A stretch of DNA of 64,000 bases from Nevskiales bacterium. Its GTDB lineage: Bacteria > Pseudomonadota > Gammaproteobacteria > Nevskiales > Nevskiaceae. Every line of letters starts with the position of its first letter. Positions within the stretch are counted from its first letter, which is position 1. The position numbers and the translations under genes are program-made. This document shows, piece after piece, positions 1-64,000 of the stretch. Location of the stretch: positions 62,001-126,000 of the forward strand of contig JAQVDP010000007.1 of the NCBI GenBank assembly GCA_028698335.1, in the 5' to 3' direction. The notes under the pieces were generated by a model. It was not told the origin of the DNA. It ran no database searches and was given only the letters and a program-made list of their open reading frames with translations.

Positions 1-368
1 TCGACCACGTGTTCCGGCCGATCCGCAAGGCCGTCTCCGAAAACGGCTGCAGCCGCGCGATCCTGGTCGGCCACAACGCGCATTTCGATCTGTCCTTCGT
101 CAACGCCGCGGTCGCCCGCAACAGTTACAAGCGCTGCCCGTTCCACCCGTTCAGCGTGTTCGACACGGCCACCCTCGCCGGCGCGGCGCTGGGGCAGACG
201 GTGCTGGCCCGGGCGCTGCAGGCCGCCAAGCTGGGCTACGACGCCGAGGCGGCCCATTCGGCGATCTACGACGCCGAGATGACCGCCGATCTGTACTGCC
301 TGCTGATCAATCGCATCCAGCCGGTGTTCGAGGAATTCCGGGCCGCCGGCGAAGCCGGTTCCGACTGA
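1..368 (+). CDS. rnt: Ribonuclease T, 3' part
   Basis: C-terminal part of RNase T, a 3'-5' exoribonuclease that trims tRNA and other stable RNA 3' ends. The frame is open from base 3, so the start lies outside the window. The fragment keeps the ExoII motif HNAHFDLSF, with the catalytic Asp, and the ExoIII motif [15 protein letters not shown], which fits the H-x4-D arrangement of DEDDh nucleases. Family members are a little over 200 residues, so about 40% is missing upstream. The next gene begins 7 bases after the stop, suggesting co-transcription. Family assignment is firm; calling it RNase T rather than another DEDDh exonuclease rests on these motifs. Confidence 0.9.
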
Positions 369-375
369 CCCCGCG

Positions 376-1521
376 ATGCGCCGACTTCTGAGACTCATTC
401 TGGTGATCGGCGTCATCATTGCCGCCACCGCCGGGGGGCTGAAGCTGCGATATGGCGGCGGCGGCGCATTCCCCCAGCGCGAGACCGGCGCCCCGCTGCA
501 GGACGCCTCGGCCCTGCAGCGGGTGGCGGACCTGCCGACGCCGCCGGGCAACATCGCCGTGTCGCCTGCCGGGCGGATCTTCATCACGCTGCACCCCGAG
601 GCCCGCCCAGACTGGAAGGTCGTCGAACTGGTCAAGGGCGCGATGCGGCCCTGGCCTTCCGCCGCCTTCCAGACCGGACTCGGGGAACCCCGAGCGTTCC
701 GGGACGTCCTGTCGCTGCGCATCGACCGCCAGAACCGGCTGTGGACCCTCGATACCGGCGTCCATGGCCTGCATCAGCCGCGCCTGCTGGCCTTCGACCT
801 GGACAGCGGCAAGGTCGTGCACGAATTCGCATTCCCGCGCAGCGTCGCCGGCCTCGGCTCCCATCTCAACGATTTCCAGGTGTCGCCGGACGGCAACTGG
901 ATCTACATCGCCGATGCGAGCTTCTTCGGCAAGAATCCGGGACTGGTCGTCTACGACGTCGGGGGTCGACGCGCCTGGCGCGCGCTGGAAGGCGATGCGT
1001 CGGTCGAACCCGACTACTTCATTCCCGAGGTCGCGGGGCGGCGCATGGAACTGTTCGGCCTGATCGCGATCCGTCCCGGCGTCGATTCGATCGCACTGGA
1101 CCGGCGCGGCGACTGGCTGTACTTCGCCCCGGTCACCGACGTCAACCTCCACCGCATCCCGAGCGCGCGCCTGCGCGATCCCGCCCTGACCCCCGCCCAG
1201 CGGGCCGCATCCGTCGAGATCTACGCGCCGAAAACCATGTCGGACGGTCTGAGCATCGACGACGCGGACACCATCTACATCTCCGATCCGGAGCACTCCG
1301 CGATCGTCGAGCTGCGCGCCGACGGCTCGCTGCAGACCCTGGTCCGCGCACCGCAACTGCGCTGGCCGGACGGCTTCAGCTTCGGCCCTGACGGCTGGTT
1401 GTACGTGACCTGCTCGAGCCTGCAAAACGTCCTCGGACGGCCACCCTCGTCAATCGCCGAGCACGCCCCCTACCAGGTGTTCCGCATCCGCCCCGGGGGC
1501 TCCGCCGCACCAGGCCACTGA
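376..1521 (+). CDS. Membrane-anchored Yellow/MRJP-like beta-propeller protein
   Basis: A 381-residue protein with a hydrophobic N-terminal segment (about residues 4-20), which is a signal anchor or signal peptide, then a beta-propeller-like region with repeated strands such as VSPAGRIFIT, VSPDGNWIYIAD and FGPDGWLYVTC. The pattern resembles the Yellow/major royal jelly protein family and SMP-30-type lactonase-like propellers found in bacteria. Role is unknown; extracytoplasmic ligand binding or lactone hydrolysis are possibilities. It starts 7 bases after rnt with no clear ribosome-binding site, so translational coupling is likely. The family call comes from residue pattern only. Confidence 0.7.
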   Translation: MRRLLRLILVIGVIIAATAGGLKLRYGGGGAFPQRETGAPLQDASALQRVADLPTPPGNIAVSPAGRIFITLHPEARPDWKVVELVKGAMRPWPSAAFQTGLGEPRAFRDVLSLRIDRQNRLWTLDTGVHGLHQPRLLAFDLDSGKVVHEFAFPRSVAGLGSHLNDFQVSPDGNWIYIADASFFGKNPGLVVYDVGGRRAWRALEGDASVEPDYFIPEVAGRRMELFGLIAIRPGVDSIALDRRGDWLYFAPVTDVNLHRIPSARLRDPALTPAQRAASVEIYAPKTMSDGLSIDDADTIYISDPEHSAIVELRADGSLQTLVRAPQLRWPDGFSFGPDGWLYVTCSSLQNVLGRPPSSIAEHAPYQVFRIRPGGSAAPGH

Positions 1522-1617
1522 CCCGCAGCAGCACCGTCTTCACGGGGCCACCCCCGCAGCGGCGTTCAGCGTCCGCTCATTTCGATTCGGCATCTTGTTG
1601 CCGGGACACTCCACTAA

Positions 1618-3177
1618 ATGCCTCTGATTCCGATGCCGCCAACCCTGCATCGCTCGCTCATCCTTGCCTGTGCGGCCATGGCCTGGCTGCCGATGGCCGC
1701 GTCCGCCTTCGGCCTGCAGGACGTCGCCAAGCAGGCCCAGGCCCTGGCCGCCGAAGCCTACGAGCCGCCCGACAAGCTTCCCGCGGCACTGGACAGGGAT
1801 CACCTGAGCTACGACCAGTACCGGGACATCCGCTTCCGGCCGGATCATGCCCTGTGGCATGGCACGCGCCTGCCCTTCGAGGTGCAGTTTTTCCACCGCG
1901 GGCTGTACTTTGACCGGCCGATCCGCATCCATGTCGTGACCGCCGACGGCGTGCGCCCGCTGCGCTTCGACGCCGACGACTTCGACTACGGCAAGAACCA
2001 GCTCGACCCGAAGATGCTCGCCGCGCTCGAGGGCTTCGCCGGGCTGCGCGTCCACTACCCGCTCAATACCGATCAATACAAGGACGAACTGCTGGTGTTC
2101 CAGGGCGCCAGCTATTTCCGCGCCCTCGGCCAGGGTCAGCGCTATGGCCTGTCGGCCCGGGGGCTGGCCATCGACACCGGCGAACTCAGCGGCGAGGAGT
2201 TCCCGGCCTTCACCGAGTTCTGGATCGAATGGCCGCGCCCCCAGGACCATGTCCTGAGGATCTATGCATTGCTCGACTCGCCGCGCGTGACCGGCGCCTA
2301 CGCCTTCGAGGTCACCCCCGGCGACGCCACCCGCATGGCCGTCCGCGCCGAACTGTTCTTCCGCGATGACGTCGGCAAACTCGGCATCGCACCGCTGACC
2401 AGCATGTACCTGTTCGGCGAGAACCAGCCGCCGAAAACGCCCGACTACCGCCCTGAAGTCCACGACTCCGATGGTCTGATGATCCATACCGGAACCGAGT
2501 GGCTGTGGCGGCCGCTGGTCAATCCGCGCCGGCTGATGATGTCGTCGTTCAGCGTCGAGCAGCCGCGCGGCTTTGGTCTGATGCAGCGTGACCGCGACTT
2601 CCGCCACTACGAGGATCTCGAGGCGCGCTACGAGTTGCGCCCGAGCGCCTGGGTCGAGCCCCGCGGCGACTGGGGCAAGGGCCGCGTCGAACTGGTCACG
2701 ATCCCGACACCCGACGAGACCAACGACAACATCGTCGCCTACTGGGTGCCGGAAACCGCGCCCAAAGCAGGGGATCACCTCAGCTTCGAATACGACCTGT
2801 ACTGGCAGTTGCATGCGCTGACTGAGCCGCCGCTGGCGCACGTCACGCAGACCCGGATCGGGCACGGCTGGCTCAAGGAGCCGGACGACACCCAGCGGTT
2901 TCACATCGATTTCGCGGGCGAGGTGCTCAACGAACTCCCGGAAGACGCCCAACTGTCGTCGAGTGTCTGGATCGGCGACGGCGGCGAACTGGTCGAGCAG
3001 CAGGCCTATCGCAACGACGTCACCGGAGGGTGGCGGCTGAGCCTGCGCGTCCGCCGGACCGACGACAGCGTCCCGCTGGAGATGCGCGCCACCCTGACCG
3101 ATGGCAGCGCCGACGTTTCCGAGACCTGGTCCTACATCCTTCCAGCCATTTCGGGGAGACGCCATGGCGACCGTTAA
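1618..3177 (+). CDS. opgG: Glucan biosynthesis protein G (periplasmic OPG synthesis)
   Basis: Periplasmic protein for osmoregulated periplasmic glucan (OPG) synthesis, thought to build the beta-1,6 branches on the linear glucan made by OpgH. The 519 residues match the family length (about 510). A signal peptide ends near residue 30 (AASA/F). Mature-region motifs include YDQYRDIRFRPDHALW and FGLMQRDRDFRHYEDLEARY, diagnostic of the MdoG/OpgG/OpgD family. It overlaps opgH by 14 bases, which favours OpgG over the paralogue OpgD. There is no strong ribosome-binding site before ATG 1618; ATG 1633 is an alternative that keeps the signal peptide. Probably the first gene of opgG-opgH-olsB-olsA. Confidence 0.93.
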   Translation: MPLIPMPPTLHRSLILACAAMAWLPMAASAFGLQDVAKQAQALAAEAYEPPDKLPAALDRDHLSYDQYRDIRFRPDHALWHGTRLPFEVQFFHRGLYFDRPIRIHVVTADGVRPLRFDADDFDYGKNQLDPKMLAALEGFAGLRVHYPLNTDQYKDELLVFQGASYFRALGQGQRYGLSARGLAIDTGELSGEEFPAFTEFWIEWPRPQDHVLRIYALLDSPRVTGAYAFEVTPGDATRMAVRAELFFRDDVGKLGIAPLTSMYLFGENQPPKTPDYRPEVHDSDGLMIHTGTEWLWRPLVNPRRLMMSSFSVEQPRGFGLMQRDRDFRHYEDLEARYELRPSAWVEPRGDWGKGRVELVTIPTPDETNDNIVAYWVPETAPKAGDHLSFEYDLYWQLHALTEPPLAHVTQTRIGHGWLKEPDDTQRFHIDFAGEVLNELPEDAQLSSSVWIGDGGELVEQQAYRNDVTGGWRLSLRVRRTDDSVPLEMRATLTDGSADVSETWSYILPAISGRRHGDR

Positions 3178-5623
3178 CCCGCTTCTCGACCCCTCGCCCC
3201 GGCGTGCGGCCTCGCTGTTGCCGCCGGCGCACGACCCCGACACCGCCGAAGCCTGGCGCCGCACCGCCTGGCAACGCCTGCATGAACGGCTCGAGCAGGC
3301 ACCACAGCCCGGCGATCCGGCACTGACCGAACGCCTGTACACCGACGCGCACGGCCAGCCGCGCCTGCCGACCACGCCGCCGCTGACGCGGGCGTCGATG
3401 CGACCGACGCCATGGAATCACAATCCGCTGCGCCGACTCACCGCATGGCTGCGCGGACGCCTCACCGGCCAGCGTGGACGCATGCAGTCACGCGCACCGG
3501 AGCAATCCGTCGCGGCGCACCGGCGCCCCTGGCGTGGCGCCGGACGGGCCCGGCGCCTGGCGCTGATCAGCCTGATCATCGCCCAGACCGTGGTCGCGAC
3601 CCACTACATGTCGGCGATCCTGCCGTATCGCGGCCAGCACCCGCTGGAGATCGCGATCCTGGGCCTGTACGCAGTCCTGTTCGCGTGGATCTCGGCCGGC
3701 TTCTGGACCGCGCTGATGGGCTTCGCCGTCCTGTTGCGCGGCCGTGACCGGTATTCGATCTCCGCGACCACCGCGGCCGAACAGCCGATCGCGGCGCACA
3801 CCCGGACCGCCCTGCTGGTGCCGATCTGCAACGAGGACGTCACCCGGGTCTTCGCGGGCATACGCGCGACCTGGGAGTCGGTCTGCCGCGCCGGGATGCA
3901 GGACCACTTCGACATCTTCGTGCTCAGCGACACCTACGACGCCGACATCCGGGTCGCCGAACTCCAGGCCTGGCTCGACCTGTGCCGCGAGGTCGACGGC
4001 TTCGAGCGCATCTTCTACCGGCGCCGTACCCATCGGATCAAGCGCAAGTCCGGCAACATCGCGGACTGGTGCCGTCGCTGGGGCAGCCGCTACCAGTACA
4101 TGGTGATCCTCGACGCCGACAGCGTCATGTCCGGCGGCAGCCTCAAGCGTCTGGTCCAGCTGATGGAGGCCAACCCCGGCGCCGGTATCATCCAGACCGC
4201 ACCGCGCGCGTTCGGACGCGAAACCCTGTACGCCCGCATCCAGCAGTTCGCCACCCGGGTCTACGGCCCGCTGTTCACCGCCGGCCTGCATTTCTGGCAG
4301 CTCGGCGAGTCCCACTACTGGGGCCACAACGCGATCATCCGCGTCGCCCCGTTCATGCGGCACTGCGCGCTCGGCCGCCTGCCCGGTCGCGGCGCACTGT
4401 CCGGCGAGATCATGAGCCACGACTTCGTCGAGGCGGCGCTGATGCGGCGCGCCGGCTGGGGCGTCTGGATCGCGTACGACCTGCCCGGCTCATTCGAGGA
4501 GATGCCGCCCACCCTGCTCGACGAACTGCAGCGCGACCAGCGCTGGTGCCAGGGCAACCTGCAGAACTTCCGGCTGTTCTTCGCGCAGGGCCTGCATCCG
4601 GCCCACCGCGCGGTGTTCATGACCGGCGTGATGGCGTACCTGTCGGCGCCGTTGTGGTTCCTGTTCCTGGTGCTGTCGACCGCGTTGCTGGCCGTGTTCT
4701 CGCTGTCCGAACCCCAGTACTTCACGGAGCCGTTCCAGCTGTTCCCGAACTGGCCGCAATGGCATCCGGAGTGGGCGATCCGTCTGTTCGGCGGCACGAT
4801 GCTGCTGCTGTTCCTGCCCAAGGTTCTGGCGGTGACCCAGCTGATCCTGCGTCGCGACCAGTGGCGCGGTTTCGGCGGGCCGGCCAAGCTGATCACCAGC
4901 GCGGTCACCGAAAGCCTGTTCGCGGCCGCGCTCGCGCCGATCCGCATGCTGTTCCACACCCGCTACGTGCTCGGCGCCCTGGCCGGATTCGCCGTGAAGT
5001 GGAAGTCGCCGCCGCGCGACGACAGCCAGACGCTATGGCGCGATGCGCTGCGCCGGCACGCCGGCGGCACCGTGCTCGGGCTCGTCTGGCTGGCGGCGGT
5101 GTACTGGCTCAACCCGGAGTTCCTGTGGTGGCTGCTGCCGGTGGCCGGCAGCCTCGTGATCGCCATCCCGCTCTCGGTGCTGAGCTCCCGCACCCGCCTC
5201 GGGCGCCGCGCCCGCAACGTCCGCCTGTTCCTGATTCCCGAGGAGTCGCTGCCGCCGCGCGAACTGCGCAGCCTGCGCGGCATCCTGGCCCGCAGCCGGC
5301 GGCTGCCGGACTTTCGCGCGGCGATCACCGATCCGTCGACCAACGCGCTGCTGACCTTGACCGAACGCCATCGGGCCGGCGTCACGCCGACCCAGCGCCG
5401 CGCACGCCTGCACGCGCTCGAGGCGGCACTGCACGAGCCTCCGGAAGCACTCGGCAACGACGCCCGCAACCGGGTCCTGTCGGACCCGCTGACGCTGACG
5501 CAGGTGCATCTGGCCGCGCACAGCAGTCCGAATCTGCACCCTGCCTGGAACCCGGGCGCGGGGGGCGAGCTTGTCATCGAAAGGACACGACAGCGTCACA
5601 TGCGCTTTACAGTCGCTTCATAG
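3164..5623 (+). CDS. opgH: Glucans biosynthesis glucosyltransferase H
   Basis: Inner-membrane glycosyltransferase that polymerises UDP-glucose into the beta-1,2 OPG backbone and moves it to the periplasm. Start ATG 3164 (MATVNPLL) was chosen because GGGGAG lies 5 bases upstream; the open frame runs further 5' inside opgG without such a site. The 819-residue product has an N-terminal cytoplasmic region, hydrophobic segments near residues 125-200 and 480-720, and a GT-A domain with D317-A-D319 and the QxxRW motif (QRDQRWCQGN, near residue 457). In E. coli, OpgH needs acyl carrier protein; olsB just downstream is also ACP-dependent. The 14-base overlap with opgG implies translational coupling. 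Confidence 0.94.
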   Translation: MATVNPLLDPSPRRAASLLPPAHDPDTAEAWRRTAWQRLHERLEQAPQPGDPALTERLYTDAHGQPRLPTTPPLTRASMRPTPWNHNPLRRLTAWLRGRLTGQRGRMQSRAPEQSVAAHRRPWRGAGRARRLALISLIIAQTVVATHYMSAILPYRGQHPLEIAILGLYAVLFAWISAGFWTALMGFAVLLRGRDRYSISATTAAEQPIAAHTRTALLVPICNEDVTRVFAGIRATWESVCRAGMQDHFDIFVLSDTYDADIRVAELQAWLDLCREVDGFERIFYRRRTHRIKRKSGNIADWCRRWGSRYQYMVILDADSVMSGGSLKRLVQLMEANPGAGIIQTAPRAFGRETLYARIQQFATRVYGPLFTAGLHFWQLGESHYWGHNAIIRVAPFMRHCALGRLPGRGALSGEIMSHDFVEAALMRRAGWGVWIAYDLPGSFEEMPPTLLDELQRDQRWCQGNLQNFRLFFAQGLHPAHRAVFMTGVMAYLSAPLWFLFLVLSTALLAVFSLSEPQYFTEPFQLFPNWPQWHPEWAIRLFGGTMLLLFLPKVLAVTQLILRRDQWRGFGGPAKLITSAVTESLFAAALAPIRMLFHTRYVLGALAGFAVKWKSPPRDDSQTLWRDALRRHAGGTVLGLVWLAAVYWLNPEFLWWLLPVAGSLVIAIPLSVLSSRTRLGRRARNVRLFLIPEESLPPRELRSLRGILARSRRLPDFRAAITDPSTNALLTLTERHRAGVTPTQRRARLHALEAALHEPPEALGNDARNRVLSDPLTLTQVHLAAHSSPNLHPAWNPGAGGELVIERTRQRHMRFTVAS

Positions 5624-5654
5624 AGTGCCGGTCATCAAAACCGGAGCCCAAGGC

Positions 5655-6443
5655 ATGTCCGCACATATCGATGGTGATCTTCCGCGCCGCCCGCGCTTCG
5701 AGGTGAGCTTCGCGACGACGCCGGCACAGATTCTCGAAACCCAGCAGCTGCGCTACCGCATCTTCGCCGGTGAGCTTGGCGCCCAGATCGACGGCGGCAG
5801 CGCCGAGATCGATCACGACCACTTCGACGCGCACTGCCGGCACCTGATGGTGACCGAGCCCGAGACCGGCCGCGTCGTCGCCTGCACGCGCATCCTCACC
5901 GACGACCGCGCGCCGGCCGCCGGCGGGTTCTACTCGGCCGGCGAGTTCGACCTCGCCATGCTCGACGCGCTGCCGGGCCGCGTGATGGAAATCGGCCGCA
6001 CCTGCGTCGATCCGGAATTCCGCAACGGCGCCGTCATCGCCACGCTGTGGCAGGGTATCGCCGCCTTCATCATCAACGAGGGCTTCGACTACCTGTTCGG
6101 CTGCGCCAGCATCGGGCTGGAAGACGGTGGCGGCGCCGCGCATGCGATCCTCGACCAGATCCGCACGCGTCACATGGCGCCGGACTATCAGCACGTGCGT
6201 CCGTACATTCGACTGCCGGCGGCCGACAGCCGCCCGACCGAGAAGCCGCGGATGCCGCCGCTGCTCAAGGCCTATCTGAGCCTCGGCGCGAAGGCCTGCG
6301 GCGACGCCTACTGGGATCGCGACTTCAACTGCGCGGACGTGTTCATGCTGCTCAACGTCAGCGACCTGCATCCGCGCTACGCCCGCCACTTCCTGGGCAA
6401 GCAGGCGGACAAGGCGCCGGCGCAGACCGTCGGACACGCCTGA
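5655..6443 (+). CDS. olsB: L-ornithine N-alpha-acyltransferase (OlsB-like GNAT)
   Basis: Transfers a 3-hydroxyacyl group from acyl-ACP to the alpha-amino group of ornithine, giving lyso-ornithine lipid. The 262-residue protein shows the GNAT-like OlsB/hemolysin fold: ETQQLRYRIFAGELGAQ, HCRHLMVTEPETGRVVACTR, and EIGRTCVDPEFRNGAVIATL for the acyl-donor site. Start ATG 5655 (MSAHIDGD) has GGAG 8 bases upstream; a longer frame from 5571 overlaps opgH and lacks support. It lies 31 bases after opgH and 22 before olsA. The olsA partner makes ornithine-lipid synthesis the best reading. The phosphate-stress regulation known in other bacteria cannot be judged here because no Pho box was recognised. Confidence 0.88.
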   Translation: MSAHIDGDLPRRPRFEVSFATTPAQILETQQLRYRIFAGELGAQIDGGSAEIDHDHFDAHCRHLMVTEPETGRVVACTRILTDDRAPAAGGFYSAGEFDLAMLDALPGRVMEIGRTCVDPEFRNGAVIATLWQGIAAFIINEGFDYLFGCASIGLEDGGGAAHAILDQIRTRHMAPDYQHVRPYIRLPAADSRPTEKPRMPPLLKAYLSLGAKACGDAYWDRDFNCADVFMLLNVSDLHPRYARHFLGKQADKAPAQTVGHA

Positions 6444-6465
6444 TCCGGGACCCGCGGGCACAACC

Positions 6466-7239
6466 ATGCGCGGAACGCTCGCCATCTGGATCCGCAGCCC
6501 CGTTCTGATCGTCCATCTGCTGGTGGGCCTGCTCGCAGCGGCGGCCGTCAACTGCGATTTCACCGGACGGGTCCGTGCCGAACCGATCGCACGCTGGTGG
6601 TCGCGCGTCCTGCTGCGGATCTTCAACATCCGCCTGCAGGTAAGCGGCCAGCCCAGCGCCGGGGCCTGCGTCACGGTCGCCAACCATGTCTCGTGGCTGG
6701 ACATCCCGATGCTCGCCGCCTGCGAGCAGACCCGCTTCATCGCCAAGTCCGAGATCCGCGACTGGCCGGTCGCGGGATGGCTCGCCAACGCCGCCGGAAC
6801 CTTCTACATCCGTCGTGGCAAGGGCGGCGCCCGCCCGCTGCTCGATCGCCTCACGCCCCACCTGCAATCGGGCGGCTCGGTCGTGCTGTTCCCTGAGGGC
6901 ACGACAACCGACGGGACCTCGGTGCTGCCGTTCCACGCACGCCTGTTCGGAGCCGCGATCGAAGCCGGCGTCGCCGTGCAGCCGGTCGCATTGCGCTACT
7001 CCGCCGGACGCGGCGGCAAGGCCGTCGCCCCCTTCGTCGGCGATGACGATCTGGTCCGCCACATCCTGCGTCTGCTGCGCGAACCCCGCATCGATGCCGA
7101 ACTGCTGTTCTGCCCCGCCATCTCCAGTGACGGCCACGATCGCGACAGCCTCGCAACCCTGGCCCGACACCATGTCCGCGACGCCCTGCGCGTCGGTTCG
7201 GAGGCTGCGGCGAACGTCCCGGCGGCACTGGCCGCCTGA
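6466..7239 (+). CDS. olsA: Lyso-ornithine lipid O-acyltransferase (PlsC family)
   Basis: Completes ornithine lipid by acylating the 3-hydroxyl of the lyso product of OlsB. The 257-residue PlsC-type protein has an N-terminal hydrophobic segment (about residues 7-28), the catalytic motif NHVSWLDIP (H-x4-D), a FIAKSEIRDWPVAGWLA block and the acceptor motif LFPEGTTTDG. On sequence alone it could be a second 1-acylglycerol-3-phosphate acyltransferase. Direct coupling to olsB supports OlsA. Last gene of the putative opgGH-olsBA operon; no terminator is visible before the next gene. Confidence 0.85.
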   Translation: MRGTLAIWIRSPVLIVHLLVGLLAAAAVNCDFTGRVRAEPIARWWSRVLLRIFNIRLQVSGQPSAGACVTVANHVSWLDIPMLAACEQTRFIAKSEIRDWPVAGWLANAAGTFYIRRGKGGARPLLDRLTPHLQSGGSVVLFPEGTTTDGTSVLPFHARLFGAAIEAGVAVQPVALRYSAGRGGKAVAPFVGDDDLVRHILRLLREPRIDAELLFCPAISSDGHDRDSLATLARHHVRDALRVGSEAAANVPAALAA

Positions 7240-7300
7240 GCGCCGGTCACAGGCGGCGTCGACGCCGCGCAGCGCCCGCTGGCCGCGGCATCGGCCGTGC

Positions 7301-7306
7301 TATGTT
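7301..7306 (+). promoter_or_regulatory. Candidate -10 box for the 7313 gene (leaderless?)
   Basis: TATGTT ends 6 bases before the ATG at 7313 and there is no purine-rich ribosome-binding site between them. A start at the usual distance would put the first mRNA base at or next to the ATG. No convincing -35 hexamer is visible, so this is a weak prediction. Confidence 0.3.
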
Positions 7307-7312
7307 TGCCCG

Positions 7313-7879
7313 ATGACGACCCCGATCTCCGCACGCCCGGCCACAGCCCCGCCCCCCGTGATCCTCGCCGCCGTCGCCGCGCTGCTGACCGGCCCGTCGC
7401 TGGCGGCGGCCGGGGCCCCCGGCCTCGAACGCTGCGCCGGGATCACCGACGCCGCCGAGCGCCTGGCCTGCTACGACCGCCTGGCCGCACCACCTGAGAC
7501 GCCGGAACCGCCACCGGCGCCCGCGGCGCAGCCTGCCCCGGTCGAGCCCGCCACCCATGCCGACCAGGCTCCGCAGCCCGCAGCGGCGGAGGAGGCCCCC
7601 GCCCCGGCGGATTTCGGCGCCGAGACCCTCCCGCAGCAGAAGGCAGCCGACACCGAGCCCCGGTCGCTCCGCGCACGGGTGCCCGGCCATTTCGAAGGCT
7701 GGCAGAAGAACACCCTGTTCAAGCTCGACAACGGCCAGGTCTGGCGCTGTGTCGACGATCGCTCCGTCTATTACGTCGCCGAGAATCCCGAGGTCACGAT
7801 CAAGCGCGGCCTGTTCGGAAGTTACTGGCTGTCGGTCGAGGGCCTGAATTCCCGCGCCCGCGTCCGCCGCGAGCAGTAG
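7313..7879 (+). CDS. Exported Ala/Pro-rich protein with CxxI..RLxCYD motif
   Basis: 188 residues. A signal peptide (about residues 1-34, ending LAAAGA) is followed by ERCAGITDAAERLACYDRLA, a two-cysteine motif seen in many short proteobacterial exported proteins. Then comes a Pro/Ala/Glu linker (about residues 60-110) and a folded C-terminal part (HFEGWQKNTLFKLDNGQVW, RGLFGSYWLSVEG) that looks like a small beta domain. The two cysteines may form a disulfide in the periplasm. Function is unknown. No ribosome-binding site precedes ATG 7313; a -10-like box sits just upstream. It stands alone between olsA and lipA. Confidence 0.75.
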   Translation: MTTPISARPATAPPPVILAAVAALLTGPSLAAAGAPGLERCAGITDAAERLACYDRLAAPPETPEPPPAPAAQPAPVEPATHADQAPQPAAAEEAPAPADFGAETLPQQKAADTEPRSLRARVPGHFEGWQKNTLFKLDNGQVWRCVDDRSVYYVAENPEVTIKRGLFGSYWLSVEGLNSRARVRREQ

Positions 7880-7919
7880 CCGTCACCGCCACGTCCGCAG
7901 CCGGACATCGGCGAAGCGT

Positions 7920-7925
7920 TACAAT
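7920..7925 (+). promoter_or_regulatory. Candidate -10 box for lipA
   Basis: TACAAT lies 23 bases before the lipA ATG in an otherwise GC-rich gap. No good -35 hexamer is present at 16-18 bases, so support rests on the -10 match and position alone. Confidence 0.35.
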
Positions 7926-7948
7926 GGGCGCTTCACGCTGGAGCGCTC

Positions 7949-8965
7949 ATGACTCAGTCATCCCATCCGTCAGGCCGCGACGCCGCCCCTGAACCGTCGA
8001 CCCGGAAACCCGCCGTCAAGCCCGTCGTCCAGGGCGAAAAGCTGCGGGGCGCCGACAAGATGGCGCGGATTCCGGTCAAGATCGAACCCACCGCCGCACC
8101 GCTGCGCAAGCCGAGCTGGATTCGCGCCAAGTCGTCGGCGACGCCGGAGGTCGCGCGGATCAAGGCCGCACTGCGCTCCAACAAACTGCATACCGTGTGC
8201 GAGGAAGCCGCCTGCCCCAACCTGGGAGAGTGCTTCGGCAAGGGCACCGCCACGTTCATGATCATGGGCGACATCTGCACGCGGCGCTGTCCGTTCTGCG
8301 ACGTCGGCCACGGCCGCCCCAATCCGCTCGATCCCGACGAGCCGATCAATCTCGCACGCACGATCCGCGACATGCGGCTGCGCTACGTCGTGATCACCTC
8401 GGTCGACCGCGACGACCTGATGGACGGCGGCGCCGGTCATTTCGCGGCCTGCATCCGCGAGTCCCGCGCCCTGTCGCCGGAGCTGATCATCGAGGTTCTG
8501 GTCCCGGACTTCCGCGGCCGCATGGACCCGGCGCTGACGATCTTCAAGGACGCGCCGCCGGACGTGTTCAACCACAACCTCGAAACCGTGCCGCGCCTGT
8601 ACCGCCAGGCCCGTCCGGGCTCCGACTACGAGTGGAGCCTCGACCTGCTCGAGCGCTTCAAGGGCCTGCATCCGGAGGTGCCGACCAAGTCCGGTCTGAT
8701 GCTGGGCCTCGGCGAGGAAATCGACGAAATCGAGCAGGTGATGCGTGACCTGCGCGCCCACGGCGTCGACATGCTGACCCTCGGCCAGTACCTGCAGCCC
8801 TCACGCCACCATCTGCCCGTTGCCCGCTACGTGCACCCGGACGAATTCGAGCGGCTGCGCGTCATCGGCGAGCAGATGGGCTTCTCGCACGTTGCCAGCG
8901 GCCCGATGGTGCGCTCCAGCTACCACGCCGACCAGCAGGCGCACGACGTCCTCGCAACCGGCTGA
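7949..8965 (+). CDS. lipA: Lipoyl synthase
   Basis: Radical-SAM enzyme inserting two sulfurs into octanoyl groups on the E2 and H-protein lipoyl domains. Both Fe-S sites are intact: the auxiliary cluster C84-x4-C89-x5-C95 ([12 protein letters not shown]) and the SAM cluster C110-x3-C114-x2-C117 (CTRRCPFC). The C-terminal serine ligand of the auxiliary cluster is present in the [11 protein letters not shown] segment. The 338 residues include an N-terminal extension of about 35 residues rich in Pro, Lys and Ser. ATG 7949 has GGAG 6 bases upstream. Its usual partner lipB is not adjacent, so octanoyl transfer must be encoded elsewhere. The next gene starts 16 bases after the stop. Confidence 0.96.
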
Positions 8966-8981
8966 GGACGCCTCCAGCGCG

Positions 8982-9440
8982 ATGAGTGGAGGCCCGCTGC
9001 CGGCGCAGGACTACCTGCAGATGATCGCGCGCATGCCGCTGGTGTCGATCGATCTGATCGTGCGCGACCCGCGGCAACGTATCCTGGTCGGGCTGCGCAG
9101 CAACGAACCGGCCCGCGGCACCTGGTTCGTGCCCGGCGGCGCGATTCGCAAGAACGAGACCCTCGATCACGCCTTCGCGCGCATCACCCATGCCGAGCTG
9201 GGGCTGTCCCTGGCCCGTCGCGAGGCCCGGCTGCTCGGCGTTTACGAGCACCTCTATTCGACCAACTTCGCCGAAGTACCCGGGATCGGCACGCATTACG
9301 TCGTGCTCGCGCACGAACTGCAGCTGCCCGCGATGCCGGCGCTGCCCCGTGACCAGCACAGCGACTACCGCTGGATGACCGAGTTCGAGCTGCGCGAACA
9401 CCCGCAGGTGCACGCCAACACGCGCGCCTACTTCTGCTGA
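8982..9440 (+). CDS. gmm: GDP-mannose mannosyl hydrolase (Nudix)
   Basis: A 152-residue Nudix protein predicted to hydrolyse GDP-mannose to GDP and mannose. The segment from VPGGAIRKNETLDHAF to ARITHAELGL has the altered Nudix box of the GDPMH subfamily, where RIT.AELG replaces the canonical REUxEE. The N-terminal MPLVSIDLIVRDPRQRILVGLR and C-terminal HSDYRWMTEFEL blocks also fit. It may control GDP-mannose supply for polysaccharides, but no mannose-polymer genes are nearby. Start ATG 8982 was chosen because the frame opens inside lipA with no earlier credible start. Its last 13 bases overlap the convergent 3' end of mpl. Confidence 0.87.
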   Translation: MSGGPLPAQDYLQMIARMPLVSIDLIVRDPRQRILVGLRSNEPARGTWFVPGGAIRKNETLDHAFARITHAELGLSLARREARLLGVYEHLYSTNFAEVPGIGTHYVVLAHELQLPAMPALPRDQHSDYRWMTEFELREHPQVHANTRAYFC

Positions 9441-10771
9441 AGTGCCCGCAGCAGGCGGGTGTGCACGCCGCCGAAGTCGCCGTTGGACATCGCCAGGATC
9501 CGATCCCCGCTCCGGGCCTCCGCGGTGACCGCGGCGACCAGCACATCGAGGTCCTGAAAGACCTTGACCCGCCCGCCCAGCGGCGCGAGAGCCGCCGCCG
9601 CATCCCAGCCCAGGTCCGGCCGCGCGTAGACATAGCTGATGTCGGCGCCGGACAGACTGGCCGCCAGCGCCGCCGCATGCGTCCCGAGCCGCATCGTGTT
9701 CGAGCGCGGCTCGAGCACCGCGAGGATGCGGCCTGCGTCACGACCGCGCAGCGCGTCGATCGTGACCGCGATCGCGGTCGGGTGATGGGCGAAGTCGTCG
9801 TACACGCTGACGCCGCCCGCCTCGCCGACCCGCTCCAGGCGGCGGCGCACGTTGCGGAACCCGGCCATCGCCTCGATCAGACGCTCGATCGGCACGCCGA
9901 CGTGATGCGCGGCCGCGAAGGCCGCGAGCGTATTCGAATGATTGTGGCCGCCGGCCAGCGGGCTGGCCACATGACCGCAGGCGCGCCCGCCGTACCGCAG
10001 CTCGAAGCCGCCCTCGGCAGGTCCGGCCTGCCAGCCGTCCTCGCGGTCGAAGTACTCGACCGGGGTCCAGCATCCCTGCTGCAGCACTCGCGCCAGATTG
10101 GCGTCGGCGCCGTTGACGATGAGACGCCCGCTGCCGGGCACCGTCCGCACCAGGTGATGAAACTGTCGCTCGATGCTCGCCAGATCCGGAAAGATGTCGG
10201 CGTGGTCGTACTCTAGATTGTTGAGAATCGCGGTGCGCGGCCGGTAGTGCACGAACTTCGAACGCTTGTCGAAGAACGCGGTGTCGTATTCGTCGGCCTC
10301 GATCACGAAGTACGGTGACTCGCCGAGCCGCGCCGACACGCCGAAGTTCTGCGGCACGCCGCCGACGAGGAACCCGGGCCGCAGGCCCGCATGATCCAGC
10401 AGCCACGCCAGGATCGAGGTCGTCGTCGTCTTGCCGTGGGTGCCAGCGATGGCCAGCACGTGACGCCCCCGCAGCACATGCTCGGCAAGCCACTGCGGTC
10501 CCGAGGTATAGGGCAGCCCGGCATCCAGCGCGTATTCCATCGCCGGATTGCCCCGCGTCACCACGTTGCCGACCACGATCATGTCCGGCGCGGGCTGCAG
10601 GTGCTCCACCGCGTACCCCGACATCACCTCGATGCCCAGTGCCTCGAGCTGGGTCGACATCGGCGGCCAGGCCGCGGCGTCCGATCCGGTCACGCGGTGG
10701 CCGGCTTCGCGCGCCAGCGCGGCGATGCCGGCCATGAAGGTGCCGCAGATCCCGAGGATATGGATGTGCAC
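9428..10771 (-). CDS. mpl: UDP-MurNAc:L-Ala-gamma-D-Glu-meso-DAP ligase
   Basis: Murein-recycling ligase attaching the tripeptide L-Ala-gamma-D-Glu-meso-DAP to UDP-MurNAc. The 447 residues match the family. N-terminal MHIHILGICGTFMAG is the characteristic nucleotide-binding start, AGTHGKTTTTSIL is the Mur ATP-binding loop, and EADEYDTAFFDKRSKF and HHPTAIAVT are shared Mur motifs. The GIEVMSGY and HHVGVP regions favour Mpl over MurC. Start is GTG 10771, giving the expected N-terminus. It lies 13 bases after an upstream membrane-protein gene, so the two are likely co-transcribed. It implies a DAP-type peptidoglycan. Confidence 0.95.
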   Translation of the reverse strand: MHIHILGICGTFMAGIAALAREAGHRVTGSDAAAWPPMSTQLEALGIEVMSGYAVEHLQPAPDMIVVGNVVTRGNPAMEYALDAGLPYTSGPQWLAEHVLRGRHVLAIAGTHGKTTTTSILAWLLDHAGLRPGFLVGGVPQNFGVSARLGESPYFVIEADEYDTAFFDKRSKFVHYRPRTAILNNLEYDHADIFPDLASIERQFHHLVRTVPGSGRLIVNGADANLARVLQQGCWTPVEYFDREDGWQAGPAEGGFELRYGGRACGHVASPLAGGHNHSNTLAAFAAAHHVGVPIERLIEAMAGFRNVRRRLERVGEAGGVSVYDDFAHHPTAIAVTIDALRGRDAGRILAVLEPRSNTMRLGTHAAALAASLSGADISYVYARPDLGWDAAAALAPLGGRVKVFQDLDVLVAAVTAEARSGDRILAMSNGDFGGVHTRLLRALQQK

Positions 10772-10784
10772 GGGCCGGCGCGCC

Positions 10785-11360
10785 TCAGCCGACGCCGAAC
10801 AGCGCGCCGGCCATCGTTCCGGCGAAGGCGACGAAGAACAGCACGATGAAGGCGATGATCAGTGCGATGATCACGCCGACCCACAGCTGCACGTTGGCGG
10901 CATGCCGGAAGATCGACGCGGTCACCGCGAAGTTCCAGAAATTCAGCAGATTCATCAGGAACACGACCCCCTGCGGCATCTGCAGCGCCTCGGGCTGCTC
11001 GAGCAGCTCGGGCGAGGCCGCCAGCGTGCGCAGGATCGGCGCCACCTGCATGAACAGCGGCAGCAGCAGCAGCGTCAGGACCGCCGCGGTCGCCATCAGC
11101 GCGTTGAAGGTCTGCGTGTAGCGCTCGACCAGGCCGCGCGCGCGCAGGATCGAACGCGTGACCAGCGCCGTCCCCGCGATCATTGCTGCCGCCATCGCGA
11201 CCGCGCTGGCCAGTGGCAGCACCTGGGCGAAGATCAGGGCATTGGCCAGCCCGGCGATCAGCGCCAGCGGCAGGGACTGCCGGGGGTCGTAGGGCAGGTC
11301 CTGCGGGCCGGCACGAAACAGCAGAATCCGCAGGGAAACGGCGAAAGTTTGCGCAAACAT
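10785..11360 (-). CDS. Unrecognised integral membrane protein upstream of mpl
   Basis: A 191-residue membrane protein. Hydrophobic segments are visible at about residues 30-65 (LPLALIAGLANALIFAQ then LASAVAMAAAMIAGTAL), 88-108, 132-150 and 158-190, giving roughly five transmembrane helices and a short cytoplasmic N-terminus. No catalytic or transport motif was recognised. It starts with ATG 11360, 13 bases upstream of mpl on the same strand and divergent from rnd. Linkage to murein recycling is suggested only by operon position. It is real by codon pattern and continuous hydrophobicity, but the function is unknown. Confidence 0.75.
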   Translation of the reverse strand: MFAQTFAVSLRILLFRAGPQDLPYDPRQSLPLALIAGLANALIFAQVLPLASAVAMAAAMIAGTALVTRSILRARGLVERYTQTFNALMATAAVLTLLLLPLFMQVAPILRTLAASPELLEQPEALQMPQGVVFLMNLLNFWNFAVTASIFRHAANVQLWVGVIIALIIAFIVLFFVAFAGTMAGALFGVG

Positions 11361-11385
11361 GGAGGGGTTCGGGTAAGCCAGCGGC

Positions 11386-11391
11386 TATTCT
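11386..11391 (+). promoter_or_regulatory. Candidate -10 box for rnd
   Basis: TATTCT sits in the short divergent gap between the membrane-protein gene and rnd, 48 bases before the rnd ATG. No matching -35 element was found at standard spacing. Confidence 0.25.
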
Positions 11392-11439
11392 AAGGCCTTT
11401 ACCCGCTCCGACGGGCTCACCACCTTCGCCCCAAGCACC

Positions 11440-12534
11440 ATGTCCCATGCGCTGATCACCGACTCCGATAGCCTGCCCCGCCTGTGCGAGCGCTGGCAGC
11501 AGAGTCGCTTCCTCGCGGTCGACACCGAATTCGTCCGCGTCGACACCTACTACCCGAAGCTGTGCCTGATCCAGGTTCGCGACGAGCAGCAGACCTCGCT
11601 GATCGATCCGCTGGCCCTGCCGGATCTGACGCCGGTCCTCGATGTGCTCTACGAGCCCGGCCGCATCAAGGTCTTTCACGCGCCGGGGCAGGACCTGGAG
11701 ATTCTCGCCCGCCTGCGCAGCACCTGTCCGGCACCGCTGTTCGACACCCAGATCGCGGCCACGCTGCTCGGCCTGGGCGACCAGATCGGCTACGCGGGCC
11801 TGATCGAACGCCGGATCGGCATCGTCCTCGACAAGAGCCTGTCGCGGACCGACTGGTCGCGGCGACCGTTGCGCGACGCCGAACTGGCCTATGCCGCCGC
11901 CGATGTCGACCATCTCGCCGAGATCTATCCGGCGCTCGAACACGCCCTTGCCGAGCGCGGACGGCTGTCGTGGCTCGCCGAGGACTGCGCCCGGCTGTGC
12001 GAGCCCGACCAGTACGTCACGCATGCCGAGGACGCGTGGAAGCGCCTCAAGGGTCTGGCCCGCCTGAGCGTGCGCGAGCAGATGGTGGCGGTGGCCCTGG
12101 CCACGTGGCGCGAGCAGCAGGCGCAGACGCGCGACCGCCCGCGCAAGTGGATCCTCGATGACGACCCGCTGTATCGCATCGCCCAGCGCCAGCCGCAGAC
12201 CCTCGAACAACTCGAACAGTTGAGCGTGCTCCCGCCGAAGACGCTGGGGCGCTTCGGCAGCGCGCTCTGCGAAATCGTCGCCCAGGCACTGGCCGGACCG
12301 GAACGCGAATACGCCCGTGACGAGGAACCGGATGCCGCACAGAAAGCGCTGCTGAAGAAGCTGCAGGCCCGGATCCAGAGCATCGCGGCCGAACTCGGGC
12401 TGCCGGCGAGCTTCCTGGCGCCGCGTGCGGAGCTGATGCGTCTGGTCCGGGACGGCGCCGATGCCGACGCCAACGTCCTGCGCGGCTGGCGCCGGGACGT
12501 CTGTGCCGACGCGCTGCTGCAGTGCCTGCCTTGA
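11440..12534 (+). CDS. rnd: Ribonuclease D
   Basis: 3'-5' exoribonuclease that matures tRNA 3' ends. The 364-residue protein has an N-terminal DEDD nuclease domain, with ExoI FLAVDTEFVRVDTYYPKL, ExoII VFHAPGQDLEIL and ExoIII LAYAAADVDHLAEI (DEDDy tyrosine), and a C-terminal HRDC part (LARLSVREQMVAVALATWRE). Length matches the E. coli family. It stands alone, divergent from the mpl unit and convergent with adk, and ends just before a strong bidirectional terminator. With rnt at the window start, this is the second tRNA-trimming DEDD nuclease here, after RNase T. Confidence 0.95.
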   Translation: MSHALITDSDSLPRLCERWQQSRFLAVDTEFVRVDTYYPKLCLIQVRDEQQTSLIDPLALPDLTPVLDVLYEPGRIKVFHAPGQDLEILARLRSTCPAPLFDTQIAATLLGLGDQIGYAGLIERRIGIVLDKSLSRTDWSRRPLRDAELAYAAADVDHLAEIYPALEHALAERGRLSWLAEDCARLCEPDQYVTHAEDAWKRLKGLARLSVREQMVAVALATWREQQAQTRDRPRKWILDDDPLYRIAQRQPQTLEQLEQLSVLPPKTLGRFGSALCEIVAQALAGPEREYARDEEPDAAQKALLKKLQARIQSIAAELGLPASFLAPRAELMRLVRDGADADANVLRGWRRDVCADALLQCLP

Positions 12535-12567
12535 GGCGCGACACCGACCGCGCCGGCGACCGGCCAC

Positions 12568-12594
12568 AAAAAAGCCCGCAGCAGCGGGCTTTTT
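12568..12594. terminator. Bidirectional rho-independent terminator rnd/adk
   Basis: Six A residues, then a perfect 6-bp stem GCCCGC/GCGGGC with loop AGCA, then five T residues. The flanking A and T runs extend the stem and give a U-tract in both directions, ending rnd on the plus strand and adk on the minus strand. Confidence 0.9.
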
Positions 12595-12610
12595 CATGCG
12601 CCGGAGAGGC

Positions 12611-13174
12611 TTACTTCAGTGCCTCGAGGATGCGCTGGAAAATCTCCTCGAGACCGCCGACACCGACCACGGTGCGGACCTTGTCCTGCTTGGCGTAGTA
12701 GTCGAGCAGCGGATGGGTCTCGTCGTTGTACACCTTGATGCGATGGCGGATCACGTCTTCCTTGTCGTCGGCGCGGCCTTCCTTCTCGGCGCGATCCAGC
12801 AGACGGCGGATGATCTCCTCGTCGTCGACCGCCAGATGCACGGCGCGGTCGATCGGCGCCTGGCCCAGACGCTGGAGCATCTCGTCGAGCACCTCGGCCT
12901 GCGCGGTGTTGCGCGGAAAGCCATCCAGGATGAAGCCCTTGCGCGCGTCCGGCTGATTCAGCCGCTCCTCGACGATGCCGATCACGATCGCATTGTCGAC
13001 CAGTTGCCCGGCGTCCATCGCCGCCTTGGCCTTGAGTCCCAGCTCCGTCCCGGCCGCCACCGCCGCGCGCAACGCGTCGCCCGTCGAGATCTTGGGGATG
13101 CCGAAATGCGCCACCAGCTTTTCGCCCTGCGTGCCCTTGCCCGAGCCGGGTGCGCCCAGCAATACCATTCTCAT
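12611..13174 (-). CDS. adk: Adenylate kinase (short-lid form)
   Basis: Interconverts ATP + AMP and 2 ADP. Start ATG 13174 gives MRMVLLGAPGSGKGTQ with the P-loop at residues 8-15. Also present are the AMP-site segment KISTGDALRAAV, the DGFPRNTAQAE motif and DDKEDVIRHRIKVYN. The product is 187 residues, lacking the roughly 27-residue LID insertion of the 214-residue E. coli enzyme, a form known in several gammaproteobacteria and actinobacteria. A longer open frame to 13297 is unlikely to be translated. Divergent from pfp across a 214-base gap in which no other gene was seen. Confidence 0.95.
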   Translation of the reverse strand: MRMVLLGAPGSGKGTQGEKLVAHFGIPKISTGDALRAAVAAGTELGLKAKAAMDAGQLVDNAIVIGIVEERLNQPDARKGFILDGFPRNTAQAEVLDEMLQRLGQAPIDRAVHLAVDDEEIIRRLLDRAEKEGRADDKEDVIRHRIKVYNDETHPLLDYYAKQDKVRTVVGVGGLEEIFQRILEALK

Positions 13175-13388
13175 CGTGGGTAAACCTCTGTATCGAATAG
13201 ATTTTCGCGAACAGCCGAAGCATCCCCCGGGGCCGCGCGAGCGGCAAAAGTAACCGTGGGTGCCGCTGGACGTCAATTCGCACTTAGGTCGAAGCACCGC
13301 CCGGGGACAGCGCCCGGTTTGATCCGGCGCTGTCTCCTGTCACGGGCAATCCCCTAAACTGCCCCGAGAATCTCCCGAAACGACGCTC

Positions 13389-14654
13389 ATGCCTCGCAAC
13401 GCGTTCTACGCCCAGTCCGGTGGGGTGACCGCCGTCATCAACGCTTCCGCACAGGGCGTCATCGAAACGGCCCGCCAGTATCCCGACCGCATCGGCACCG
13501 TCTATGCCGGGTATCACGGCATCCTCGGCGCCCTCCACGAACAACTGATCGACACGTCGCAGGAAGCGCCGGAGACGATCGCGGGGCTGCGCTACACGCC
13601 GGGCGGGGCGTTCGGCTCGTGCCGGTACGGCCTCAAGCCCTACGAAGAGAGCACGCTGCAGTACGAACGCCTGATCGAGGTGTTCCGTGCCCATGACATC
13701 GGCTATTTCTTTTACAACGGCGGCGGCGGATCGGCGGTGCAGTGCGCACAGATCGCCGAACTCGGCGAGCGCATGGGCTATCCGATCCAGGCCATCCACA
13801 TTCCCAAGACGATCGACAACGACCTCCCCGCCACGGACTGCAGCCCGGGCTTCGGCTCGGCGGCCAAGTACACGGCCGTGTCGATCGCCGAGGCCGGGCT
13901 GGACGTACTCAGCATGGCGCTGACCTCGACCAAGGTCTTCATTCTCGAGGTCATGGGGCGCAATGCCGGCTGGATCGCCGCCGCCTCCGGCCTCGCCAGC
14001 CACGACGAGGTCCGGTCGCCGCATCTGATCCTGATGCCGGAAGTCGCGTTCGATCGCGACCGCTTTCTGGCCCGGGTCCGGCACTATGTCGACAGCTGTG
14101 GCTTCTGCACCGTCGTTGCCAGCGAAGGGCTGCGCAATGCGGACGGCAGTCTGCTGTCCGAGACCCACCCCCTGCACGACGGCGGCCGGCCGCAGCTCGG
14201 CGGGCTGGCGCCGGTCCTCGCGACGCTGGTGCGCAGCCTGCTCGGCTACAAATGCCACTACGCGATCGCCGACTACCTGATGCGATCAGCCCGCCACATC
14301 GCGTCGCGGGTCGACGTCGAACAGTCCTATGCCGTGGGCAAGGCGGCGGTCGAGCTGGCCGTCGAGGGGCATTCCGGCGTGATGGTCACGATCGAGCGCG
14401 TCAGCGACGACCCCTACCAGTGGCGCACCGGCACGGTGCCGGTGTCCGAGGTCGCCGGCCGGGAGCGCAAGGTCCCTCCGGAATTCATCAGCGACGACGG
14501 CTTCTACATCACCCAGGCGGCGCGCCGCTATCTGCAGCCGCTGATTCAGGGGGAGGACCACCCCCCCTATGTCGACGGCGTGCCGGCACATGTCCATCTG
14601 CGTCGCGTGTTCGCCCCGCAGAAAACCGATACCGCCTTCAACCCGGACTTCTGA
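13389..14654 (+). CDS. pfp: 6-phosphofructokinase, probably PPi-dependent
   Basis: Phosphorylates fructose 6-phosphate; with PPi as donor the reaction is reversible. The 421 residues fit the group II (PPi or long-type) PFK family, not the roughly 320-residue PfkA. Visible: QSGGVTAVINAS at the N-terminus, NGGGGS at 110-115 in the donor site, PKTIDND at 139-145 with catalytic Asp143 and the Lys typical of PPi enzymes, and VMGRNAGWIA for F6P binding. The usual second Asp of GGDD in PPi enzymes is replaced by Gly114, so donor choice is not certain. A PPi-dependent homologue is known from Xanthomonas. ppa lies 104 bases downstream. Confidence 0.85.
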   Translation: MPRNAFYAQSGGVTAVINASAQGVIETARQYPDRIGTVYAGYHGILGALHEQLIDTSQEAPETIAGLRYTPGGAFGSCRYGLKPYEESTLQYERLIEVFRAHDIGYFFYNGGGGSAVQCAQIAELGERMGYPIQAIHIPKTIDNDLPATDCSPGFGSAAKYTAVSIAEAGLDVLSMALTSTKVFILEVMGRNAGWIAAASGLASHDEVRSPHLILMPEVAFDRDRFLARVRHYVDSCGFCTVVASEGLRNADGSLLSETHPLHDGGRPQLGGLAPVLATLVRSLLGYKCHYAIADYLMRSARHIASRVDVEQSYAVGKAAVELAVEGHSGVMVTIERVSDDPYQWRTGTVPVSEVAGRERKVPPEFISDDGFYITQAARRYLQPLIQGEDHPPYVDGVPAHVHLRRVFAPQKTDTAFNPDF

Positions 14655-14694
14655 GCCCTTCGCCTCCGGTGGGCGCGGGCCCGCGCGGTCCGGG

Positions 14695-14723
14695 CTGAAG
14701 CCGCACCCGGCTCGCGGTACAAT
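14695..14723 (+). promoter_or_regulatory. Candidate sigma70 promoter for ppa
   Basis: TACAAT at 14718-14723 is a good -10 match. CTGAAG at 14695-14700 is a poor -35 at 17-base spacing. The predicted leader to the ppa ATG is about 29 bases. This suggests ppa can be expressed separately from pfp. Confidence 0.4.
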
Positions 14724-14758
14724 CGCGGCCCCGCACGAAACAGGATCGAGAGCAGAAC

Positions 14759-15289
14759 ATGGGTATCGAAGCGCTGAGCCCGGGCGACAAGGCCCCCGAC
14801 GAGTTCTACGTCGTCATCGAAATTCCGGCATACGGCCCGCCGGTCAAGTACGAGGTCGACAAGGACACCGGCCTGCTGATGGTGGACCGCTTCATGAATG
14901 TCGCCATGTGCTATCCGGCCAACTACGGCTTCATTCCGAAGACGCTGGCCGGCGACGGAGATCCGGTCGACGTGCTGGTGATGACGCCCCATCCGATCGT
15001 CGCCGGTTCGGTGATCAAGTGCCGCGCGGTCGCCGTGCTCGATACCGAGGACGAGGGCGGCACCGATGCCAAGCTGCTGGCGGTGCCGACCGACAAGGTC
15101 AGCAACGGCGCCTACGATCACCTGCGCGACCTGGCCGACGTACCGGAGCGCCTGCAGAACGAGATCCGCCACTTCTACGAGCGTTACAAGGATCTCGAGA
15201 AGGGCAAGTGGGTCAAGGTGTCGGGCTGGCGCGACGCCGCCGCCGCCCGCGGCGAGATCGAAGCCGGGATCAAGGCCTACAAGGGCTAA
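14759..15289 (+). CDS. ppa: Inorganic pyrophosphatase (family I)
   Basis: Hydrolyses PPi to two phosphates. The 176-residue size equals the E. coli hexameric enzyme. Diagnostic elements: VVIEIPAYGPPVKYEVDKD, YPANYGFIPKTLAGDGDPVDVLV with the metal-binding DGDPVD aspartates, and HFYERYKDLEKGKWVKV near the C-terminus. It lies immediately downstream of the PPi-type phosphofructokinase, so an enzyme destroying PPi neighbours one that may use or make it. A long hairpin 21 bases after the stop probably ends the unit. Confidence 0.97.
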   Translation: MGIEALSPGDKAPDEFYVVIEIPAYGPPVKYEVDKDTGLLMVDRFMNVAMCYPANYGFIPKTLAGDGDPVDVLVMTPHPIVAGSVIKCRAVAVLDTEDEGGTDAKLLAVPTDKVSNGAYDHLRDLADVPERLQNEIRHFYERYKDLEKGKWVKVSGWRDAAAARGEIEAGIKAYKG

Positions 15290-15309
15290 GCTCCGCTCCG
15301 GCGATCCGA

Positions 15310-15345
15310 ACGACGGCAGGCCCCGCGGCCTGCCGTCGTCGTTTG
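15310..15345. terminator. Hairpin terminator between ppa and GMC oxidoreductase genes
   Basis: Perfect 13-bp GC-rich stem (15310-15322 with 15327-15339) and loop CCGC, followed on the plus strand only by the weak T-run CGTTTG. It sits between convergent stops, so it can serve both strands, but the U-tract is poor. Confidence 0.6.
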
Positions 15346-15347
15346 GG

Positions 15348-16937
15348 TCACAGCATCTGGCGGATGTGCTCGGCGGCCACGTAGCTGAACGCCATGATGG
15401 TGAAGCTCGGATCGACCGAGACCGGCGTCGGAAAGACCGAGCTGTCGGCGACGAACAGGTTGTCGAAGCCGTGCACCCGGTGGCTCGGGCCGGTCACCGA
15501 ATCCCTGGCGCTGCGCCCCATGATGCAGCCCCCCGACGGGTGCGGCGCCGCCATGAACAGCCCGCCGGCCCGGATCGGCAGCCGGTCGATCTTGGGCAGA
15601 TCCGCCGTCGAATCGAGTTGCAGCGCGTCGGCGCCGGCCACCAGCAACCTGCGCGCACCGACTGCGAACTGCAGCTGCGCCTGCTTGCGGATCGTGTCGC
15701 GCAGGATCGCCTGGGTCTTGGGGCCGTACGGATAGACCACCTTGGGCGTGCCGTCCCTGGCCAGCTGCAGCTCGCCGAGTTCGTCGGCCGGATCGTCGAT
15801 CCAGGCGATGGTGCCGCCGATACGCGGCATCTGCGCCATCCACTCGCCGAGCGCATCGCCCATCAGCGGCATCATCGAACCCAGCAGGCCCGGCTGGATC
15901 TGGTTGGCCATCAGCAGATACCCGCCCTCGACGTAGGCCCCGGCGGCGTCGTAACGCGCCAGCCGGAACTGCTCGACCCCGAACGCGGCCGGTATGTTGC
16001 GCCACAGGACGATGTCCTCGTCGTAGAGGCCATGGACCATCGCCGTCGGGTTCATGCCGAAATTCCTGCCGAGCATCGGCAATTGCTTCTGCAGGCCCTG
16101 GCGCAGCAGGAACGGCGCGCTGTAATAGCCCCCCGCGGCCAGCACGAAGGCCCTGGCCCGGACCGTCAGCTCGACGCCCGATGGCTGGTTGCGGGCGCGG
16201 TCGATCACCCGCGCCCGCAGCGCCCGCACCTGCCCGCGTTCACGCAGCAACTCGGCGGCTTCGACATCGGCATAGACCCGCGCGCCGTGGTCGATCGCCT
16301 GTGGAATGTGCGTCACCAACTGCGACTGCTTGGCGCGGTAGACGCAACCCTGCATGCAGTGCCCGGATTTCACGCAACCCTTGCGCGCCTGCGGAACGGC
16401 GTGACCCTCCCAGCCGAGCTGCTGCGCGCCGCTGCGCAGCAACTGGTTCATGCGGTTGTGATAGTCCTCCGTGGCCGGATGGACGTTGAGCGTTCCGGTC
16501 AGTTCGTCCCAGGCCGGCGTCAGTCGGGCCAGATCGTGCCCCTCCACGCCGTAGCGTTCGGCCCACAGCTGCAGGCGATCTTCCGGCGTCCGGTAGCTGT
16601 CCGCCCAGTAGTGCACCGAGGCGCCGCCGACGTTCTGCCCCGACAGCAGCAGCGTGCCGCCGTCGGCCGACGCCCGCATGCTGCGGTCGGCCGACAGTTT
16701 GGCGTTCATGTTGATCTCGCGCTGGTCGAAGCTGCTCTCGGGGTAGTAGCCGCCACGTTCGAGCACCACGACATCATGCCCGGCCATCGCCAGCTGCCGG
16801 GCGACGGTGGCGCCACCGCAACCCGAGCCGATCACGCAGACTTCGGCCTCGATCGCCTGCGATTCGGTCAGCTCGTGGCCCTGAACGATGCGTCCGGCGC
16901 GGCGCGCCTCCGTGTGGCTCCCCAGCAGCGTGCTCAT
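15348..16937 (-). CDS. GMC-family FAD oxidoreductase
   Basis: A 529-residue flavoprotein of the glucose-methanol-choline superfamily, in the branch resembling membrane-associated gluconate/sorbitol dehydrogenase large subunits. The Rossmann FAD motif VCVIGSGCGGATVARQLA is at about residues 34-51, GGASVHYWADSYR follows, and the C-terminal block has AAPHPSGGCIMG and NLFVADSSVFPTPVSVDP with the active-site His/Asn region. Cysteines at KGCVKSGHCMQGCVYRAKQS resemble the cysteine-rich insert of this branch. Start ATG 16937 overlaps the upstream stop as ATGA. With no own signal, it probably reaches the periplasm or membrane with the Tat-exported partner. Substrate is unknown. Confidence 0.85.
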   Translation of the reverse strand: MSTLLGSHTEARRAGRIVQGHELTESQAIEAEVCVIGSGCGGATVARQLAMAGHDVVVLERGGYYPESSFDQREINMNAKLSADRSMRASADGGTLLLSGQNVGGASVHYWADSYRTPEDRLQLWAERYGVEGHDLARLTPAWDELTGTLNVHPATEDYHNRMNQLLRSGAQQLGWEGHAVPQARKGCVKSGHCMQGCVYRAKQSQLVTHIPQAIDHGARVYADVEAAELLRERGQVRALRARVIDRARNQPSGVELTVRARAFVLAAGGYYSAPFLLRQGLQKQLPMLGRNFGMNPTAMVHGLYDEDIVLWRNIPAAFGVEQFRLARYDAAGAYVEGGYLLMANQIQPGLLGSMMPLMGDALGEWMAQMPRIGGTIAWIDDPADELGELQLARDGTPKVVYPYGPKTQAILRDTIRKQAQLQFAVGARRLLVAGADALQLDSTADLPKIDRLPIRAGGLFMAAPHPSGGCIMGRSARDSVTGPSHRVHGFDNLFVADSSVFPTPVSVDPSFTIMAFSYVAAEHIRQML

Positions 16938-17581
16938 GCCGACGCTCCGGTCCGTTCCGCATACCAGCGCCGCTGCTCGCTCAGGCGCTCGGGCAGATGC
17001 CCGAACGGGCCGTCGTAGCCGGTCGCGGCCCAGGTCGCCGGATGCGCGAAATAGAAGAACTGCACGAGAATCCTGACGTTGCTGCCGATCGCACGCAGCA
17101 GCTCGACGCGACTGCCGCACAAGGCGTCGAGCACCGCGCGCTGCGCGTCACCCCCAAGCGCCGAGAACCGCCCGAAATGCCCGTACAGCGACGGCACGTA
17201 TTCGAGCACCCCGAGCGCCGCCTGCAGGTCGCCGCGGATCGACTCCGAAACGAAGCTCAGCTCCTCGTCGAAGCGGCGCACGACCTGTGCCTCATCCACG
17301 TCCGGGAAGCCGCCGCCGGCCGGCAACGCGGCACGGGCGACGGCCTCGAGCGTCTGCGCCTGCGCGACCGACAGCGCCAGCAACGCGCGCCCGTCACGCC
17401 ATCGCCGTTGCGGCTCGCTGCAGGCGCCGAGCACGAAACTGCCGCCCACCGCAGTCGGCAGCAGGGCCAGCCCCCTGATGAAGCGCCGCCGCGACAGTCC
17501 GTGCCAATGAAGGCCGGACATGCCGGATGCCGTCGTCCCGGCACCGTCGCCGCGCAACCCTGCCCCGTCCTGCTCGATCAT
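16934..17581 (-). CDS. Tat-exported lipoprotein, GMC-dehydrogenase small-subunit-like
   Basis: A 215-residue protein with a twin-arginine signal (RRRFIRGLAL, residues 31-40) and a lipobox-like LGAC with Cys54. The mature part resembles the gluconate 2-dehydrogenase subunit 3 family: a helical protein with AGGGFPDVDEAQVVRRFDEEL and a C-terminal HPATWAATGYDGPFGHLPE. It overlaps the GMC gene by 4 bases, so the two should form one complex, the large subunit being carried through Tat by this one. Start ATG 17581 has a GGGGATCGAG sequence upstream; ATG 17521 is an alternative leaving a shorter n-region. The usual cytochrome c subunit is not encoded next to it. Confidence 0.75.
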   Translation of the reverse strand: MIEQDGAGLRGDGAGTTASGMSGLHWHGLSRRRFIRGLALLPTAVGGSFVLGACSEPQRRWRDGRALLALSVAQAQTLEAVARAALPAGGGFPDVDEAQVVRRFDEELSFVSESIRGDLQAALGVLEYVPSLYGHFGRFSALGGDAQRAVLDALCGSRVELLRAIGSNVRILVQFFYFAHPATWAATGYDGPFGHLPERLSEQRRWYAERTGASA

Positions 17582-17777
17582 CTCGATCCCCGTCGGTCCC
17601 CGGATCGGCGCTCGTCCACCACCGCTCCGGGAAATTTATCGTACGCGTATGATTAATCGGGGCGGCGGCGACTGCAAGTCCGTGCCCGGCAAATCTGGGC
17701 GGGGTGCGGAAGTCCCGGGGGTCGTGCGCCGGTCCGGCGGCACGGCATACTCGCCGTCATCATCCGGAGAAGAGCCC

Positions 17778-18137
17778 ATGAGCGAATTCGACAACGATAT
17801 CGAGGCAGCACAACTGGCCACCGACGGCGAACGCAGCACCCTGCTCATCGCCTATGTGCTCGATCTGGTTGCCCCCTTTACCGCCTTTCTGGCTCCGCTC
17901 ATCAGCGTGATCATCAGCCACATCAAGGTCGGCGAAACGCGCAATGCCTTCATCCGCAGCCACCACCAGTGGCTGATCCGGACCTTCTGGTGGAATCTGC
18001 TGTGGGCGGTGATCTTCGGCCTCCTGACCCTGGTCTGGATCGGGTTCATCGGCCTGTTCGGCCTGCTCGTCTGGTGGCTCTACCGCGTGATCCGCGGCCT
18101 GATCGCCTACTCCAACGGCCAGCCGATGCCGCACTGA
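17778..18137 (+). CDS. DUF4870-like small membrane protein
   Basis: A 119-residue protein with a charged N-terminus (residues 1-19) and two or three hydrophobic segments, about 22-50, 66-90 and 90-105. RNAFIRSHHQWLIRTFWWNL and the closing WWLYRVIRGLIAYSNGQPMP follow the pattern of the DUF4870/Tic20-like family found widely in bacteria; its function is not established. Start ATG 17778 has GGAGAAG 5 bases upstream. It is monocistronic, divergent from the GMC pair and convergent with the ROK kinase. Confidence 0.75.
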   Translation: MSEFDNDIEAAQLATDGERSTLLIAYVLDLVAPFTAFLAPLISVIISHIKVGETRNAFIRSHHQWLIRTFWWNLLWAVIFGLLTLVWIGFIGLFGLLVWWLYRVIRGLIAYSNGQPMPH

Positions 18138-18159
18138 ATCCGCCGGCGGCACCGGCCGC

Positions 18160-19065
18160 CTATTCCGGCCACAACCACGCGGCGCCGCGCACGCCGCTGC
18201 TGTCGCCGTGTTGCGCCGGCACGATCCGCGTGTCGACCCGGTCGGAAAACACCCACTGCCCCCACAGGCGCGGCACGTTGCGGTACAGCCGCTCGATCCG
18301 GGACAGCCCCCCGCCAATGACGATGGCATCCGGATCGAGCACGTTGATGATGCTCGCCAGCGCCCGCGCCAGACGATCCTCCCAGCGCCGCAGCGTCGCT
18401 TCGCAGTCCGCGTCGCCGGCTTCGGCGCGTTCGACGATCTGCTCGCCGCGCAGCGGCTCGCCGCCGTGGCGGCGATGATCCTCGGCCAGCCCGGGGCCGC
18501 AGCACCAGGTCTCGATCGAGCCGTGGCGGCCGTCCCAGCCCAGCGGCCCGGGCACCTCGCCCCATTCGGGCCGCGGCCACGGCAGGGCGTTGTGCCCCCA
18601 CTCGCCGGCGATCGCGTTGGGGCCCGACAGCAACTCGCCGCCGACGGCGACACCGCCGCCGACGCCGGTCCCGATGATCACCCCGAACACACAATGCGCC
18701 CCCGCGGCCGCGCCGTCGCGGGCCTCGGAAAGGGTCATGCAGTCGGCATCGTTGGCGATGCGGACGGCGCGCCCGAGTCGCTGTTCCAGATCCTCGAGCA
18801 GGAAATGTCCATTGAGACAGGTCGAGTTGCAGTTCTTCATGCGACCGTCGACCTTCGACCGCGCGCCGGGCGTGCCGGCCCCGACCGGCAGCCCCGACGC
18901 GCCGACCTCGCGCTCCAGCGTTCCGACCAGATCGGCGATCGTCCGCAGCGCGGCGTCGTAGTCGTCAGGCGGCGTCGGCACCCGGTGGCGCGCCAGGATG
19001 TGCGACCCGGCATCCATCACCACCCCTTCGATCTTGGTGCCGCCCAGGTCGATGCCGATTCTCAC
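18160..19065 (-). CDS. ROK-family sugar kinase (fructokinase-like), zinc cysteines missing
   Basis: A 301-residue ROK kinase. N-terminal IGIDLGGTKIEG is the ATP phosphate loop, IANDADCMTLSEARDG carries the catalytic Asp, and GEWGH (His158) is the sugar/zinc-site motif. It is closest in pattern to fructokinase/Mak-type enzymes. The ROK zinc signature CxCGxxGCxE is replaced by G176-W-D178-G-R-H-G-S183-I-E185, so all three zinc cysteines are gone while His158 stays. Start GTG 19065 was chosen for its GAGGGGG ribosome-binding site 5 bases upstream; an open extension to 19086 lacks one. It could phosphorylate fructose or another hexose. Confidence 0.83.
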   Translation of the reverse strand: MRIGIDLGGTKIEGVVMDAGSHILARHRVPTPPDDYDAALRTIADLVGTLEREVGASGLPVGAGTPGARSKVDGRMKNCNSTCLNGHFLLEDLEQRLGRAVRIANDADCMTLSEARDGAAAGAHCVFGVIIGTGVGGGVAVGGELLSGPNAIAGEWGHNALPWPRPEWGEVPGPLGWDGRHGSIETWCCGPGLAEDHRRHGGEPLRGEQIVERAEAGDADCEATLRRWEDRLARALASIINVLDPDAIVIGGGLSRIERLYRNVPRLWGQWVFSDRVDTRIVPAQHGDSSGVRGAAWLWPE

Positions 19066-19121
19066 CGCTGCCCCCTCGCCGATCACTGACCCGGCGCATT
19101 ATCCCGACAGCGCCGCCGAAG

Positions 19122-19151
19122 CTGAAGGGCGCGTCGTCACGCGCCCTTCAG
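19122..19151 (-). terminator. Perfect hairpin after the acylase gene
   Basis: 13-bp perfect stem (19122-19134 with 19139-19151) with loop CGTC, 4 bases beyond the stop of the acylase gene. There is no T-run after it on the minus strand, so it may act as an mRNA 3'-end stabiliser or a weak terminator. Confidence 0.5.
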
Positions 19152-19154
19152 GAC

Positions 19155-22100
19155 TCACTGCGCGGAACGGTCGCGGGTGATCTCGACCGCCTGCTGGAAG
19201 GTCGGGCGGTTGATCCAGTGGATCGGCGGCACCGGCAGCAGGCTGAACGAGGTGTGCTCGACCGCATCGTAGTCCTCGACGACCGCGCCGTCGCTGCCCT
19301 TGGCATTGGGGAGCTGGCTGCCGTCCCAGTTGCCGATGTTGTCGAGCCCACCAAGGTCGGTGAGCGCGCCGTCGAGCGCGCTCAGCACCGCATTGCGGCA
19401 GTCGTCGTAGACGCCGGTGCCGGCGCACTTGAGCGCCCGGTAGTCGGTACGCCCCGGCACGTCGAGCGCGGCCTGCAGCATCCGCACCATGTGCTGGAAC
19501 CAGCCCTCCTGGAAGGCCGAACCCTGCGCGCGCGGGGCATCGTACCGCCCGGCCAGGACCGGCACGCCCTGCGCATCCAGCGCCGCCAGCTGCGGGGTCA
19601 TCGTGTCCATCAGGCGCAGATACCAGGCGTCCATCAGCACGACTTGCGCGCGCTGGTCATAGACGCCGTCGGCGTCGCGATCCCGGCGCATCGATCCGAG
19701 GCCGGGCTGGCCGTCGATCCACTGCCGCGAACCGGCATCGATCCACGCCTGCATCAGGGTCACCACCTGCTGCTGCGCATCACTGAGCTCGCCCGCCTGC
19801 ATGATCTGCAACAGCAGCGGCAGCAGCCGCTGGCCGCGCAGATCGGTGTAGGCGGCGTCGGCCATGATTTCGATCATGCTGGCCAGATCGTGCTTGCGCC
19901 CGCTGGCCTTGAATGCGTCCAGGCGGCGGCTGAGCATCTCGACGCGATGGGTCGGACCGTAGGTGCCGTTGCTGTCGGCCGCCCACCAGCCCGCGGCGCC
20001 GCTGTTGTTCCAGTTCGCCAGGTAACCGCTCGCCGGATTCCGGTCCTGGACGTGGGCCGACAGCGGCAGATAGCCCGGCCACTCGTAGTAGCCGTCGGTC
20101 TTCGCGCCCTGCGCCACCGGACGGGCCCGGCTCGGGAACGCGATCGCGCCCTGGTTGCCGTCCCCGCCATAGGTCTCGAAGAAGGTCGCCGGAAGATTCT
20201 GGTCGGCGACCCACTCGAAGTTGCCGTCACCCCAGACCGGCAGGTCCGGGTGCTGCTGCGGGTGGCGCTGGGGATACAGGCCGGACTGGATGTAGGCGAT
20301 GTCGCGGCTGTCGGCGTAGAGCCAGTTGAAGGTCGCGGTCATGCTGTTGAACAGCTGCTTGAACCGCTGCTGCGTCATCGCGCGGCCGGTCGTCGTCAGC
20401 AACGCGAACGGCGCCGCGGTATCCACGTCGGCGAAGAAGGTCGAGCGTTGGCTGGAGATCGCCACCGGCTGGCCGTTGACCGTCGCCGTTCCGAACACCG
20501 GCCCGTAGTGCGTGCGCAGGATGTAGCGGTTGACCTGCTCGGGGAGGGCCGGGCCACCGAGCGCGACGCTGGCCACGGTGGGGTTGGCGGTCCAGGTGTC
20601 GACCCGCCGGTAGAAGCGCACGCAGCTGCCCTTGTAAAGATAACCATCGGCATCCGGAAAGCCGTCGCCGTCGCCGTCGTCGCGGGACGCGGCGCTGCCG
20701 TCGACATTGCACATGCGCGACACCCGGGTATCGGTGAAGTCCGAACTCGCCGAAGTCGGGCTCCACGCGAAGTCCAGACCGTGGCCGATGACGATGTACG
20801 GCAGATTCACCGTGGAGATGCCGCGCGCCGCCAGCTCGAAATCGGTATCGCCGTGCGACACCACCGCCGCCTCCCACAGCAGCTGCGGGTTGAAGTACCC
20901 GGTCTGCGGCCCGGCGACCATGATCGGATGCCCTGACCGGGTCTGAGACCCCTCGACGGCGATGAAGTTGGACGTCGTCATCGGCAGTCCGATGCGGTTC
21001 AGCAGCTCGCGCAGACTCTGCCCCGGCGCGTCGGACACCGCCAGCGTCTGCGCCCGCAACGGCGGCGCGACCGGCTCGGCACCGAGCCGCGCCGCATCAT
21101 CGCGCGCGGCCTGCAGCCAGCCCAGCTTGCCCAGATTCCGCAACGCGTCCGTCTCCGGCGCGGTCTTGCCGAAGCCGCCGCCCTCGCCGCCGGGGACCGG
21201 CGCCTCCAGCGGCAGGCCGGCACCGTGCGTCTGCAGCACGAAACCCTCGAAGCTGCCGGCATCCCAGATCGCCGCGCCGGCCGGCAGCGGCTGCGGGCAA
21301 CGCTCGTCCAGCGCCGCCGGTGACTGCGTGGCGAACCGACCCGAGGCCGTGTGCGGCGTATCCGGCGCGTCGGCGTGGCGCAGATCGCGCCACAGCTCGC
21401 AGGCCGCCTGCGGAATGGCGGTCGTGCCCGGACCGATGCTCGGATCCAGCGCCTGCAGCAGCCGCAGATTGCGCGCCTCGCCGCCACCGCCGAAGCCCAG
21501 CGCCGACTGGATCAGCACGGCGTTGGCGACGATATCGTTGACGGTGAACGGATCCGGCGGGAATTTCGGCAGATCGAGCCCCAGCGCCAGCGTGGCGTAC
21601 TCCGGCGGCACCTCCGCGATCGCCGCGCCCTGCAGCGCGTCGATGTAGGCATTCATGCCGGCGACGAAGGTCTGCGTATCGTTCAGGAACATCGTCCCCA
21701 GCGGTTCACCGAGCTTGTCGACCGCCGCGGTGACGATCGCGGTCAGCTCGTCCTCGCTGTAGCCCGATGGCGCACCGAATTCGAGATCGAGCTCGTAGGT
21801 CGTCGGCGACGGCCCGAGCATCTCGGAGGCGCGGCCTCGGCCGACCTTGCGCAGCAGGTCGAACAGCCACAGGCGATCCTGCGCCGCTGCGTATCCGAGA
21901 CCGAACTGGGCCGCCTCGCGATCGTCGCCTTCGACATAGGGCACGCCCCAGCCATCACGCCGGATCGTCACGGCGCCGCCGTCGGGCGCGGTCAGCGTCA
22001 GCGCCGATACCGCGTCGGCATCCGACAGCGTCAACGCGGCGGCCTTGAAATAGTTGCAGGCGTCGTCGGACGCCGCTTCGTGGGCGGCGATGTCCGCTGG

Positions 22101-22436
22101 CGGCGTGCACGGCTCCGACTTCAGGCCCTGCTTGGCGTAGGCGAGGTTGCCGTAGAGATCGAGCTGATCGCGGAAGTGATCCGGATAGCTGACCACCGGA
22201 ACCCCGGGCACCGGCGCACCGACGCCGCCGGCGGAATTGCCGTTGGCACCCGGCGGTACGATCGCCATGAACGTGTTGCCCGCGATGTCTTCCGCCGGGG
22301 CCGGATGCGAGCCGCCGCCCGCCCCGGCAACCGGATCGCTGCTGCCGCACCCCGCCACGATGACCGCTGCCGCGGCCATCCCGATCCAACGCTCCGCATC
22401 GCCCCAGAACCCGGCAGACCTGCCTTGACTGGCCAT
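19155..22436 (-). CDS. Penicillin acylase-family (S45) lipoprotein hydrolase
   Basis: A 1093-residue Ntn-hydrolase precursor, at the large end for the family. The N-terminus has a signal with lipobox AVIVAGC, predicting a lipoprotein. The acylase core opens with TIRRDGWGVPYVEGDDREAA and GLGYAAAQDRLWLFDLLR. The predicted autocatalytic cleavage site is before Ser489 in MTTSNFIAVEGSQTRSGHP, where Ser becomes the N-terminal nucleophile of the beta chain; the catalytic Asn region PLSAHVQDRNPASGYLANWN follows. Substrates could be acyl-homoserine lactones, beta-lactams or other amides; sequence does not decide. GGAGAGGAGAG precedes the ATG. Divergent from the zincin-like gene at 22511. Confidence 0.88.
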   Translation of the reverse strand: MASQGRSAGFWGDAERWIGMAAAAVIVAGCGSSDPVAGAGGGSHPAPAEDIAGNTFMAIVPPGANGNSAGGVGAPVPGVPVVSYPDHFRDQLDLYGNLAYAKQGLKSEPCTPPADIAAHEAASDDACNYFKAAALTLSDADAVSALTLTAPDGGAVTIRRDGWGVPYVEGDDREAAQFGLGYAAAQDRLWLFDLLRKVGRGRASEMLGPSPTTYELDLEFGAPSGYSEDELTAIVTAAVDKLGEPLGTMFLNDTQTFVAGMNAYIDALQGAAIAEVPPEYATLALGLDLPKFPPDPFTVNDIVANAVLIQSALGFGGGGEARNLRLLQALDPSIGPGTTAIPQAACELWRDLRHADAPDTPHTASGRFATQSPAALDERCPQPLPAGAAIWDAGSFEGFVLQTHGAGLPLEAPVPGGEGGGFGKTAPETDALRNLGKLGWLQAARDDAARLGAEPVAPPLRAQTLAVSDAPGQSLRELLNRIGLPMTTSNFIAVEGSQTRSGHPIMVAGPQTGYFNPQLLWEAAVVSHGDTDFELAARGISTVNLPYIVIGHGLDFAWSPTSASSDFTDTRVSRMCNVDGSAASRDDGDGDGFPDADGYLYKGSCVRFYRRVDTWTANPTVASVALGGPALPEQVNRYILRTHYGPVFGTATVNGQPVAISSQRSTFFADVDTAAPFALLTTTGRAMTQQRFKQLFNSMTATFNWLYADSRDIAYIQSGLYPQRHPQQHPDLPVWGDGNFEWVADQNLPATFFETYGGDGNQGAIAFPSRARPVAQGAKTDGYYEWPGYLPLSAHVQDRNPASGYLANWNNSGAAGWWAADSNGTYGPTHRVEMLSRRLDAFKASGRKHDLASMIEIMADAAYTDLRGQRLLPLLLQIMQAGELSDAQQQVVTLMQAWIDAGSRQWIDGQPGLGSMRRDRDADGVYDQRAQVVLMDAWYLRLMDTMTPQLAALDAQGVPVLAGRYDAPRAQGSAFQEGWFQHMVRMLQAALDVPGRTDYRALKCAGTGVYDDCRNAVLSALDGALTDLGGLDNIGNWDGSQLPNAKGSDGAVVEDYDAVEHTSFSLLPVPPIHWINRPTFQQAVEITRDRSAQ

Positions 22437-22495
22437 GATCGCTCTCCTCTCCGAATGTATTAGTCGTTATCGATGACGCCAGAACCACAGGGCAC

Positions 22496-22501
22496 TATAG
22501 T
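22496..22501 (+). promoter_or_regulatory. Candidate -10 box for the 22511 gene
   Basis: TATAGT lies 9 bases before ATG 22511 and no ribosome-binding site follows it, suggesting a leaderless or near-leaderless transcript. It sits in the palindrome ACTATAGT, so it could also be read toward the acylase gene. No clear -35. Confidence 0.35.
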
Positions 22502-22510
22502 GCGCCCCCG

Positions 22511-23041
22511 ATGGAACCGACCAGCAAAAACGGCCTGCCCGAAACCGACGAGCCGGTGGTCAAGCGCCTGCGGGCGATGGCGGTGGACGACATCCGCGCG
22601 CTGCTGGCGCCATACGGTCTGGCGGTGACCTGCCTCGACGACGGTGAGCCGATTCCGGGCAGTTTCTGGGGCGACACCGAAGCGGGACTGGTCGGCGACA
22701 TGCTGTACGTACGCCCGGACACGCCGGTGCATTCGGCGCTCCACGAGGCCTGTCACTACATCTGTGTCGACGGCCCGCGCCGCGCGGTTCTGCATACCGA
22801 CGCCAACGGCGACGACGCCGAGGAGAACGCGGTCTGTTACCTCCAGGTCCTGCTCGCGCGGCGCCTGCCCGGCTATTCGCCCGGACAGCTGTTCGCCGAC
22901 ATGGATGCCTGGGGCTACAACTTCGTGCTCGGATCGGCGCAGGCCTGGTTCGAGCGCGATGCCGACGACGCCCGCCGCTGGCTTGAGCGCCACGGCCTGA
23001 TCGATGCGGAGGCGCAACCGCTCGGCCGCTGCCGTATCTGA
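22511..23041 (+). CDS. Zincin-like protein of unknown function (HExxH)
   Basis: A 176-residue soluble protein. SALHEACHYICVD contains HExxH (His78, Glu79, His82), and DAEENAVCYLQVLLARRL about 22 residues later supplies a possible third ligand (Glu104 or Glu105). This arrangement resembles the ImmA/IrrE-type metallopeptidase fold. Other landmarks are GSFWGDTEAGLVGDMLYVRPDTPVHS and DMDAWGYNFVLGSA. No signal peptide. Not a recognised named family member; peptidase activity is inference from the motif. It is transcribed toward the metal-uptake genes, 60 bases ahead of the 23102 gene. Confidence 0.75.
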   Translation: MEPTSKNGLPETDEPVVKRLRAMAVDDIRALLAPYGLAVTCLDDGEPIPGSFWGDTEAGLVGDMLYVRPDTPVHSALHEACHYICVDGPRRAVLHTDANGDDAEENAVCYLQVLLARRLPGYSPGQLFADMDAWGYNFVLGSAQAWFERDADDARRWLERHGLIDAEAQPLGRCRI

Positions 23042-23086
23042 CGGGCATGCGGAAAACCGCCCATGCGCGCGGTGCGTGACTGCGGC

Positions 23087-23092
23087 TAGAAT
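23087..23092 (+). promoter_or_regulatory. Candidate -10 box for the 23102 gene
   Basis: TAGAAT lies 9 bases before ATG 23102, with no ribosome-binding site between, the same spacing as at 22496. A start here would begin the metal-uptake transcription unit. No Zur- or Fur-type palindrome was recognised beside it. Confidence 0.35.
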
Positions 23093-23101
23093 CGGGCCGT
23101 C

Positions 23102-23386
23102 ATGCGCGCCAATCCGATCCGCCGCAGCCTGCTGATCCTGGCCCTGGTCCTGGGCCAGTGGCTGGTGTTCGCGCACACGCTCCAGCATCCCTCGCTGGCC
23201 AGCGAACTGCACTGCCAGATCTGCCTGCACGCGCACGGACTCGACAGCGGCATCACCAGTACGCCCGACCACACGGTCGCGCTGACCGGCACCACCGAAG
23301 CGCCGCCGCCACCGGTCCTGGTCGCACCGGCACTCCGGCCGGTCCGCCACAGCCCGATCCGCGGACCGCCATCCCACCTCGCCTGA
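23102..23386 (+). CDS. Small exported His/Cys protein (DUF2946-like)
   Basis: A 94-residue protein. Hydrophobic signal (residues 8-24), then H25-x3-H29 and the cluster ELHCQICLHAHGLDSG with a CxxC pair (Cys38, Cys41) and His37, His43 and His45. The C-terminal half is Pro/Thr/Arg-rich and probably disordered. The His/Cys cluster suggests metal binding in the periplasm. Similar short DUF2946-type proteins sit beside metal-uptake genes in other proteobacteria. It is followed after 73 bases by an outer-membrane barrel and a metal-binding lipocalin-free uptake set, so a role as metal sensor or chaperone is plausible but unproven. Confidence 0.65.
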   Translation: MRANPIRRSLLILALVLGQWLVFAHTLQHPSLASELHCQICLHAHGLDSGITSTPDHTVALTGTTEAPPPPVLVAPALRPVRHSPIRGPPSHLA

Positions 23387-23459
23387 CCCACTGATTCCGT
23401 CCTGCCCGATGCCGATTGGGGCGGGCGATACGTGCATTGATTCAAGCGAGGTAATTTTC

Positions 23460-24665
23460 ATGCAACGCATGCTCCTGGCATCGCTCGCCGGCAGTCTGCT
23501 CGGCATCACGGCGCAGCCTGCGCTGGCCCAGACCCAAACCGGCAGCGGCAACTTCAATCCCAAGATCAGCCTGATTCTCGACGGCAAGTACGCCCACTAC
23601 AGCAACGACACCGAAGCCGAGATTCCGGGTTTCCTGCTCGGCCCCGAAACCGAGCCGCCGGCGTCCGGCTTCTCGATCGGCGAAAGCGAGCTGGTGATCG
23701 AGTCGAACATCGACGACCAGTTCCACGGCTGGATGACGATCGCCCTCGAAAACGAGGACGGCGAGACCGTCGTCGCGGTCGAGGAAGCCTACGTCGATAC
23801 GCTGGCGCTGCCCTACGGCCTGGCCGCGAAGTTCGGCCGCTTCTATTCCGACATCGGCTACCTCAACCGCCATCATCCGCACGCCTGGGATTTCGTCGAC
23901 GCACCGCTGGTGTACCGCAGCCTGCTCGCCGGACAGCTCGGCGACGACGGCGTCCAGCTTCGCTGGCTGGCGCCGACCGACCTCTTCGTCGAGATCGGCG
24001 GCGAGGCCCTGCGCGGTGCCGCCTACCCCGCGGGCGGCGACAATCGCAGCGGCATCGAGGCGTGGACGGCGTTCACCCACGTCGGCGGCGACATCGGCAG
24101 CGGCGGCTCCTGGCGCGCCGGACTCTGGCACTACGCCGGAACCGCCGAGGATCGGCGCAGCGGCGAGGACATCGAAACCGGATTCACCGGCGACAGCCGC
24201 ATCACCGGCATCGACTTCGTCTACAAGTGGGCCCCGAACGGCAACCCGCTGGTCCACAACCTGGTGATCCAGGCCGAGGCGATGCGCCGCAGCGAGAACG
24301 GTACGGTGGTCCACGATCCCGACGGCGGTGCGGTCGCCAGCCGCTATGACGGCGACCAGGTCGGCTGGTACGTACAGGGCGTCTACCAGTTCATGCGTCG
24401 CTGGCGGGCCGGCCTGCGCTACGACCGCCTCGGCGCGAGCAACGACGTGGCCAACCCGGCGGCTGACACGACGCTGGCGCTGCTCGCGGACGACGGCGAC
24501 GCCCCGCAGCGGTACTCGGCGATGGTCGACTTCTCGAACAGCGAATTCTCGCGCCTGAGGCTGCAGTACAACCGCGACGAGTCGCGGCCCGACGGGCAGA
24601 GCGACGACCAGATCTATCTGCAGTACATCTTCAGTCTGGGCTCGCACCCGGCCCACCAGTTCTGA
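23460..24665 (+). CDS. Outer-membrane beta-barrel of the metal-uptake cluster
   Basis: A 401-residue barrel with signal peptide (ending QPALAQ near residue 24) and the closing Phe expected of barrel proteins. Internal features: KISLILDGKYAHYS, ESELVIESNIDDQFHGWMTI, LAAKFGRFYSDIGYLNRHHPHAW and repeated aromatic strand ends. There is no N-terminal plug domain, so this is a porin-like channel and not a TonB receptor. ATG 23460 has GAGG 8 bases upstream and is preferred over an upstream in-frame ATG at 23409. It lies 11 bases before the metal-binding protein gene, so it probably moves a divalent metal across the outer membrane. Exact substrate unknown. Confidence 0.8.
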   Translation: MQRMLLASLAGSLLGITAQPALAQTQTGSGNFNPKISLILDGKYAHYSNDTEAEIPGFLLGPETEPPASGFSIGESELVIESNIDDQFHGWMTIALENEDGETVVAVEEAYVDTLALPYGLAAKFGRFYSDIGYLNRHHPHAWDFVDAPLVYRSLLAGQLGDDGVQLRWLAPTDLFVEIGGEALRGAAYPAGGDNRSGIEAWTAFTHVGGDIGSGGSWRAGLWHYAGTAEDRRSGEDIETGFTGDSRITGIDFVYKWAPNGNPLVHNLVIQAEAMRRSENGTVVHDPDGGAVASRYDGDQVGWYVQGVYQFMRRWRAGLRYDRLGASNDVANPAADTTLALLADDGDAPQRYSAMVDFSNSEFSRLRLQYNRDESRPDGQSDDQIYLQYIFSLGSHPAHQF

Positions 24666-24676
24666 CGGAGACCGAC

Positions 24677-25612
24677 ATGAATCGCTTGATCACACTGTTC
24701 CTGTCGGTGCTGGCGCTGGGCGTCGCGCAACCGGCCTCGGCCGCACTCAAGGTCTTCGCCTGCGAGGCCGAGTGGGCCGCCCTGGCCCATGCCCTCGGCG
24801 GCGATGACGTCGACGTCTACAGCGCCACCACGGCGCTGCAGGATGTGCACAAGATCCAGGCCCGTCCCAGCCTGATCGCCCGCTACCGCAAGGCCGACCT
24901 GCTGGTCTGCACCGGCGCCGAGCTGGAGATCGGCTGGTTGCCGGCGCTGGCGCGCAAGGGCAACAACCCGGATCTGAACCCGGGCGCGCGCGGCTACTTC
25001 GAGGCCAGCCGGTACGTGACGATGCTCGACGTTCCGGCGTCGGTCGACCGCTCGCAGGGCGACGTCCATCCCTACGGCAATCCGCACATCCAGACCGACC
25101 CCCGCAACATCGCCAGGATCGCCGGACCGCTGGCCGACAAGCTTGCAGAACTCGACCCTGCGCATGCGTCCGCCTACGCGCAGCGCTACGCCGACTTCGC
25201 CACGCGCTGGACCGCGGCGGTGAGCCGCTGGACCGAAGCGGCGGCGCCACTCAAGGGGATCCAGGTCATCAGCGCCCACAAGGCCTGGACCTATCTCTAC
25301 GACTGGCTCGGTCTCGACGAGGTCGCGTCTCTCGAACCCAAGCCCGGCATCCCCCCCAGCGGCGCGCATCTGCAGGCGCTGCTCGAGCAGGTGCGGCAGC
25401 AACCGGTGCGGATGATCGTGTATGCGGCCTATCAGGATCCGCGCCCGATCGAATGGATGACGCAGCGCACCGACATCCCGGCGGTGAAACTGCCGTTTTC
25501 GCCGGGCGGGATCGAGGGGACCGAAGATGATCTGTTCGCGACCTTCGACGTCACGATCCGCAATCTGCTTGCCGGGCTCGCGCAGGAACCGGACCAGGGG
25601 GCTGCGCCGTGA
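24677..25612 (+). CDS. ABC metal-binding periplasmic protein (ZnuA/cluster A-I type)
   Basis: 311 residues, signal peptide ending near residue 22 (QPASA). The family pattern is clear: QDVHKIQARPSLIARYRKAD with His58, GNPHIQTDPRNIARIAG with His137, and VISAHKAWTYLYDWLGLDE with His201, the three histidines that bind Zn or Mn in these proteins. It lacks the His-rich loop of typical ZnuA, so zinc versus manganese cannot be decided. The stop overlaps the permease start as GTGA. Delivers metal to the permease at 25609. Confidence 0.88.
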   Translation: MNRLITLFLSVLALGVAQPASAALKVFACEAEWAALAHALGGDDVDVYSATTALQDVHKIQARPSLIARYRKADLLVCTGAELEIGWLPALARKGNNPDLNPGARGYFEASRYVTMLDVPASVDRSQGDVHPYGNPHIQTDPRNIARIAGPLADKLAELDPAHASAYAQRYADFATRWTAAVSRWTEAAAPLKGIQVISAHKAWTYLYDWLGLDEVASLEPKPGIPPSGAHLQALLEQVRQQPVRMIVYAAYQDPRPIEWMTQRTDIPAVKLPFSPGGIEGTEDDLFATFDVTIRNLLAGLAQEPDQGAAP

Positions 25613-26391
25613 CACTGCCTGACCTGTCCTTCGACTGGTCACTGCTGGGCCCGCCGTTACTGGCGGGCCTGCTGGTGGCCTCGACCCACGTGCTGCTCGG
25701 CAGGCGCGTGCTCGAACGCGGGATCATCTTCATCGATCTGACCATCGCGCAGGTCGCGGCGCTCGGCGCGATCGCGGCGACCCTGGTCGCCGGCGAGGAC
25801 CACGCCAGCGGCTGGCCGACCCAGCTCGCCGCCGGTGCCGCGGCCCTGTGCGCCGCGGCGCTGCTGACCTGGACCGAACATCACTTCCGGCGGCTGCAGG
25901 AAGCGCTGATCGGCAGCCTCTACATTCTGTCGGCTTCGGTCGCGCTGCTGCTGCTCGCGCACAATCCCCATGGCGCCGAACACATGCAGGAACTGCTCGC
26001 CGGACAGATCCTCTGGGTCGGACTCGACCAGCTGTGGCCGGTCGCGCTGCTGTACGCCGCGGTCCTGGCGGTCTGGGCGCTGTGGGCGCGGACGCGTCCG
26101 CGCGCGTTCTATTTTCTGTTCGCGTTCGTCGTCACCGCCTCGGTGCAGCTGGTCGGCGTCTATCTGGTTTTCGCCACCCTGATCCTGCCGGCGATCGCCA
26201 GCTCCGGGCTCGATGAGCGCCGCGGGCTGGCGATCGGCTACGCGCTCGGCGGCGGCGGCTACGCGCTCGGACTGTGGCTGTCGGTGCCCCTGGATCTTCC
26301 GGCCGGACCTTTCGTGGTCTGCACCCTCGCCGCCCTGACGCTGATCGCCAGCGTCGTTCGCCATCGCGGCACATCGACGCAGGCGGACTGA
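25609..26391 (+). CDS. ABC metal permease (ZnuB/ABC-3 family)
   Basis: 260 residues with about seven hydrophobic segments. LERGIIFIDLTIAQVAALGA is the conserved N-terminal ABC-3 block and FVVTASVQLVGVYLVFATLILPA the conserved C-terminal block. Start GTG 25609 overlaps the binding-protein stop by 4 bases. The ATPase subunit that should drive it is absent: the next gene is convergent. An ATPase from another locus must be shared if transport is active. It ends just before a 38-base palindrome. Confidence 0.88.
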   Translation: MTLPDLSFDWSLLGPPLLAGLLVASTHVLLGRRVLERGIIFIDLTIAQVAALGAIAATLVAGEDHASGWPTQLAAGAAALCAAALLTWTEHHFRRLQEALIGSLYILSASVALLLLAHNPHGAEHMQELLAGQILWVGLDQLWPVALLYAAVLAVWALWARTRPRAFYFLFAFVVTASVQLVGVYLVFATLILPAIASSGLDERRGLAIGYALGGGGYALGLWLSVPLDLPAGPFVVCTLAALTLIASVVRHRGTSTQAD

Positions 26392-26400
26392 CCCGATCCG

Positions 26401-26438
26401 CTGCCTGCGCCCGGTTTCGCGAAACCGGGCGCAGGCAG
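26401..26438. terminator. 38-base perfect palindrome between convergent genes
   Basis: Two 19-base arms pair perfectly with no loop bases in the DNA (centre TTTCGCGAAA). It lies 9 bases after the permease stop and 17 bases before the stop of the convergent OmpA gene. No T-run flanks it. Probably a bidirectional 3'-end hairpin; a protein-binding palindrome is also possible. Confidence 0.55.
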
Positions 26439-26455
26439 GCGATGGCAGCGAAGCC

Positions 26456-28162
26456 CTACTCTAGGACCGAAAGTTCAACGCGGCGGTTGGCGTCGCGACC
26501 GATCTCGGTCTGGTTGCTCTCGATCGGCTGCGACTCGCCGTAGCCGACCGGATGCATGCGCCCGGCGGCGACACCGTGCCCGACCAGATAGTCCTTGACC
26601 GCGATCGCGCGGCGCTCCGACAGGCCGAGGTTGTACGCATCAGAGCCGATGTCGTCGGTATGGCCCTCGAGATCGACCCGTATCTCCGGATAAGCCTGCA
26701 GCGTCGCGGCGACCTCGTCGAGAATCTCGCGGGCCTTGGCAGTCAGGCGGTCCGAATCGAATTCGAACTTCACACCGCGCAGGATGAAGCTACGCTCGAC
26801 CGCGCAACCGTTCTCGTCGACCTGCTCGCCGGCGCGCGGCCGGCGGCAGTCGTTCTCGAGCGCGCAACCGGACGGCAGGACCTTGGCGCCGGGCGGCGTC
26901 CGCGGACATTCGTCGAGCACGTCGGGCACCCCGTCGCCGTCGAGATCCGGGGCACAGCCATCCGGGCCGACCTCCAGACCCTTGGGGGTCTGCGGGCAGT
27001 TGTCGCGAAAGTCCGGCACGCCATCGCCATCGAGATCGGTGACCGGGCAGCCATCGGCGCCGACCGCCTCGCCCGCGGGCGTTCCGGGGCAATTGTCCAG
27101 ACTGTCGGCGACGCCGTCACCGTCGGCGTCCAGCGGGCAGCCGTCCGCACCGACCGTCACGCCGGCGGGGGTATTCGGGCATTGATCGCGGTGATCCGGC
27201 ACGCTGTCGCCGTCGGAATCGGGGGCGCAGCCGTTGAGATCGACCTCGACACCGGCCGGCGTGTTCGGACAGCGGTCCTTGCGATCCCCGACCCCGTCGC
27301 CGTCCGCGTCACGCACGCTGCCGCCACCGAAGTAGTAGCGCAGCCCGATGCCGGCGCTCTGAGCGGTGTACTGGGTCTGCAGCGTCCCGCCGTCATCGGT
27401 CTGGTACTCGGGATCGTCGGCGGTGACGTAGCGGTAATCGAGCGACAGGCTCATGCGCTCGTTGAGGACAAAACCGACGCCGGCGCCGAACTGGTAGGCA
27501 AGCCCCCCGTCGTTCTCGCTGAGATCACCGCTGATGCGCGCGTTCTGGTAGCCCAGGCCAGCTCCGAAGTACGGAATGGCCCAACCGCCGAAATCGAGGT
27601 CGTACCAGAGGTTGCCCATCAGACGCAGCGCCGTCACCCGATTGTCGGAGCGGCTGGTCGTCATCGCGCCGTTGGCCGCGGTCAGGCTCACCTCGTCCCA
27701 GTCGTTCTGCGCGTAGGTCAGGCTCAACTCGGGGCGCAGGCCGCCGTCGAACAGATAGCCCACCGCGAACGCGCCGGAAAAGCCGTCCTGGTACGCGATG
27801 ACCGTGCGCAGGGTCTGCGGCTGCGTCGGATCGATCGCATCGGTCCCGGGAACCCCCGGCCCCAGCAGTCCCAGCAGACAGCCGCTCGAACCGACCGCGC
27901 CGAGCAGATCGAGCAGCGACCCGAGCCCGAGCAGATTGCCGAGCGCGCAGTCCACCGCGTCGGTCGCCGGCGTCCCGGGCGTCCCGGGCACGAACGTATT
28001 GCCATCCGAATCGTCGAGCTGGGCGTACCGCGTTTCGATCCCGTAGTACCAACCCGGCTCGTAGGCAGCGACTGAAGTCGAGATCGCAAGCGCGGCGGCC
28101 ACCAGCGTCCCCATGGCCACGTGCACTCGCCGGCGGTCACCGGCGCGATGGTCTTTGTTCAT
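26456..28162 (-). CDS. OmpA/OprF-type outer-membrane protein with TSP3 calcium repeats
   Basis: 568 residues: signal peptide (about 1-33), N-terminal eight-stranded barrel (about 34-280), five thrombospondin type 3-like repeats (about 284-455, DxDGDGVPD..D.CP.TP.G), then an OmpA peptidoglycan-binding domain (about 459-568) with LEGHTDDIGSDAYNLGLSERRA and GYGESQPIESNQTEIGRDANRRVEL. It tethers the outer membrane to murein and may form a small pore. The first barrel loop has an unusual hydrophobic Gly/Leu/Pro insert with two cysteines (Cys72, Cys95). Start ATG 28162 was chosen for the signal peptide; the frame stays open upstream to 28357. Confidence 0.9.
   Translation of the reverse strand: MNKDHRAGDRRRVHVAMGTLVAAALAISTSVAAYEPGWYYGIETRYAQLDDSDGNTFVPGTPGTPATDAVDCALGNLLGLGSLLDLLGAVGSSGCLLGLLGPGVPGTDAIDPTQPQTLRTVIAYQDGFSGAFAVGYLFDGGLRPELSLTYAQNDWDEVSLTAANGAMTTSRSDNRVTALRLMGNLWYDLDFGGWAIPYFGAGLGYQNARISGDLSENDGGLAYQFGAGVGFVLNERMSLSLDYRYVTADDPEYQTDDGGTLQTQYTAQSAGIGLRYYFGGGSVRDADGDGVGDRKDRCPNTPAGVEVDLNGCAPDSDGDSVPDHRDQCPNTPAGVTVGADGCPLDADGDGVADSLDNCPGTPAGEAVGADGCPVTDLDGDGVPDFRDNCPQTPKGLEVGPDGCAPDLDGDGVPDVLDECPRTPPGAKVLPSGCALENDCRRPRAGEQVDENGCAVERSFILRGVKFEFDSDRLTAKAREILDEVAATLQAYPEIRVDLEGHTDDIGSDAYNLGLSERRAIAVKDYLVGHGVAAGRMHPVGYGESQPIESNQTEIGRDANRRVELSVLE
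26798..27313 (-). repeat. In-gene tandem repeats encoding TSP3 calcium motifs
   Basis: Roughly 90-93-base units encode repeated DxDGDGVxDxxDxCPxTPxG blocks starting near residues 285, 315, 345, 376 and 406, with a degenerate sixth. Part of the OmpA-type protein, not a separate element. Divergence between copies argues against recent expansion. Confidence 0.85.
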
Positions 28163-28361
28163 TGAGTCTGTCCCTGTATGTCGTGAATGTGACGAAGGTC
28201 CGCTCCCCCCAGGGCCACACGGACCGGCGCGGAGTCTGAATGGATCGGCCGGCGCTGCCGATGTCCGTCCCCGACGTGCGGCGTAGGACGCGACCACCGC
28301 GGGACGAGCGGCATTGATTACAGGGACAAGCGGCACCGCCGCTGTGCGGCACCGCACAACG

Positions 28362-28385
28362 AAAACGGCCGCCCGAAGGCGGCCG
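28362..28385 (-). terminator. Rho-independent terminator after gpmA
   Basis: Read on the minus strand, an 8-bp stem CGGCCGCC/GGCGGCCG with a 4-base loop is followed by TTTT. It lies 26 bases past the gpmA stop and would end the 33.7-28.4 kb operon. The remaining 199 bases to the OmpA-type start hold no gene that I can see. Confidence 0.7.
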
Positions 28386-28410
28386 CGTCAACAATCGGTA
28401 ACGACCGGAC

Positions 28411-29160
28411 TCATCCGGCCTTGGCCTGATTGGCCACCGCCTCGGCGGCCTTGCGGGCCGCTTCGGGATCGCCGAGATACCGATAGGACTGCACCTTGAG
28501 CTCGGCGTCGAGCTCGAACAGCAGCGGGATTCCGGTGGGGATATTGAGCTCGACGATCTTGTCGTCCGGGACGTTGTTCAGATACTTGTAGAGTGCGCGC
28601 AGCGAGTTGCCGTGGGCGGTCACCAGCACCGTCTGCCCGGCCTTGAGCTGCGGCGCGATCGCGTCGTGCCAGTACGGCAGCACGCGCTCCAGCGTCGTCG
28701 CCAGCGACTCGGTGGCCGGCAGCACGCTGGCATCGAGGCCGGCATAGCGGCGATCGAAACGCGGATGCCCCGGATCGTCCTCCGCCATCGGCGGCGGCGG
28801 AATGTCGTAGGAACGCCGCCAGACCTTGACCTGCTCCTCGCCGTGCTTGGCGGTCGTCTCCGCCTTGTCCAGCCCCTGCAGTCCGCCGTAGTGACGCTCA
28901 TTGAGGCGCCAGGTCTTGGTGACCGGCAGCCAGACCTGATCCATCGACTCCAGCGCGGTGTTGAGCGTCCGGATCGCGCGCTTGAGCACCGAGGTGTGCG
29001 CCACGTCGAACTGCAATCCCTCATCCCGCATCAGCTCGCCGGCCCGGACCGCTTCCTGACGCCCCTGTTCGGTGATGTCGACATCCACCCAGCCGGTGAA
29101 ACGGTTGTCGAGGTTCCATTGGCTCTGGCCGTGGCGGAGCAGTACGAGCTTGTGCGTCAT
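28411..29160 (-). CDS. gpmA: 2,3-bisphosphoglycerate-dependent phosphoglycerate mutase
   Basis: Interconverts 3- and 2-phosphoglycerate in glycolysis. The 249 residues match the cofactor-dependent family. [20 protein letters not shown] carries the phosphorylated His and Arg, [16 protein letters not shown] is the substrate block, and [17 protein letters not shown] has the second catalytic His. ATG 29160 is 55 bases after the acetoacetyl-CoA synthetase stop, so it may be the last gene of that unit. A terminator follows. Confidence 0.96.
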
Positions 29161-29215
29161 GTCGGTTTCTTCACTCTTGTACGAAAAATGGCGTCCCGGG
29201 CCGGAGCCGTTCCAC

Positions 29216-31162
29216 TCAGCGCAGCGCGTCAGCCGGCAGGCTGCGGTAATAGTCCAGCGCGTGCGGATTGGCCAGGGCCTCGGTGTTCTTCACCGGCCGC
29301 CCGTGCAGCAGATTGCGGACCGCCAGCTCGGTGATTTTACCGCTGATCGTGCGCGGCACCTCGGGGCAGGCCAGAATCTTCGCCGGAACGTGTCGCGGCG
29401 TCAGCTCACCGCGGATCGCGCCCTTGATCCGCGCAACCAGGGCATCGTCGAGCGCCACCCCCTCGCGCAGGCGGACGAACAGCACCACGGACTCGTCGTT
29501 GTCGCGCTGATGGCCGACGACCACCGACTCGAGAACCTCCGGCTGCGCGTCGACGATGCGGTAGATTTCCGCGGTTCCGATGCGCACGCCGCCGGGATTG
29601 AGGGTGGCGTCGGAGCGGCCGGTGATGCGCACGCCGCCATGCGTGGTGAATTCGGCGAAATCGCCGTGATGCCAGACCCCGGGGAAGGTCTCGAAGTAGG
29701 CGGCGCGGTAACGGCTGCCATCGGCGTCGTTCCAGAAGCACACCGGCATCGACGGGAACGGCTGGGTGCAGACCAGCTCGCCCGGCTCACCCCGCAGCGG
29801 CTGCCCCTCCGGACTGTAGATGTCGACGGCCATGCCCAGCCCCGGCCCCTGCAGCTCGCCGCGATAGACCGGCGACCACGGATTGCCGAGCGCGAAGCAG
29901 GAGATGATGTCGGTCCCGCCCGAAATCGACGCCAGCTGCAGATCCGCCTTGATCGCGTCGCGCACGTAGTCGAACTGCTCCGGCGCCAGCGGCGAGCCGG
30001 TCGAGAACATCGTCCGCAGCGCCGCGAGGTCGTGATGCTCGGCCGGCCGGTAGCCGTCCTTCTCCAGCGCCGACAGGTACTTCGGACTGGTGCCGAACTG
30101 GGTCAGGCGCTCCCGCTGCGCCAGCGTCCACAGGCCCTCGGGCCCGGGATGGAACGGCGATCCGTCGTACAGCACCAGCGTCGCACCGGCGGCCAGGCCG
30201 GACGCCAGCCAGTTCCACATCATCCAGCCACAGGTCGTGTAGAAGAACAGGCGGTCACCGGGCCGCACGTCCGACTGCAGCACGTGTTCCTTGAGGTGCT
30301 GCAGCAGCGTCCCGCCGGCGCCGTGGACGATGCACTTGGGCTTGCCGGTGGTTCCGGACGAATAGAGGATGTACAACGGCGCGTCGAACGGCATCGGCTC
30401 GAAGCGCAAAGGCGCGCCAGTGACCCCGTAGTCCGGCCAGGCTCTGGCGCCGGGCAGCTCCGACAGATCCGGCGCGTCGGTGAGAAACGGCACGACCACC
30501 AGGCGCTGCAGACTGGGAAGTGCCTGCGCGATGGTGCCGATACGGCCGCGGGTGTCGATCTGCTTGCCGCCGTAGAGATAGCCGTCGCAGGCGAACAGCA
30601 CCTTTGGCTCGATCTGGCCAAAGCGCTCGAGGACGCCCGAATCGCCGAAATCCGGCGAGCAGGACGACCAGATCGCGCCGAGGCTGGTCGTGGCCAGCAT
30701 CGCGACGACCGTTTCCAGGGTGTTGGGCATGAACGCTGCGACCCGATCCCCCGCGCCGACGCCGTCGGCGGCCAGTGCCGCGGCCACCTCGGCCACCCGC
30801 GCGCGCAGCTGCGCCCACGTCAGCACACGGCGGCGCCCGCGTTCGTCGAGCGCGACGATCGCCTCGTCGTCGCCGTCATGCCGCAGCAGATGCTCGGCGA
30901 AATTCAGGGTTGCCCCGGGAAACCAGCGTGCCCCCGGCATCCGGTCCGCGTCTTCGAGCACGGCCCGCGGCGCCTGGCTGAAACGCACACCACAGAAGTC
31001 GGTCAGCGCCTGCCAGAACGCCTCGGGCTGCTCGACCGACCAGCGCCACAGTCCGGCATAGTCCGGCGCCTCGAACCCGAGCGGCGCGGCAAATCGCGTC
31101 AGATTCGAGGCCGCCATGCGTGCCGGTGACGGTGCCCACACCGGTTCGGAATCATTCGTCAT
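29216..31162 (-). CDS. Acetoacetate-CoA ligase (acetoacetyl-CoA synthetase)
   Basis: ATP-dependent activation of acetoacetate to acetoacetyl-CoA. The 648-residue acyl-adenylate enzyme shows the ATP motif [18 protein letters not shown], the signature [19 protein letters not shown], and [25 protein letters not shown], characteristic of this subfamily; the C-terminal [19 protein letters not shown] has the catalytic Lys. Start ATG 31162 has GGGAGGAGCG upstream and overlaps the HMG-CoA lyase stop by 4 bases. The pair can recapture acetoacetate made by the lyase, feeding leucine breakdown or polyhydroxybutyrate turnover. Confidence 0.92.
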
Positions 31163-32067
31163 GTTGTTCGCTCCTCCCTGGAGGCGGCCACGCGGCCCAG
31201 CCGGCTCGCCGGCGCGCGCCCCAGTACGCCGCTGATCCAGCGGCCGGTTGATACCAGTGCGTCGAGGTCGACTCCGGTGTCGAAGCCCATGCCCTCGAGC
31301 ATGTACAGCAGATCCTCTGTCGCCAGGTTGCCCGACGCGCCGCGGGCGTACGGGCAACCGCCCAGGCCGGCGACGCTGGCGTCGACGACGCGCACGCCGG
31401 CTTCGAGGCAGGCCAGGGTATTGGCCAGCGCCTGCCCGTAGGTGTCATGGAAATGCACCGCCAGCCGCCCGATCTCCACCGCATCGATGCAGGCCTGCAG
31501 CATCGCGCGGGCCTTGCGCGGGGTGCCGACGCCGATGGTGTCGCCCAGCGAGATCTCGTAGCAGCCCATCTCCGCCATGGCCGCGACCACCCGGACCACT
31601 TCGCTCAGCGGCACCTCGCCCTGGTAGGGGCAGCCCAGCACCGTGGAGACATAGGCGCGCACCCGCAGGCCCTGCTCCAGAGCCTGTGCGACGACCGGCT
31701 GCAGGCGCTGGAGGGATTCGTCGACGCCGGCGTTGATGTTCTTGCGGTTGAACGCGTCGCTGGCGGCGGTGAACACCGCGATCTCGGCCACATCCGCGGC
31801 CCGCGCGCGTTCCAGCCCCTGCAGGTTGGGCACCAGCACCGGATAGTCGACCCCGGGCCGCCGCCGCAATCCGGCCAGCACCTCGGCTGCGTCCGCCATC
31901 TGTGGCACCCATTTGGGCGATACGAAACTCGTCGCCTCGACGGTCCTGAGGCCCGCATCGGACAGGCGCTCGATCAGCTCGATCTTGACCGCCGTCGCGA
32001 CCTGCTGCGGCTCGTTCTGCAGGCCGTCGCGCGGCCCCACTTCGACGATCCTCACCGATTCGCTCAT
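31159..32067 (-). CDS. mvaB: Hydroxymethylglutaryl-CoA lyase
   Basis: Cleaves HMG-CoA to acetoacetate and acetyl-CoA, the last step of leucine degradation. The 302 residues form the TIM-barrel family: VEVGPRDGLQNEPQQVATAV at the N-terminus (metal Asp), EISLGDTIGVGTP, VHFHDTYGQALAN (metal His) and GGCPYARGASGNLATEDL with the active-site Cys loop. Start ATG 32067 (MSESVRIVEVG). It follows a gamma-carbonic anhydrase-like gene by 28 bases. No isovaleryl-CoA or methylcrotonyl-CoA genes are adjacent, so the pathway is completed elsewhere. Confidence 0.94.
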   Translation of the reverse strand: MSESVRIVEVGPRDGLQNEPQQVATAVKIELIERLSDAGLRTVEATSFVSPKWVPQMADAAEVLAGLRRRPGVDYPVLVPNLQGLERARAADVAEIAVFTAASDAFNRKNINAGVDESLQRLQPVVAQALEQGLRVRAYVSTVLGCPYQGEVPLSEVVRVVAAMAEMGCYEISLGDTIGVGTPRKARAMLQACIDAVEIGRLAVHFHDTYGQALANTLACLEAGVRVVDASVAGLGGCPYARGASGNLATEDLLYMLEGMGFDTGVDLDALVSTGRWISGVLGRAPASRLGRVAASREERTT

Positions 32068-32095
32068 CGCGCCATTTCCGTCATTGTTCGATGTA

Positions 32096-32623
32096 TCAGT
32101 CCTCGAGGTAACTGTCCTTGAGGCGCACGTAGTGCCCGGCCGAATACAGCAGGTGCTCGCGCTCGGCATCACTGAGCGGCCGCACCGGCTGTGCCGGCGA
32201 GCCTCGGTAGAGCCAGCCCGACTCGAGTCTCTTGCCGGCCGGCACCAGACTCCCCGCCGCGACCAGACACTCGTCCTCGACCACGACGCGATCCATCACG
32301 ATCGCGCCCATGCCGATCAGGCAGCGCGCACCGATGCTGCAGGCATGCAGGATCACACCGTGTCCGACGGTAACATCCTCGCCGACGGTCAGCGCGACCC
32401 CTCCGGGTGAATACGGGCCATCATGTGTGACATGCAGGACACTGTTGTCCTGTACGTTGCTGCGCGCGCCGATCCGGATCGAATTGACGTCGCCCCGGAT
32501 CGTCACCAGCGGCCAGACCGAGACGTCGTCGCCGAGCGACACGTCCCCGATGATCTGCGCGGAATCGTCAATATAGACGCGGGCGCCGACTTGCGCCCTG
32601 ACATTTCGATAGGGCCGGATCAT
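32096..32623 (-). CDS. Gamma-carbonic anhydrase-like hexapeptide protein
   Basis: 175 residues of left-handed beta-helix repeats (ARVYIDDSAQIIGDVSLG, DDVSVWPLVTIRGD). The three zinc histidines of this family are present in VLHVTHDG and VGHGVILHAC. It could be a carbonic anhydrase, but related YrdA/PaaY/CaiE proteins include CoA thioesterases, which would fit the HMG-CoA lyase and acetoacetyl-CoA synthetase neighbours. Start ATG 32623 overlaps the upstream esterase stop by 4 bases. Confidence 0.83.
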   Translation of the reverse strand: MIRPYRNVRAQVGARVYIDDSAQIIGDVSLGDDVSVWPLVTIRGDVNSIRIGARSNVQDNSVLHVTHDGPYSPGGVALTVGEDVTVGHGVILHACSIGARCLIGMGAIVMDRVVVEDECLVAAGSLVPAGKRLESGWLYRGSPAQPVRPLSDAEREHLLYSAGHYVRLKDSYLED

Positions 32624-33681
32624 TGCGCCCCGTCGATCGGGGGCAAGGTCTCGACCTGCAGCGGCGGCGGTGTGGGCTCGGCGTCGGACGCCCACCCCGG
32701 GTCGCCGGACTCGGCCGCCGACGCCGGATCGTCCCCGGCGGGCTGCAGCGGCTGGGTCTGGATGCCCTCGACATTGTCCGGCGCCAGCGGGATCGCCTGG
32801 ATCTCGGTTTCGGGTCGCTGCGGCGACGCATTGGCGTGCTCGACGACGAAGCCTTCGATGTGGTCGAGCACATCGGCGCGACCACGCAGATACGACGCCA
32901 GCGACCCGACGATCATCTCGTGCGACAGCTTGTCGTAGATCACCGTCTCCACCGGCCCGCCGGCGCGCGACACCGCTGCGGCCAGGCTCAGGGTGTTTTT
33001 CGCCGGTACGATCTCGTCGTCACGCCCCGTCATCAGCAGCAGCGGCGGATTGAGCCCGTCGACGAAGAAGATCGGCTGCGACTGCCGGAAGCGGTCGATC
33101 GGCCCGAACAGGTCGCGCAGGTCCGGCGCCGTGATCGGCATGAAGTCGTACGGGCCCGACAACCCGATCATGCCGCGCAGCCAGTCGCGGCTGCCGCCGA
33201 CCTGCTGCAGGTACTGGCCGTCGAGCGCCAGCATCGCCGCAATGTGCGCCCCCGACGAATGTCCCATCACGAACAGACGCTGCGGATCGCCGCCATAGGT
33301 CGCAATGTTGTCACGCGTCCATCGCAGCGCCCGCGCGCCGTCCTGCACGAAGGCCGGAAAGCGCACCGCCGGATACTTGCGGACGTTGGGCAGCACCGCC
33401 ACGAACCCGCGCGACGCCAGCGCCTGACCGACGAACTTGTATTCCGACTTGTCGCCACTGCTCCAGCGCCCGCCGTAGAAGAACACGACGACCGGCGCGT
33501 TGACGATGCGCGGGGGACGATAGATATCCAGGGCCAGATCCGCAGTGGCGTCGTAGGGCACGTTCTCGGTCAGCACGAAACCGCTGTCGCTGGACAGCGT
33601 ATTGAGCACGGCCGGAGAGCCACAGCCGCTCAGCACGATCGAGATCAGCAAAAGAAATGGGGCAAACGGTCGATAAAGCAT
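32620..33681 (-). CDS. Lipoprotein alpha/beta hydrolase (esterase family)
   Basis: 353 residues. Signal with lipobox IVLSGC (Cys near residue 19), then an alpha/beta-hydrolase with oxyanion segment VVFFYGGRWSSGDKSEY, nucleophile elbow VMGHSSGAHIAAML, Asp in MTGRDDEIVP and His in KLSHEMIVGSL. The last 65 residues are an acidic Pro-rich tail. The family includes carboxylesterases and feruloyl-type esterases; the substrate is unknown. Start ATG 33681 sets the signal peptide. First gene of a likely operon with the next four. Confidence 0.85.
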   Translation of the reverse strand: MLYRPFAPFLLLISIVLSGCGSPAVLNTLSSDSGFVLTENVPYDATADLALDIYRPPRIVNAPVVVFFYGGRWSSGDKSEYKFVGQALASRGFVAVLPNVRKYPAVRFPAFVQDGARALRWTRDNIATYGGDPQRLFVMGHSSGAHIAAMLALDGQYLQQVGGSRDWLRGMIGLSGPYDFMPITAPDLRDLFGPIDRFRQSQPIFFVDGLNPPLLLMTGRDDEIVPAKNTLSLAAAVSRAGGPVETVIYDKLSHEMIVGSLASYLRGRADVLDHIEGFVVEHANASPQRPETEIQAIPLAPDNVEGIQTQPLQPAGDDPASAAESGDPGWASDAEPTPPPLQVETLPPIDGAQ

Positions 33682-33781
33682 GATGTAGGCCGGTGTGGAG
33701 CCGTCGTATGGTAGCGCGCTGCAACGAATTGACGCATGCTGTGCGGATCGGGGAAACACACGACCGGTCGGGGGCTGGTCA

Positions 33782-34354
33782 ATGATCACGACATTCATCT
33801 GGCTCGCCATCGCCGCAGCGCTGGTGGTGTATCTGATTATCCTTTACAACGGCCTGGTCACGCTCAAGCATGGCGTCGCCAAGGCGTGGAGCAATATCGA
33901 CGTGCTGCTCAAGCAGCGTCACGACGAGCTGCCGAAGCTGGTCGAGACCTGCAAGCAGTACATGCAGTTCGAACGCGATACGCTCGAAAAGGTCATGCAG
34001 GCGCGCTCCGCCGCCAACAGCGCGCGTCAGGCCGGGGACGTCAAGGGCGTCGGCCAGGCCGAGGGGCAGATGCGACTGGGCCTCGGAAACATCATGGCGA
34101 CCGTCGAGGCCTATCCCGAACTCAAGGCCAATCAATCGATCCAGCAACTGCTGGGCCGCATCACCGGCCTCGAGAACGCGATTGCCGACCGCCGCGAGTT
34201 CTACAACGAATCGGTCAACGTCAATAACGTCCGCATCGAACAGTTCCCGGACGTCGTCGTGGCACGGCTGTTCGGTTTCAAGGCGGCGGAACTGCTCGAG
34301 TTCAGCGCCGAGGAAAAGACCGATGTCGATCTGCGCAATCTGTTCGGAAGCTGA
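33782..34354 (+). CDS. lemA: LemA family protein
   Basis: 190 residues: N-terminal transmembrane segment (about 4-22), then a helical bundle with LVTLKHGVAKAWSNIDVLLKQR and ADRREFYNESVNVNNVRIEQFP, the family hallmarks. Membrane-bound, role not settled in the family. Start ATG 33782; an earlier ATG at 33695 would place about 30 residues before the membrane segment and is less likely. 42 bases before the GIDE-type gene, which is a usual LemA partner. Confidence 0.9.
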   Translation: MITTFIWLAIAAALVVYLIILYNGLVTLKHGVAKAWSNIDVLLKQRHDELPKLVETCKQYMQFERDTLEKVMQARSAANSARQAGDVKGVGQAEGQMRLGLGNIMATVEAYPELKANQSIQQLLGRITGLENAIADRREFYNESVNVNNVRIEQFPDVVVARLFGFKAAELLEFSAEEKTDVDLRNLFGS

Positions 34355-34396
34355 TCGGCGGCGCTTCCGCCCGCAGCGGCGCCCCGCCCGCCCGAC

Positions 34397-35344
34397 GTGA
34401 ATGATCCGGTCTGGCTGCAGCAGCTCGCAGCCGACATCGCCGGCGCCGACGCCACCGAATTCTGGGCATGGACCGGCGCGGCGATCGTCGCCGCGATCGG
34501 CTGCTTCGCGTTCGCGTTCCTGGTCCTGCACCGCGCGCGACTGATCGAGAACACCCCCACCTCCCGGATCCGTTCGGCCGCGCAGGGATACGTGGAGCTG
34601 CGCGGGTTCGCGCGCCTGCTGCCGGGCCCGCCGATCCTGTCGCCGCTGTCGGGCGCACGCTGCTGCTGGTGGAAATACAGCGTGCAGAAGCAGGAAACGC
34701 AGTGGCGCAACGGCCGCCGCACCACCCGGTGGCGCACGGTCGCGTCGGGCACCAGCGACGAGCTGTTCATGCTGGCGGACGAGACCGGCGACTGCGTGGT
34801 CGATCCGGAAGGGGCCGACATCCACCCGAGCCTGAAACGCCAGTGGCGCGGCACGTCGCCACGGCCGGGATTCATCCCCGACAAGACGCCATGGCTGCAG
34901 CTCGGCGACTACCGCTACTCGGAACAGTTGCTCGGCATCGGCGACCCGCTGTATGCCATCGGCTGGTTCCGGACCCAGGCCGCGCAGCGCGACCTGAACG
35001 TCTCCGCCGACGTCACCGCGCTGTTGCGCGAATGGAAGGCCGACCGGACCAGCCTGCTGGCGCGCTTCGATGCAGACGGCGACGGCCACATCGACCTGCA
35101 GGAGTGGGAAACGGCGCGGCGGGCCGCTCTGGAGCAGGTCCAGAAGGAGCATCTGGAACACGCGCTGTCTCCGGACATCCACGTGCTGTGCCGGCCGGGC
35201 GATCGCCGGCCCTACATCCTCTCGACGCTGTCGCAGGAGCAGCTGGCGCGACGGTACCGGATCAGCGGCGGGTCGCTGCTGCTGCTGTCGATTGCGATCG
35301 GCGTCGCCGCGGTCTTCAGCCTGACGGCGCGCGGCATGCTCTAG
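34397..35344 (+). CDS. GIDE-domain membrane protein with EF-hand
   Basis: 315 residues: transmembrane segments at about 24-46 and 292-310, a GIDE-like region between (GARCCWWKYSVQKQETQWRN, WRTVASGTSDELFMLADETG, GDYRYSEQLLGIGDPLYAIG), and a complete EF-hand loop D225-A-D227-G-D229-G-H-I-D233-L-Q-E236. GIDE proteins resemble the mitochondrial E3 ligase MUL1 outside its RING, which is absent here. The EF-hand suggests calcium control. Start GTG 34397 lacks a clear ribosome-binding site. Lies right after lemA. Confidence 0.82.
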   Translation: MNDPVWLQQLAADIAGADATEFWAWTGAAIVAAIGCFAFAFLVLHRARLIENTPTSRIRSAAQGYVELRGFARLLPGPPILSPLSGARCCWWKYSVQKQETQWRNGRRTTRWRTVASGTSDELFMLADETGDCVVDPEGADIHPSLKRQWRGTSPRPGFIPDKTPWLQLGDYRYSEQLLGIGDPLYAIGWFRTQAAQRDLNVSADVTALLREWKADRTSLLARFDADGDGHIDLQEWETARRAALEQVQKEHLEHALSPDIHVLCRPGDRRPYILSTLSQEQLARRYRISGGSLLLLSIAIGVAAVFSLTARGML

Positions 35345-35450
35345 CCCCTTCAGAAACAAAGCTTTTTTCTATCAGGGCTTTACGAAAAATTCACTGGAAA
35401 AATCGACTGACCGACCCCACGATACGGGTTCCAGTTCCAACGCCCCGATC

Positions 35451-37505
35451 ATGCAAAATCCGCTGCTGGCCGATCCCATCGGCAACCCGCTGCCCGCCTT
35501 CGACCAGATCCGTCCGGAACACGCCGAAGCGGCCATCGACGACGTTCTGTCGCGCAACCGCAGCGAACTCGAGGCGCTGCTGAGCCGCGCCGAGACGCCG
35601 ACCTGGGAATCGCTGGTCGAACCCCTCGAGGAGCTCGGCGACCGCATCCAGCGAATCTGGGGCCCGGTGTCGCACCTGTTCAGCGTCGCCAACTCGCCGG
35701 AGTGGCGCAAGGCCTACAACGCCTGCCTGCCGAAGCTCACCGCGTACAGCATCGAGCTGTCGCAGTCCGAGCCGCTGTTCCGCGCCTACGAGGCGCTGGC
35801 GGCCAGCCCGGAGTTCGAACGGTTCTCGACACCGCGCAAGAAGGTCATCACCGATGCCCTGCGGGACTTCCGTCTCTCCGGTATCGGTCTGCCGGACGAG
35901 CAGAAGGCGCGCTACAAGGAGCTGTCGCTGAAGCTCTCCGAACTGCAGACCAAGTTCGAAGAGAACCTGATGGACGCGATCCAGGCCTGGAGCCGTCTGG
36001 TCACCGACGAAGCCGAACTTGCCGGCATGCACGATGCCGCCAGACAGGCCGCGCGTGAAAAAGCGCAGGCCAAGGATCAGGACGGCTGGCTGCTGACCCT
36101 GGACTTCCCCAGCTTCGACGCGGTCATCACCTACGTCGACAATCGCGAACTGCGCCGCGAGATCTATACCGCCTACGTCACCCGGGCGTCGGACCAGGGT
36201 CCGCAGGCAGGCCAGTTCGACAATTCCGAACTGATCGAACAGATCCTGGCGCTGCGCCACGAACTGGCGCGCATGCTCGACTTCGCCAACTACGCCGAGC
36301 TGTCGCTGGCCACCAAGATGGCCGAGAGCCCGCAGGAGGTCGAGGACTTCCTCGCCGATCTGGCGCGGCGTGCGCGCCCGCGCGCGATTGCCGAGATCGA
36401 CGAGCTGCGGCGCTATGCCAGCGAACGCGATGGTCTCGACGAGCTGATGCCCTGGGACCTGGCCTACTACTCGGAGAAGCTGAGCACCGACAAGCTGGGC
36501 CTGAGCGAAGAGGCCCTGCGCCCGTACTTCCCGATGCCGGGCGTCCTGCGCGGCATGTTCGCGCTGGTCGAGCGCCTCTACGGCATCCGCATCGAGGCCG
36601 CGCCCGGCATCGCCACCTGGCACGAGGACGTCACCACCTGGGCTCTGAAGGACGACCAGGGCGCCGAGTTCGGGTTGTTCTATCTGGACCCGTATGCGCG
36701 GCCGGAGAAACGCAGCGGCGCGTGGATGGACGAGTGCGTCAACCGCCGCCGCAAGTCGCAGATCCTGCAGCAGCCCGCCGCCTATCTGGTCTGCAATTTC
36801 GCGCCGCCGGTGGGCGGCCGCCCGGCCCTGCTGACCCACGACGAGGTGCTGACGCTGTTCCACGAATTCGGGCACGGCCTGCATCACCTGATGACCCAGG
36901 TCGACGAAGGCTCGGTTTCCGGCATCCGTGGCGTCGCCTGGGATGCCGTCGAGCTGCCGAGCCAGTTCATGGAGAACTGGTGCTTCGACCCGCCGACCCT
37001 GCGCAGCTTCGCGCGCCACTGGGAAAGCGGCGAACCGCTCCCCGACGAGCAGATCGAGAAGCTGCGCGCTTCCCGCACCTTCCAGGCGGCGATGGCCACG
37101 GTCCGTCAGCTCGAATTCGGCCTGTTCGATCTGCGCCTGCACCGCGATTTCGATCCGGCCAAGGGTGCGCGGGTCCTCGAGACCATCGACCGGGTCCGCG
37201 ACGAAGTCGCGGCGCTGAAGCCGCCCGCATTCAACCGCATGCCCTGGAGCTTCTCCCACATCTTCGCCGGCGGTTACGCCGCGGGCTACTACAGCTACAA
37301 GTGGGCGGAAGTGCTGTCGGCGGACGCCTTCGCCGCATTCGAGGAGAGTGGCTTCTCGCCCGAAACGGGCACCCGCTTCCGCGACACCGTGTTGGCGCAG
37401 GGCGGCTCGAAGGAAGCCATGGAGCTGTTCATCGAGTTCCGCGGGCGCAAACCCAACGTCGACGCCCTGCTGCGCCACAGCGGACTGGTCGACGCAGCCG
37501 CGTGA
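35451..37505 (+). CDS. prlC: Oligopeptidase A (M3 metallopeptidase)
   Basis: Cytoplasmic zinc peptidase degrading short peptides, including cleaved signal peptides. The 684 residues match E. coli PrlC. HEFGHGLHH supplies zinc ligands His471 and His475 with Glu472 catalytic; EGSVSGIRGVAWDAVELPSQ with the third ligand region follows, and FSHIFAGGYAAGYYSYKWAEV is the C-terminal M3 signature. The AT-rich stretch upstream (35360-35400) stands out in this GC-rich window and may hold its promoter. A strong terminator follows. Confidence 0.96.
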   Translation: MQNPLLADPIGNPLPAFDQIRPEHAEAAIDDVLSRNRSELEALLSRAETPTWESLVEPLEELGDRIQRIWGPVSHLFSVANSPEWRKAYNACLPKLTAYSIELSQSEPLFRAYEALAASPEFERFSTPRKKVITDALRDFRLSGIGLPDEQKARYKELSLKLSELQTKFEENLMDAIQAWSRLVTDEAELAGMHDAARQAAREKAQAKDQDGWLLTLDFPSFDAVITYVDNRELRREIYTAYVTRASDQGPQAGQFDNSELIEQILALRHELARMLDFANYAELSLATKMAESPQEVEDFLADLARRARPRAIAEIDELRRYASERDGLDELMPWDLAYYSEKLSTDKLGLSEEALRPYFPMPGVLRGMFALVERLYGIRIEAAPGIATWHEDVTTWALKDDQGAEFGLFYLDPYARPEKRSGAWMDECVNRRRKSQILQQPAAYLVCNFAPPVGGRPALLTHDEVLTLFHEFGHGLHHLMTQVDEGSVSGIRGVAWDAVELPSQFMENWCFDPPTLRSFARHWESGEPLPDEQIEKLRASRTFQAAMATVRQLEFGLFDLRLHRDFDPAKGARVLETIDRVRDEVAALKPPAFNRMPWSFSHIFAGGYAAGYYSYKWAEVLSADAFAAFEESGFSPETGTRFRDTVLAQGGSKEAMELFIEFRGRKPNVDALLRHSGLVDAAA

Positions 37506-37533
37506 TTGCGTTGCGCTGAGGAATCCGTCTACC

Positions 37534-37569
37534 AGAGGGGCGGCGCTTGGCGCGCCGCCCCTCTTTTTT
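37534..37569 (+). terminator. Rho-independent terminator after prlC
   Basis: Perfect 13-bp stem (37534-37546 with 37552-37564), loop of 5 bases, then a T-tract of six (37564-37569). It lies 28 bases past the stop. Read on the minus strand there is no T-run, so it serves prlC. Confidence 0.92.
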
Positions 37570-37578
37570 CAAGCGCCG

Positions 37579-39093
37579 CTATGCGCCCTTGAGCTCGCGC
37601 GTGCTGAGTTCCTTGCCGGCGTCGTCGACCGTCACCAGGCGCACGGTGAAGCCCCACAGCCGCTGCAGGTGCTTGAGCACCTCGGACGCCGACTCGTCGA
37701 GCGGGCGGCCACGGTGCTGACGGTGACGCAGGGTCAATGAGCGGTCGCCGCGGCGTTCGTAACGAACAACCTGGATATCCGGCACCAGGTTGTCGCGGTT
37801 GTACTGGCTTGCCAGCAAGCGTCGCAGGCGACGGTAGCCGTCCTCGTTGTGGATCGCCTCGACGACCAGCGCCTCTTCGTTCTCGTCGTCGGCGATGCCG
37901 AACATCCGGAACTCGCGCATCAGGCGCGGGCTCAGGAATTGTCCGATGAAGGACTCGTCCTTGTAGTTTCGCATCGCGAAATCGAGCACCTTCCGCCAGT
38001 CGCCGCCAGCGATGTCCGGAAACCACTGGCGATCCTCTTCGGTCGGCGACTCGCAGACCCGACGCAGGTCGGTGAACATCGCGAAGCCGAGCGCGTACGG
38101 GTTGATGCCGCTGTAGCCGCGCTGCGCATAGCCGCGCTGCGCGATCACATTGGTATGGCTGCTGAGGATCTCCAGCATGAATCCCGAATCGACGAGCCCC
38201 TTGTCGAACAGGCGGTGCAGCAGCGTGTAGTGCCAGAACGTGGCCCAGCCTTCGTTCATGACCTTGGTCAGGCCCTGCGGATAGAAGTACTGCGCCATCT
38301 TGCGCACGATGCGCACGATCTCGCTCTGCCACGGCTCCAGGCGAGGTGAGTGCTTCTCGATGAAATAGAGCAGGTTCTCCTGCGGCTCGGCGGGGAAGTC
38401 GGGCTCGCGACGCCGGCGGTCGCCCTCACTGCTCTTGCGCGGCACGGTGCGCCAGATTTCGTCGAACTGCTTCCAAGCATGCGACTCGCGCTCGCGCTGG
38501 CGCTGCAGTTCGGCCTCGACCGACAGCGGCGCCGGATGATGGTACCGGTCGACGCCGTGGCTCATCAGCGCATGGCAGGAGTCGAGCACGGCCTCGACCG
38601 CCTCTTCGCCGTACCGCTGCTCGCACTGCATGATGTATTTGCGGGCGAACACCATGTAGTCGATGATCGCGTCGGCGTCGGTCCATTGCCGGAACAGGTA
38701 GTTGCCCTTGAAGAAGGAGTTGTGCCCGTAGCAGGCATGCGCGACCACCAGCGCCTGCATCGCCATCGTGTTCTCCTCCATCAGATAGGCGATGCAGGGA
38801 TTCGAATTGATGACGATCTCGTACGCGAGCCCGCGCATGCCCTTGCGGTACATGTGCTCGTTGCGGATGAACTCCTTGCCGAAGCTCCAGTGCGGGTAGC
38901 CGATCGGCAGGCCCAGAGACGCGTATGCGTCGAGCATCTGCTCCGAGGCGATGACCTCGATCTGGTTCGGATAGCAGTCCAGGCCGAACTCTCCGACGGC
39001 GATCTCGCGGATCGCGCGATCGTAGGTATCGATCAGATCGAAGGTCCACTCGGCCCCATTGGACAGCAGACGCGGCTTGAGCGCGGTACTCAT
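37579..39093 (-). CDS. spoVR: SpoVR family protein
   Basis: 504 residues, matching E. coli YcgB. Motifs: DRAIREIAVGEFGLDCYPNQ, SFGKEFIRNEHMYRKGMRGL, YEIVINSNPCIAYLMEENTM, HACYGHNSFFKGN and MNEGWATFWHYTLLHRL. The biochemical role is unknown; family members act in spore cortex formation or stress. Start ATG 39093 overlaps the yeaH-type stop as ATGA. Third gene of prkA-yeaH-spoVR. Confidence 0.93.
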   Translation of the reverse strand: MSTALKPRLLSNGAEWTFDLIDTYDRAIREIAVGEFGLDCYPNQIEVIASEQMLDAYASLGLPIGYPHWSFGKEFIRNEHMYRKGMRGLAYEIVINSNPCIAYLMEENTMAMQALVVAHACYGHNSFFKGNYLFRQWTDADAIIDYMVFARKYIMQCEQRYGEEAVEAVLDSCHALMSHGVDRYHHPAPLSVEAELQRQRERESHAWKQFDEIWRTVPRKSSEGDRRRREPDFPAEPQENLLYFIEKHSPRLEPWQSEIVRIVRKMAQYFYPQGLTKVMNEGWATFWHYTLLHRLFDKGLVDSGFMLEILSSHTNVIAQRGYAQRGYSGINPYALGFAMFTDLRRVCESPTEEDRQWFPDIAGGDWRKVLDFAMRNYKDESFIGQFLSPRLMREFRMFGIADDENEEALVVEAIHNEDGYRRLRRLLASQYNRDNLVPDIQVVRYERRGDRSLTLRHRQHRGRPLDESASEVLKHLQRLWGFTVRLVTVDDAGKELSTRELKGA

Positions 39094-40319
39094 GCGGCCT
39101 CCGTGCTGAACAGATCGCGCAGGACCGGGTAGATCTCGCCGCGCGCGGTCACGCTCTTCATTGCGAACTTCGGACTGTCGATCCGCGCGTACGCGTGCGC
39201 CAGGGAGCCGAGATGTTCGGGCTCGTCGGGCACCTCGACGTAGGCGAAATAGCGCAGCGACGGCAGCAGCTGCTCTTCCAGATAGGACCGGCTCTTCTCG
39301 GGGTCGGCACCAAAGGCGTCACCGTCCGAGGCCTGGGCGCCATACAGGTTCCAGCTTGTTGGATCGTAGCGCTCGGCGACGATCTCCTGCATCAGCTTCA
39401 GCGCCGACAGTACGACGGTACCGCCACTCTGCGTGCCGTAGAAGAAGGTTTCCTCGTCGACCTCCTGCGCGTTGTCGGTATGGCGGATGAAGATCAGGTC
39501 GACATGCTCGTACTTGCGTGTCAGGAACAGGTACAGCAGCGTGAAGAAGCGCTTGGCCAGATCCTTCTTGTCCTCGGTCATCGACGCGGAGACGTCCATC
39601 AGGCAGAACATCGCCGCGCGCGCCACCGGCATCGGTTCGCGCACACGGTGCCTGAAACGCAGATCGAACTCGTCGAGAAACGGAATCCGCGCAAGTCTGG
39701 CACGCAGCTCCTCGGCGCGGGCCTCAAGCTCCGGCGTCGGCGCCTCGGCCAACGCCGCCTCGACTTCGTCGAGCTCGCGCCGCGCCGACGCGCCGACCGC
39801 GATCCGGCGTGCGGTGGCGTTGCGCAGCGAGCGCGGAATCGACAGGTTCGCCGGCACGCCGCTCGGCGTGTACCCGGCGCGACGCATCTTGAACTGCCGC
39901 ACGTCGCCGAGCACGTTGCGCTCCAGATCCGGCAGCTCGAGATCGTCGAAGAACAGGTTCATGAACTCTTCGCGCGACAGGCTGAAGACGAAATCGTCCT
40001 CGGCGTCACCCTGTCCTTCACCGCCCCCGTCACCGCCGCCACTGGGCGGCCGCGCGATGCGGTCGCCCTCGGCGAAGCGGTCGTTGCCGGTATAGACGGT
40101 CTCATGGCTCCCGCCCTGGCCGTGGTGGAAGGTCGGCTCGGAAATGTCGCGGGCCGGGATGTTGACCTCGCCGCCCTGCTCCATGTCGGTAATCGAGCGG
40201 CGCGCCACCATGTCGTCAACCGAGCGCTTGATCTGCTCCTTGTAGCGGCGCAGGAAGCGCTGACGGTTGACTGCGTTCTTGTTTCGATCGTTCAGCCGGC
40301 GATCGATGATGATCGACAT
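39090..40319 (-). CDS. yeaH: YeaH/YhbH family (DUF444) protein
   Basis: 409 residues. N-terminal MSIIIDRRLNDRNKNAVNRQR, a Gly-rich linker (around residue 100), and a von Willebrand-like metal site MFCLMDVSASMTEDKKDLAK followed by FYGTQSGGTVVLSALKLM. Partner of PrkA kinase in many bacteria; molecular role unknown. Start ATG 40319 gives the family N-terminus. 37 bases downstream of prkA and overlapping spoVR. Confidence 0.94.
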   Translation of the reverse strand: MSIIIDRRLNDRNKNAVNRQRFLRRYKEQIKRSVDDMVARRSITDMEQGGEVNIPARDISEPTFHHGQGGSHETVYTGNDRFAEGDRIARPPSGGGDGGGEGQGDAEDDFVFSLSREEFMNLFFDDLELPDLERNVLGDVRQFKMRRAGYTPSGVPANLSIPRSLRNATARRIAVGASARRELDEVEAALAEAPTPELEARAEELRARLARIPFLDEFDLRFRHRVREPMPVARAAMFCLMDVSASMTEDKKDLAKRFFTLLYLFLTRKYEHVDLIFIRHTDNAQEVDEETFFYGTQSGGTVVLSALKLMQEIVAERYDPTSWNLYGAQASDGDAFGADPEKSRSYLEEQLLPSLRYFAYVEVPDEPEHLGSLAHAYARIDSPKFAMKSVTARGEIYPVLRDLFSTEAA

Positions 40320-40356
40320 GTCGCCTCCGGGGTCACGAACCGGGAACGCGCACAGG

Positions 40357-42279
40357 TCACTGCGACTTGCGCACGCGCAGATACCACTCGGACAGCAGCC
40401 GCACCTGCTTCTCGGTGTACCCCTTGGCCACCATGCGGGACACGAAGTTCTCGTGCTTCTTCTGATCCTCCACGGAGGCCTTGGCATTGAACGAGATCAC
40501 CGGCAGCAGTTCCTCGGTCGACGAGAACATCTTCTTCTCGATGACCTCGCGCAGCTTCTCGTAGCTGGTCCAGGCCGGGTTCTTGCCGTTGTTCTGCGCG
40601 CGCGCGCGCAGCACGAAGTTGACGATCTCGTTGCGGAAGTCCTTGGGGTTGGCAATGCCGGCCGGCTTCTCGATCTTCTCGAGCTCGGAGTTGAGCGCGG
40701 CGCGATCGAAGGACTCGCCGGTTTCCGGATCCCGGTAGTCTTCATCCTGGATCCAGTAGTCGGCAAAGGTCACGTAGCGGTCGAAGATGTTCTGGCCGTA
40801 TTCGCCGTAGGACTCCAGGTAAGCGGTCTGGATCTCCTTGCCGATGAACTCGGCGTAGCGCGGCGCCAGCCAGCCCTTGATGAACTCCAGGAACCGGCGT
40901 TGCTGATCGTCCGGCAGATGCTCACGCAGAACGCGCTGCTCGAGCACGTACATCAGGTGCACCGGATTGGCGGCGACCTCGGTCTGATCGTAGTTGAACA
41001 CCGCCGACAGCACCTTGTACGCGAAGCGTGTGGACATGCCGTCCATGCCTTCGTCGACGCCGGCATAGTCGCGGTACTCCTGCAGCGACTTGGCTGCCGG
41101 ATCGGTGTCCTTGAGGTTCTCGCCGTCGTAGACGCGCATCTTCGAATAGATGCTCGAGTTCTCCGGCTCCTTGATGCGCGTGAGCACCGACCACTGCGCC
41201 ATCATCTCCAGCGTGCCCGGCGCGCACGGCGCCTGCGACAGCGCGCTGTGACGCAGCAGCTTGCGGTAGATCTCGACTTCCTCGGACACCTGCAGGCAAT
41301 ACGGGACCTTGACGATGTAGACGCGATCGAGGAAAGCCTCGTTGTTCTTGTTGTTGCGGAAGCTCTGCCATTCCGACTCGTTGGAGTGCGCCAGCACCAC
41401 CCCGTTGAACGGGATTGCCGAAAAACCTTCGGTACCCTTGTAGTTGCCCTCCTGCGTCGCGGTCAGCAAGGGATGCAACATCTTGATCGGCGCCTTGAAC
41501 ATCTCGACGAATTCGAGCAGCCCCTGATTGGCCAGGCACAGTCCACCCGAATACGAGTACGCATCCGGATCGTCCTGCCCGAAGCGTTCGAGCTTGCGGA
41601 TATCGACCTTGCCGACCAGGGACGAAATGTCCTGGTTGTTCTCGTCACCGGGCTCGGTCTTGGTGATCGCGAGCTGCTTGAGCACCGACGGCTGGATCCG
41701 CACCACCTTGAACTGGTTCAGGTCGCCGTCGTACTCGGCCAGGCGCTTGAGCGCCCACGGCGAGGCGATGCCGCTGAGGTAGCGCTGCGGAATGCCGTAC
41801 TCCTTCTCCAGCGCGGCGCCATCACGCTCGGGGTTGAACAGTCCGAGCGGGGATTCGTTGATCGGGGAATCCTTGAGCGCGTAGATCGGATAGGCCTCCA
41901 TCAGCGTCTTGAGCCGTTCGGCGATCGACGACTTGCCGCCACCGACCGGCCCCAGGAGGTACAGGATCTGCTTGCGTTCCTCGAGCCCCTGCGCCGCGTG
42001 CTTGAAATACGCGACGATCTGCTGGATGACGTCCTCCATCCCGTAGAACTCGCGAAACGCCGGATAGCGCCGGATCACACGGTTGGAGAAGATGCGCGAC
42101 AAACGCGAATCGTTCCGGGTATCGACGACCTCCGGCTCCCCGATCGCAGCGAGCATCCGCTCCGCCGGGGTCGCGTAGGCCAGTGGGTCGCGCTTGCAGA
42201 GGTCGAGGTAGTCGAGTAACGACATCTCCTCTTCCTGAGCCTGCAAATACTGACTGCGAAAGCTTTCGAGAATGCTCAT
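40357..42279 (-). CDS. prkA: PrkA serine protein kinase / AAA+ protein
   Basis: 640 residues, as in E. coli YeaG. N-terminal AAA+-type region with Walker A LLGPVGGGKSSIAERLK and a conserved NLVRIQP/KPE-type substrate block, then a kinase-like C-terminal part. Stress and nitrogen-starvation functions are known in relatives. First gene of the prkA-yeaH-spoVR operon; promoter expected in the 305-base gap to xthA, where only weak elements are visible. Confidence 0.95.
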   Translation of the reverse strand: MSILESFRSQYLQAQEEEMSLLDYLDLCKRDPLAYATPAERMLAAIGEPEVVDTRNDSRLSRIFSNRVIRRYPAFREFYGMEDVIQQIVAYFKHAAQGLEERKQILYLLGPVGGGKSSIAERLKTLMEAYPIYALKDSPINESPLGLFNPERDGAALEKEYGIPQRYLSGIASPWALKRLAEYDGDLNQFKVVRIQPSVLKQLAITKTEPGDENNQDISSLVGKVDIRKLERFGQDDPDAYSYSGGLCLANQGLLEFVEMFKAPIKMLHPLLTATQEGNYKGTEGFSAIPFNGVVLAHSNESEWQSFRNNKNNEAFLDRVYIVKVPYCLQVSEEVEIYRKLLRHSALSQAPCAPGTLEMMAQWSVLTRIKEPENSSIYSKMRVYDGENLKDTDPAAKSLQEYRDYAGVDEGMDGMSTRFAYKVLSAVFNYDQTEVAANPVHLMYVLEQRVLREHLPDDQQRRFLEFIKGWLAPRYAEFIGKEIQTAYLESYGEYGQNIFDRYVTFADYWIQDEDYRDPETGESFDRAALNSELEKIEKPAGIANPKDFRNEIVNFVLRARAQNNGKNPAWTSYEKLREVIEKKMFSSTEELLPVISFNAKASVEDQKKHENFVSRMVAKGYTEKQVRLLSEWYLRVRKSQ

Positions 42280-42584
42280 CAGCGACCTCCGTTCGACTGC
42301 TGCTCAACGTGGCGCACAACGCGTTAACAGCATAGCGCGACAACTTCATCATTGCCCGGTTCGTCCGGTCGGCGCATCCGTGAAAACCCGCACTGCGGCC
42401 TTCTGCAAATGCCCGCGCCCGACAACCTCCGAGCACCTGTGATTACGACCATGCAAGAAACGGGCAGGTTCAGATCAATCCGGCTTCCAAGCGGTCGCCA
42501 CCAGCCCACGACCGGCGCCGGCGACCTGACGTCAAGCCATTCCACGGCTATGCTTGGCGCCCTTCGCAACCACCCCACTGCCCG
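42280..42584. other. Divergent prkA/xthA intergenic region
   Basis: 305 bases with no credible gene. TATGCT at 42550-42555 is a candidate -10 for xthA, which would leave a leader of about 23 bases. On the minus strand AGCATA (42328-42333, read TATGCT) is a weak -10 for prkA; no good -35 was seen for either. A GGCGC...TTGC match at 42404-42419 resembles a sigma54 site but has one base too many. Confidence 0.4.
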
Positions 42585-43364
42585 ATGAAAATCGCCACCT
42601 GGAACGTCAACTCGCTGCGTGTCCGCCTGCCTCATGTCCTGGACTGGCTGCAGGCCCAGCCGGTCGACGTTCTCGGGATCCAGGAGACCAAGCTCACCAA
42701 CGACGCGTTCCCGTTCGATGCCCTGCGGGAGGCCGGATATCAGGCGATTCACAACGGTCAGAAGACCTACAACGGGGTGGCTCTACTGGCCCGTCACGCC
42801 CTCGACGACGTGCAGACCGACATCCCCGGATTCGAGGACGAACAGAAGCGCGTGATTGCCGCAACGGTGGGCGGCGTCCGCGTCATCAACGTCTACGTCG
42901 TCAACGGCCAGGCGCTCGACAGCCCGAAATACACGTACAAGCTGCGCTGGCTGGACGCGCTGCGGGCCTACGTCGAGGCGGAACTGGCGCGATACCCGCT
43001 GCTGGCGGTAACCGGCGATTTCAACATCGCCCCGGAGGCCCGCGACACCCACGATCCGGCGTCCTGGGAAGGCAACATCCTCTGCTCGGAGCCCGAGCGG
43101 CAGGGCCTGCGCGCGCTGCTCGCGCTCGGGCTCAGGGACAGCTTCCGCATGTTCGAACAACCCGAAAACGCGTTCACCTGGTGGGATTACCGGCAGGCTG
43201 CATTTCGCCGCAACATGGGGCTGCGCATCGACCACATTCTGCTGTCGGGCCCACTTGCGGAGAAATGCCGGAGCTGTGCCGTCGATGTGGCGCCACGACG
43301 CCTGGAGCGCCCTTCCGACCACGCGCCGGTGATCGTCGACCTGGACCTCGGCACGCGCGACTGA
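42585..43364 (+). CDS. xthA: Exodeoxyribonuclease III
   Basis: AP endonuclease and 3'-5' exonuclease of base-excision repair. The 259 residues carry MKIATWNVNSLRVRLPHVL, LGIQETKLTNDAF (metal Glu), VTGDFNIAPEARDTHDP (Asp-Asn pair), FTWWDYRQAAFRRNMGLRID and the closing CAVDVAPRRLERPSDHAPV (catalytic His). Start ATG 42585 lacks a purine-rich site upstream. Followed 87 bases later by an HD-type gene. Confidence 0.96.
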   Translation: MKIATWNVNSLRVRLPHVLDWLQAQPVDVLGIQETKLTNDAFPFDALREAGYQAIHNGQKTYNGVALLARHALDDVQTDIPGFEDEQKRVIAATVGGVRVINVYVVNGQALDSPKYTYKLRWLDALRAYVEAELARYPLLAVTGDFNIAPEARDTHDPASWEGNILCSEPERQGLRALLALGLRDSFRMFEQPENAFTWWDYRQAAFRRNMGLRIDHILLSGPLAEKCRSCAVDVAPRRLERPSDHAPVIVDLDLGTRD

Positions 43365-43393
43365 CGTCCCCCGAACTGTGGCGCAGTTCACTG

Positions 43394-43421
43394 TTCAGGC
43401 CTCGCGTGACGGCGCTATCAT
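43394..43421 (+). promoter_or_regulatory. Candidate promoter for the 43452 gene
   Basis: TTCAGG (43394-43399) and TATCAT (43416-43421) separated by 16 bases, with a predicted leader of about 24 bases and GGAG before the GTG. A small GAACTG/CAGTTC hairpin at 43373-43389 just upstream may end xthA transcription. Confidence 0.4.
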
Positions 43422-43451
43422 CGAGACTCGCCTGTTCTCGCGGAGACCGAG

Positions 43452-44450
43452 GTGGCCGGCCTGATCGCCCGAAGGCGCAACCACTACGACGTAACCAATT
43501 CGGTGAACCTTGCCAGCCCGGACGCCGTCCTGGAGGCGATCGGCGACATCCTCGGCCGGCTGTATCCGGACCTGTCGCTGCACCCGATCCGCAAGGCGTT
43601 CGACACCTTCACCCGCCTCTATGCCGGCACGCTGCCGGGCTACGCGGGTTGCGACACCTGGTATCACGACGCCCAGCACAGCCTGGACTGCGCGCTGACC
43701 TTCACGCGCCTGTTCGACGGCTACGAACGCGGTGTCGGGGCTACCGAACAGCTCGGCGAACGCAGGGCCATGCTCGGCATCATCGTCTCGCTGTTCCACG
43801 ACGCCGGGTATATCCGCCGCACCACCGACGACGCCGACAACGGCGCCATCTACACGCTCACCCACGTCAAGCGCAGCGGCGCATTCCTGGCCGAGTTCCT
43901 GCCCACGGTGGGCCTGGCGGCCGATGCCGCCCTCGCACGCCGCATCGTGCACTTCACCGGCTACGAGGTCGCTCTGGACCAGATCCGCGTATCGCGCCGC
44001 AAGGACCGCCTGCTCGGATTCATGATGGGCACGGCCGACATCCTCGCGCAGACGGCGGATCGCTGCTATCTGGAGAAGTGCCGCGATTTCCTCTATCGCG
44101 AATTCGCGCTGTGCGGGTTGGCCGGCGACGGCCCCGACGCCATCTACAGCTCCCCGGAAGACCTGCTCGACAAGACCGTCGCCTACAACGAGCGCCTGTG
44201 GGACGAGCGCCTGGACGGCTATTTCGAAGGCATTCATCGCTATCTCGATGTGCACTTCGACCGCCCCAATCCCTACACCGCGACGATCCGCGCCCATCTC
44301 GAACGCGTCGGACGGATGAGTCGCAGCGGCCGTTACGACGGTCTCACGGCGCGCCCGGTGGCGATCAACGCCGACCGCCTGCGACGGTCGCTCAAGCCGC
44401 GCCCGCGTCGGCATGGCCCGGGATCCGCAACCGCCCGTCACATCGGTTGA
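43452..44450 (+). CDS. HD/cyclic-nucleotide-phosphodiesterase-like protein
   Basis: 332 residues. TWYHDAQHSLDCALTFTRLF followed by GIIVSLFHDAGYIRRTTDDAD (H116-D117) resembles the metal-binding core of class I cyclic-nucleotide phosphodiesterases and HD-domain hydrolases; a later Asp sits in MGTADILAQTADRCYLEKC. The substrate is unknown and the family is seldom described. Start GTG 43452 has GGAG 6 bases upstream. The basic C-terminus (after residue 305) may be disordered. Convergent with tonB. Confidence 0.75.
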   Translation: MAGLIARRRNHYDVTNSVNLASPDAVLEAIGDILGRLYPDLSLHPIRKAFDTFTRLYAGTLPGYAGCDTWYHDAQHSLDCALTFTRLFDGYERGVGATEQLGERRAMLGIIVSLFHDAGYIRRTTDDADNGAIYTLTHVKRSGAFLAEFLPTVGLAADAALARRIVHFTGYEVALDQIRVSRRKDRLLGFMMGTADILAQTADRCYLEKCRDFLYREFALCGLAGDGPDAIYSSPEDLLDKTVAYNERLWDERLDGYFEGIHRYLDVHFDRPNPYTATIRAHLERVGRMSRSGRYDGLTARPVAINADRLRRSLKPRPRRHGPGSATARHIG

Positions 44451-44480
44451 ATCGCGCGGCGCCCCGACGCCGTCGCGCCG

Positions 44481-45023
44481 CTATTCGAACACCACCGGCA
44501 CGCTCAGACTCAGGGGCACCCCCTGCGGTGGCCGCGGCACCGGACTGGCCCGGTGGGCCAATGCCAGCGCCTCGGCATCGAGAGCGGCATCGCCGGCGCT
44601 GTGCTGCAGGCGGATTCCGCTCAGCTGCCCGTTCGCGCCGACATCGAACGCGACGACCGCCGTTCCATGCAGCGCCGCGTCCGCGCCCGCCGGGTGGGCG
44701 GGCGGGCGCCGAAAGCGCTGCAGGTGGGCGCGCAGGCGCGCGTAGTAGCCGTCATGTCCGCCGCCGCCCTGCTGACGGACTGCCTGCCCACGCGGCGCCG
44801 GAGTCGTGGCCGGCGCCGCGCCATCAGGCCCCGCGGCGACTGATCTGAACGCGATTTCGATCACCGTATCCCGGTCGTCGCCGGCACCCCGGGCCGTCCC
44901 CGAACTGGCCTGATGCGCAGTCGTATCCCTGACGCCGCCCCCGAGCAGCAGCAGCCCGTGCAGCAACAGCGCGATCACCGCCGCCCCCAGCCAGCGTCGC
45001 ATCGCCTTGCCGTCTTCACTCAT
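44481..45023 (-). CDS. tonB: TonB-like energy transducer
   Basis: 180 residues: N-terminal membrane anchor (about 10-28), short Ala/Pro/Gly linker, and a TonB C-terminal domain (YYARLRAHLQRFRRPP, HGTAVVAFDVGANGQLSGIRL, SPVPRPPQGVPLSLSVPVVFE). The linker lacks the long Pro-Glu/Pro-Lys run of E. coli TonB, so periplasmic reach looks short. Start overlaps the ExbD2 stop by 4 bases. Last gene of the run from rsmD. Confidence 0.87.
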   Translation of the reverse strand: MSEDGKAMRRWLGAAVIALLLHGLLLLGGGVRDTTAHQASSGTARGAGDDRDTVIEIAFRSVAAGPDGAAPATTPAPRGQAVRQQGGGGHDGYYARLRAHLQRFRRPPAHPAGADAALHGTAVVAFDVGANGQLSGIRLQHSAGDAALDAEALALAHRASPVPRPPQGVPLSLSVPVVFE

Positions 45024-45418
45024 GGACCGCGCACCGCCGCCAGCTGAACCTGCCGGACGCCTTGCGCCTCAAGCCGCTGCAGCACGTCCACGACCCGGCT
45101 CGCGGAAACCTGCGCATCCGCGCGCAGACGAATCCGCTGCCGGCGCAGCGGCTGCGCGTCGAGCCATGCGCCCAGCGCGGCATCGTCGAGGGGCAGGCCG
45201 GCGTCGCGCAGACGGCCGTCGCGCCCCAGCGCCAGCGCTGCGCCATCCTCATGGGCGACCCGGGCATGGCGGCTTTCAGGCCCACCCTCCGGAGCGGGCG
45301 CAGACGCCTCGCCGAACTGGGCCAGCATCAGGAAGAACACCAGCAGCAACAGCACCACGTTGAGAACCGGCAGCATGTCGCCATCGCGGCGGACCGGCGC
45401 TGAAGCACCGATCCTCAT
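45020..45418 (-). CDS. ExbD-like protein 2, membrane Asp replaced by Asn
   Basis: 132 residues: one transmembrane segment (about 17-34), then a periplasmic domain. In ExbD/TolR the membrane segment carries an essential Asp; the neighbour has it as LVDVVFIL (Asp20). Here the aligned position is LNVVLLLL (Asn20), confirmed by codon AAC at 45359-45361 on the minus strand. It may form mixed complexes with the upstream ExbD. Overlaps both neighbours by 4 bases. Confidence 0.8.
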   Translation of the reverse strand: MRIGASAPVRRDGDMLPVLNVVLLLLVFFLMLAQFGEASAPAPEGGPESRHARVAHEDGAALALGRDGRLRDAGLPLDDAALGAWLDAQPLRRQRIRLRADAQVSASRVVDVLQRLEAQGVRQVQLAAVRGP

Positions 45419-45801
45419 CCCCCACCCACCAGGTCGAAGGACACGCCGGCATCGCGCAGAACGTCCATCGCAGCGACCAGATCCTGCAGACTGGCGCCCG
45501 CGCCCGTCTTGAGCCGCAGGCGCGCACCCGGCGTGCCCGCATTCAGCGCCGTCACCAGCTGCGACGTGGACACGATGCGATCACGGTAATGGATCCGGTC
45601 GGCGCCGAGGAGTTCGGCATCGACCGCGGGATCGGTCGCGGCCGGACTTGCTGCGGCAGGCGACGTCACCGCGAGTTCCAGCACCCGCGGCGCCGGCGGC
45701 CGCGCCGCGAGCATGAAAAAGAACAGCAGGATGAATACGACGTCGACCAGGGACGTCAGCGCGATCCGGGAGCGACGGACGGGGGCGCGTTCAAGCCGCA
45801 C
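45415..45801 (-). CDS. exbD: ExbD biopolymer transport protein 1
   Basis: 128 residues with a basic N-terminus, transmembrane segment (about 14-32) containing the proton-path Asp20 in SLVDVVFILLFFFML, and a periplasmic domain ending in DVLRDAGVSFDLVGGG. Start is GTG 45801, overlapping exbB by 11 bases. Works with ExbB and TonB to use the proton gradient for outer-membrane uptake. Confidence 0.9.
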   Translation of the reverse strand: MRLERAPVRRSRIALTSLVDVVFILLFFFMLAARPPAPRVLELAVTSPAAASPAATDPAVDAELLGADRIHYRDRIVSTSQLVTALNAGTPGARLRLKTGAGASLQDLVAAMDVLRDAGVSFDLVGGG

Positions 45802-46423
45802 GCCGTGCGGCCCCGGCCGGCTGCGTGAACAGCGCGGTCAGCGCGCTCTCCATCGCCACGCGCTGGGCGTCGATGACGCGCTCGAAGGCCTGCAGCACGG
45901 TGATGACCGGCATCGCCACCGCCAGGCCCGCCGCCGTCGTCAGCAGGGCCTTCCAGATTCCGCCGGCGAGTCCGGATGCCTCCACGGTGCCGCCGGCGGC
46001 CTGCATCGCCTGGAACGCGTCGATCATGCCCAGCACGGTGCCGAACAGGCCGAGCAGCGGCGCCAGCTGCGCGATCACGTCGAGCGCCCGCATGAAACTG
46101 CGCATGCGCTCCAGCCAGTGTTGTGCCGCGGCCTCTGCGCGCTCGCGCGCATGCATGTCGGCGATCGCGGGATCGGCTCGGGCGGCGACGGCCACCGTCA
46201 GCACCGCGGCGAGCGGCCCGCGCTCACCCGCCAACAGTCCCAGCGCCTGATCCGGCTGGTGGCGCCCGCAGGCCTGGAGCACCGGCGCGACGAACGCCTG
46301 CCGGCTGATCCGCCATTCCCAGAACTCCCAGATCTTGACGATGCTCAGGGTGGCCGCGACCAGCGACAGCCCGAGCAGCAGCAGCATCGGCCAACCGCCG
46401 AGCCCGAGCCATTCCAGCAGCAC
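45791..46423 (-). CDS. exbB: ExbB/TolQ/MotA-family proton channel protein
   Basis: 210 residues with three hydrophobic segments (about 10-30, 113-135, 155-180). LAPLLGLFGTVLGMIDAFQAM and GGIWKALLTTAAGLAVAMPV are the conserved channel helices. Start is GTG 46423, giving MLLEWLGLGGWP, 12 bases after the ggt stop. Forms the ExbB-ExbD motor with the next two genes. Confidence 0.92.
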   Translation of the reverse strand: MLLEWLGLGGWPMLLLLGLSLVAATLSIVKIWEFWEWRISRQAFVAPVLQACGRHQPDQALGLLAGERGPLAAVLTVAVAARADPAIADMHARERAEAAAQHWLERMRSFMRALDVIAQLAPLLGLFGTVLGMIDAFQAMQAAGGTVEASGLAGGIWKALLTTAAGLAVAMPVITVLQAFERVIDAQRVAMESALTALFTQPAGAARRAA

Positions 46424-46435
46424 GGGGCCGGCGCC

Positions 46436-48163
46436 TCAGCGGGCGCTGCCGGACACGTCGCCGGGACGAACGCTCGCGGCGCCGACGCCGCGCGGGTCGC
46501 TGGCCGCCTCGACGACTCCCGCGGGCACGTCCCAGGCGACTGCCTGCATGTTGCCCCAGTGCCGGCTGTAGACGTCGACCGTATGCCCGAATGGGGCCAG
46601 CGCGTCGTGCATCGGCGTCGCGGCGTCCCCCGGCTCGACCTGCACCACGTCGGGCAGGTACTGATGATGCAGCCGCGGACGCGCCACCACCGCTTCGAGC
46701 GGGCGCCCGCCGGTCCAGGACAGCACGGCCTGGATCACCATGCTGACGATCCGGCTGCCGCCGGGCGTCCCGACGATCAACAAGCCCCTCGGCCCTTCGA
46801 CAAAGGTCGGCGTCATCGACGACAGCGGCCGCTTGCGCGGCATGATCGCGTTGGGCTCCGAGCCGACCAGGCCGTAGGCATTGGGCTCGCCCGGCGCGCT
46901 GGCGAAATCGTCCATCTCGTCGTTGAACAGCACCCCGGTCGCCGGCGCCATGAATCCCGAGCCGAACGGCAGATTGATCGACAGCGTCGCGGCGACACGG
47001 TTGCCGTCCGCATCGAGCACCGAAAGGTGGGTGGTGTTGGTGCCTTCGGGCGACGGTTGTGCCGGCGGCAGCGTCGAACTCGGCGTCGCATGAACCGGAT
47101 CGATGGTCCGCGCGAGTTCGAGCGCGTAACTGCGGGCGCTCAGGTGCCGCATCGGGATTTCGACGAAATCGGGATCGCCCAGCCACGCGGCACGGTCCCG
47201 GTACGCCCGGCGCAAGGCCTCGACCAGCAGATGCTGCGCCCGGGGCGAATCATCATCGTGCCAGTCGAGGCTCTCGAGCTGTTGCAGCACCTGCGCCAGC
47301 GCCAGGCCACCGGCCGACGGCGGCGGCGCACTGACGATGCGATAGTCGCGGAAATAGGTGACGACCGGCTCGCGCTCGACCACGCGATAGCGGCGCAGGT
47401 CTTCCTCGGTCCACAGCCCGCCCGCGGCGCGCGACGCCTTGAGCAGGCGTTCCGCGATCTGGCCGCCGTAGAAGTCCGCGGCCCCGTGTTCGGCCATGCG
47501 CCGCAGCGTCCACGCCAGATCCTGCTGGCGCAGCACATCCCCGGTCACCAGCGGCTTGCCGTCCGGGACGAACACCCGCTTGGCGGCCCAGGACATGCGC
47601 TCGGCGAAGTAGCCGATCATCGCCGCCAGTTTCGGGTCGACCTCGAAACCCGCGTCGGCGTAGCGAATCGCCGGCGCCAGCAACTCGCCGAACGGCTTGC
47701 GCCCGTACTTCCCCGCAATGTGGGCCAGCGCCGCCGGCTCCCCGGGGATCCCCGCGGCCTTCGGCCCGAACCGCGAACGCTGCGGATCGACTGCGCCGTC
47801 GGCATCGCGATACATGTCGCGCGACGCGGCCATCGGCGCGACCTCGCGGCCGTCGACGAAGATGTCCTGCCCATCGGCGGCGCGATGCAGCAGCCAGAAG
47901 CCGCCACCGCCGAGCCCGGATCCGGTCGGCTCGACCACGGCCAGCGCCGCGCTGGCGGCAACCGCGGCGTCGAATGCGTTGCCGCCGTCGGCGAGCACCT
48001 CCATGCATGCCGCGGTCGCGAGTGAATGCGCGGTTGCGCAGGCGGCACCCGGCGGCGTCCCGGCAACCGCGCCGGACGCCGTGAAGGCAGCGAACAGCGC
48101 AAAGATCGCGAGGGACCATCGCCCGATCAGGGCTTGCAGGCGAATTCCGGGGCGATGACTCAT
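46436..48163 (-). CDS. ggt: Gamma-glutamyltransferase
   Basis: 575 residues: signal peptide (about 10-40), VVEPTGSGLGGGGFWLL, GLALAQVLQQLES, and the autocleavage site N-T-T-H-L-S, with Thr377 as predicted nucleophile of the small subunit; GSGFMAPATGVLFNDEMDDF and GTPGGSRIVSMVIQ complete the small subunit. Periplasmic cleavage or transfer of the glutamyl group of glutathione. Start ATG 48163 overlaps the ferredoxin stop by 4 bases. Confidence 0.94.
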   Translation of the reverse strand: MSHRPGIRLQALIGRWSLAIFALFAAFTASGAVAGTPPGAACATAHSLATAACMEVLADGGNAFDAAVAASAALAVVEPTGSGLGGGGFWLLHRAADGQDIFVDGREVAPMAASRDMYRDADGAVDPQRSRFGPKAAGIPGEPAALAHIAGKYGRKPFGELLAPAIRYADAGFEVDPKLAAMIGYFAERMSWAAKRVFVPDGKPLVTGDVLRQQDLAWTLRRMAEHGAADFYGGQIAERLLKASRAAGGLWTEEDLRRYRVVEREPVVTYFRDYRIVSAPPPSAGGLALAQVLQQLESLDWHDDDSPRAQHLLVEALRRAYRDRAAWLGDPDFVEIPMRHLSARSYALELARTIDPVHATPSSTLPPAQPSPEGTNTTHLSVLDADGNRVAATLSINLPFGSGFMAPATGVLFNDEMDDFASAPGEPNAYGLVGSEPNAIMPRKRPLSSMTPTFVEGPRGLLIVGTPGGSRIVSMVIQAVLSWTGGRPLEAVVARPRLHHQYLPDVVQVEPGDAATPMHDALAPFGHTVDVYSRHWGNMQAVAWDVPAGVVEAASDPRGVGAASVRPGDVSGSAR

Positions 48164-48414
48164 GACAGCAACCGGGTCAGTTTGTGGTACTTGTCGAGGA
48201 GTTGTTCCTGCGACTCGACGTGATCGGGATCCAGCGGAATGCAGTCCACCGGACACACCTTGCGGCACTGCGGTTCGTCGAAGTGTCCGACGCATTCGGT
48301 GCACAGCTCGGGATCGATCTCGTAGATCTCGACCCCCTGTTCAATCGCGTGATTCGGGCAGACCGGCTCGCAGACATCGCAGTTGATGCAGTCATGGGTG
48401 ATCTTCAGCGACAT
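48160..48414 (-). CDS. yfhL: YfhL-type 2[4Fe-4S] ferredoxin
   Basis: 84 residues. Cluster 1 ligands in CINCDVCEPVCP (Cys9, 12, 15, 19 pattern), cluster 2 in CTECVGHFDEPQCRKVCPVDC with the C-x2-C-x8-C-x3-C spacing of the YfhL/Alvin type. Low-potential electron carrier, partner unknown. Between coaD (12 bases) and ggt (overlap). Confidence 0.94.
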   Translation of the reverse strand: MSLKITHDCINCDVCEPVCPNHAIEQGVEIYEIDPELCTECVGHFDEPQCRKVCPVDCIPLDPDHVESQEQLLDKYHKLTRLLS

Positions 48415-48426
48415 CCCGCGCCCCGA

Positions 48427-48909
48427 CTACTGCTGCCCGATGCGCGCCTTCAGCGCTCCGGCCACCGCCTGCGGCACGAGCTTCTCGACCGGCGCGCCGA
48501 GTCCGGCCAGTTCCCGCACCAGAGACGACGACAGGTGGGCATATTCCGGCGACGGCGCCAGCATCACGGTGTCGAGCTGCGGATAAAGGTCCCGGTTCAT
48601 CACCGCCATCTGCTTTTCGTAGTCGAAGTCGCCGACGGTACGAACCCCCCTCACCAGCACGGCAACCCCGTTTTCGCGGGCGAAGTCGACGACCAGTCCG
48701 GAGAATCCCTTGACCTCGACGTTCGGCAACTCCCGCACCACCTCGCGGATCAGGTCGACGCGCTCCTCGAGACTGAAACGCGGGTTCTTCGAGGGATTCA
48801 GGCCGACCGCGACGATCAGCTTCGGAAACATCCGCGAAGCACGCTGGATGATGTCGAAGTGGCCGAAGGTGATCGGATCGAAGGTGCCGCTGTACGCAGC
48901 CGTAGTCAT
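48427..48909 (-). CDS. coaD: Phosphopantetheine adenylyltransferase
   Basis: Fourth step of CoA synthesis. 160 residues with the TxGH nucleotidyl-transferase motif TAAYSGTFDPITFGHFDIIQRA and VAVLVRGVRTVGDFDYEKQM. ATG 48909 (MTTAAYSG) is preferred over ATG 48921. 33 bases after rsmD, as in many gammaproteobacteria. Confidence 0.96.
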   Translation of the reverse strand: MTTAAYSGTFDPITFGHFDIIQRASRMFPKLIVAVGLNPSKNPRFSLEERVDLIREVVRELPNVEVKGFSGLVVDFARENGVAVLVRGVRTVGDFDYEKQMAVMNRDLYPQLDTVMLAPSPEYAHLSSSLVRELAGLGAPVEKLVPQAVAGALKARIGQQ

Positions 48910-48942
48910 GGACGTCCCCAATACTGACGATGGATGGCGGAT

Positions 48943-49518
48943 CTAGGCCGCCGCTGCCGGCGACTGATACCGGGCCAGGGCGAAGGATACCTGACCGGCC
49001 TGTTTTTCCTTGACCCACTCGAAGCCCGCGGGCAGCGCCGGCGCGACCTTTCCGGGCCATTCCAGGAACACGCGGTTGGATGTCGGATTGAGCACCTTCG
49101 ACAGCTCGGCCAGTACCGGCTCCAGCAGGCCGGAATCGAACGGCGGATCGACGAACACGATGTTGTAGCGGTGCCAGGTCTGCTGCAGAAAGTACACCGC
49201 GTCCATGTTCACGACGTCGGTGTCGCCGGCCTTCAGCGCCGCCAACGCGGCCTTGATCCGCGTGCACTGGCGATGCCCCTGATCGACGAAGGTGCAATGC
49301 GCGGCCCCGCGCGACAAGGCCTCGATCCCCATGGCCCCGCTGCCGGCGAACAGGTCCAGACAGCGTGCGCCCTGGATCACCGGCGCCAGCCAGTCGAACA
49401 CCGTCTGCCGGACCCGGTCCGGCGTCGCGCGGACGCCGTCCGCGGCATCGAAGTCGATGACCCGCGAACGCCACTGCCCGCCGATGACCCGCAATTTGCC
49501 CTGGATTCGAGAACTCAT
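48943..49518 (-). CDS. rsmD: 16S rRNA (guanine966-N2)-methyltransferase
   Basis: 191 residues. N-terminal MSSRIQGKLRVIGGQWRSR, SAM loop CLDLFAGSGAMGIEALSRGA and catalytic motif IVFVDPPFDSGLL. Start ATG 49518 gives the family N-terminus; an open extension to 49623 is ignored. First gene of the run to tonB. The 120-base gap to tldD contains no recognised feature. Confidence 0.94.
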   Translation of the reverse strand: MSSRIQGKLRVIGGQWRSRVIDFDAADGVRATPDRVRQTVFDWLAPVIQGARCLDLFAGSGAMGIEALSRGAAHCTFVDQGHRQCTRIKAALAALKAGDTDVVNMDAVYFLQQTWHRYNIVFVDPPFDSGLLEPVLAELSKVLNPTSNRVFLEWPGKVAPALPAGFEWVKEKQAGQVSFALARYQSPAAAA

Positions 49519-49638
49519 CGCTGCTTGCTCCACACGGCTCGACGACCACGCGATCGCGTCCGCTGTTGCGCCCCTGCACAGACCGCCCGGGCCATCCTCA
49601 AGCCCACCGCGAACCGACGTCAACCGCCCCGGCGGCGT

Positions 49639-51084
49639 TCAGCCGCTGTGGGTGCCGCCGACGGTCAGGGCGTCGATCTTCAGGGTCGGCTGGCCGACCC
49701 CGACGGGAACGCTCTGGCCATCCTTGCCACAGACGCCCATCCCGGCGTCGAGTTGCAGATCGTTGCCGACCATCGACACCCGCGTCAGCACCTCCGGGCC
49801 GTTGCCGATCAGGGTCGCGCCCTTGACCGGCCGGGTCAGCCTGCCGTTCTCGATCAGGTAGGCCTCGGACGCCGAGAACACGAAGTTGCCGCTGGTGATG
49901 TCGACCTGGCCGCCCCCGAAGTTGGCGGCGTAGATGCCACGCGGGACCGAAGCGATGATCTCCTGCGGATCATGCGGCCCGGCCAGCATGTAGGTATTGG
50001 TCATGCGCGGCATCGGCAGGTGCGCATACGACTCGCGACGGCCGTTGCCGGTCGAACGCACGCCGGTCAGGCGCGCGTTGAGCTTGTCCTGCAGATAGCC
50101 CCGCAGCACGCCGTTCTCGATCAGCGTGGTGCACTGGCTCGGCGTGCCCTCGTCGTCGACGCTCAGCGAGCCGCGACGACCTTCCAGCGTGCCGTCGTCG
50201 ACGACCGTGCACAACGGTGACGCCACCTTCTCGCCGACCCGTCCGGAAAACGCCGATGAGCCCTTGCGGTTGAAATCGCCCTCGAGCCCGTGACCGACCG
50301 CCTCGTGCAGCAACACCCCGGGCCAGCCGGGGCCGAGGACCACGGTCTGCTGGCCGGCCGGCGCCGGCACGGCATCGAGCTGGACCACGGCCATCCGCAC
50401 CGCTTCGCGCGCCAGCCGCTCCGGCGCATCGCCGGAGAAGAACGCCGCGTAGGCGCCGCGCCCGCCGGCGCCGGCATGGCCCTGCTCGCGGCGACCGTCG
50501 CGTTCGACGATCACGGTCACATCCATGCGCACCAGCGGCCGCACGTCGGCACCATAGGTCCCATCGCTGGCCGCGATCAGCACCGTCTCGGCGTGCGCCG
50601 CCAGCGACACCATCACCTGGATCACGTGCGGATCGGCGGCGCGCGCAGCCGCGTCGGCACGCTGCAGCAAGCCAAGCTTCTCGGGGGTCTCCAGCGTCTG
50701 CAACGGATTGATCGCCGGGTACAGCGACGGCGCCTGCACCAGCGTGCGCGACTGCACGCGGCCCTGCTGCCCCTGGCGCACGATCGCGCCGGCGGCGGAC
50801 GCCGCATCGCCGAGGGCGTCCAGCTCGATCGCGTCGGAGTACGCCAGACCCTGGCGGTCTCCGGAGCACGCGCGCACGCCGACGCCGCGCTCGACATGGT
50901 GCGAGCCCGATTTGACCAGGCCGTCCTCGAGCGCCCAGGTCTCGGTATAGGCCTGCTGGAAATACAGGTCGGCGGCATCGATGCCGGGCTTCATCAGCCG
51001 GTCCAGCACCGCTTCGACGTTGCGCTCGTCCAGTCCGGCCGGCTGCAGCAAAGTGTCTTGGGCGATCGCGAGGGTGTCGGTCAT
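49639..51084 (-). CDS. tldD: Metalloprotease TldD
   Basis: 481 residues. [11 protein letters not shown] gives the HExxxH site (His260, Glu261, His265). Acts with TldE/PmbA on unfolded or modified peptides. N-terminal [20 protein letters not shown] and C-terminal [19 protein letters not shown] fit the family. tldE is not in the window. Follows the nitrilase-family gene by 21 bases. Confidence 0.95.
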
Positions 51085-51105
51085 GTCAGGTCTGTCAGGC
51101 TTGAA

Positions 51106-51957
51106 CTAGTGGGTTGCGTCGGCACCGAGCCGGCGGTGCGCCAGCACCGGAAATCCGCGCCGCAGCGCTTCGCGCGCGTCGGTTTCGAGCACGGCGACGG
51201 CCACCTCGGGCACATCCTCGCACGCCGCGACGATCCGCCCCCAGGGCTCCACGATACAGCTATGCCCCCAGGTCCGCCGATTGCCCGGGTGAGCGCCACA
51301 CTGGTTCGCGGCCAGTACGTGGCAGAGGTTCTCGACCGCCCGCGCCCGCAACAGGGTATCCCAGTGGGCCCGCCCCGTGCGCTCGGTGAACGCCGAGGGC
51401 ACGCACAGGATCTGCGCGCCAGCGGCCGCCAACGCCCGATACAACTCCGGGAATCGCAGGTCATAGCACACTGACAGGCCCACCCGCCCGCAAGGCGTGT
51501 CGACCACCACCGCCCGCGGCTCGCCGGGCTCGATCGTCGCGGACTCGCGGTAGCGTTCGCCGCGGGCGTCCGGCACGTCGACGTCGAACAGGTGAATCTT
51601 GTCGTAACGCGCCACGCGCCGCCCGGAAGCGTCCCAGACGCCGCAGGCCGCGCGCACGCGCGTCGCATCCCCCTCGGCCCGGATCGGGATGGTGCCGCCG
51701 ACGATCCACAGGTCGAGCCGGCGTGCGGTTTCCGCCAGAAAGTCCTGGATCACCCCGGCACCGTCGTCCTCGGCCAGCTGCAGCTTGTCGGTCTCGCGCT
51801 GCCCCATCAGGGCAAAATTCTCCGGCAGCACCGCCAGCCGCGCGCCACCGGTCGCCGCACGCTCCAGCAGCGCGGCAGCAGCCGCCAGATTGGCGTCGCG
51901 ATCGGCGCCCGAGTTCATCTGGATCACCGCCGCGACCGCAGGGTCCTGTATGACCAT
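51106..51957 (-). CDS. Nitrilase-superfamily amidase (deaminated-glutathione amidase-like)
   Basis: 283 residues with catalytic triad Glu46 (LPENFAL), Lys120 (YDKIHLFDVDV) and Cys164 (SVCYDLRFPELY). The KIHLFDVDV and RAVENLCHVLAANQCG segments place it with Nit1/YbeM, which repair deaminated glutathione. An omega-amidase role is possible. Gap to yhdP is 3 bases. Confidence 0.9.
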   Translation of the reverse strand: MVIQDPAVAAVIQMNSGADRDANLAAAAALLERAATGGARLAVLPENFALMGQRETDKLQLAEDDGAGVIQDFLAETARRLDLWIVGGTIPIRAEGDATRVRAACGVWDASGRRVARYDKIHLFDVDVPDARGERYRESATIEPGEPRAVVVDTPCGRVGLSVCYDLRFPELYRALAAAGAQILCVPSAFTERTGRAHWDTLLRARAVENLCHVLAANQCGAHPGNRRTWGHSCIVEPWGRIVAACEDVPEVAVAVLETDAREALRRGFPVLAHRRLGADATH

Positions 51958-51960
51958 GCC

Positions 51961-54900
51961 TTACTCCTTGGAAGAACGCTGTGCCCCGCCCGCGCCGCCG
52001 TCGAGGCGCTCGACGACCGGGTTTTCCCACGGACCGGTGATGCGATAGCTCAGCTGCGTCGCCTGGTCCAGCGGTTTGTCGAGCAACTCCTGCGCCAGCA
52101 GGACCAGCGCGCCGACCGCCGGTCCACCGAGCAGAACCGCCCCCAGTGTGACGCCACCCGACACGTCCGGATAGACCGTGACCCGCTGATCGTAGTCGCG
52201 CGCCGCCAGCCCGACGTCACCGCGGATGTCCATGCGCAGGGACGGCGCCTGCATGTTCATGTCGTCGGTGTGAGCGATCCCGTCGGCCAGGCTGAAATGT
52301 CCCTTGATGCTGTCGAAGCTGAGCCCCTTGCCGACGACATCGTCGAAGTTCAGCGTCAGCCGCCGCGGCAGCGCGTAGAAGTTGACCAGGCCGAGAACAC
52401 GGCTCGCCCCCGGCTGCACCGCGCTGATCTGGCCCTCGTCGACCCGCACGTCGATCCCGCCGGACGCCATCGCCCAGCGCAGCCCCGCCGGATTCGGCTG
52501 CCACTTGAGGTCTCCGCTGAAACGCGCCTGGCGCGCGCTGATGTTGGGCGCGTAGTCGAAACCCTTGAGCAGCGCCTCGATGTCGCGCGTGTCCAGGTCG
52601 AACTTCAACTCCGCTGTGGAGATTCCCTGCTGGCGCTGCCAGCGGCCGGTGGCGTCGAATTTGGCGATGCCTTCCGACAGCGCGAAGCGGTCCAGCTGCA
52701 AGCCTCCGGGGGCCCGTGTGGTCTTGATGTCCAGTCGCCCCAGGTCGGCCTCCCCGACCCGCAGCGACTGGCATTCGACGTCGACCACCGGCCAGCTGCC
52801 GGGATCGATCGGTTCGTCCTGTATCGCCGCCTCGTCCTCGGCGCCGGCCGGCATCCGCAGCGCCAGGGCGACGTGATCGAGACGCGCCGTGAGGCGTGCC
52901 CCCGCCTGATCCTGCCAGACCACCGATCCGCCGACACCCTCGCCACTGAGATCCACCCGCCAGCCACTGGCGAGCGGCTGATAGCGCAACCGCGCCGGCA
53001 GCGTCGACTGCTCGTCCCAGACCAGCTGCCCCGCCTCGATCTCGGCCGTGTCGATCAGCGTACCGCTGCCACCATGCCCGGCGATCAGCATCGCCAGCCA
53101 GGCGCGCAGATCGAGGCGGTCGACGCGCCCGTCGACCAGCTTGCGCCCGACCTCGACGCCCGGCGCCTGCTGCGCGCCGAAACGCAGGTGCAGCCCCGCA
53201 ATCTGGTCGGCAGTCGCCTGCGTCGACGCGGGCCCGCCCTCGGCGATCCGCAGGCTGCCGGCCAGACGATCCTCGTAGTGGAAATCCACCGCGACGTCCC
53301 CACCATCGGCGCCGCCGATCCGGATCTCGGTCGGGGCCGCCTGCTGCGCCGGCTTGCCCAGGGGGGTCGGCAGCGTCACCGCGGTGCCGATCAGGTCGGA
53401 CCGGAGGATCAGCTCGGACTGCGTGTCGCTGATCGGCAGCTCGAGCGACCACATGCTCTTGCCCGACAGCGACCCGCGCACGAACTCGGGGATGAACTGT
53501 GAGGGTCCGACCGGATCGGGCAACGGCGCGAACGCGAAGCTGCCGCGCACCACGCCCCGTGTCCCGTCCTGGGAATCGATCCTCAGATCGAGCGGCACCT
53601 CGGCGAAACGCCCCTGAAGGGTCTTCGCGCTGACGCCGTGATCGGTGAATTCGATCGCGCCGGTGAGCTGCGTCAGCGGCGGGTCGATCCGTCCGTACTT
53701 GAGATTCGCGCTGCGCAGGCTGACCCGACCCCAGACCGACGGCTGCTGGTCGTGTTCGAGCGGGATGTCGAGCTTCAGCGCCAGCTGGGCGGCTCCGGTC
53801 GCCTCGGTATGGTCCAGCAAGCCGCGCAGACGGTCGTGCAGGGGCGAATTGCGCAGCAGACGGTAGTATCCCGCCAGCTGGCCGACCGATCGCGCCTCGA
53901 CCATGAGGCGGTGATCGTTCAGATCGTCGAAGCGGGCGGTTCCGGACTGGATGACGTTCCCCATCAGGTCCCCGCCGTCGACGTCGACGCGCAGGCTGTT
54001 GCCGCTGAAATGCAGCGCCGCGCTCAGGTCCCCCAGCTGCGGCCACTCCGGCAGAAAGGCCAAATCGCCGTCGGCAACATCGATGTCCAGCTGCCAGTTG
54101 CCGGTGGGGCGATTGTGAAACGGAAAATCGCGCAGCGGTCCATGGATCTGCAGGCGGGCATCGGGCACACGCCCGGACACGATCGCACGCTGCAGCCAGC
54201 GTTTGAGGCTGTCGGGCCAATGCTTCGGCATATAGGGCTTGCCCTGGGTCACGTCGTCGACCGCGAACTGCGAATCCAGATCGAGCGTCGGCGAGACCTC
54301 GGGATCGTCCGGCAGCCACAGCTCGAACTGTCCGCTGCCCGCCGCACTGTCCATCCGCCAGTCCAGATCGTCGCCCCGCAGGCGCCAGCCGTCCGGTGTC
54401 CGCGCCCAGCTCAGATCCGCGTCCAGCGCATCCAGCGTCAGCGCCGAGTCGAGGATGCTCGGAAGGCTGAGCTGCAAGGGCACGCCGTCCAGCTGCAGAC
54501 TGCCACCGTCCTGGTCGGCCGTCAGCTCTCCGGACACGCGCGAGAAGCCGACCGTCCGGTCCTCCCGCAGGCCGACGTTCCGGAGCCGCGCCCGCAACGA
54601 GTATCGCGGCGCCGAGCCGTCGGCGGACCGCCGCACCCGGACCACGACCCCCTCGAGGTCGCCGCGTCCGCGGCCTGCGGTCAGCAACCAGTCCGGCGCA
54701 TCGCGCCAGACGCCGAGCCATGGCGCCAGAGGCGTCAGACGCATACGGTCGGCATCGAAGTCGTAGGCGGTCTCGATGTCGAAATCGGCCGCCCGCAGGC
54801 TGCCCCGCAACAGCAGCTGGTCGTCGAAGCTCAGGTCGGCGACGTCGAGACGCCAGCCATGCGGGTCGCGCAGATAGTCCACCACGGCGCTGCTGCTGCG

Positions 54901-55785
54901 GGCGCTCGACAGCACGCCCGCCCGCGCCAGCACCACCTGCCCGGACGACAGCTCCAGCCGGGCGCGCTGGATCGAGCCACCGCTGAGCTCGCCGAAGACC
55001 TGCGCGTCGAGCCGGTCGGCGACGATCTGGGACCCCGGCAACAGCCATGGACGCAGCCAGCCCTGGGGTTTGAGCGAAGCGGCACTGAACTCGAAACGAC
55101 CGCGCCAGCTCTGCAGCTGCGCCACCTCACCGTCGATCTCCGCGTGCAGGCTCAGCTTGCCGCCCCGCTCCAGCGGCAGGCGCATGTCCGCATCCAGCTC
55201 GAAGCCGCCCTCGGTCTTGTCGAGCTGCGCAGCATCGACGCGCAGCGCCAGCGGAACCCCGTCCAGCGCCGGGTGCAGCACCCGCAGCTCACAGTTCTGC
55301 AGGCTGACCCGCTCGAAGCGGTCGAGGTCGCGCATCCACTGTTCACGCCGCTGCGGCAATGCGTCCTGGCGATCACCGGGCTGGAATCCGGCGATGCGGA
55401 TGCGCCCCTGTTCGTCGACCTCGGCCGAGATCCGCAGGCCGTCGAGTTCGAGCCGGGTCGGCAGCCAGTGCCCCTGGACCAGCCGCAGCAGACTGACGCC
55501 GAGGCTCAACCGGTCCACGCGCAGCTGCGCCGCGCCGTCGTCGCTGTAAAGCGTGATGCCGGACAGATCGAAACGGGGGCTCAGCCCGTTCCACGCCAGG
55601 CTGATGCCGCCGATCTGCACGGGTCGCCCCGCCACGTCGCTGACCCAGGTCGACAGATCCTCGCGGTAGCTCGGCAAGGCCAGCACCGCCATCTGGAACA
55701 GGCCGCTGAGCACCGCGCCCGCGATCACCAGTGTGGCAATCAGCGAGACCGCCCAGGTCCACCAGCGGCGTTTCAGACGTTGCAT
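51961..55785 (-). CDS. yhdP: YhdP family AsmA-like lipid transport protein
   Basis: 1274 residues, as for E. coli YhdP. N-terminal membrane anchor (about 10-32), a long repetitive beta-rich region and an AsmA-like C-terminus (SFDSIKGHFSLADGIAHTDDMNM). Relatives move phospholipids from the inner to the outer membrane. Start ATG 55785; no strong ribosome-binding site. Upstream of the nitrilase and tldD, downstream of rng. Confidence 0.94.
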   Translation of the reverse strand: MQRLKRRWWTWAVSLIATLVIAGAVLSGLFQMAVLALPSYREDLSTWVSDVAGRPVQIGGISLAWNGLSPRFDLSGITLYSDDGAAQLRVDRLSLGVSLLRLVQGHWLPTRLELDGLRISAEVDEQGRIRIAGFQPGDRQDALPQRREQWMRDLDRFERVSLQNCELRVLHPALDGVPLALRVDAAQLDKTEGGFELDADMRLPLERGGKLSLHAEIDGEVAQLQSWRGRFEFSAASLKPQGWLRPWLLPGSQIVADRLDAQVFGELSGGSIQRARLELSSGQVVLARAGVLSSARSSSAVVDYLRDPHGWRLDVADLSFDDQLLLRGSLRAADFDIETAYDFDADRMRLTPLAPWLGVWRDAPDWLLTAGRGRGDLEGVVVRVRRSADGSAPRYSLRARLRNVGLREDRTVGFSRVSGELTADQDGGSLQLDGVPLQLSLPSILDSALTLDALDADLSWARTPDGWRLRGDDLDWRMDSAAGSGQFELWLPDDPEVSPTLDLDSQFAVDDVTQGKPYMPKHWPDSLKRWLQRAIVSGRVPDARLQIHGPLRDFPFHNRPTGNWQLDIDVADGDLAFLPEWPQLGDLSAALHFSGNSLRVDVDGGDLMGNVIQSGTARFDDLNDHRLMVEARSVGQLAGYYRLLRNSPLHDRLRGLLDHTEATGAAQLALKLDIPLEHDQQPSVWGRVSLRSANLKYGRIDPPLTQLTGAIEFTDHGVSAKTLQGRFAEVPLDLRIDSQDGTRGVVRGSFAFAPLPDPVGPSQFIPEFVRGSLSGKSMWSLELPISDTQSELILRSDLIGTAVTLPTPLGKPAQQAAPTEIRIGGADGGDVAVDFHYEDRLAGSLRIAEGGPASTQATADQIAGLHLRFGAQQAPGVEVGRKLVDGRVDRLDLRAWLAMLIAGHGGSGTLIDTAEIEAGQLVWDEQSTLPARLRYQPLASGWRVDLSGEGVGGSVVWQDQAGARLTARLDHVALALRMPAGAEDEAAIQDEPIDPGSWPVVDVECQSLRVGEADLGRLDIKTTRAPGGLQLDRFALSEGIAKFDATGRWQRQQGISTAELKFDLDTRDIEALLKGFDYAPNISARQARFSGDLKWQPNPAGLRWAMASGGIDVRVDEGQISAVQPGASRVLGLVNFYALPRRLTLNFDDVVGKGLSFDSIKGHFSLADGIAHTDDMNMQAPSLRMDIRGDVGLAARDYDQRVTVYPDVSGGVTLGAVLLGGPAVGALVLLAQELLDKPLDQATQLSYRITGPWENPVVERLDGGAGGAQRSSKE

Positions 55786-55827
55786 GACGATTGGGGCACG
55801 ACAGGATCGAAATTCGGCGTGGAGCGG

Positions 55828-55856
55828 ATCATATTGTCACCGCCGCCCGGGTCCAG
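55828..55856 (-). promoter_or_regulatory. Candidate yhdP promoter
   Basis: TATGAT (55828-55833, minus strand) with a poor -35 CTGGAC (55851-55856) at 17-base spacing, in the 132-base gap between rng and yhdP. Predicted leader about 35 bases. Confidence 0.35.
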
Positions 55857-55917
55857 ACCAATCCCCGGACCGGCGGCCATTGCCGGCCGACACCGTTGAT
55901 GGTCGTTCGGCGGCGAC

Positions 55918-57375
55918 TCAGAGGGGGACCACGTCGAAGCTTTCCTGCGTGTAGGCGGATTCCGCCTGAAGCCGGATCGGCCGGTTCAGGGACGATTCCA
56001 GCTCGGCAAGGCCCATCGAGTCCTCTTCCACCAGCTGCTGGATGACGCCCGGCGAGGCCAGCACCAGAAACCCCTTCGCCTCGAACTGGCGCGCGGCGCG
56101 CTGGACCTCGCGGGTCACCTCGTGGCAGACGGTCTCGACGGTCTTGATGGTGCCCCGCCCCTGGCAGCTCGGGCAGGGCTCGCAGAGGATGTGCCCGAGC
56201 GACTCCCGCGTGCGCTTGCGGGTCATCTCGATCAGGCCGAGCGGCGAAAACGGATACAGCTGCGTGCGGGCGTGATCGGCGGCGAGCGCCTTCTCGAAGG
56301 CGCGCAGGACCTGCGCGCGGTGATCCTCGGACTTCATGTCGATGAAATCGAGCAGGATGATGCCGCCGAGATTGCGCAGACGCAGCTGGCGGGCGATCGC
56401 CTGGGCCGCTTCGAGATTGGTCTTGAGGACGGTCTCGTCCAGATTGCGGTGCCCGGTATAACCCCCGGTGTTGACGTCGACGGTGGTCATCGCCTCGGTC
56501 TGGTCGATCACCAGATGACCGCCCGACTTCAGATCGACACGCCGTTCCAGCGCCCGATTGATGTCGTCCTCGACGCCGTACAGATCGAAGATCGGCGCCG
56601 CCCCCTCGTAGACCTCGATCAGCGGCGCGGCCTCCGGCACGAACAGCTGCGCGAACTGCTTGACGCGGCGGCTCTCTTCCGGATTGTCGATGCGGATCCG
56701 CTCGACATCGGTTCCGAGCAGATCGCGCAGGATCCGCATCGACAGCGGCAGGTCGCCATGCACCAGCGTTCCCGGCTTCGCCGACGCCGCCTTGTCGCTG
56801 ATCGCCTTCCACAGGCGCAGCAGGAAGCTCAGGTCCGCCTCCAGCGCCGCCGCGTCCGCGCCCTCGGCGGCGGTGCGGGCGATCACTCCGAAGCGGGGCG
56901 ACAGGCGCGACTGGATCTCGTCGAGGATCGTCTTGAGCCGCTCGCGTTCGCCCTCGTCCTCGATCCGAGCCGAGACGCCGACATGGCACTCGTGCGGCAA
57001 CAGCACCAGATAGCGCGACGGGATCGACAGCAGGGTCGACAGGCGCGCGCCCTTGCTGCCGATCGGATCCTTCAGCACCTGGACCAGCACATGCTGCCCC
57101 TCGTGCAACAGCTGCGTGATGGTCGGCGCGGACTCACCCTCGGCCGGCGGCGGCACCATGTCGGCCGCATGCAGAAAGGCGGTGCGCTCCAGGCCGATCT
57201 CGACGAACGCGGCCTGCATGCCGGGCAGCACACGCTGCACCGCACCCTTGTAGACATTGCCGGTAAGTCCGTGACGCGACGCACGCTGGACGTAGATTTC
57301 CTGCGCGGCGCCGCTTTCGACGAGGGCCACGCGCGTCTCACGCGGGCCGATGTTGACCAGAATTTCGGTACTCAT
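55918..57375 (-). CDS. rng: Ribonuclease G
   Basis: Endoribonuclease for 16S rRNA 5' maturation and mRNA decay. 485 residues: N-terminal MSTEILVNIGPRETRVALVE, S1 domain, metal site TTVDVNTGGYTG with LLDFIDMKSEDHR, and zinc-link CEPCPSCQGRG. Length fits RNase G, not RNase E. ATG 57375, 7 bases after maf. Confidence 0.96.
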   Translation of the reverse strand: MSTEILVNIGPRETRVALVESGAAQEIYVQRASRHGLTGNVYKGAVQRVLPGMQAAFVEIGLERTAFLHAADMVPPPAEGESAPTITQLLHEGQHVLVQVLKDPIGSKGARLSTLLSIPSRYLVLLPHECHVGVSARIEDEGERERLKTILDEIQSRLSPRFGVIARTAAEGADAAALEADLSFLLRLWKAISDKAASAKPGTLVHGDLPLSMRILRDLLGTDVERIRIDNPEESRRVKQFAQLFVPEAAPLIEVYEGAAPIFDLYGVEDDINRALERRVDLKSGGHLVIDQTEAMTTVDVNTGGYTGHRNLDETVLKTNLEAAQAIARQLRLRNLGGIILLDFIDMKSEDHRAQVLRAFEKALAADHARTQLYPFSPLGLIEMTRKRTRESLGHILCEPCPSCQGRGTIKTVETVCHEVTREVQRAARQFEAKGFLVLASPGVIQQLVEEDSMGLAELESSLNRPIRLQAESAYTQESFDVVPL

Positions 57376-57382
57376 GAATCAC

Positions 57383-58033
57383 TTATGGCTGGATCCTGGA
57401 TCGTACCGGAGACGCGTCACGCGTGCGCGCCCGATCCAGCACATCGAGACCGAACGCCCGCAGCACTTCGCAGGTCTGGAACAGGGGCAGTCCGACGACG
57501 CCACTATAGCTGCCGCGAATGTCCTCGACGAAAGCGGCGCCCAGCCCCTGAATGCCGTAGGCGCCGGCCTTGTCGGCCGGCTCGCCAGTGGCCCAGTACG
57601 CCTCGGCCTGCTCAGGGGTGACAACGCCGAAGCGCACATCGGTCACCGCCAGCTGCGTCCGCACCTGCTCCACGCCGTCGCGCCGCTGCACGACCGCCAC
57701 CGCCGAGTAGACCTGATGCGTCCGGTTCGACAACCGCCGCAGCATCGCCAGCGCATGTGCGCGATCGGCCGGCTTGCCGAGGATGTCGCCGTCGACCACC
57801 ACATCGGTATCGGCGCCGAGCACCGGCAGATCGGCATGAACCGTCGCCGCAATCGCCGCGACGCCGGCGCGCGCCTTGTCCAGCGCCACACGACAGGCGT
57901 AGTCGGCCGGCGCTTCGCCAGGGCCCAGACATTCCTCGACATCGACCGCACAGACGGCGAAACGCAGCCCCATCTGGGACAACAGCTCGCGCCGGCGTGG
58001 CGATTTGGATGCCAGGATCAGATCCTCGCGCAC
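57383..58033 (-). CDS. maf: Maf-family nucleotide pyrophosphatase
   Basis: 216 residues with ILASKSPRRRELLSQMGL, VLGADTDVVVDGDILGKP and DKAGAYGIQGLGAAFVEDI. Hydrolyses non-canonical nucleoside triphosphates (dTTP/UTP subfamily likely). Start GTG 58033 has GGAG 6 bases upstream; no ATG fits. Divergent from the class II aldolase gene. Confidence 0.93.
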   Translation of the reverse strand: MREDLILASKSPRRRELLSQMGLRFAVCAVDVEECLGPGEAPADYACRVALDKARAGVAAIAATVHADLPVLGADTDVVVDGDILGKPADRAHALAMLRRLSNRTHQVYSAVAVVQRRDGVEQVRTQLAVTDVRFGVVTPEQAEAYWATGEPADKAGAYGIQGLGAAFVEDIRGSYSGVVGLPLFQTCEVLRAFGLDVLDRARTRDASPVRSRIQP

Positions 58034-58160
58034 GTTCGCTCCAGGGAGAATTTGCCCAATGTTCGGGCATGCGGGCGCAACTGCGCTAGGGTTGCCGGTG
58101 AATCGGCGCCCGCAAGCGGGTACGCTCGGCGCAGCGACGAGAACAACGAGGAGAACTCCG

Positions 58161-58928
58161 ATGCCTGAAGCACAGTCGAACGACGTCCGCACCCAGGTCT
58201 CGCCCGAGGAATGGCAGCTGCGGGTCGATCTCGCGGCCGCGTACCGGCTGGTTGCGGCATTCGGGTGGGACGACCTGGTCTTCACCCATCTGTCGGCACG
58301 CGTTCCCGGCGATCACGATCATTTCCTGATCAACCCCTACGGCTGGACCTTCGACGAAATCACCGCCAGTTCACTGGTCAAGGTCGATCTGCAGGCACGC
58401 AAGGTGATGGACTCGCCGCACGACATCAACCCGGCCGGCTTCACCATCCACAGCGCGGTCCACGCCGCACGCCCCGACGCCGCCTGCGTGATGCATACCC
58501 ACTCGCTCAACGGCGTCGCGGTTTCGGCGCAGCGCCGGGGCCTACAGCCGCTGTCGCAGCAGTCGCTGTTCGTGTTGGCGTCGCTGGGCTACCACGACTA
58601 CGAGGGCGTCGCCCTCAACGAGGCCGAAAAGCCGCGACTGGTGGCCGATCTCGGCAACCACAGCTTCCTGATGCTGCGCAACCACGGGCTGCTGACCGTC
58701 GGCGGCAGCGTCGCCGACGCCTTCCTCGCCATGTACCTGTTCGAGGCGGCCTGCACCATCCAGGTCCGGGCGCTCAGCGGCGGCGGCGAAGTCATCCCCA
58801 TCGCGCAGCCGATCCTCGACGGCATCCAGAAACAGGCCGAGCAGGTGACCCGCGGCCTCGGCGGCAAGCTGGCCTGGCCCGGCCTGCTGCGCCGACTGGA
58901 TCGCAAGGACGACAGTTACCGCAACTAG
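58161..58928 (+). CDS. Class II aldolase/adducin family protein
   Basis: 255 residues. DDLVFTHLSARVP, FLINPYGWTFDEITASSLV, HTHSLNGVAVSA (metal histidines) and LRNHGLLTVGG (third His) show the aldolase II fold. It could be a sugar-phosphate aldolase or a diverged relative; substrate unknown. ATG 58161 has GGAG upstream. Monocistronic, convergent with lnt. Confidence 0.87.
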   Translation: MPEAQSNDVRTQVSPEEWQLRVDLAAAYRLVAAFGWDDLVFTHLSARVPGDHDHFLINPYGWTFDEITASSLVKVDLQARKVMDSPHDINPAGFTIHSAVHAARPDAACVMHTHSLNGVAVSAQRRGLQPLSQQSLFVLASLGYHDYEGVALNEAEKPRLVADLGNHSFLMLRNHGLLTVGGSVADAFLAMYLFEAACTIQVRALSGGGEVIPIAQPILDGIQKQAEQVTRGLGGKLAWPGLLRRLDRKDDSYRN

Positions 58929-58971
58929 GGCCTGTTCACGCTGCGACGGTCGCTGCGATCGTCCGCAGCCT

Positions 58972-60468
58972 CTAACCGGCCAGCCGCCGGCGCCCCAGCG
59001 CGACGGCCACGACCAGCAGCGCCAGCAGGCCCAGCGGCCAGTCGCCCCAGCGCACGTACGGGGTCGTTCCCGTACGCGGCCGGACCGACGTCTTCAGAAT
59101 TTCGGTCCGGCCCCAGGCACTGTGCGCCCGCAAGCGGCCATCGGCGTCGATCAGGGCGCTGACGCCGGTATTGGCCGCGCGCACCAGCTCACGCCCGGTT
59201 TCGAGCGCGCGCAGCCGGGCAATCTGCAGATGCTGCCGCGGCGCCGAAGTCCCCGCGAACCAGGCGTCGTTGGTCAGATTGACCAGATAGGCCTGATCGG
59301 CGGCCTCGCGACGCACCTCGCGCCCGAAAACATCCTCGAAGCAGATCGACAGGCCGAGGCGGTTGCCGTCGACGATCACCGCCGCCTGCTCGTCGGCGCC
59401 CGACTGGATGTCGTCATAGGGCGTCCCCAGCAGGTCCATGACCGGGCGCATGAAGTCCGGAATCGGAAAGTACTCGCCGAACGGCACCAGATGCCGCTTG
59501 AGATAGCGTCCGTCGTGGACGCCGAGCACGTCGATGCCGTTCTGGTAGCCCCCGCCGTCGGAGCGGAAAATCAGCCCCGCCAGGACCGTCGACCCGGCCT
59601 GCCGCGCCTGTTGCGCCAGCGCCGTCAGATACGGTTCGTGGATGGTCTGGTAGGTCAGTGTGACCGCGACCTCCGGCCACACCACCAGATCGGCGCCGAG
59701 CGCCGCCTCGGTCATGCGCAGATAGCGGTCGAGCGTCGGCCAGCGCTGGTCCGGTAGCCACTTCTGATCCTGCGGGACGTTGCCCTGCACGATCGCCACG
59801 CTGCGCGGAACGCCGGCTTCGTCGGTCCACGCCGAGGCGGCGGGCAGCGCCCGGCCGATCGCCAGCGGCGCCAGCGCCAGAACGACCCAGCCCAGCGCCT
59901 GCAGGTCGACCCGACGCCGCAGCCCCAGCCGCGACAGCGCGTAGGCCATCGCCACCAGCAGCGCGGAGATCCCGTGCACCCCGATCAGGGGCGCCCACGT
60001 CGCCAACGGCGTGCCGGTGGCGACATAGCCCAGGCTCAGCCACGGGAAACCGGTCAGCAGCCAGCCCCGCAGCAGCTCCGTCAGAAGCCACGCCGCCGGC
60101 AGGACGACGACCCCGGCCCATCCGGTCGTGCCGCCCAGCACGCTTGCCAGCCACAGCGCCATCGCCGGAAACAGCGCCAGATAGGCGACCAGCAACGCCG
60201 CCATCACCGCGCTGAGCCACCACGGCGCCCCCCCGTAGACATGGGTGCTGACGTACACCCAGTAGACCCCGCTGAGGAAATGGCCGACCCCGAACAGCCA
60301 GCCCAGCAGCAGGGCTCGGCGGGGCGGCGCCGTGCCGGCCAGCGCGAACAGCGCGGCCAGCGCCAGCGGCAACAGCGGGACCCAGCCGGCCGGCTCGAAG
60401 GCCAGCGTGGCCGCGACCCCGAGCAACGGGGCCGCAATCAGGGCGGATAAGGCCTTGCGGTTCGGCAA
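58972..60468 (-). CDS. lnt: Apolipoprotein N-acyltransferase
   Basis: N-acylates the lipoprotein N-terminal Cys. 498 residues: several N-terminal membrane helices, then a nitrilase-type periplasmic domain with Glu in VVWPEVAV, Lys in LKRHLVPFGEY and Cys in LSICFEDVFG. Start is TTG 60468, the only credible start. 75 bases after corC. The lipoproteins predicted here (acylase, esterase, Tat subunit) are its clients. Confidence 0.94.
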   Translation of the reverse strand: MPNRKALSALIAAPLLGVAATLAFEPAGWVPLLPLALAALFALAGTAPPRRALLLGWLFGVGHFLSGVYWVYVSTHVYGGAPWWLSAVMAALLVAYLALFPAMALWLASVLGGTTGWAGVVVLPAAWLLTELLRGWLLTGFPWLSLGYVATGTPLATWAPLIGVHGISALLVAMAYALSRLGLRRRVDLQALGWVVLALAPLAIGRALPAASAWTDEAGVPRSVAIVQGNVPQDQKWLPDQRWPTLDRYLRMTEAALGADLVVWPEVAVTLTYQTIHEPYLTALAQQARQAGSTVLAGLIFRSDGGGYQNGIDVLGVHDGRYLKRHLVPFGEYFPIPDFMRPVMDLLGTPYDDIQSGADEQAAVIVDGNRLGLSICFEDVFGREVRREAADQAYLVNLTNDAWFAGTSAPRQHLQIARLRALETGRELVRAANTGVSALIDADGRLRAHSAWGRTEILKTSVRPRTGTTPYVRWGDWPLGLLALLVVAVALGRRRLAG

Positions 60469-60543
60469 GATCAGACTCGGTGAGCGGATCGACGGGCCGG
60501 CAGTCTAGCCCGCGGCGCTTGCAGGGTCATGAAACGGACGAGG

Positions 60544-61404
60544 TCAGTCCGACGACACCGTGACCTGGAACAGGTAGACACGCCGGCTGTCGGCACGCTG
60601 CACGTTGAAGCCGAACCGATCGATGCGCACGCTCTCCCCGCGCTTGGGCATGTGCCCGAAGCGATGTGTCACCAGCCCGCCGACCGTGTCGAATTCCTCG
60701 TCCGAGAAGGCGACGCCGAAATATTCGTTGAAGTCCTCGATCGGCGTGAGCGCGTTGACCAGATAACGCCGCTCGTCCTGCTTCAGGATCAGCGCGCTCT
60801 CGGCCTCGTCGTACTCGTCGTCGATCTCACCGACGATCTGCTCGAGCACGTCCTCGATCGTGACCAGCCCCGCCACACCGCTGTACTCGTCGACGACCAC
60901 CGCCATGTGATTGCGGCCACGACGGAAGTCCTTGAGCAGGACATTGAGCCGCTTGGACTCCGGCACGAACACCGGCGTGCGCATCAGCTGCTTCAACTCG
61001 AACGTCGCGGGATCGAAGCCGGGCGCTCCGGAGCTGAACTTCAGCAGATCCTTGGCGAGCAGGATGCCGATCACCTCGTCCTTCGACTCGCCGATCACCG
61101 GAAAGCGCGAGTGCCCGGAGTCGACGACCACCGACAGAATCCGGTCGAGGGTCCAGTCGTGCTCGACGACGACCATCTGCGCCCGCGGCACCATCACGTC
61201 ACGCACCTGCATCTCGGCGGTCTCGAGGATGCCCTCGAACATCGTCATCGCGTCGGCGTCCATCAGATCGGCGTCGCGCGCTTCGCCGAGCAGCTCGAGC
61301 AGATCCTCGCGCGTGCGCGGACCGCCGGCGAGCCGGTGGGTGACGCGGCGCCACCACAGGCTCAGGGACGTCTCGTCAGGTTTATGCGTTTCTTCGTCGC
61401 TCAT
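60544..61404 (-). CDS. corC: CorC-like protein with CBS pair and CorC/HlyC domain
   Basis: 286 residues: [20 protein letters not shown] and [20 protein letters not shown] begin the two CBS domains, and the C-terminal part is CorC/HlyC ([20 protein letters not shown]). No membrane segment. Cobalt/magnesium efflux accessory in E. coli. Overlaps ybeY by 4 bases. Confidence 0.94.
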
Positions 61405-61823
61405 TGATAGGGGTTTGCAAACCCGAGGCTGCTGAGAATCTTGATTTCGCGCGCTTCCATGCGCGTCGCGTCGCTGTCCTGCTCGTGATCATAGCCCTGC
61501 AGGTGCAAACAACCGTGAACCACCATGTGCGCCCAGTGCGCGCGCGCCGTCTTGCGCTGTTCGGCGGCCTCGCGGGCGACAACCGGCGCGCAGATCACCA
61601 GATCGCCGAGGATGGGGCCTTCACCGTCGAACGACAGCACGTTGGTCGGCTTGTCCTTGCCGCGGTAACCATGGTTCAACTCGCGGCTCTCGTCTTCATC
61701 GACGATGCGGATGGTCAGCTCGCCGTGGCGCTTGGGCAGCGCGCTCTGCGCGAAATGGCGCAGGCTCGCGGCACTGGGAATCCCGGCCGGCCCGACCCGG
61801 CGCTGGACGATGATCGCGCTCAC
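61401..61823 (-). CDS. ybeY: Endoribonuclease YbeY
   Basis: 140 residues. [18 protein letters not shown] has the zinc histidines, and [10 protein letters not shown] is the second motif. Acts in 16S rRNA 3' maturation and ribosome quality control. Start is GTG 61823, overlapping phoH as GTGA. Confidence 0.95.
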
Positions 61824-62818
61824 GCGGACGGCGCCTCGCGCTCGTGCTGCTCGTAGGCGTGGACGATCGCCTGCACCAGCGGATGACGCACGACGTCTTC
61901 TTTCTTGAAACGGGTGACGCTGATCCCGGACACCCCGCCGAGCACGTTCAGCGCATGGGTCAGCCCCGAGGTCTGGTGCTTCGGCAGATCGACCTGGGTG
62001 ACGTCGCCGGTGACGACCGCGACGCTGCCGAAGCCGATGCGGGTCAGGAACATCTTCATCTGCTCGACCGAGGTGTTCTGCGCCTCGTCAAGAATGATGA
62101 ACGACTCGTTGAGGGTACGGCCGCGCATGAACGCCAGCGGCGCCACCTCGATCACGCTCTTTTCCGACATGCGCGCAACACGCTCGAACCCGAGCATTTC
62201 ATACAGCGCGTCGTACAGCGGGCGCAGGTAGGGATTGACCTTCTCGGCCATATCGCCGGGCAGAAAGCCCAGTTTTTCCCCTGCCTCCACCGCCGGCCGC
62301 ACCAGAACGATGCGCCGGACCCGGTCGCGTTCCAGCGCCTGCACCGCGCTGGCGACCGCCAGGTAAGTCTTGCCGGTGCCGGCCGGGCCGACGCCGAAAT
62401 TCAGGTCATGCGTCGCGATCGCCTTCAGGTACGCCTTCTGCTGCACCCCACGCCCACGGACCACCCCGCGGCGGGTCCGGATCACGACCTCGTCGTGCGC
62501 GCTGCTCGGAGCGGCGTCGTGGCTGGCGTCCGCCAGCTCCGAGGCGTGTTCGGACAGCGCCAGATGCACCTGTTCGCTGGTGATGACCTCATCCCGGGTC
62601 AGGTTGAACAGCTGCGTCAGCGCGGCCTCGCCGATGCCGATGTCGCGCCGGGCGCCGATCAGCTGATACTGACCGCCACGGTTGCGGATCTCGATGCCCA
62701 GACGCAGCTCGATCTGGCGCAGATTGGCGTCGAACGGCCCATTGAGATTCGCCAGCCGCTCGCTGTCGTCCGCGTCCAGGACCAGATCGGCACGCGCCAG
62801 TTCGGGTCGCGGCTTCAT
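61820..62818 (-). CDS. ybeZ: PhoH family ATPase (YbeZ)
   Basis: 332 residues. Walker [32 protein letters not shown] and [16 protein letters not shown] (Walker B). RNA helicase-like partner of YbeY. Start ATG 62818 overlaps miaB by 4 bases. Confidence 0.95.
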
Positions 62819-64000
62819 GCGGCGACGGCGCGCAACAGGCGCCCGCGCAGCGCGTTGGGCGTGGCCTCGGTCACTTCGACATCGACGAAACTGCCGATCA
62901 GCGCCGCATCACCCTCGAAGTTGACCCAGCGGTTGGTCGACGTGCGGCCGGCCACCTGTCCCTCGCCCTTGCGCGCCGGACGCTCGACCAGGACGCGCTG
63001 GCGCGTCCCCACCAGTCCGCGCTTGAACTGATCGTCGAGCGCGCGGATGCGGGTCTGCAGGATGCTCAGCCGGCGCTGCTTGTCCTCGGCTGGAACGCCG
63101 TCGCGCAGGTTCGCGGCCGGCGTGCCGGGACGCGGGCTGTAGACGAAGCTGAACGCACTGTCGAAGCCGGCTTCGGCGATCAGGTCCATCGTCTGCATGA
63201 AATCGTCCTCCGACTCGGTCGGGAAACCGACGATGAAGTCCGAGGACAGCGAAATGTCCGGGCGGGCCTGGCGGATGCGCCCCACCTTCTCGACGAACTG
63301 TGCCCGCGTGTAGCCCCGCTTCATCATCGCCAGGATGCGATCCGACCCCGCCTGCACCGGAAGATGCAAGTAGCTCGCCAGCTTCGGTTCGTCGGCGAAA
63401 GCCTGGATCAGCGCGTCGGTGAACTCGGCAGGATGCGAGGTGGTGTAGCGGATCCGCTCCACGCCGGGGATCTGTGCAACGAAATGGATCAGCAGCGCCA
63501 GATCGCAGGTCTCGCCGGTCCCGCCCATGCGCCCCCGATAGGCGTTGACGTTCTGCCCCAGCAGGGTGATCTCGCGCACGCCCTTGTCGGCGAGCTGCGC
63601 GATCTCGGTCAGGACGTCGTCCAGCGGGCGCGAAACCTCCTCACCTCGGGTATACGGCACCACGCAGAAGGTGCAGTACTTGGAGCAGCCTTCCATCACG
63701 CTGACGAAAGCCGTCGAACCCTCGGCCCGGGGCTCCGGAAGGCGGTCGAATTTCTCGATCTCCGGGAAGGTGACGTCCACCGCGGGCTTGTGCAGCGTCC
63801 GGGTCTGGTCGAGCATCTGCGGCAGGCGATGCAGGGTCTGCGGCCCGAATACCAGATCGACGTACGGCGCGCGCTCGATGATCAGCTGGCCTTCCTGCGA
63901 TGCCACGCAGCCACCGACCCCGATGACACGGCTCGCATCGGCCTTTTTCCAGTCCTTCCAGCGGCCCAGTTCGGAAAACACCTTCTCCTGCGCTTTCTCG
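62815..64000 (-). CDS. miaB: tRNA-2-methylthio-N6-dimethylallyladenosine synthase, 3' part
   Basis: Radical-SAM methylthiotransferase for A37. The fragment (about 395 residues) has [13 protein letters not shown] (N-terminal cluster Cys), the SAM motif CSKYCTFC in [19 protein letters not shown], and a C-terminal TRAM domain ([18 protein letters not shown]). The frame stays open to the window edge ([12 protein letters not shown]), so the start is outside. Confidence 0.95.

Follow-up and report, generated by a model that had tools for sequence, protein, structure and literature searches.

The window, a 64,000-nucleotide stretch from the genome of a Nevskiales bacterium, carries on its minus strand four genes in the order exbB-exbD1-exbD2-tonB, whose ORF coordinates give successive overlaps of 11, 4 and 4 bases (Table 1). 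The middle overlap bears out an earlier note on this DNA, which had described two ExbD-type genes sharing 4 bases, and is likely to couple the translation of the two ExbDs. A scan for consensus promoters and terminators found none.

Table 1. Features of the exbB-exbD1-exbD2-tonB operon (window coordinates)
Feature	Position	Strand	Description
exbB	45791..46423	-	210 aa, GTG start; MotA/TolQ/ExbB proton-channel ring subunit
exbD1	45415..45801	-	128 aa, GTG start; D-type ExbD with transmembrane Asp20
Asp20 codon of exbD1	45742..45744	-	proton-site position; from the sequence and the ExbD1 alignment
exbD1 stop / exbD2 start overlap	45415..45418	-	4 bases
exbD2	45020..45418	-	132 aa, ATG start; N-type ExbD, Asn20 replacing the Asp
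Asn20 codon of exbD2	45359..45361	-	GTT on the plus strand, so AAC on the minus strand
tonB	44481..45023	-	TonB-like; overlaps exbD2 by 4 bases

Genes of the operon and its surroundings

The exbB product hits PF01618 (MotA_ExbB) at 94.7 bits and also matches solved ExbB and TolQ chains; equivalents of the pore threonines are present in GLFGTVLGM and GIWKALLTTAAG. Both ExbDs belong to PF02472 (curated cut-off 25.4 bits), ExbD2 scoring 51.7 bits and ExbD1 44.1. The AlphaFold2 model of ExbD2 (pLDDT 82) consists of a single helix, residues 16-35, and an alpha/beta periplasmic domain, i.e. the one transmembrane (TM) helix and periplasmic fold of ExbD/TolR proteins, and the solved folds nearest to it are those of ExbD (8pek, 8p9r, 8vgc). 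The TonB product has an N-terminal TM segment (ALLLHGLLLL, with a His inside) and, as in Ton systems, a TonB C-terminal domain, with PF03544 (TonB_C) and PF13103 (TonB_2) over their cut-offs and TIGR01352 at 54.6 bits.

The surrounding segment (42585-49623) reads rsmD, coaD, ferredoxin, ggt, exbB, exbD1, exbD2, tonB, an HD-domain gene and xth, a gene order common to a Stagnimonas metagenome-assembled genome (L091) and pointing to an origin of the window in Nevskiales. A functional tie to the upstream gamma-glutamyltransferase gene (ggt) was considered and rejected, as this synteny is shared with Stagnimonas alone among 80 named loci (see below). In this window the operon has no TonB-dependent receptor, FecCD or FecI/FecR gene beside it. 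Beside some related operons are found TonB-dependent receptors, a FecCD permease, a periplasmic binding protein, a PKHD-type hydroxylase and FecI/FecR; these neighbors suggest TonB-dependent uptake, mostly of iron carriers, and indirectly that the operon may serve such outer-membrane uptake here as well.

Aspartate and asparagine in the tandem ExbDs

Residue 20 is Asp in ExbD1 (LTSLVDVVFILLFFFMLA) and Asn in ExbD2 (MLPVLNVVLLLLVFFLMLA), as the earlier note had read them. When a profile of ExbD2 relatives is aligned with E. coli ExbD (6tyi), Asn20 falls on Asp25 in NVTPFIDVMLVLL; thus the essential transmembrane Asp of ExbD/TolR proteins is present in ExbD1 and missing from ExbD2. Asp was found in 22/22 relatives in the ExbD1 alignment (A2), and Asn in 24/24 in that of ExbD2 (A1), where N20, L24, L25, F28 and F29 of the TM helix are invariant. 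Because all 24 relatives keep it, the Asn is due neither to chance nor to a sequencing error or frameshift. Among 61 related genomes every close ExbD2 relative has Asn and the adjoining ExbD has Asp; conservation across Alpha- and Gammaproteobacteria also excludes an oddity of one genome.

Since a search with ExbD2 might favor Asn, the ExbD1 alignment was taken as bait, which is blind to the residue in ExbD2. It recovered 23 D/N and two D/S unique pairs from 274 gammaproteobacterial genomes, and 14 D/N and one D/D from a 398-genome sample of the phylum. The Asn of ExbD2 thereby survived comparison with homologs: 37 of the 40 unique tandem pairs, from Gamma- and Alphaproteobacteria together, are Asp/Asn, two Asp/Ser and one Asp/Asp, a count that describes orthologs of this ExbD1, the only ones such a bait recovers, and not tandem ExbD pairs generally. 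A scan of genome contigs seeded with the ExbD2 motif brought at least 403 relatives, including the 80 named loci, which span both classes (Rhodospirillales, Rhodobacterales, Chromatiales, Oceanospirillales, Salinisphaerales and others). Its seed contained Asn, so the scan serves for gene order only, and the 70 pairs from the named loci were excluded from the residue count. Almost all complete loci among the 80 have ExbB, ExbD(D), ExbD(N) and TonB in one direction. Among the matches listed in a PF02472 search across the phylum, most were solitary ExbD/TolR.

Contig ends aside, no N-type ExbD was found without a D-type partner in its locus; the one family in which the partner is not adjoining (f3) has an interrupted pair. 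In its locus L270 (L270:4320-10679, genome G038) the two genes lie 5.5 kb apart and both are kept (exbD1 4320-4778, exbD2 10248-10679), and between them lies a block resembling the SOS mutagenesis set imuA-imuB-dnaE2. The solitary ExbDs among the strongest of the typed bait matches were all from other families, and none was an ExbD1 of this one.

We note two kinds of exceptional pair. (i) In two genomes (L165 and L167) ExbD2 reads TPLVSVIFLL, with Ser for Asn; neutrality, rather than Asn as such, may then be the key feature of this residue. (ii) The single D/D case is an ExbB-ExbD-ExbD-TonB operon (L271:1998-3671, genome G123; also L250), whose second ExbD keeps Asp yet clusters with ExbD2 in the tree; it is possibly the ancestral state or a reversion. 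In this tree of 217 sequences, a branch of support 68 sets off ExbD1, and ExbD2, including the Ser and Asp variants, groups apart from it. The D/D pair together with the D/S pairs means that Asn itself is not strictly required.

Might ExbD2 be a duplicate in decay, its key residue already gone? Asn is a single base change from Asp, and in the genus of the window the system occurs patchily, only 3/11 genomes giving strong matches. Conservation refutes this reading, to which we give next to no credence: Asn and the TM motif are kept across two classes, and mean pairwise identity over the periplasmic domain is 27% for ExbD2 and 26% for ExbD1, which indicates equal constraint. Over the TM segment identity is somewhat lower for ExbD2, at 73%, than for ExbD1, at 85%.

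The two proteins also differ in the cytoplasmic tail, taken as the 12 residues before the key position and compared over 132 D/N pairs. ExbD1 tails are Arg-rich, and those of ExbD2 have Asp or Glu at -8 or -7. An acid occurs within the 12 residues in 2% of ExbD1, 98% of ExbD2 and 81% of solitary ExbDs, and mean net tail charge is +2.58 for ExbD1 and -0.65 for ExbD2. Thus the upstream acid and the TM Asp, which solitary ExbDs usually carry on one chain, are here split over two. Over the 132 pairs, the median distance from the last ExbD1 codon to the Asn codon is 66 nt, so that exbD1 and exbD2 normally abut or overlap. On the side of the ring, the ExbBs of D/N loci have, as Ton systems do, equivalents of Thr148 and Thr181 (117/117). 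ExbB Glu176 was examined as a marker of D/N motors and rejected; the ExbB of the window has Lys there, and the position varies in solitary systems too.

A second Asn/Asp motor and known relatives

The same genome encodes a separate, Glt/Agl-like motor on another contig (C12:22910-24569; L241:5411-7070, minus strand). It has an ExbB/MotA-like gene and two ExbDs, the first with Asn (LNITAFLNLMVVLVPFLLI) and the second with Asp (LTSLMDIFTILVFFLLV), together with a protein bearing an AgmX/PglI-type C-terminus (NF033768) and adjoining TPR proteins; it resembles the Glt/Agl core complex of Gammaproteobacteria (PMC3169522). The Asn/Asp pair is kept in 30/30 gammaproteobacterial loci homologous to this motor, and an acid at -8 is found in 100% of their N-type and 3% of their D-type ExbDs, a charge split like that of the Ton pair. 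A free tree needs two changes to Asn, but the AU test rejects neither a single origin of it in the two systems (p 0.60) nor control groupings, and so lacks the power to tell one origin from two. Elsewhere on contig C12, directly after an ExbD of the solitary type (35927-36292), is a 101-aa protein (L003:1882-2184) with an ExbD-like periplasmic half and a TM segment that has neither Asp nor Asn (LLVYSVVLLAALGYLQW).

Four known systems invite comparison. The classical TonB-ExbB-ExbD complex of E. coli (5 ExbB : 2 ExbD : 1 TonB; PDB 6TYI, 9DDO-9DDQ) shares with our operon the protein families, the ExbB pore threonines, an ExbD with a single TM and a periplasmic domain, and the His in the TonB TM; it differs in that here there are two ExbD genes, one without Asp, and the tail charges are divided between their proteins. 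The tandem operons of Xanthomonas and Sphingobium likewise have one ExbB, two tandem ExbD genes and TonB in one cluster. In the Sphingobium tonB-exbB-exbD1-exbD2 operon, however, Asp is present in both ExbDs and tonB comes first (PMC8599685), whereas our operon has Asp in one ExbD and tonB last. The parallel to the Xanthomonas pair drawn in the earlier note is therefore probably wrong.

The gliding motor AglR-AglQ-AglS of Myxococcus also combines one ExbB/MotA-like protein with two ExbD-like proteins, and for AglQ and AglS the choice between homo- and heterodimer has been posed as an open question (PMC9389320). In M. xanthus both AglQ and AglS are described with Asp, whereas the gammaproteobacterial relatives are Asn/Asp. 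Agl/Glt loci further differ from our operon in having TPR proteins and a GltG/AgmX-type tail protein as neighbors and, in the gammaproteobacterial relatives, the Asn gene first; among the ORFs beside 44481-46423 there are neither TPR proteins nor a GltG/AgmX tail protein, which sets this locus apart from the Glt/Agl group. Finally, TPH-vWA proteins encoded beside TolQ-like genes mostly form heterologous axle pairs near a TolQ-like ring, but these are not ExbD proteins and have Asp in each monomer (PMC12204202).

Tandem ExbDs are thus already known, and where their residues have been published (Sphingobium, PMC8599685) both keep Asp. In the literature searched, which covered only a minority of subscription papers, we found no report of a conserved-Asn ExbD. 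No NCBIfam model for N-type ExbDs came out above its cut-off.

A proposed heterodimeric axle with one proton site

Solved Ton and Tol structures show a ring of ExbB or TolQ around two helices of ExbD or TolR, and at any moment in the solved 5:2 motors one Asp is at a ring threonine while the other points towards the cytoplasmic cavity (PMC12905483). We consider it fairly probable, from sequence comparison, that the operon encodes a dedicated Ton motor whose axle is an obligate ExbD1:ExbD2 heterodimer in an ExbB5 ring, only the Asp of ExbD1 working. We infer the heterodimer from the fixed pairing, the abutting genes, the complementary tails and the repetition of the design in the second motor; the invariant ExbB pore threonines are likewise indirect support for a mixed dimer.

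The axle in the ExbB pentamer would then be ExbD1 (Asp) plus ExbD2 (Asn) instead of a homodimer, and protons would be carried and released by ExbD1 alone, against the ExbB threonines. ExbD2 would fill the second axle place with a permanently neutral, protonated-like residue, in keeping with MotB, where Asn mimics protonated Asp (PMC9389320), and would bring in a second periplasmic domain. The tails, basic in ExbD1 and acidic in ExbD2, may serve the two proteins for mutual recognition or for fixing their separate roles; the tail charges could instead match ExbB. Rotary models have 36 degrees per proton (PMC12215075). With an axle of the proposed kind each ExbB subunit would meet one working Asp per turn, and one proton would pass per 72 degrees, hence perhaps ~5 rather than 10 H+ per revolution, a difference deduced from the rotary model, in which the 5:2 proton count is itself a model. 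The force would be passed to the co-encoded TonB and on to outer-membrane uptake, likely of iron carriers.

E. coli ExbD(D25N) is inactive (PMC11658791), which speaks against the mixed axle unless, as we assume, the Asp of a partner makes an Asn subunit workable. The same observation would suit a regulatory or brake subunit: ExbD1 homodimers would do the work, and ExbD2 would swap in to slow or silence the ring on sensing the state of TonB or the receptor through its periplasmic domain. Division of labor in tandem ExbDs is indeed known, since the second ExbD of Xanthomonas is dispensable for iron uptake and needed for pectate-lyase induction (PMC3551730), and the slightly higher TM conservation of ExbD1 points the same way. 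However, the abutment, fixed order and 1:1 occurrence of the genes suit a stoichiometric subunit more than an inhibitor that acts now and then, the family shows no ExbD1 on its own among the strongest typed bait matches, and the opposite tail charges suggest a choice of partner, so that we think a brake, the main alternative, unlikely.

Alternatively, one ExbB might serve two homodimeric complexes, making an active motor with ExbD1 and a passive scaffold with ExbD2, e.g. a peptidoglycan or TonB anchor. ExbD-type periplasmic domains do bind TonB and can homodimerize (PMC9389320), and 8p9r and 8pek are among the folds nearest to ExbD2, but a passive anchor needs neither so conserved a pore-lining helix as that with N20, L24, L25, F28 and F29 nor a fixed 1:1 tandem arrangement, and we hold this to be quite improbable.

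To return to the mixed axle, many Proteobacteria carry an Asp/Asn ExbD pair, and this suggests a motor having one working proton site instead of two. More tentatively, these motors may form a distinct proteobacterial class of 5:2 proton motors, with a heterodimer axle and one ionizable residue, in both Ton and Glt/Agl settings, which would halve the protons per turn and have an asymmetry absent from the homodimeric ExbD, TolR and MotB motors; this is a possibility that we would not yet call probable. Among the many genes annotated "biopolymer transporter ExbD" is a separate type of subunit, which lacks an NCBIfam model of its own. How ExbBD, TolQR and MotAB convert proton flow to motion, and whether both axle Asp residues are needed, is unsettled; a natural Asp/Asn motor would make the role of the two residues testable without a dead mutant, through proton counts, axle register and conversion of a single subunit.
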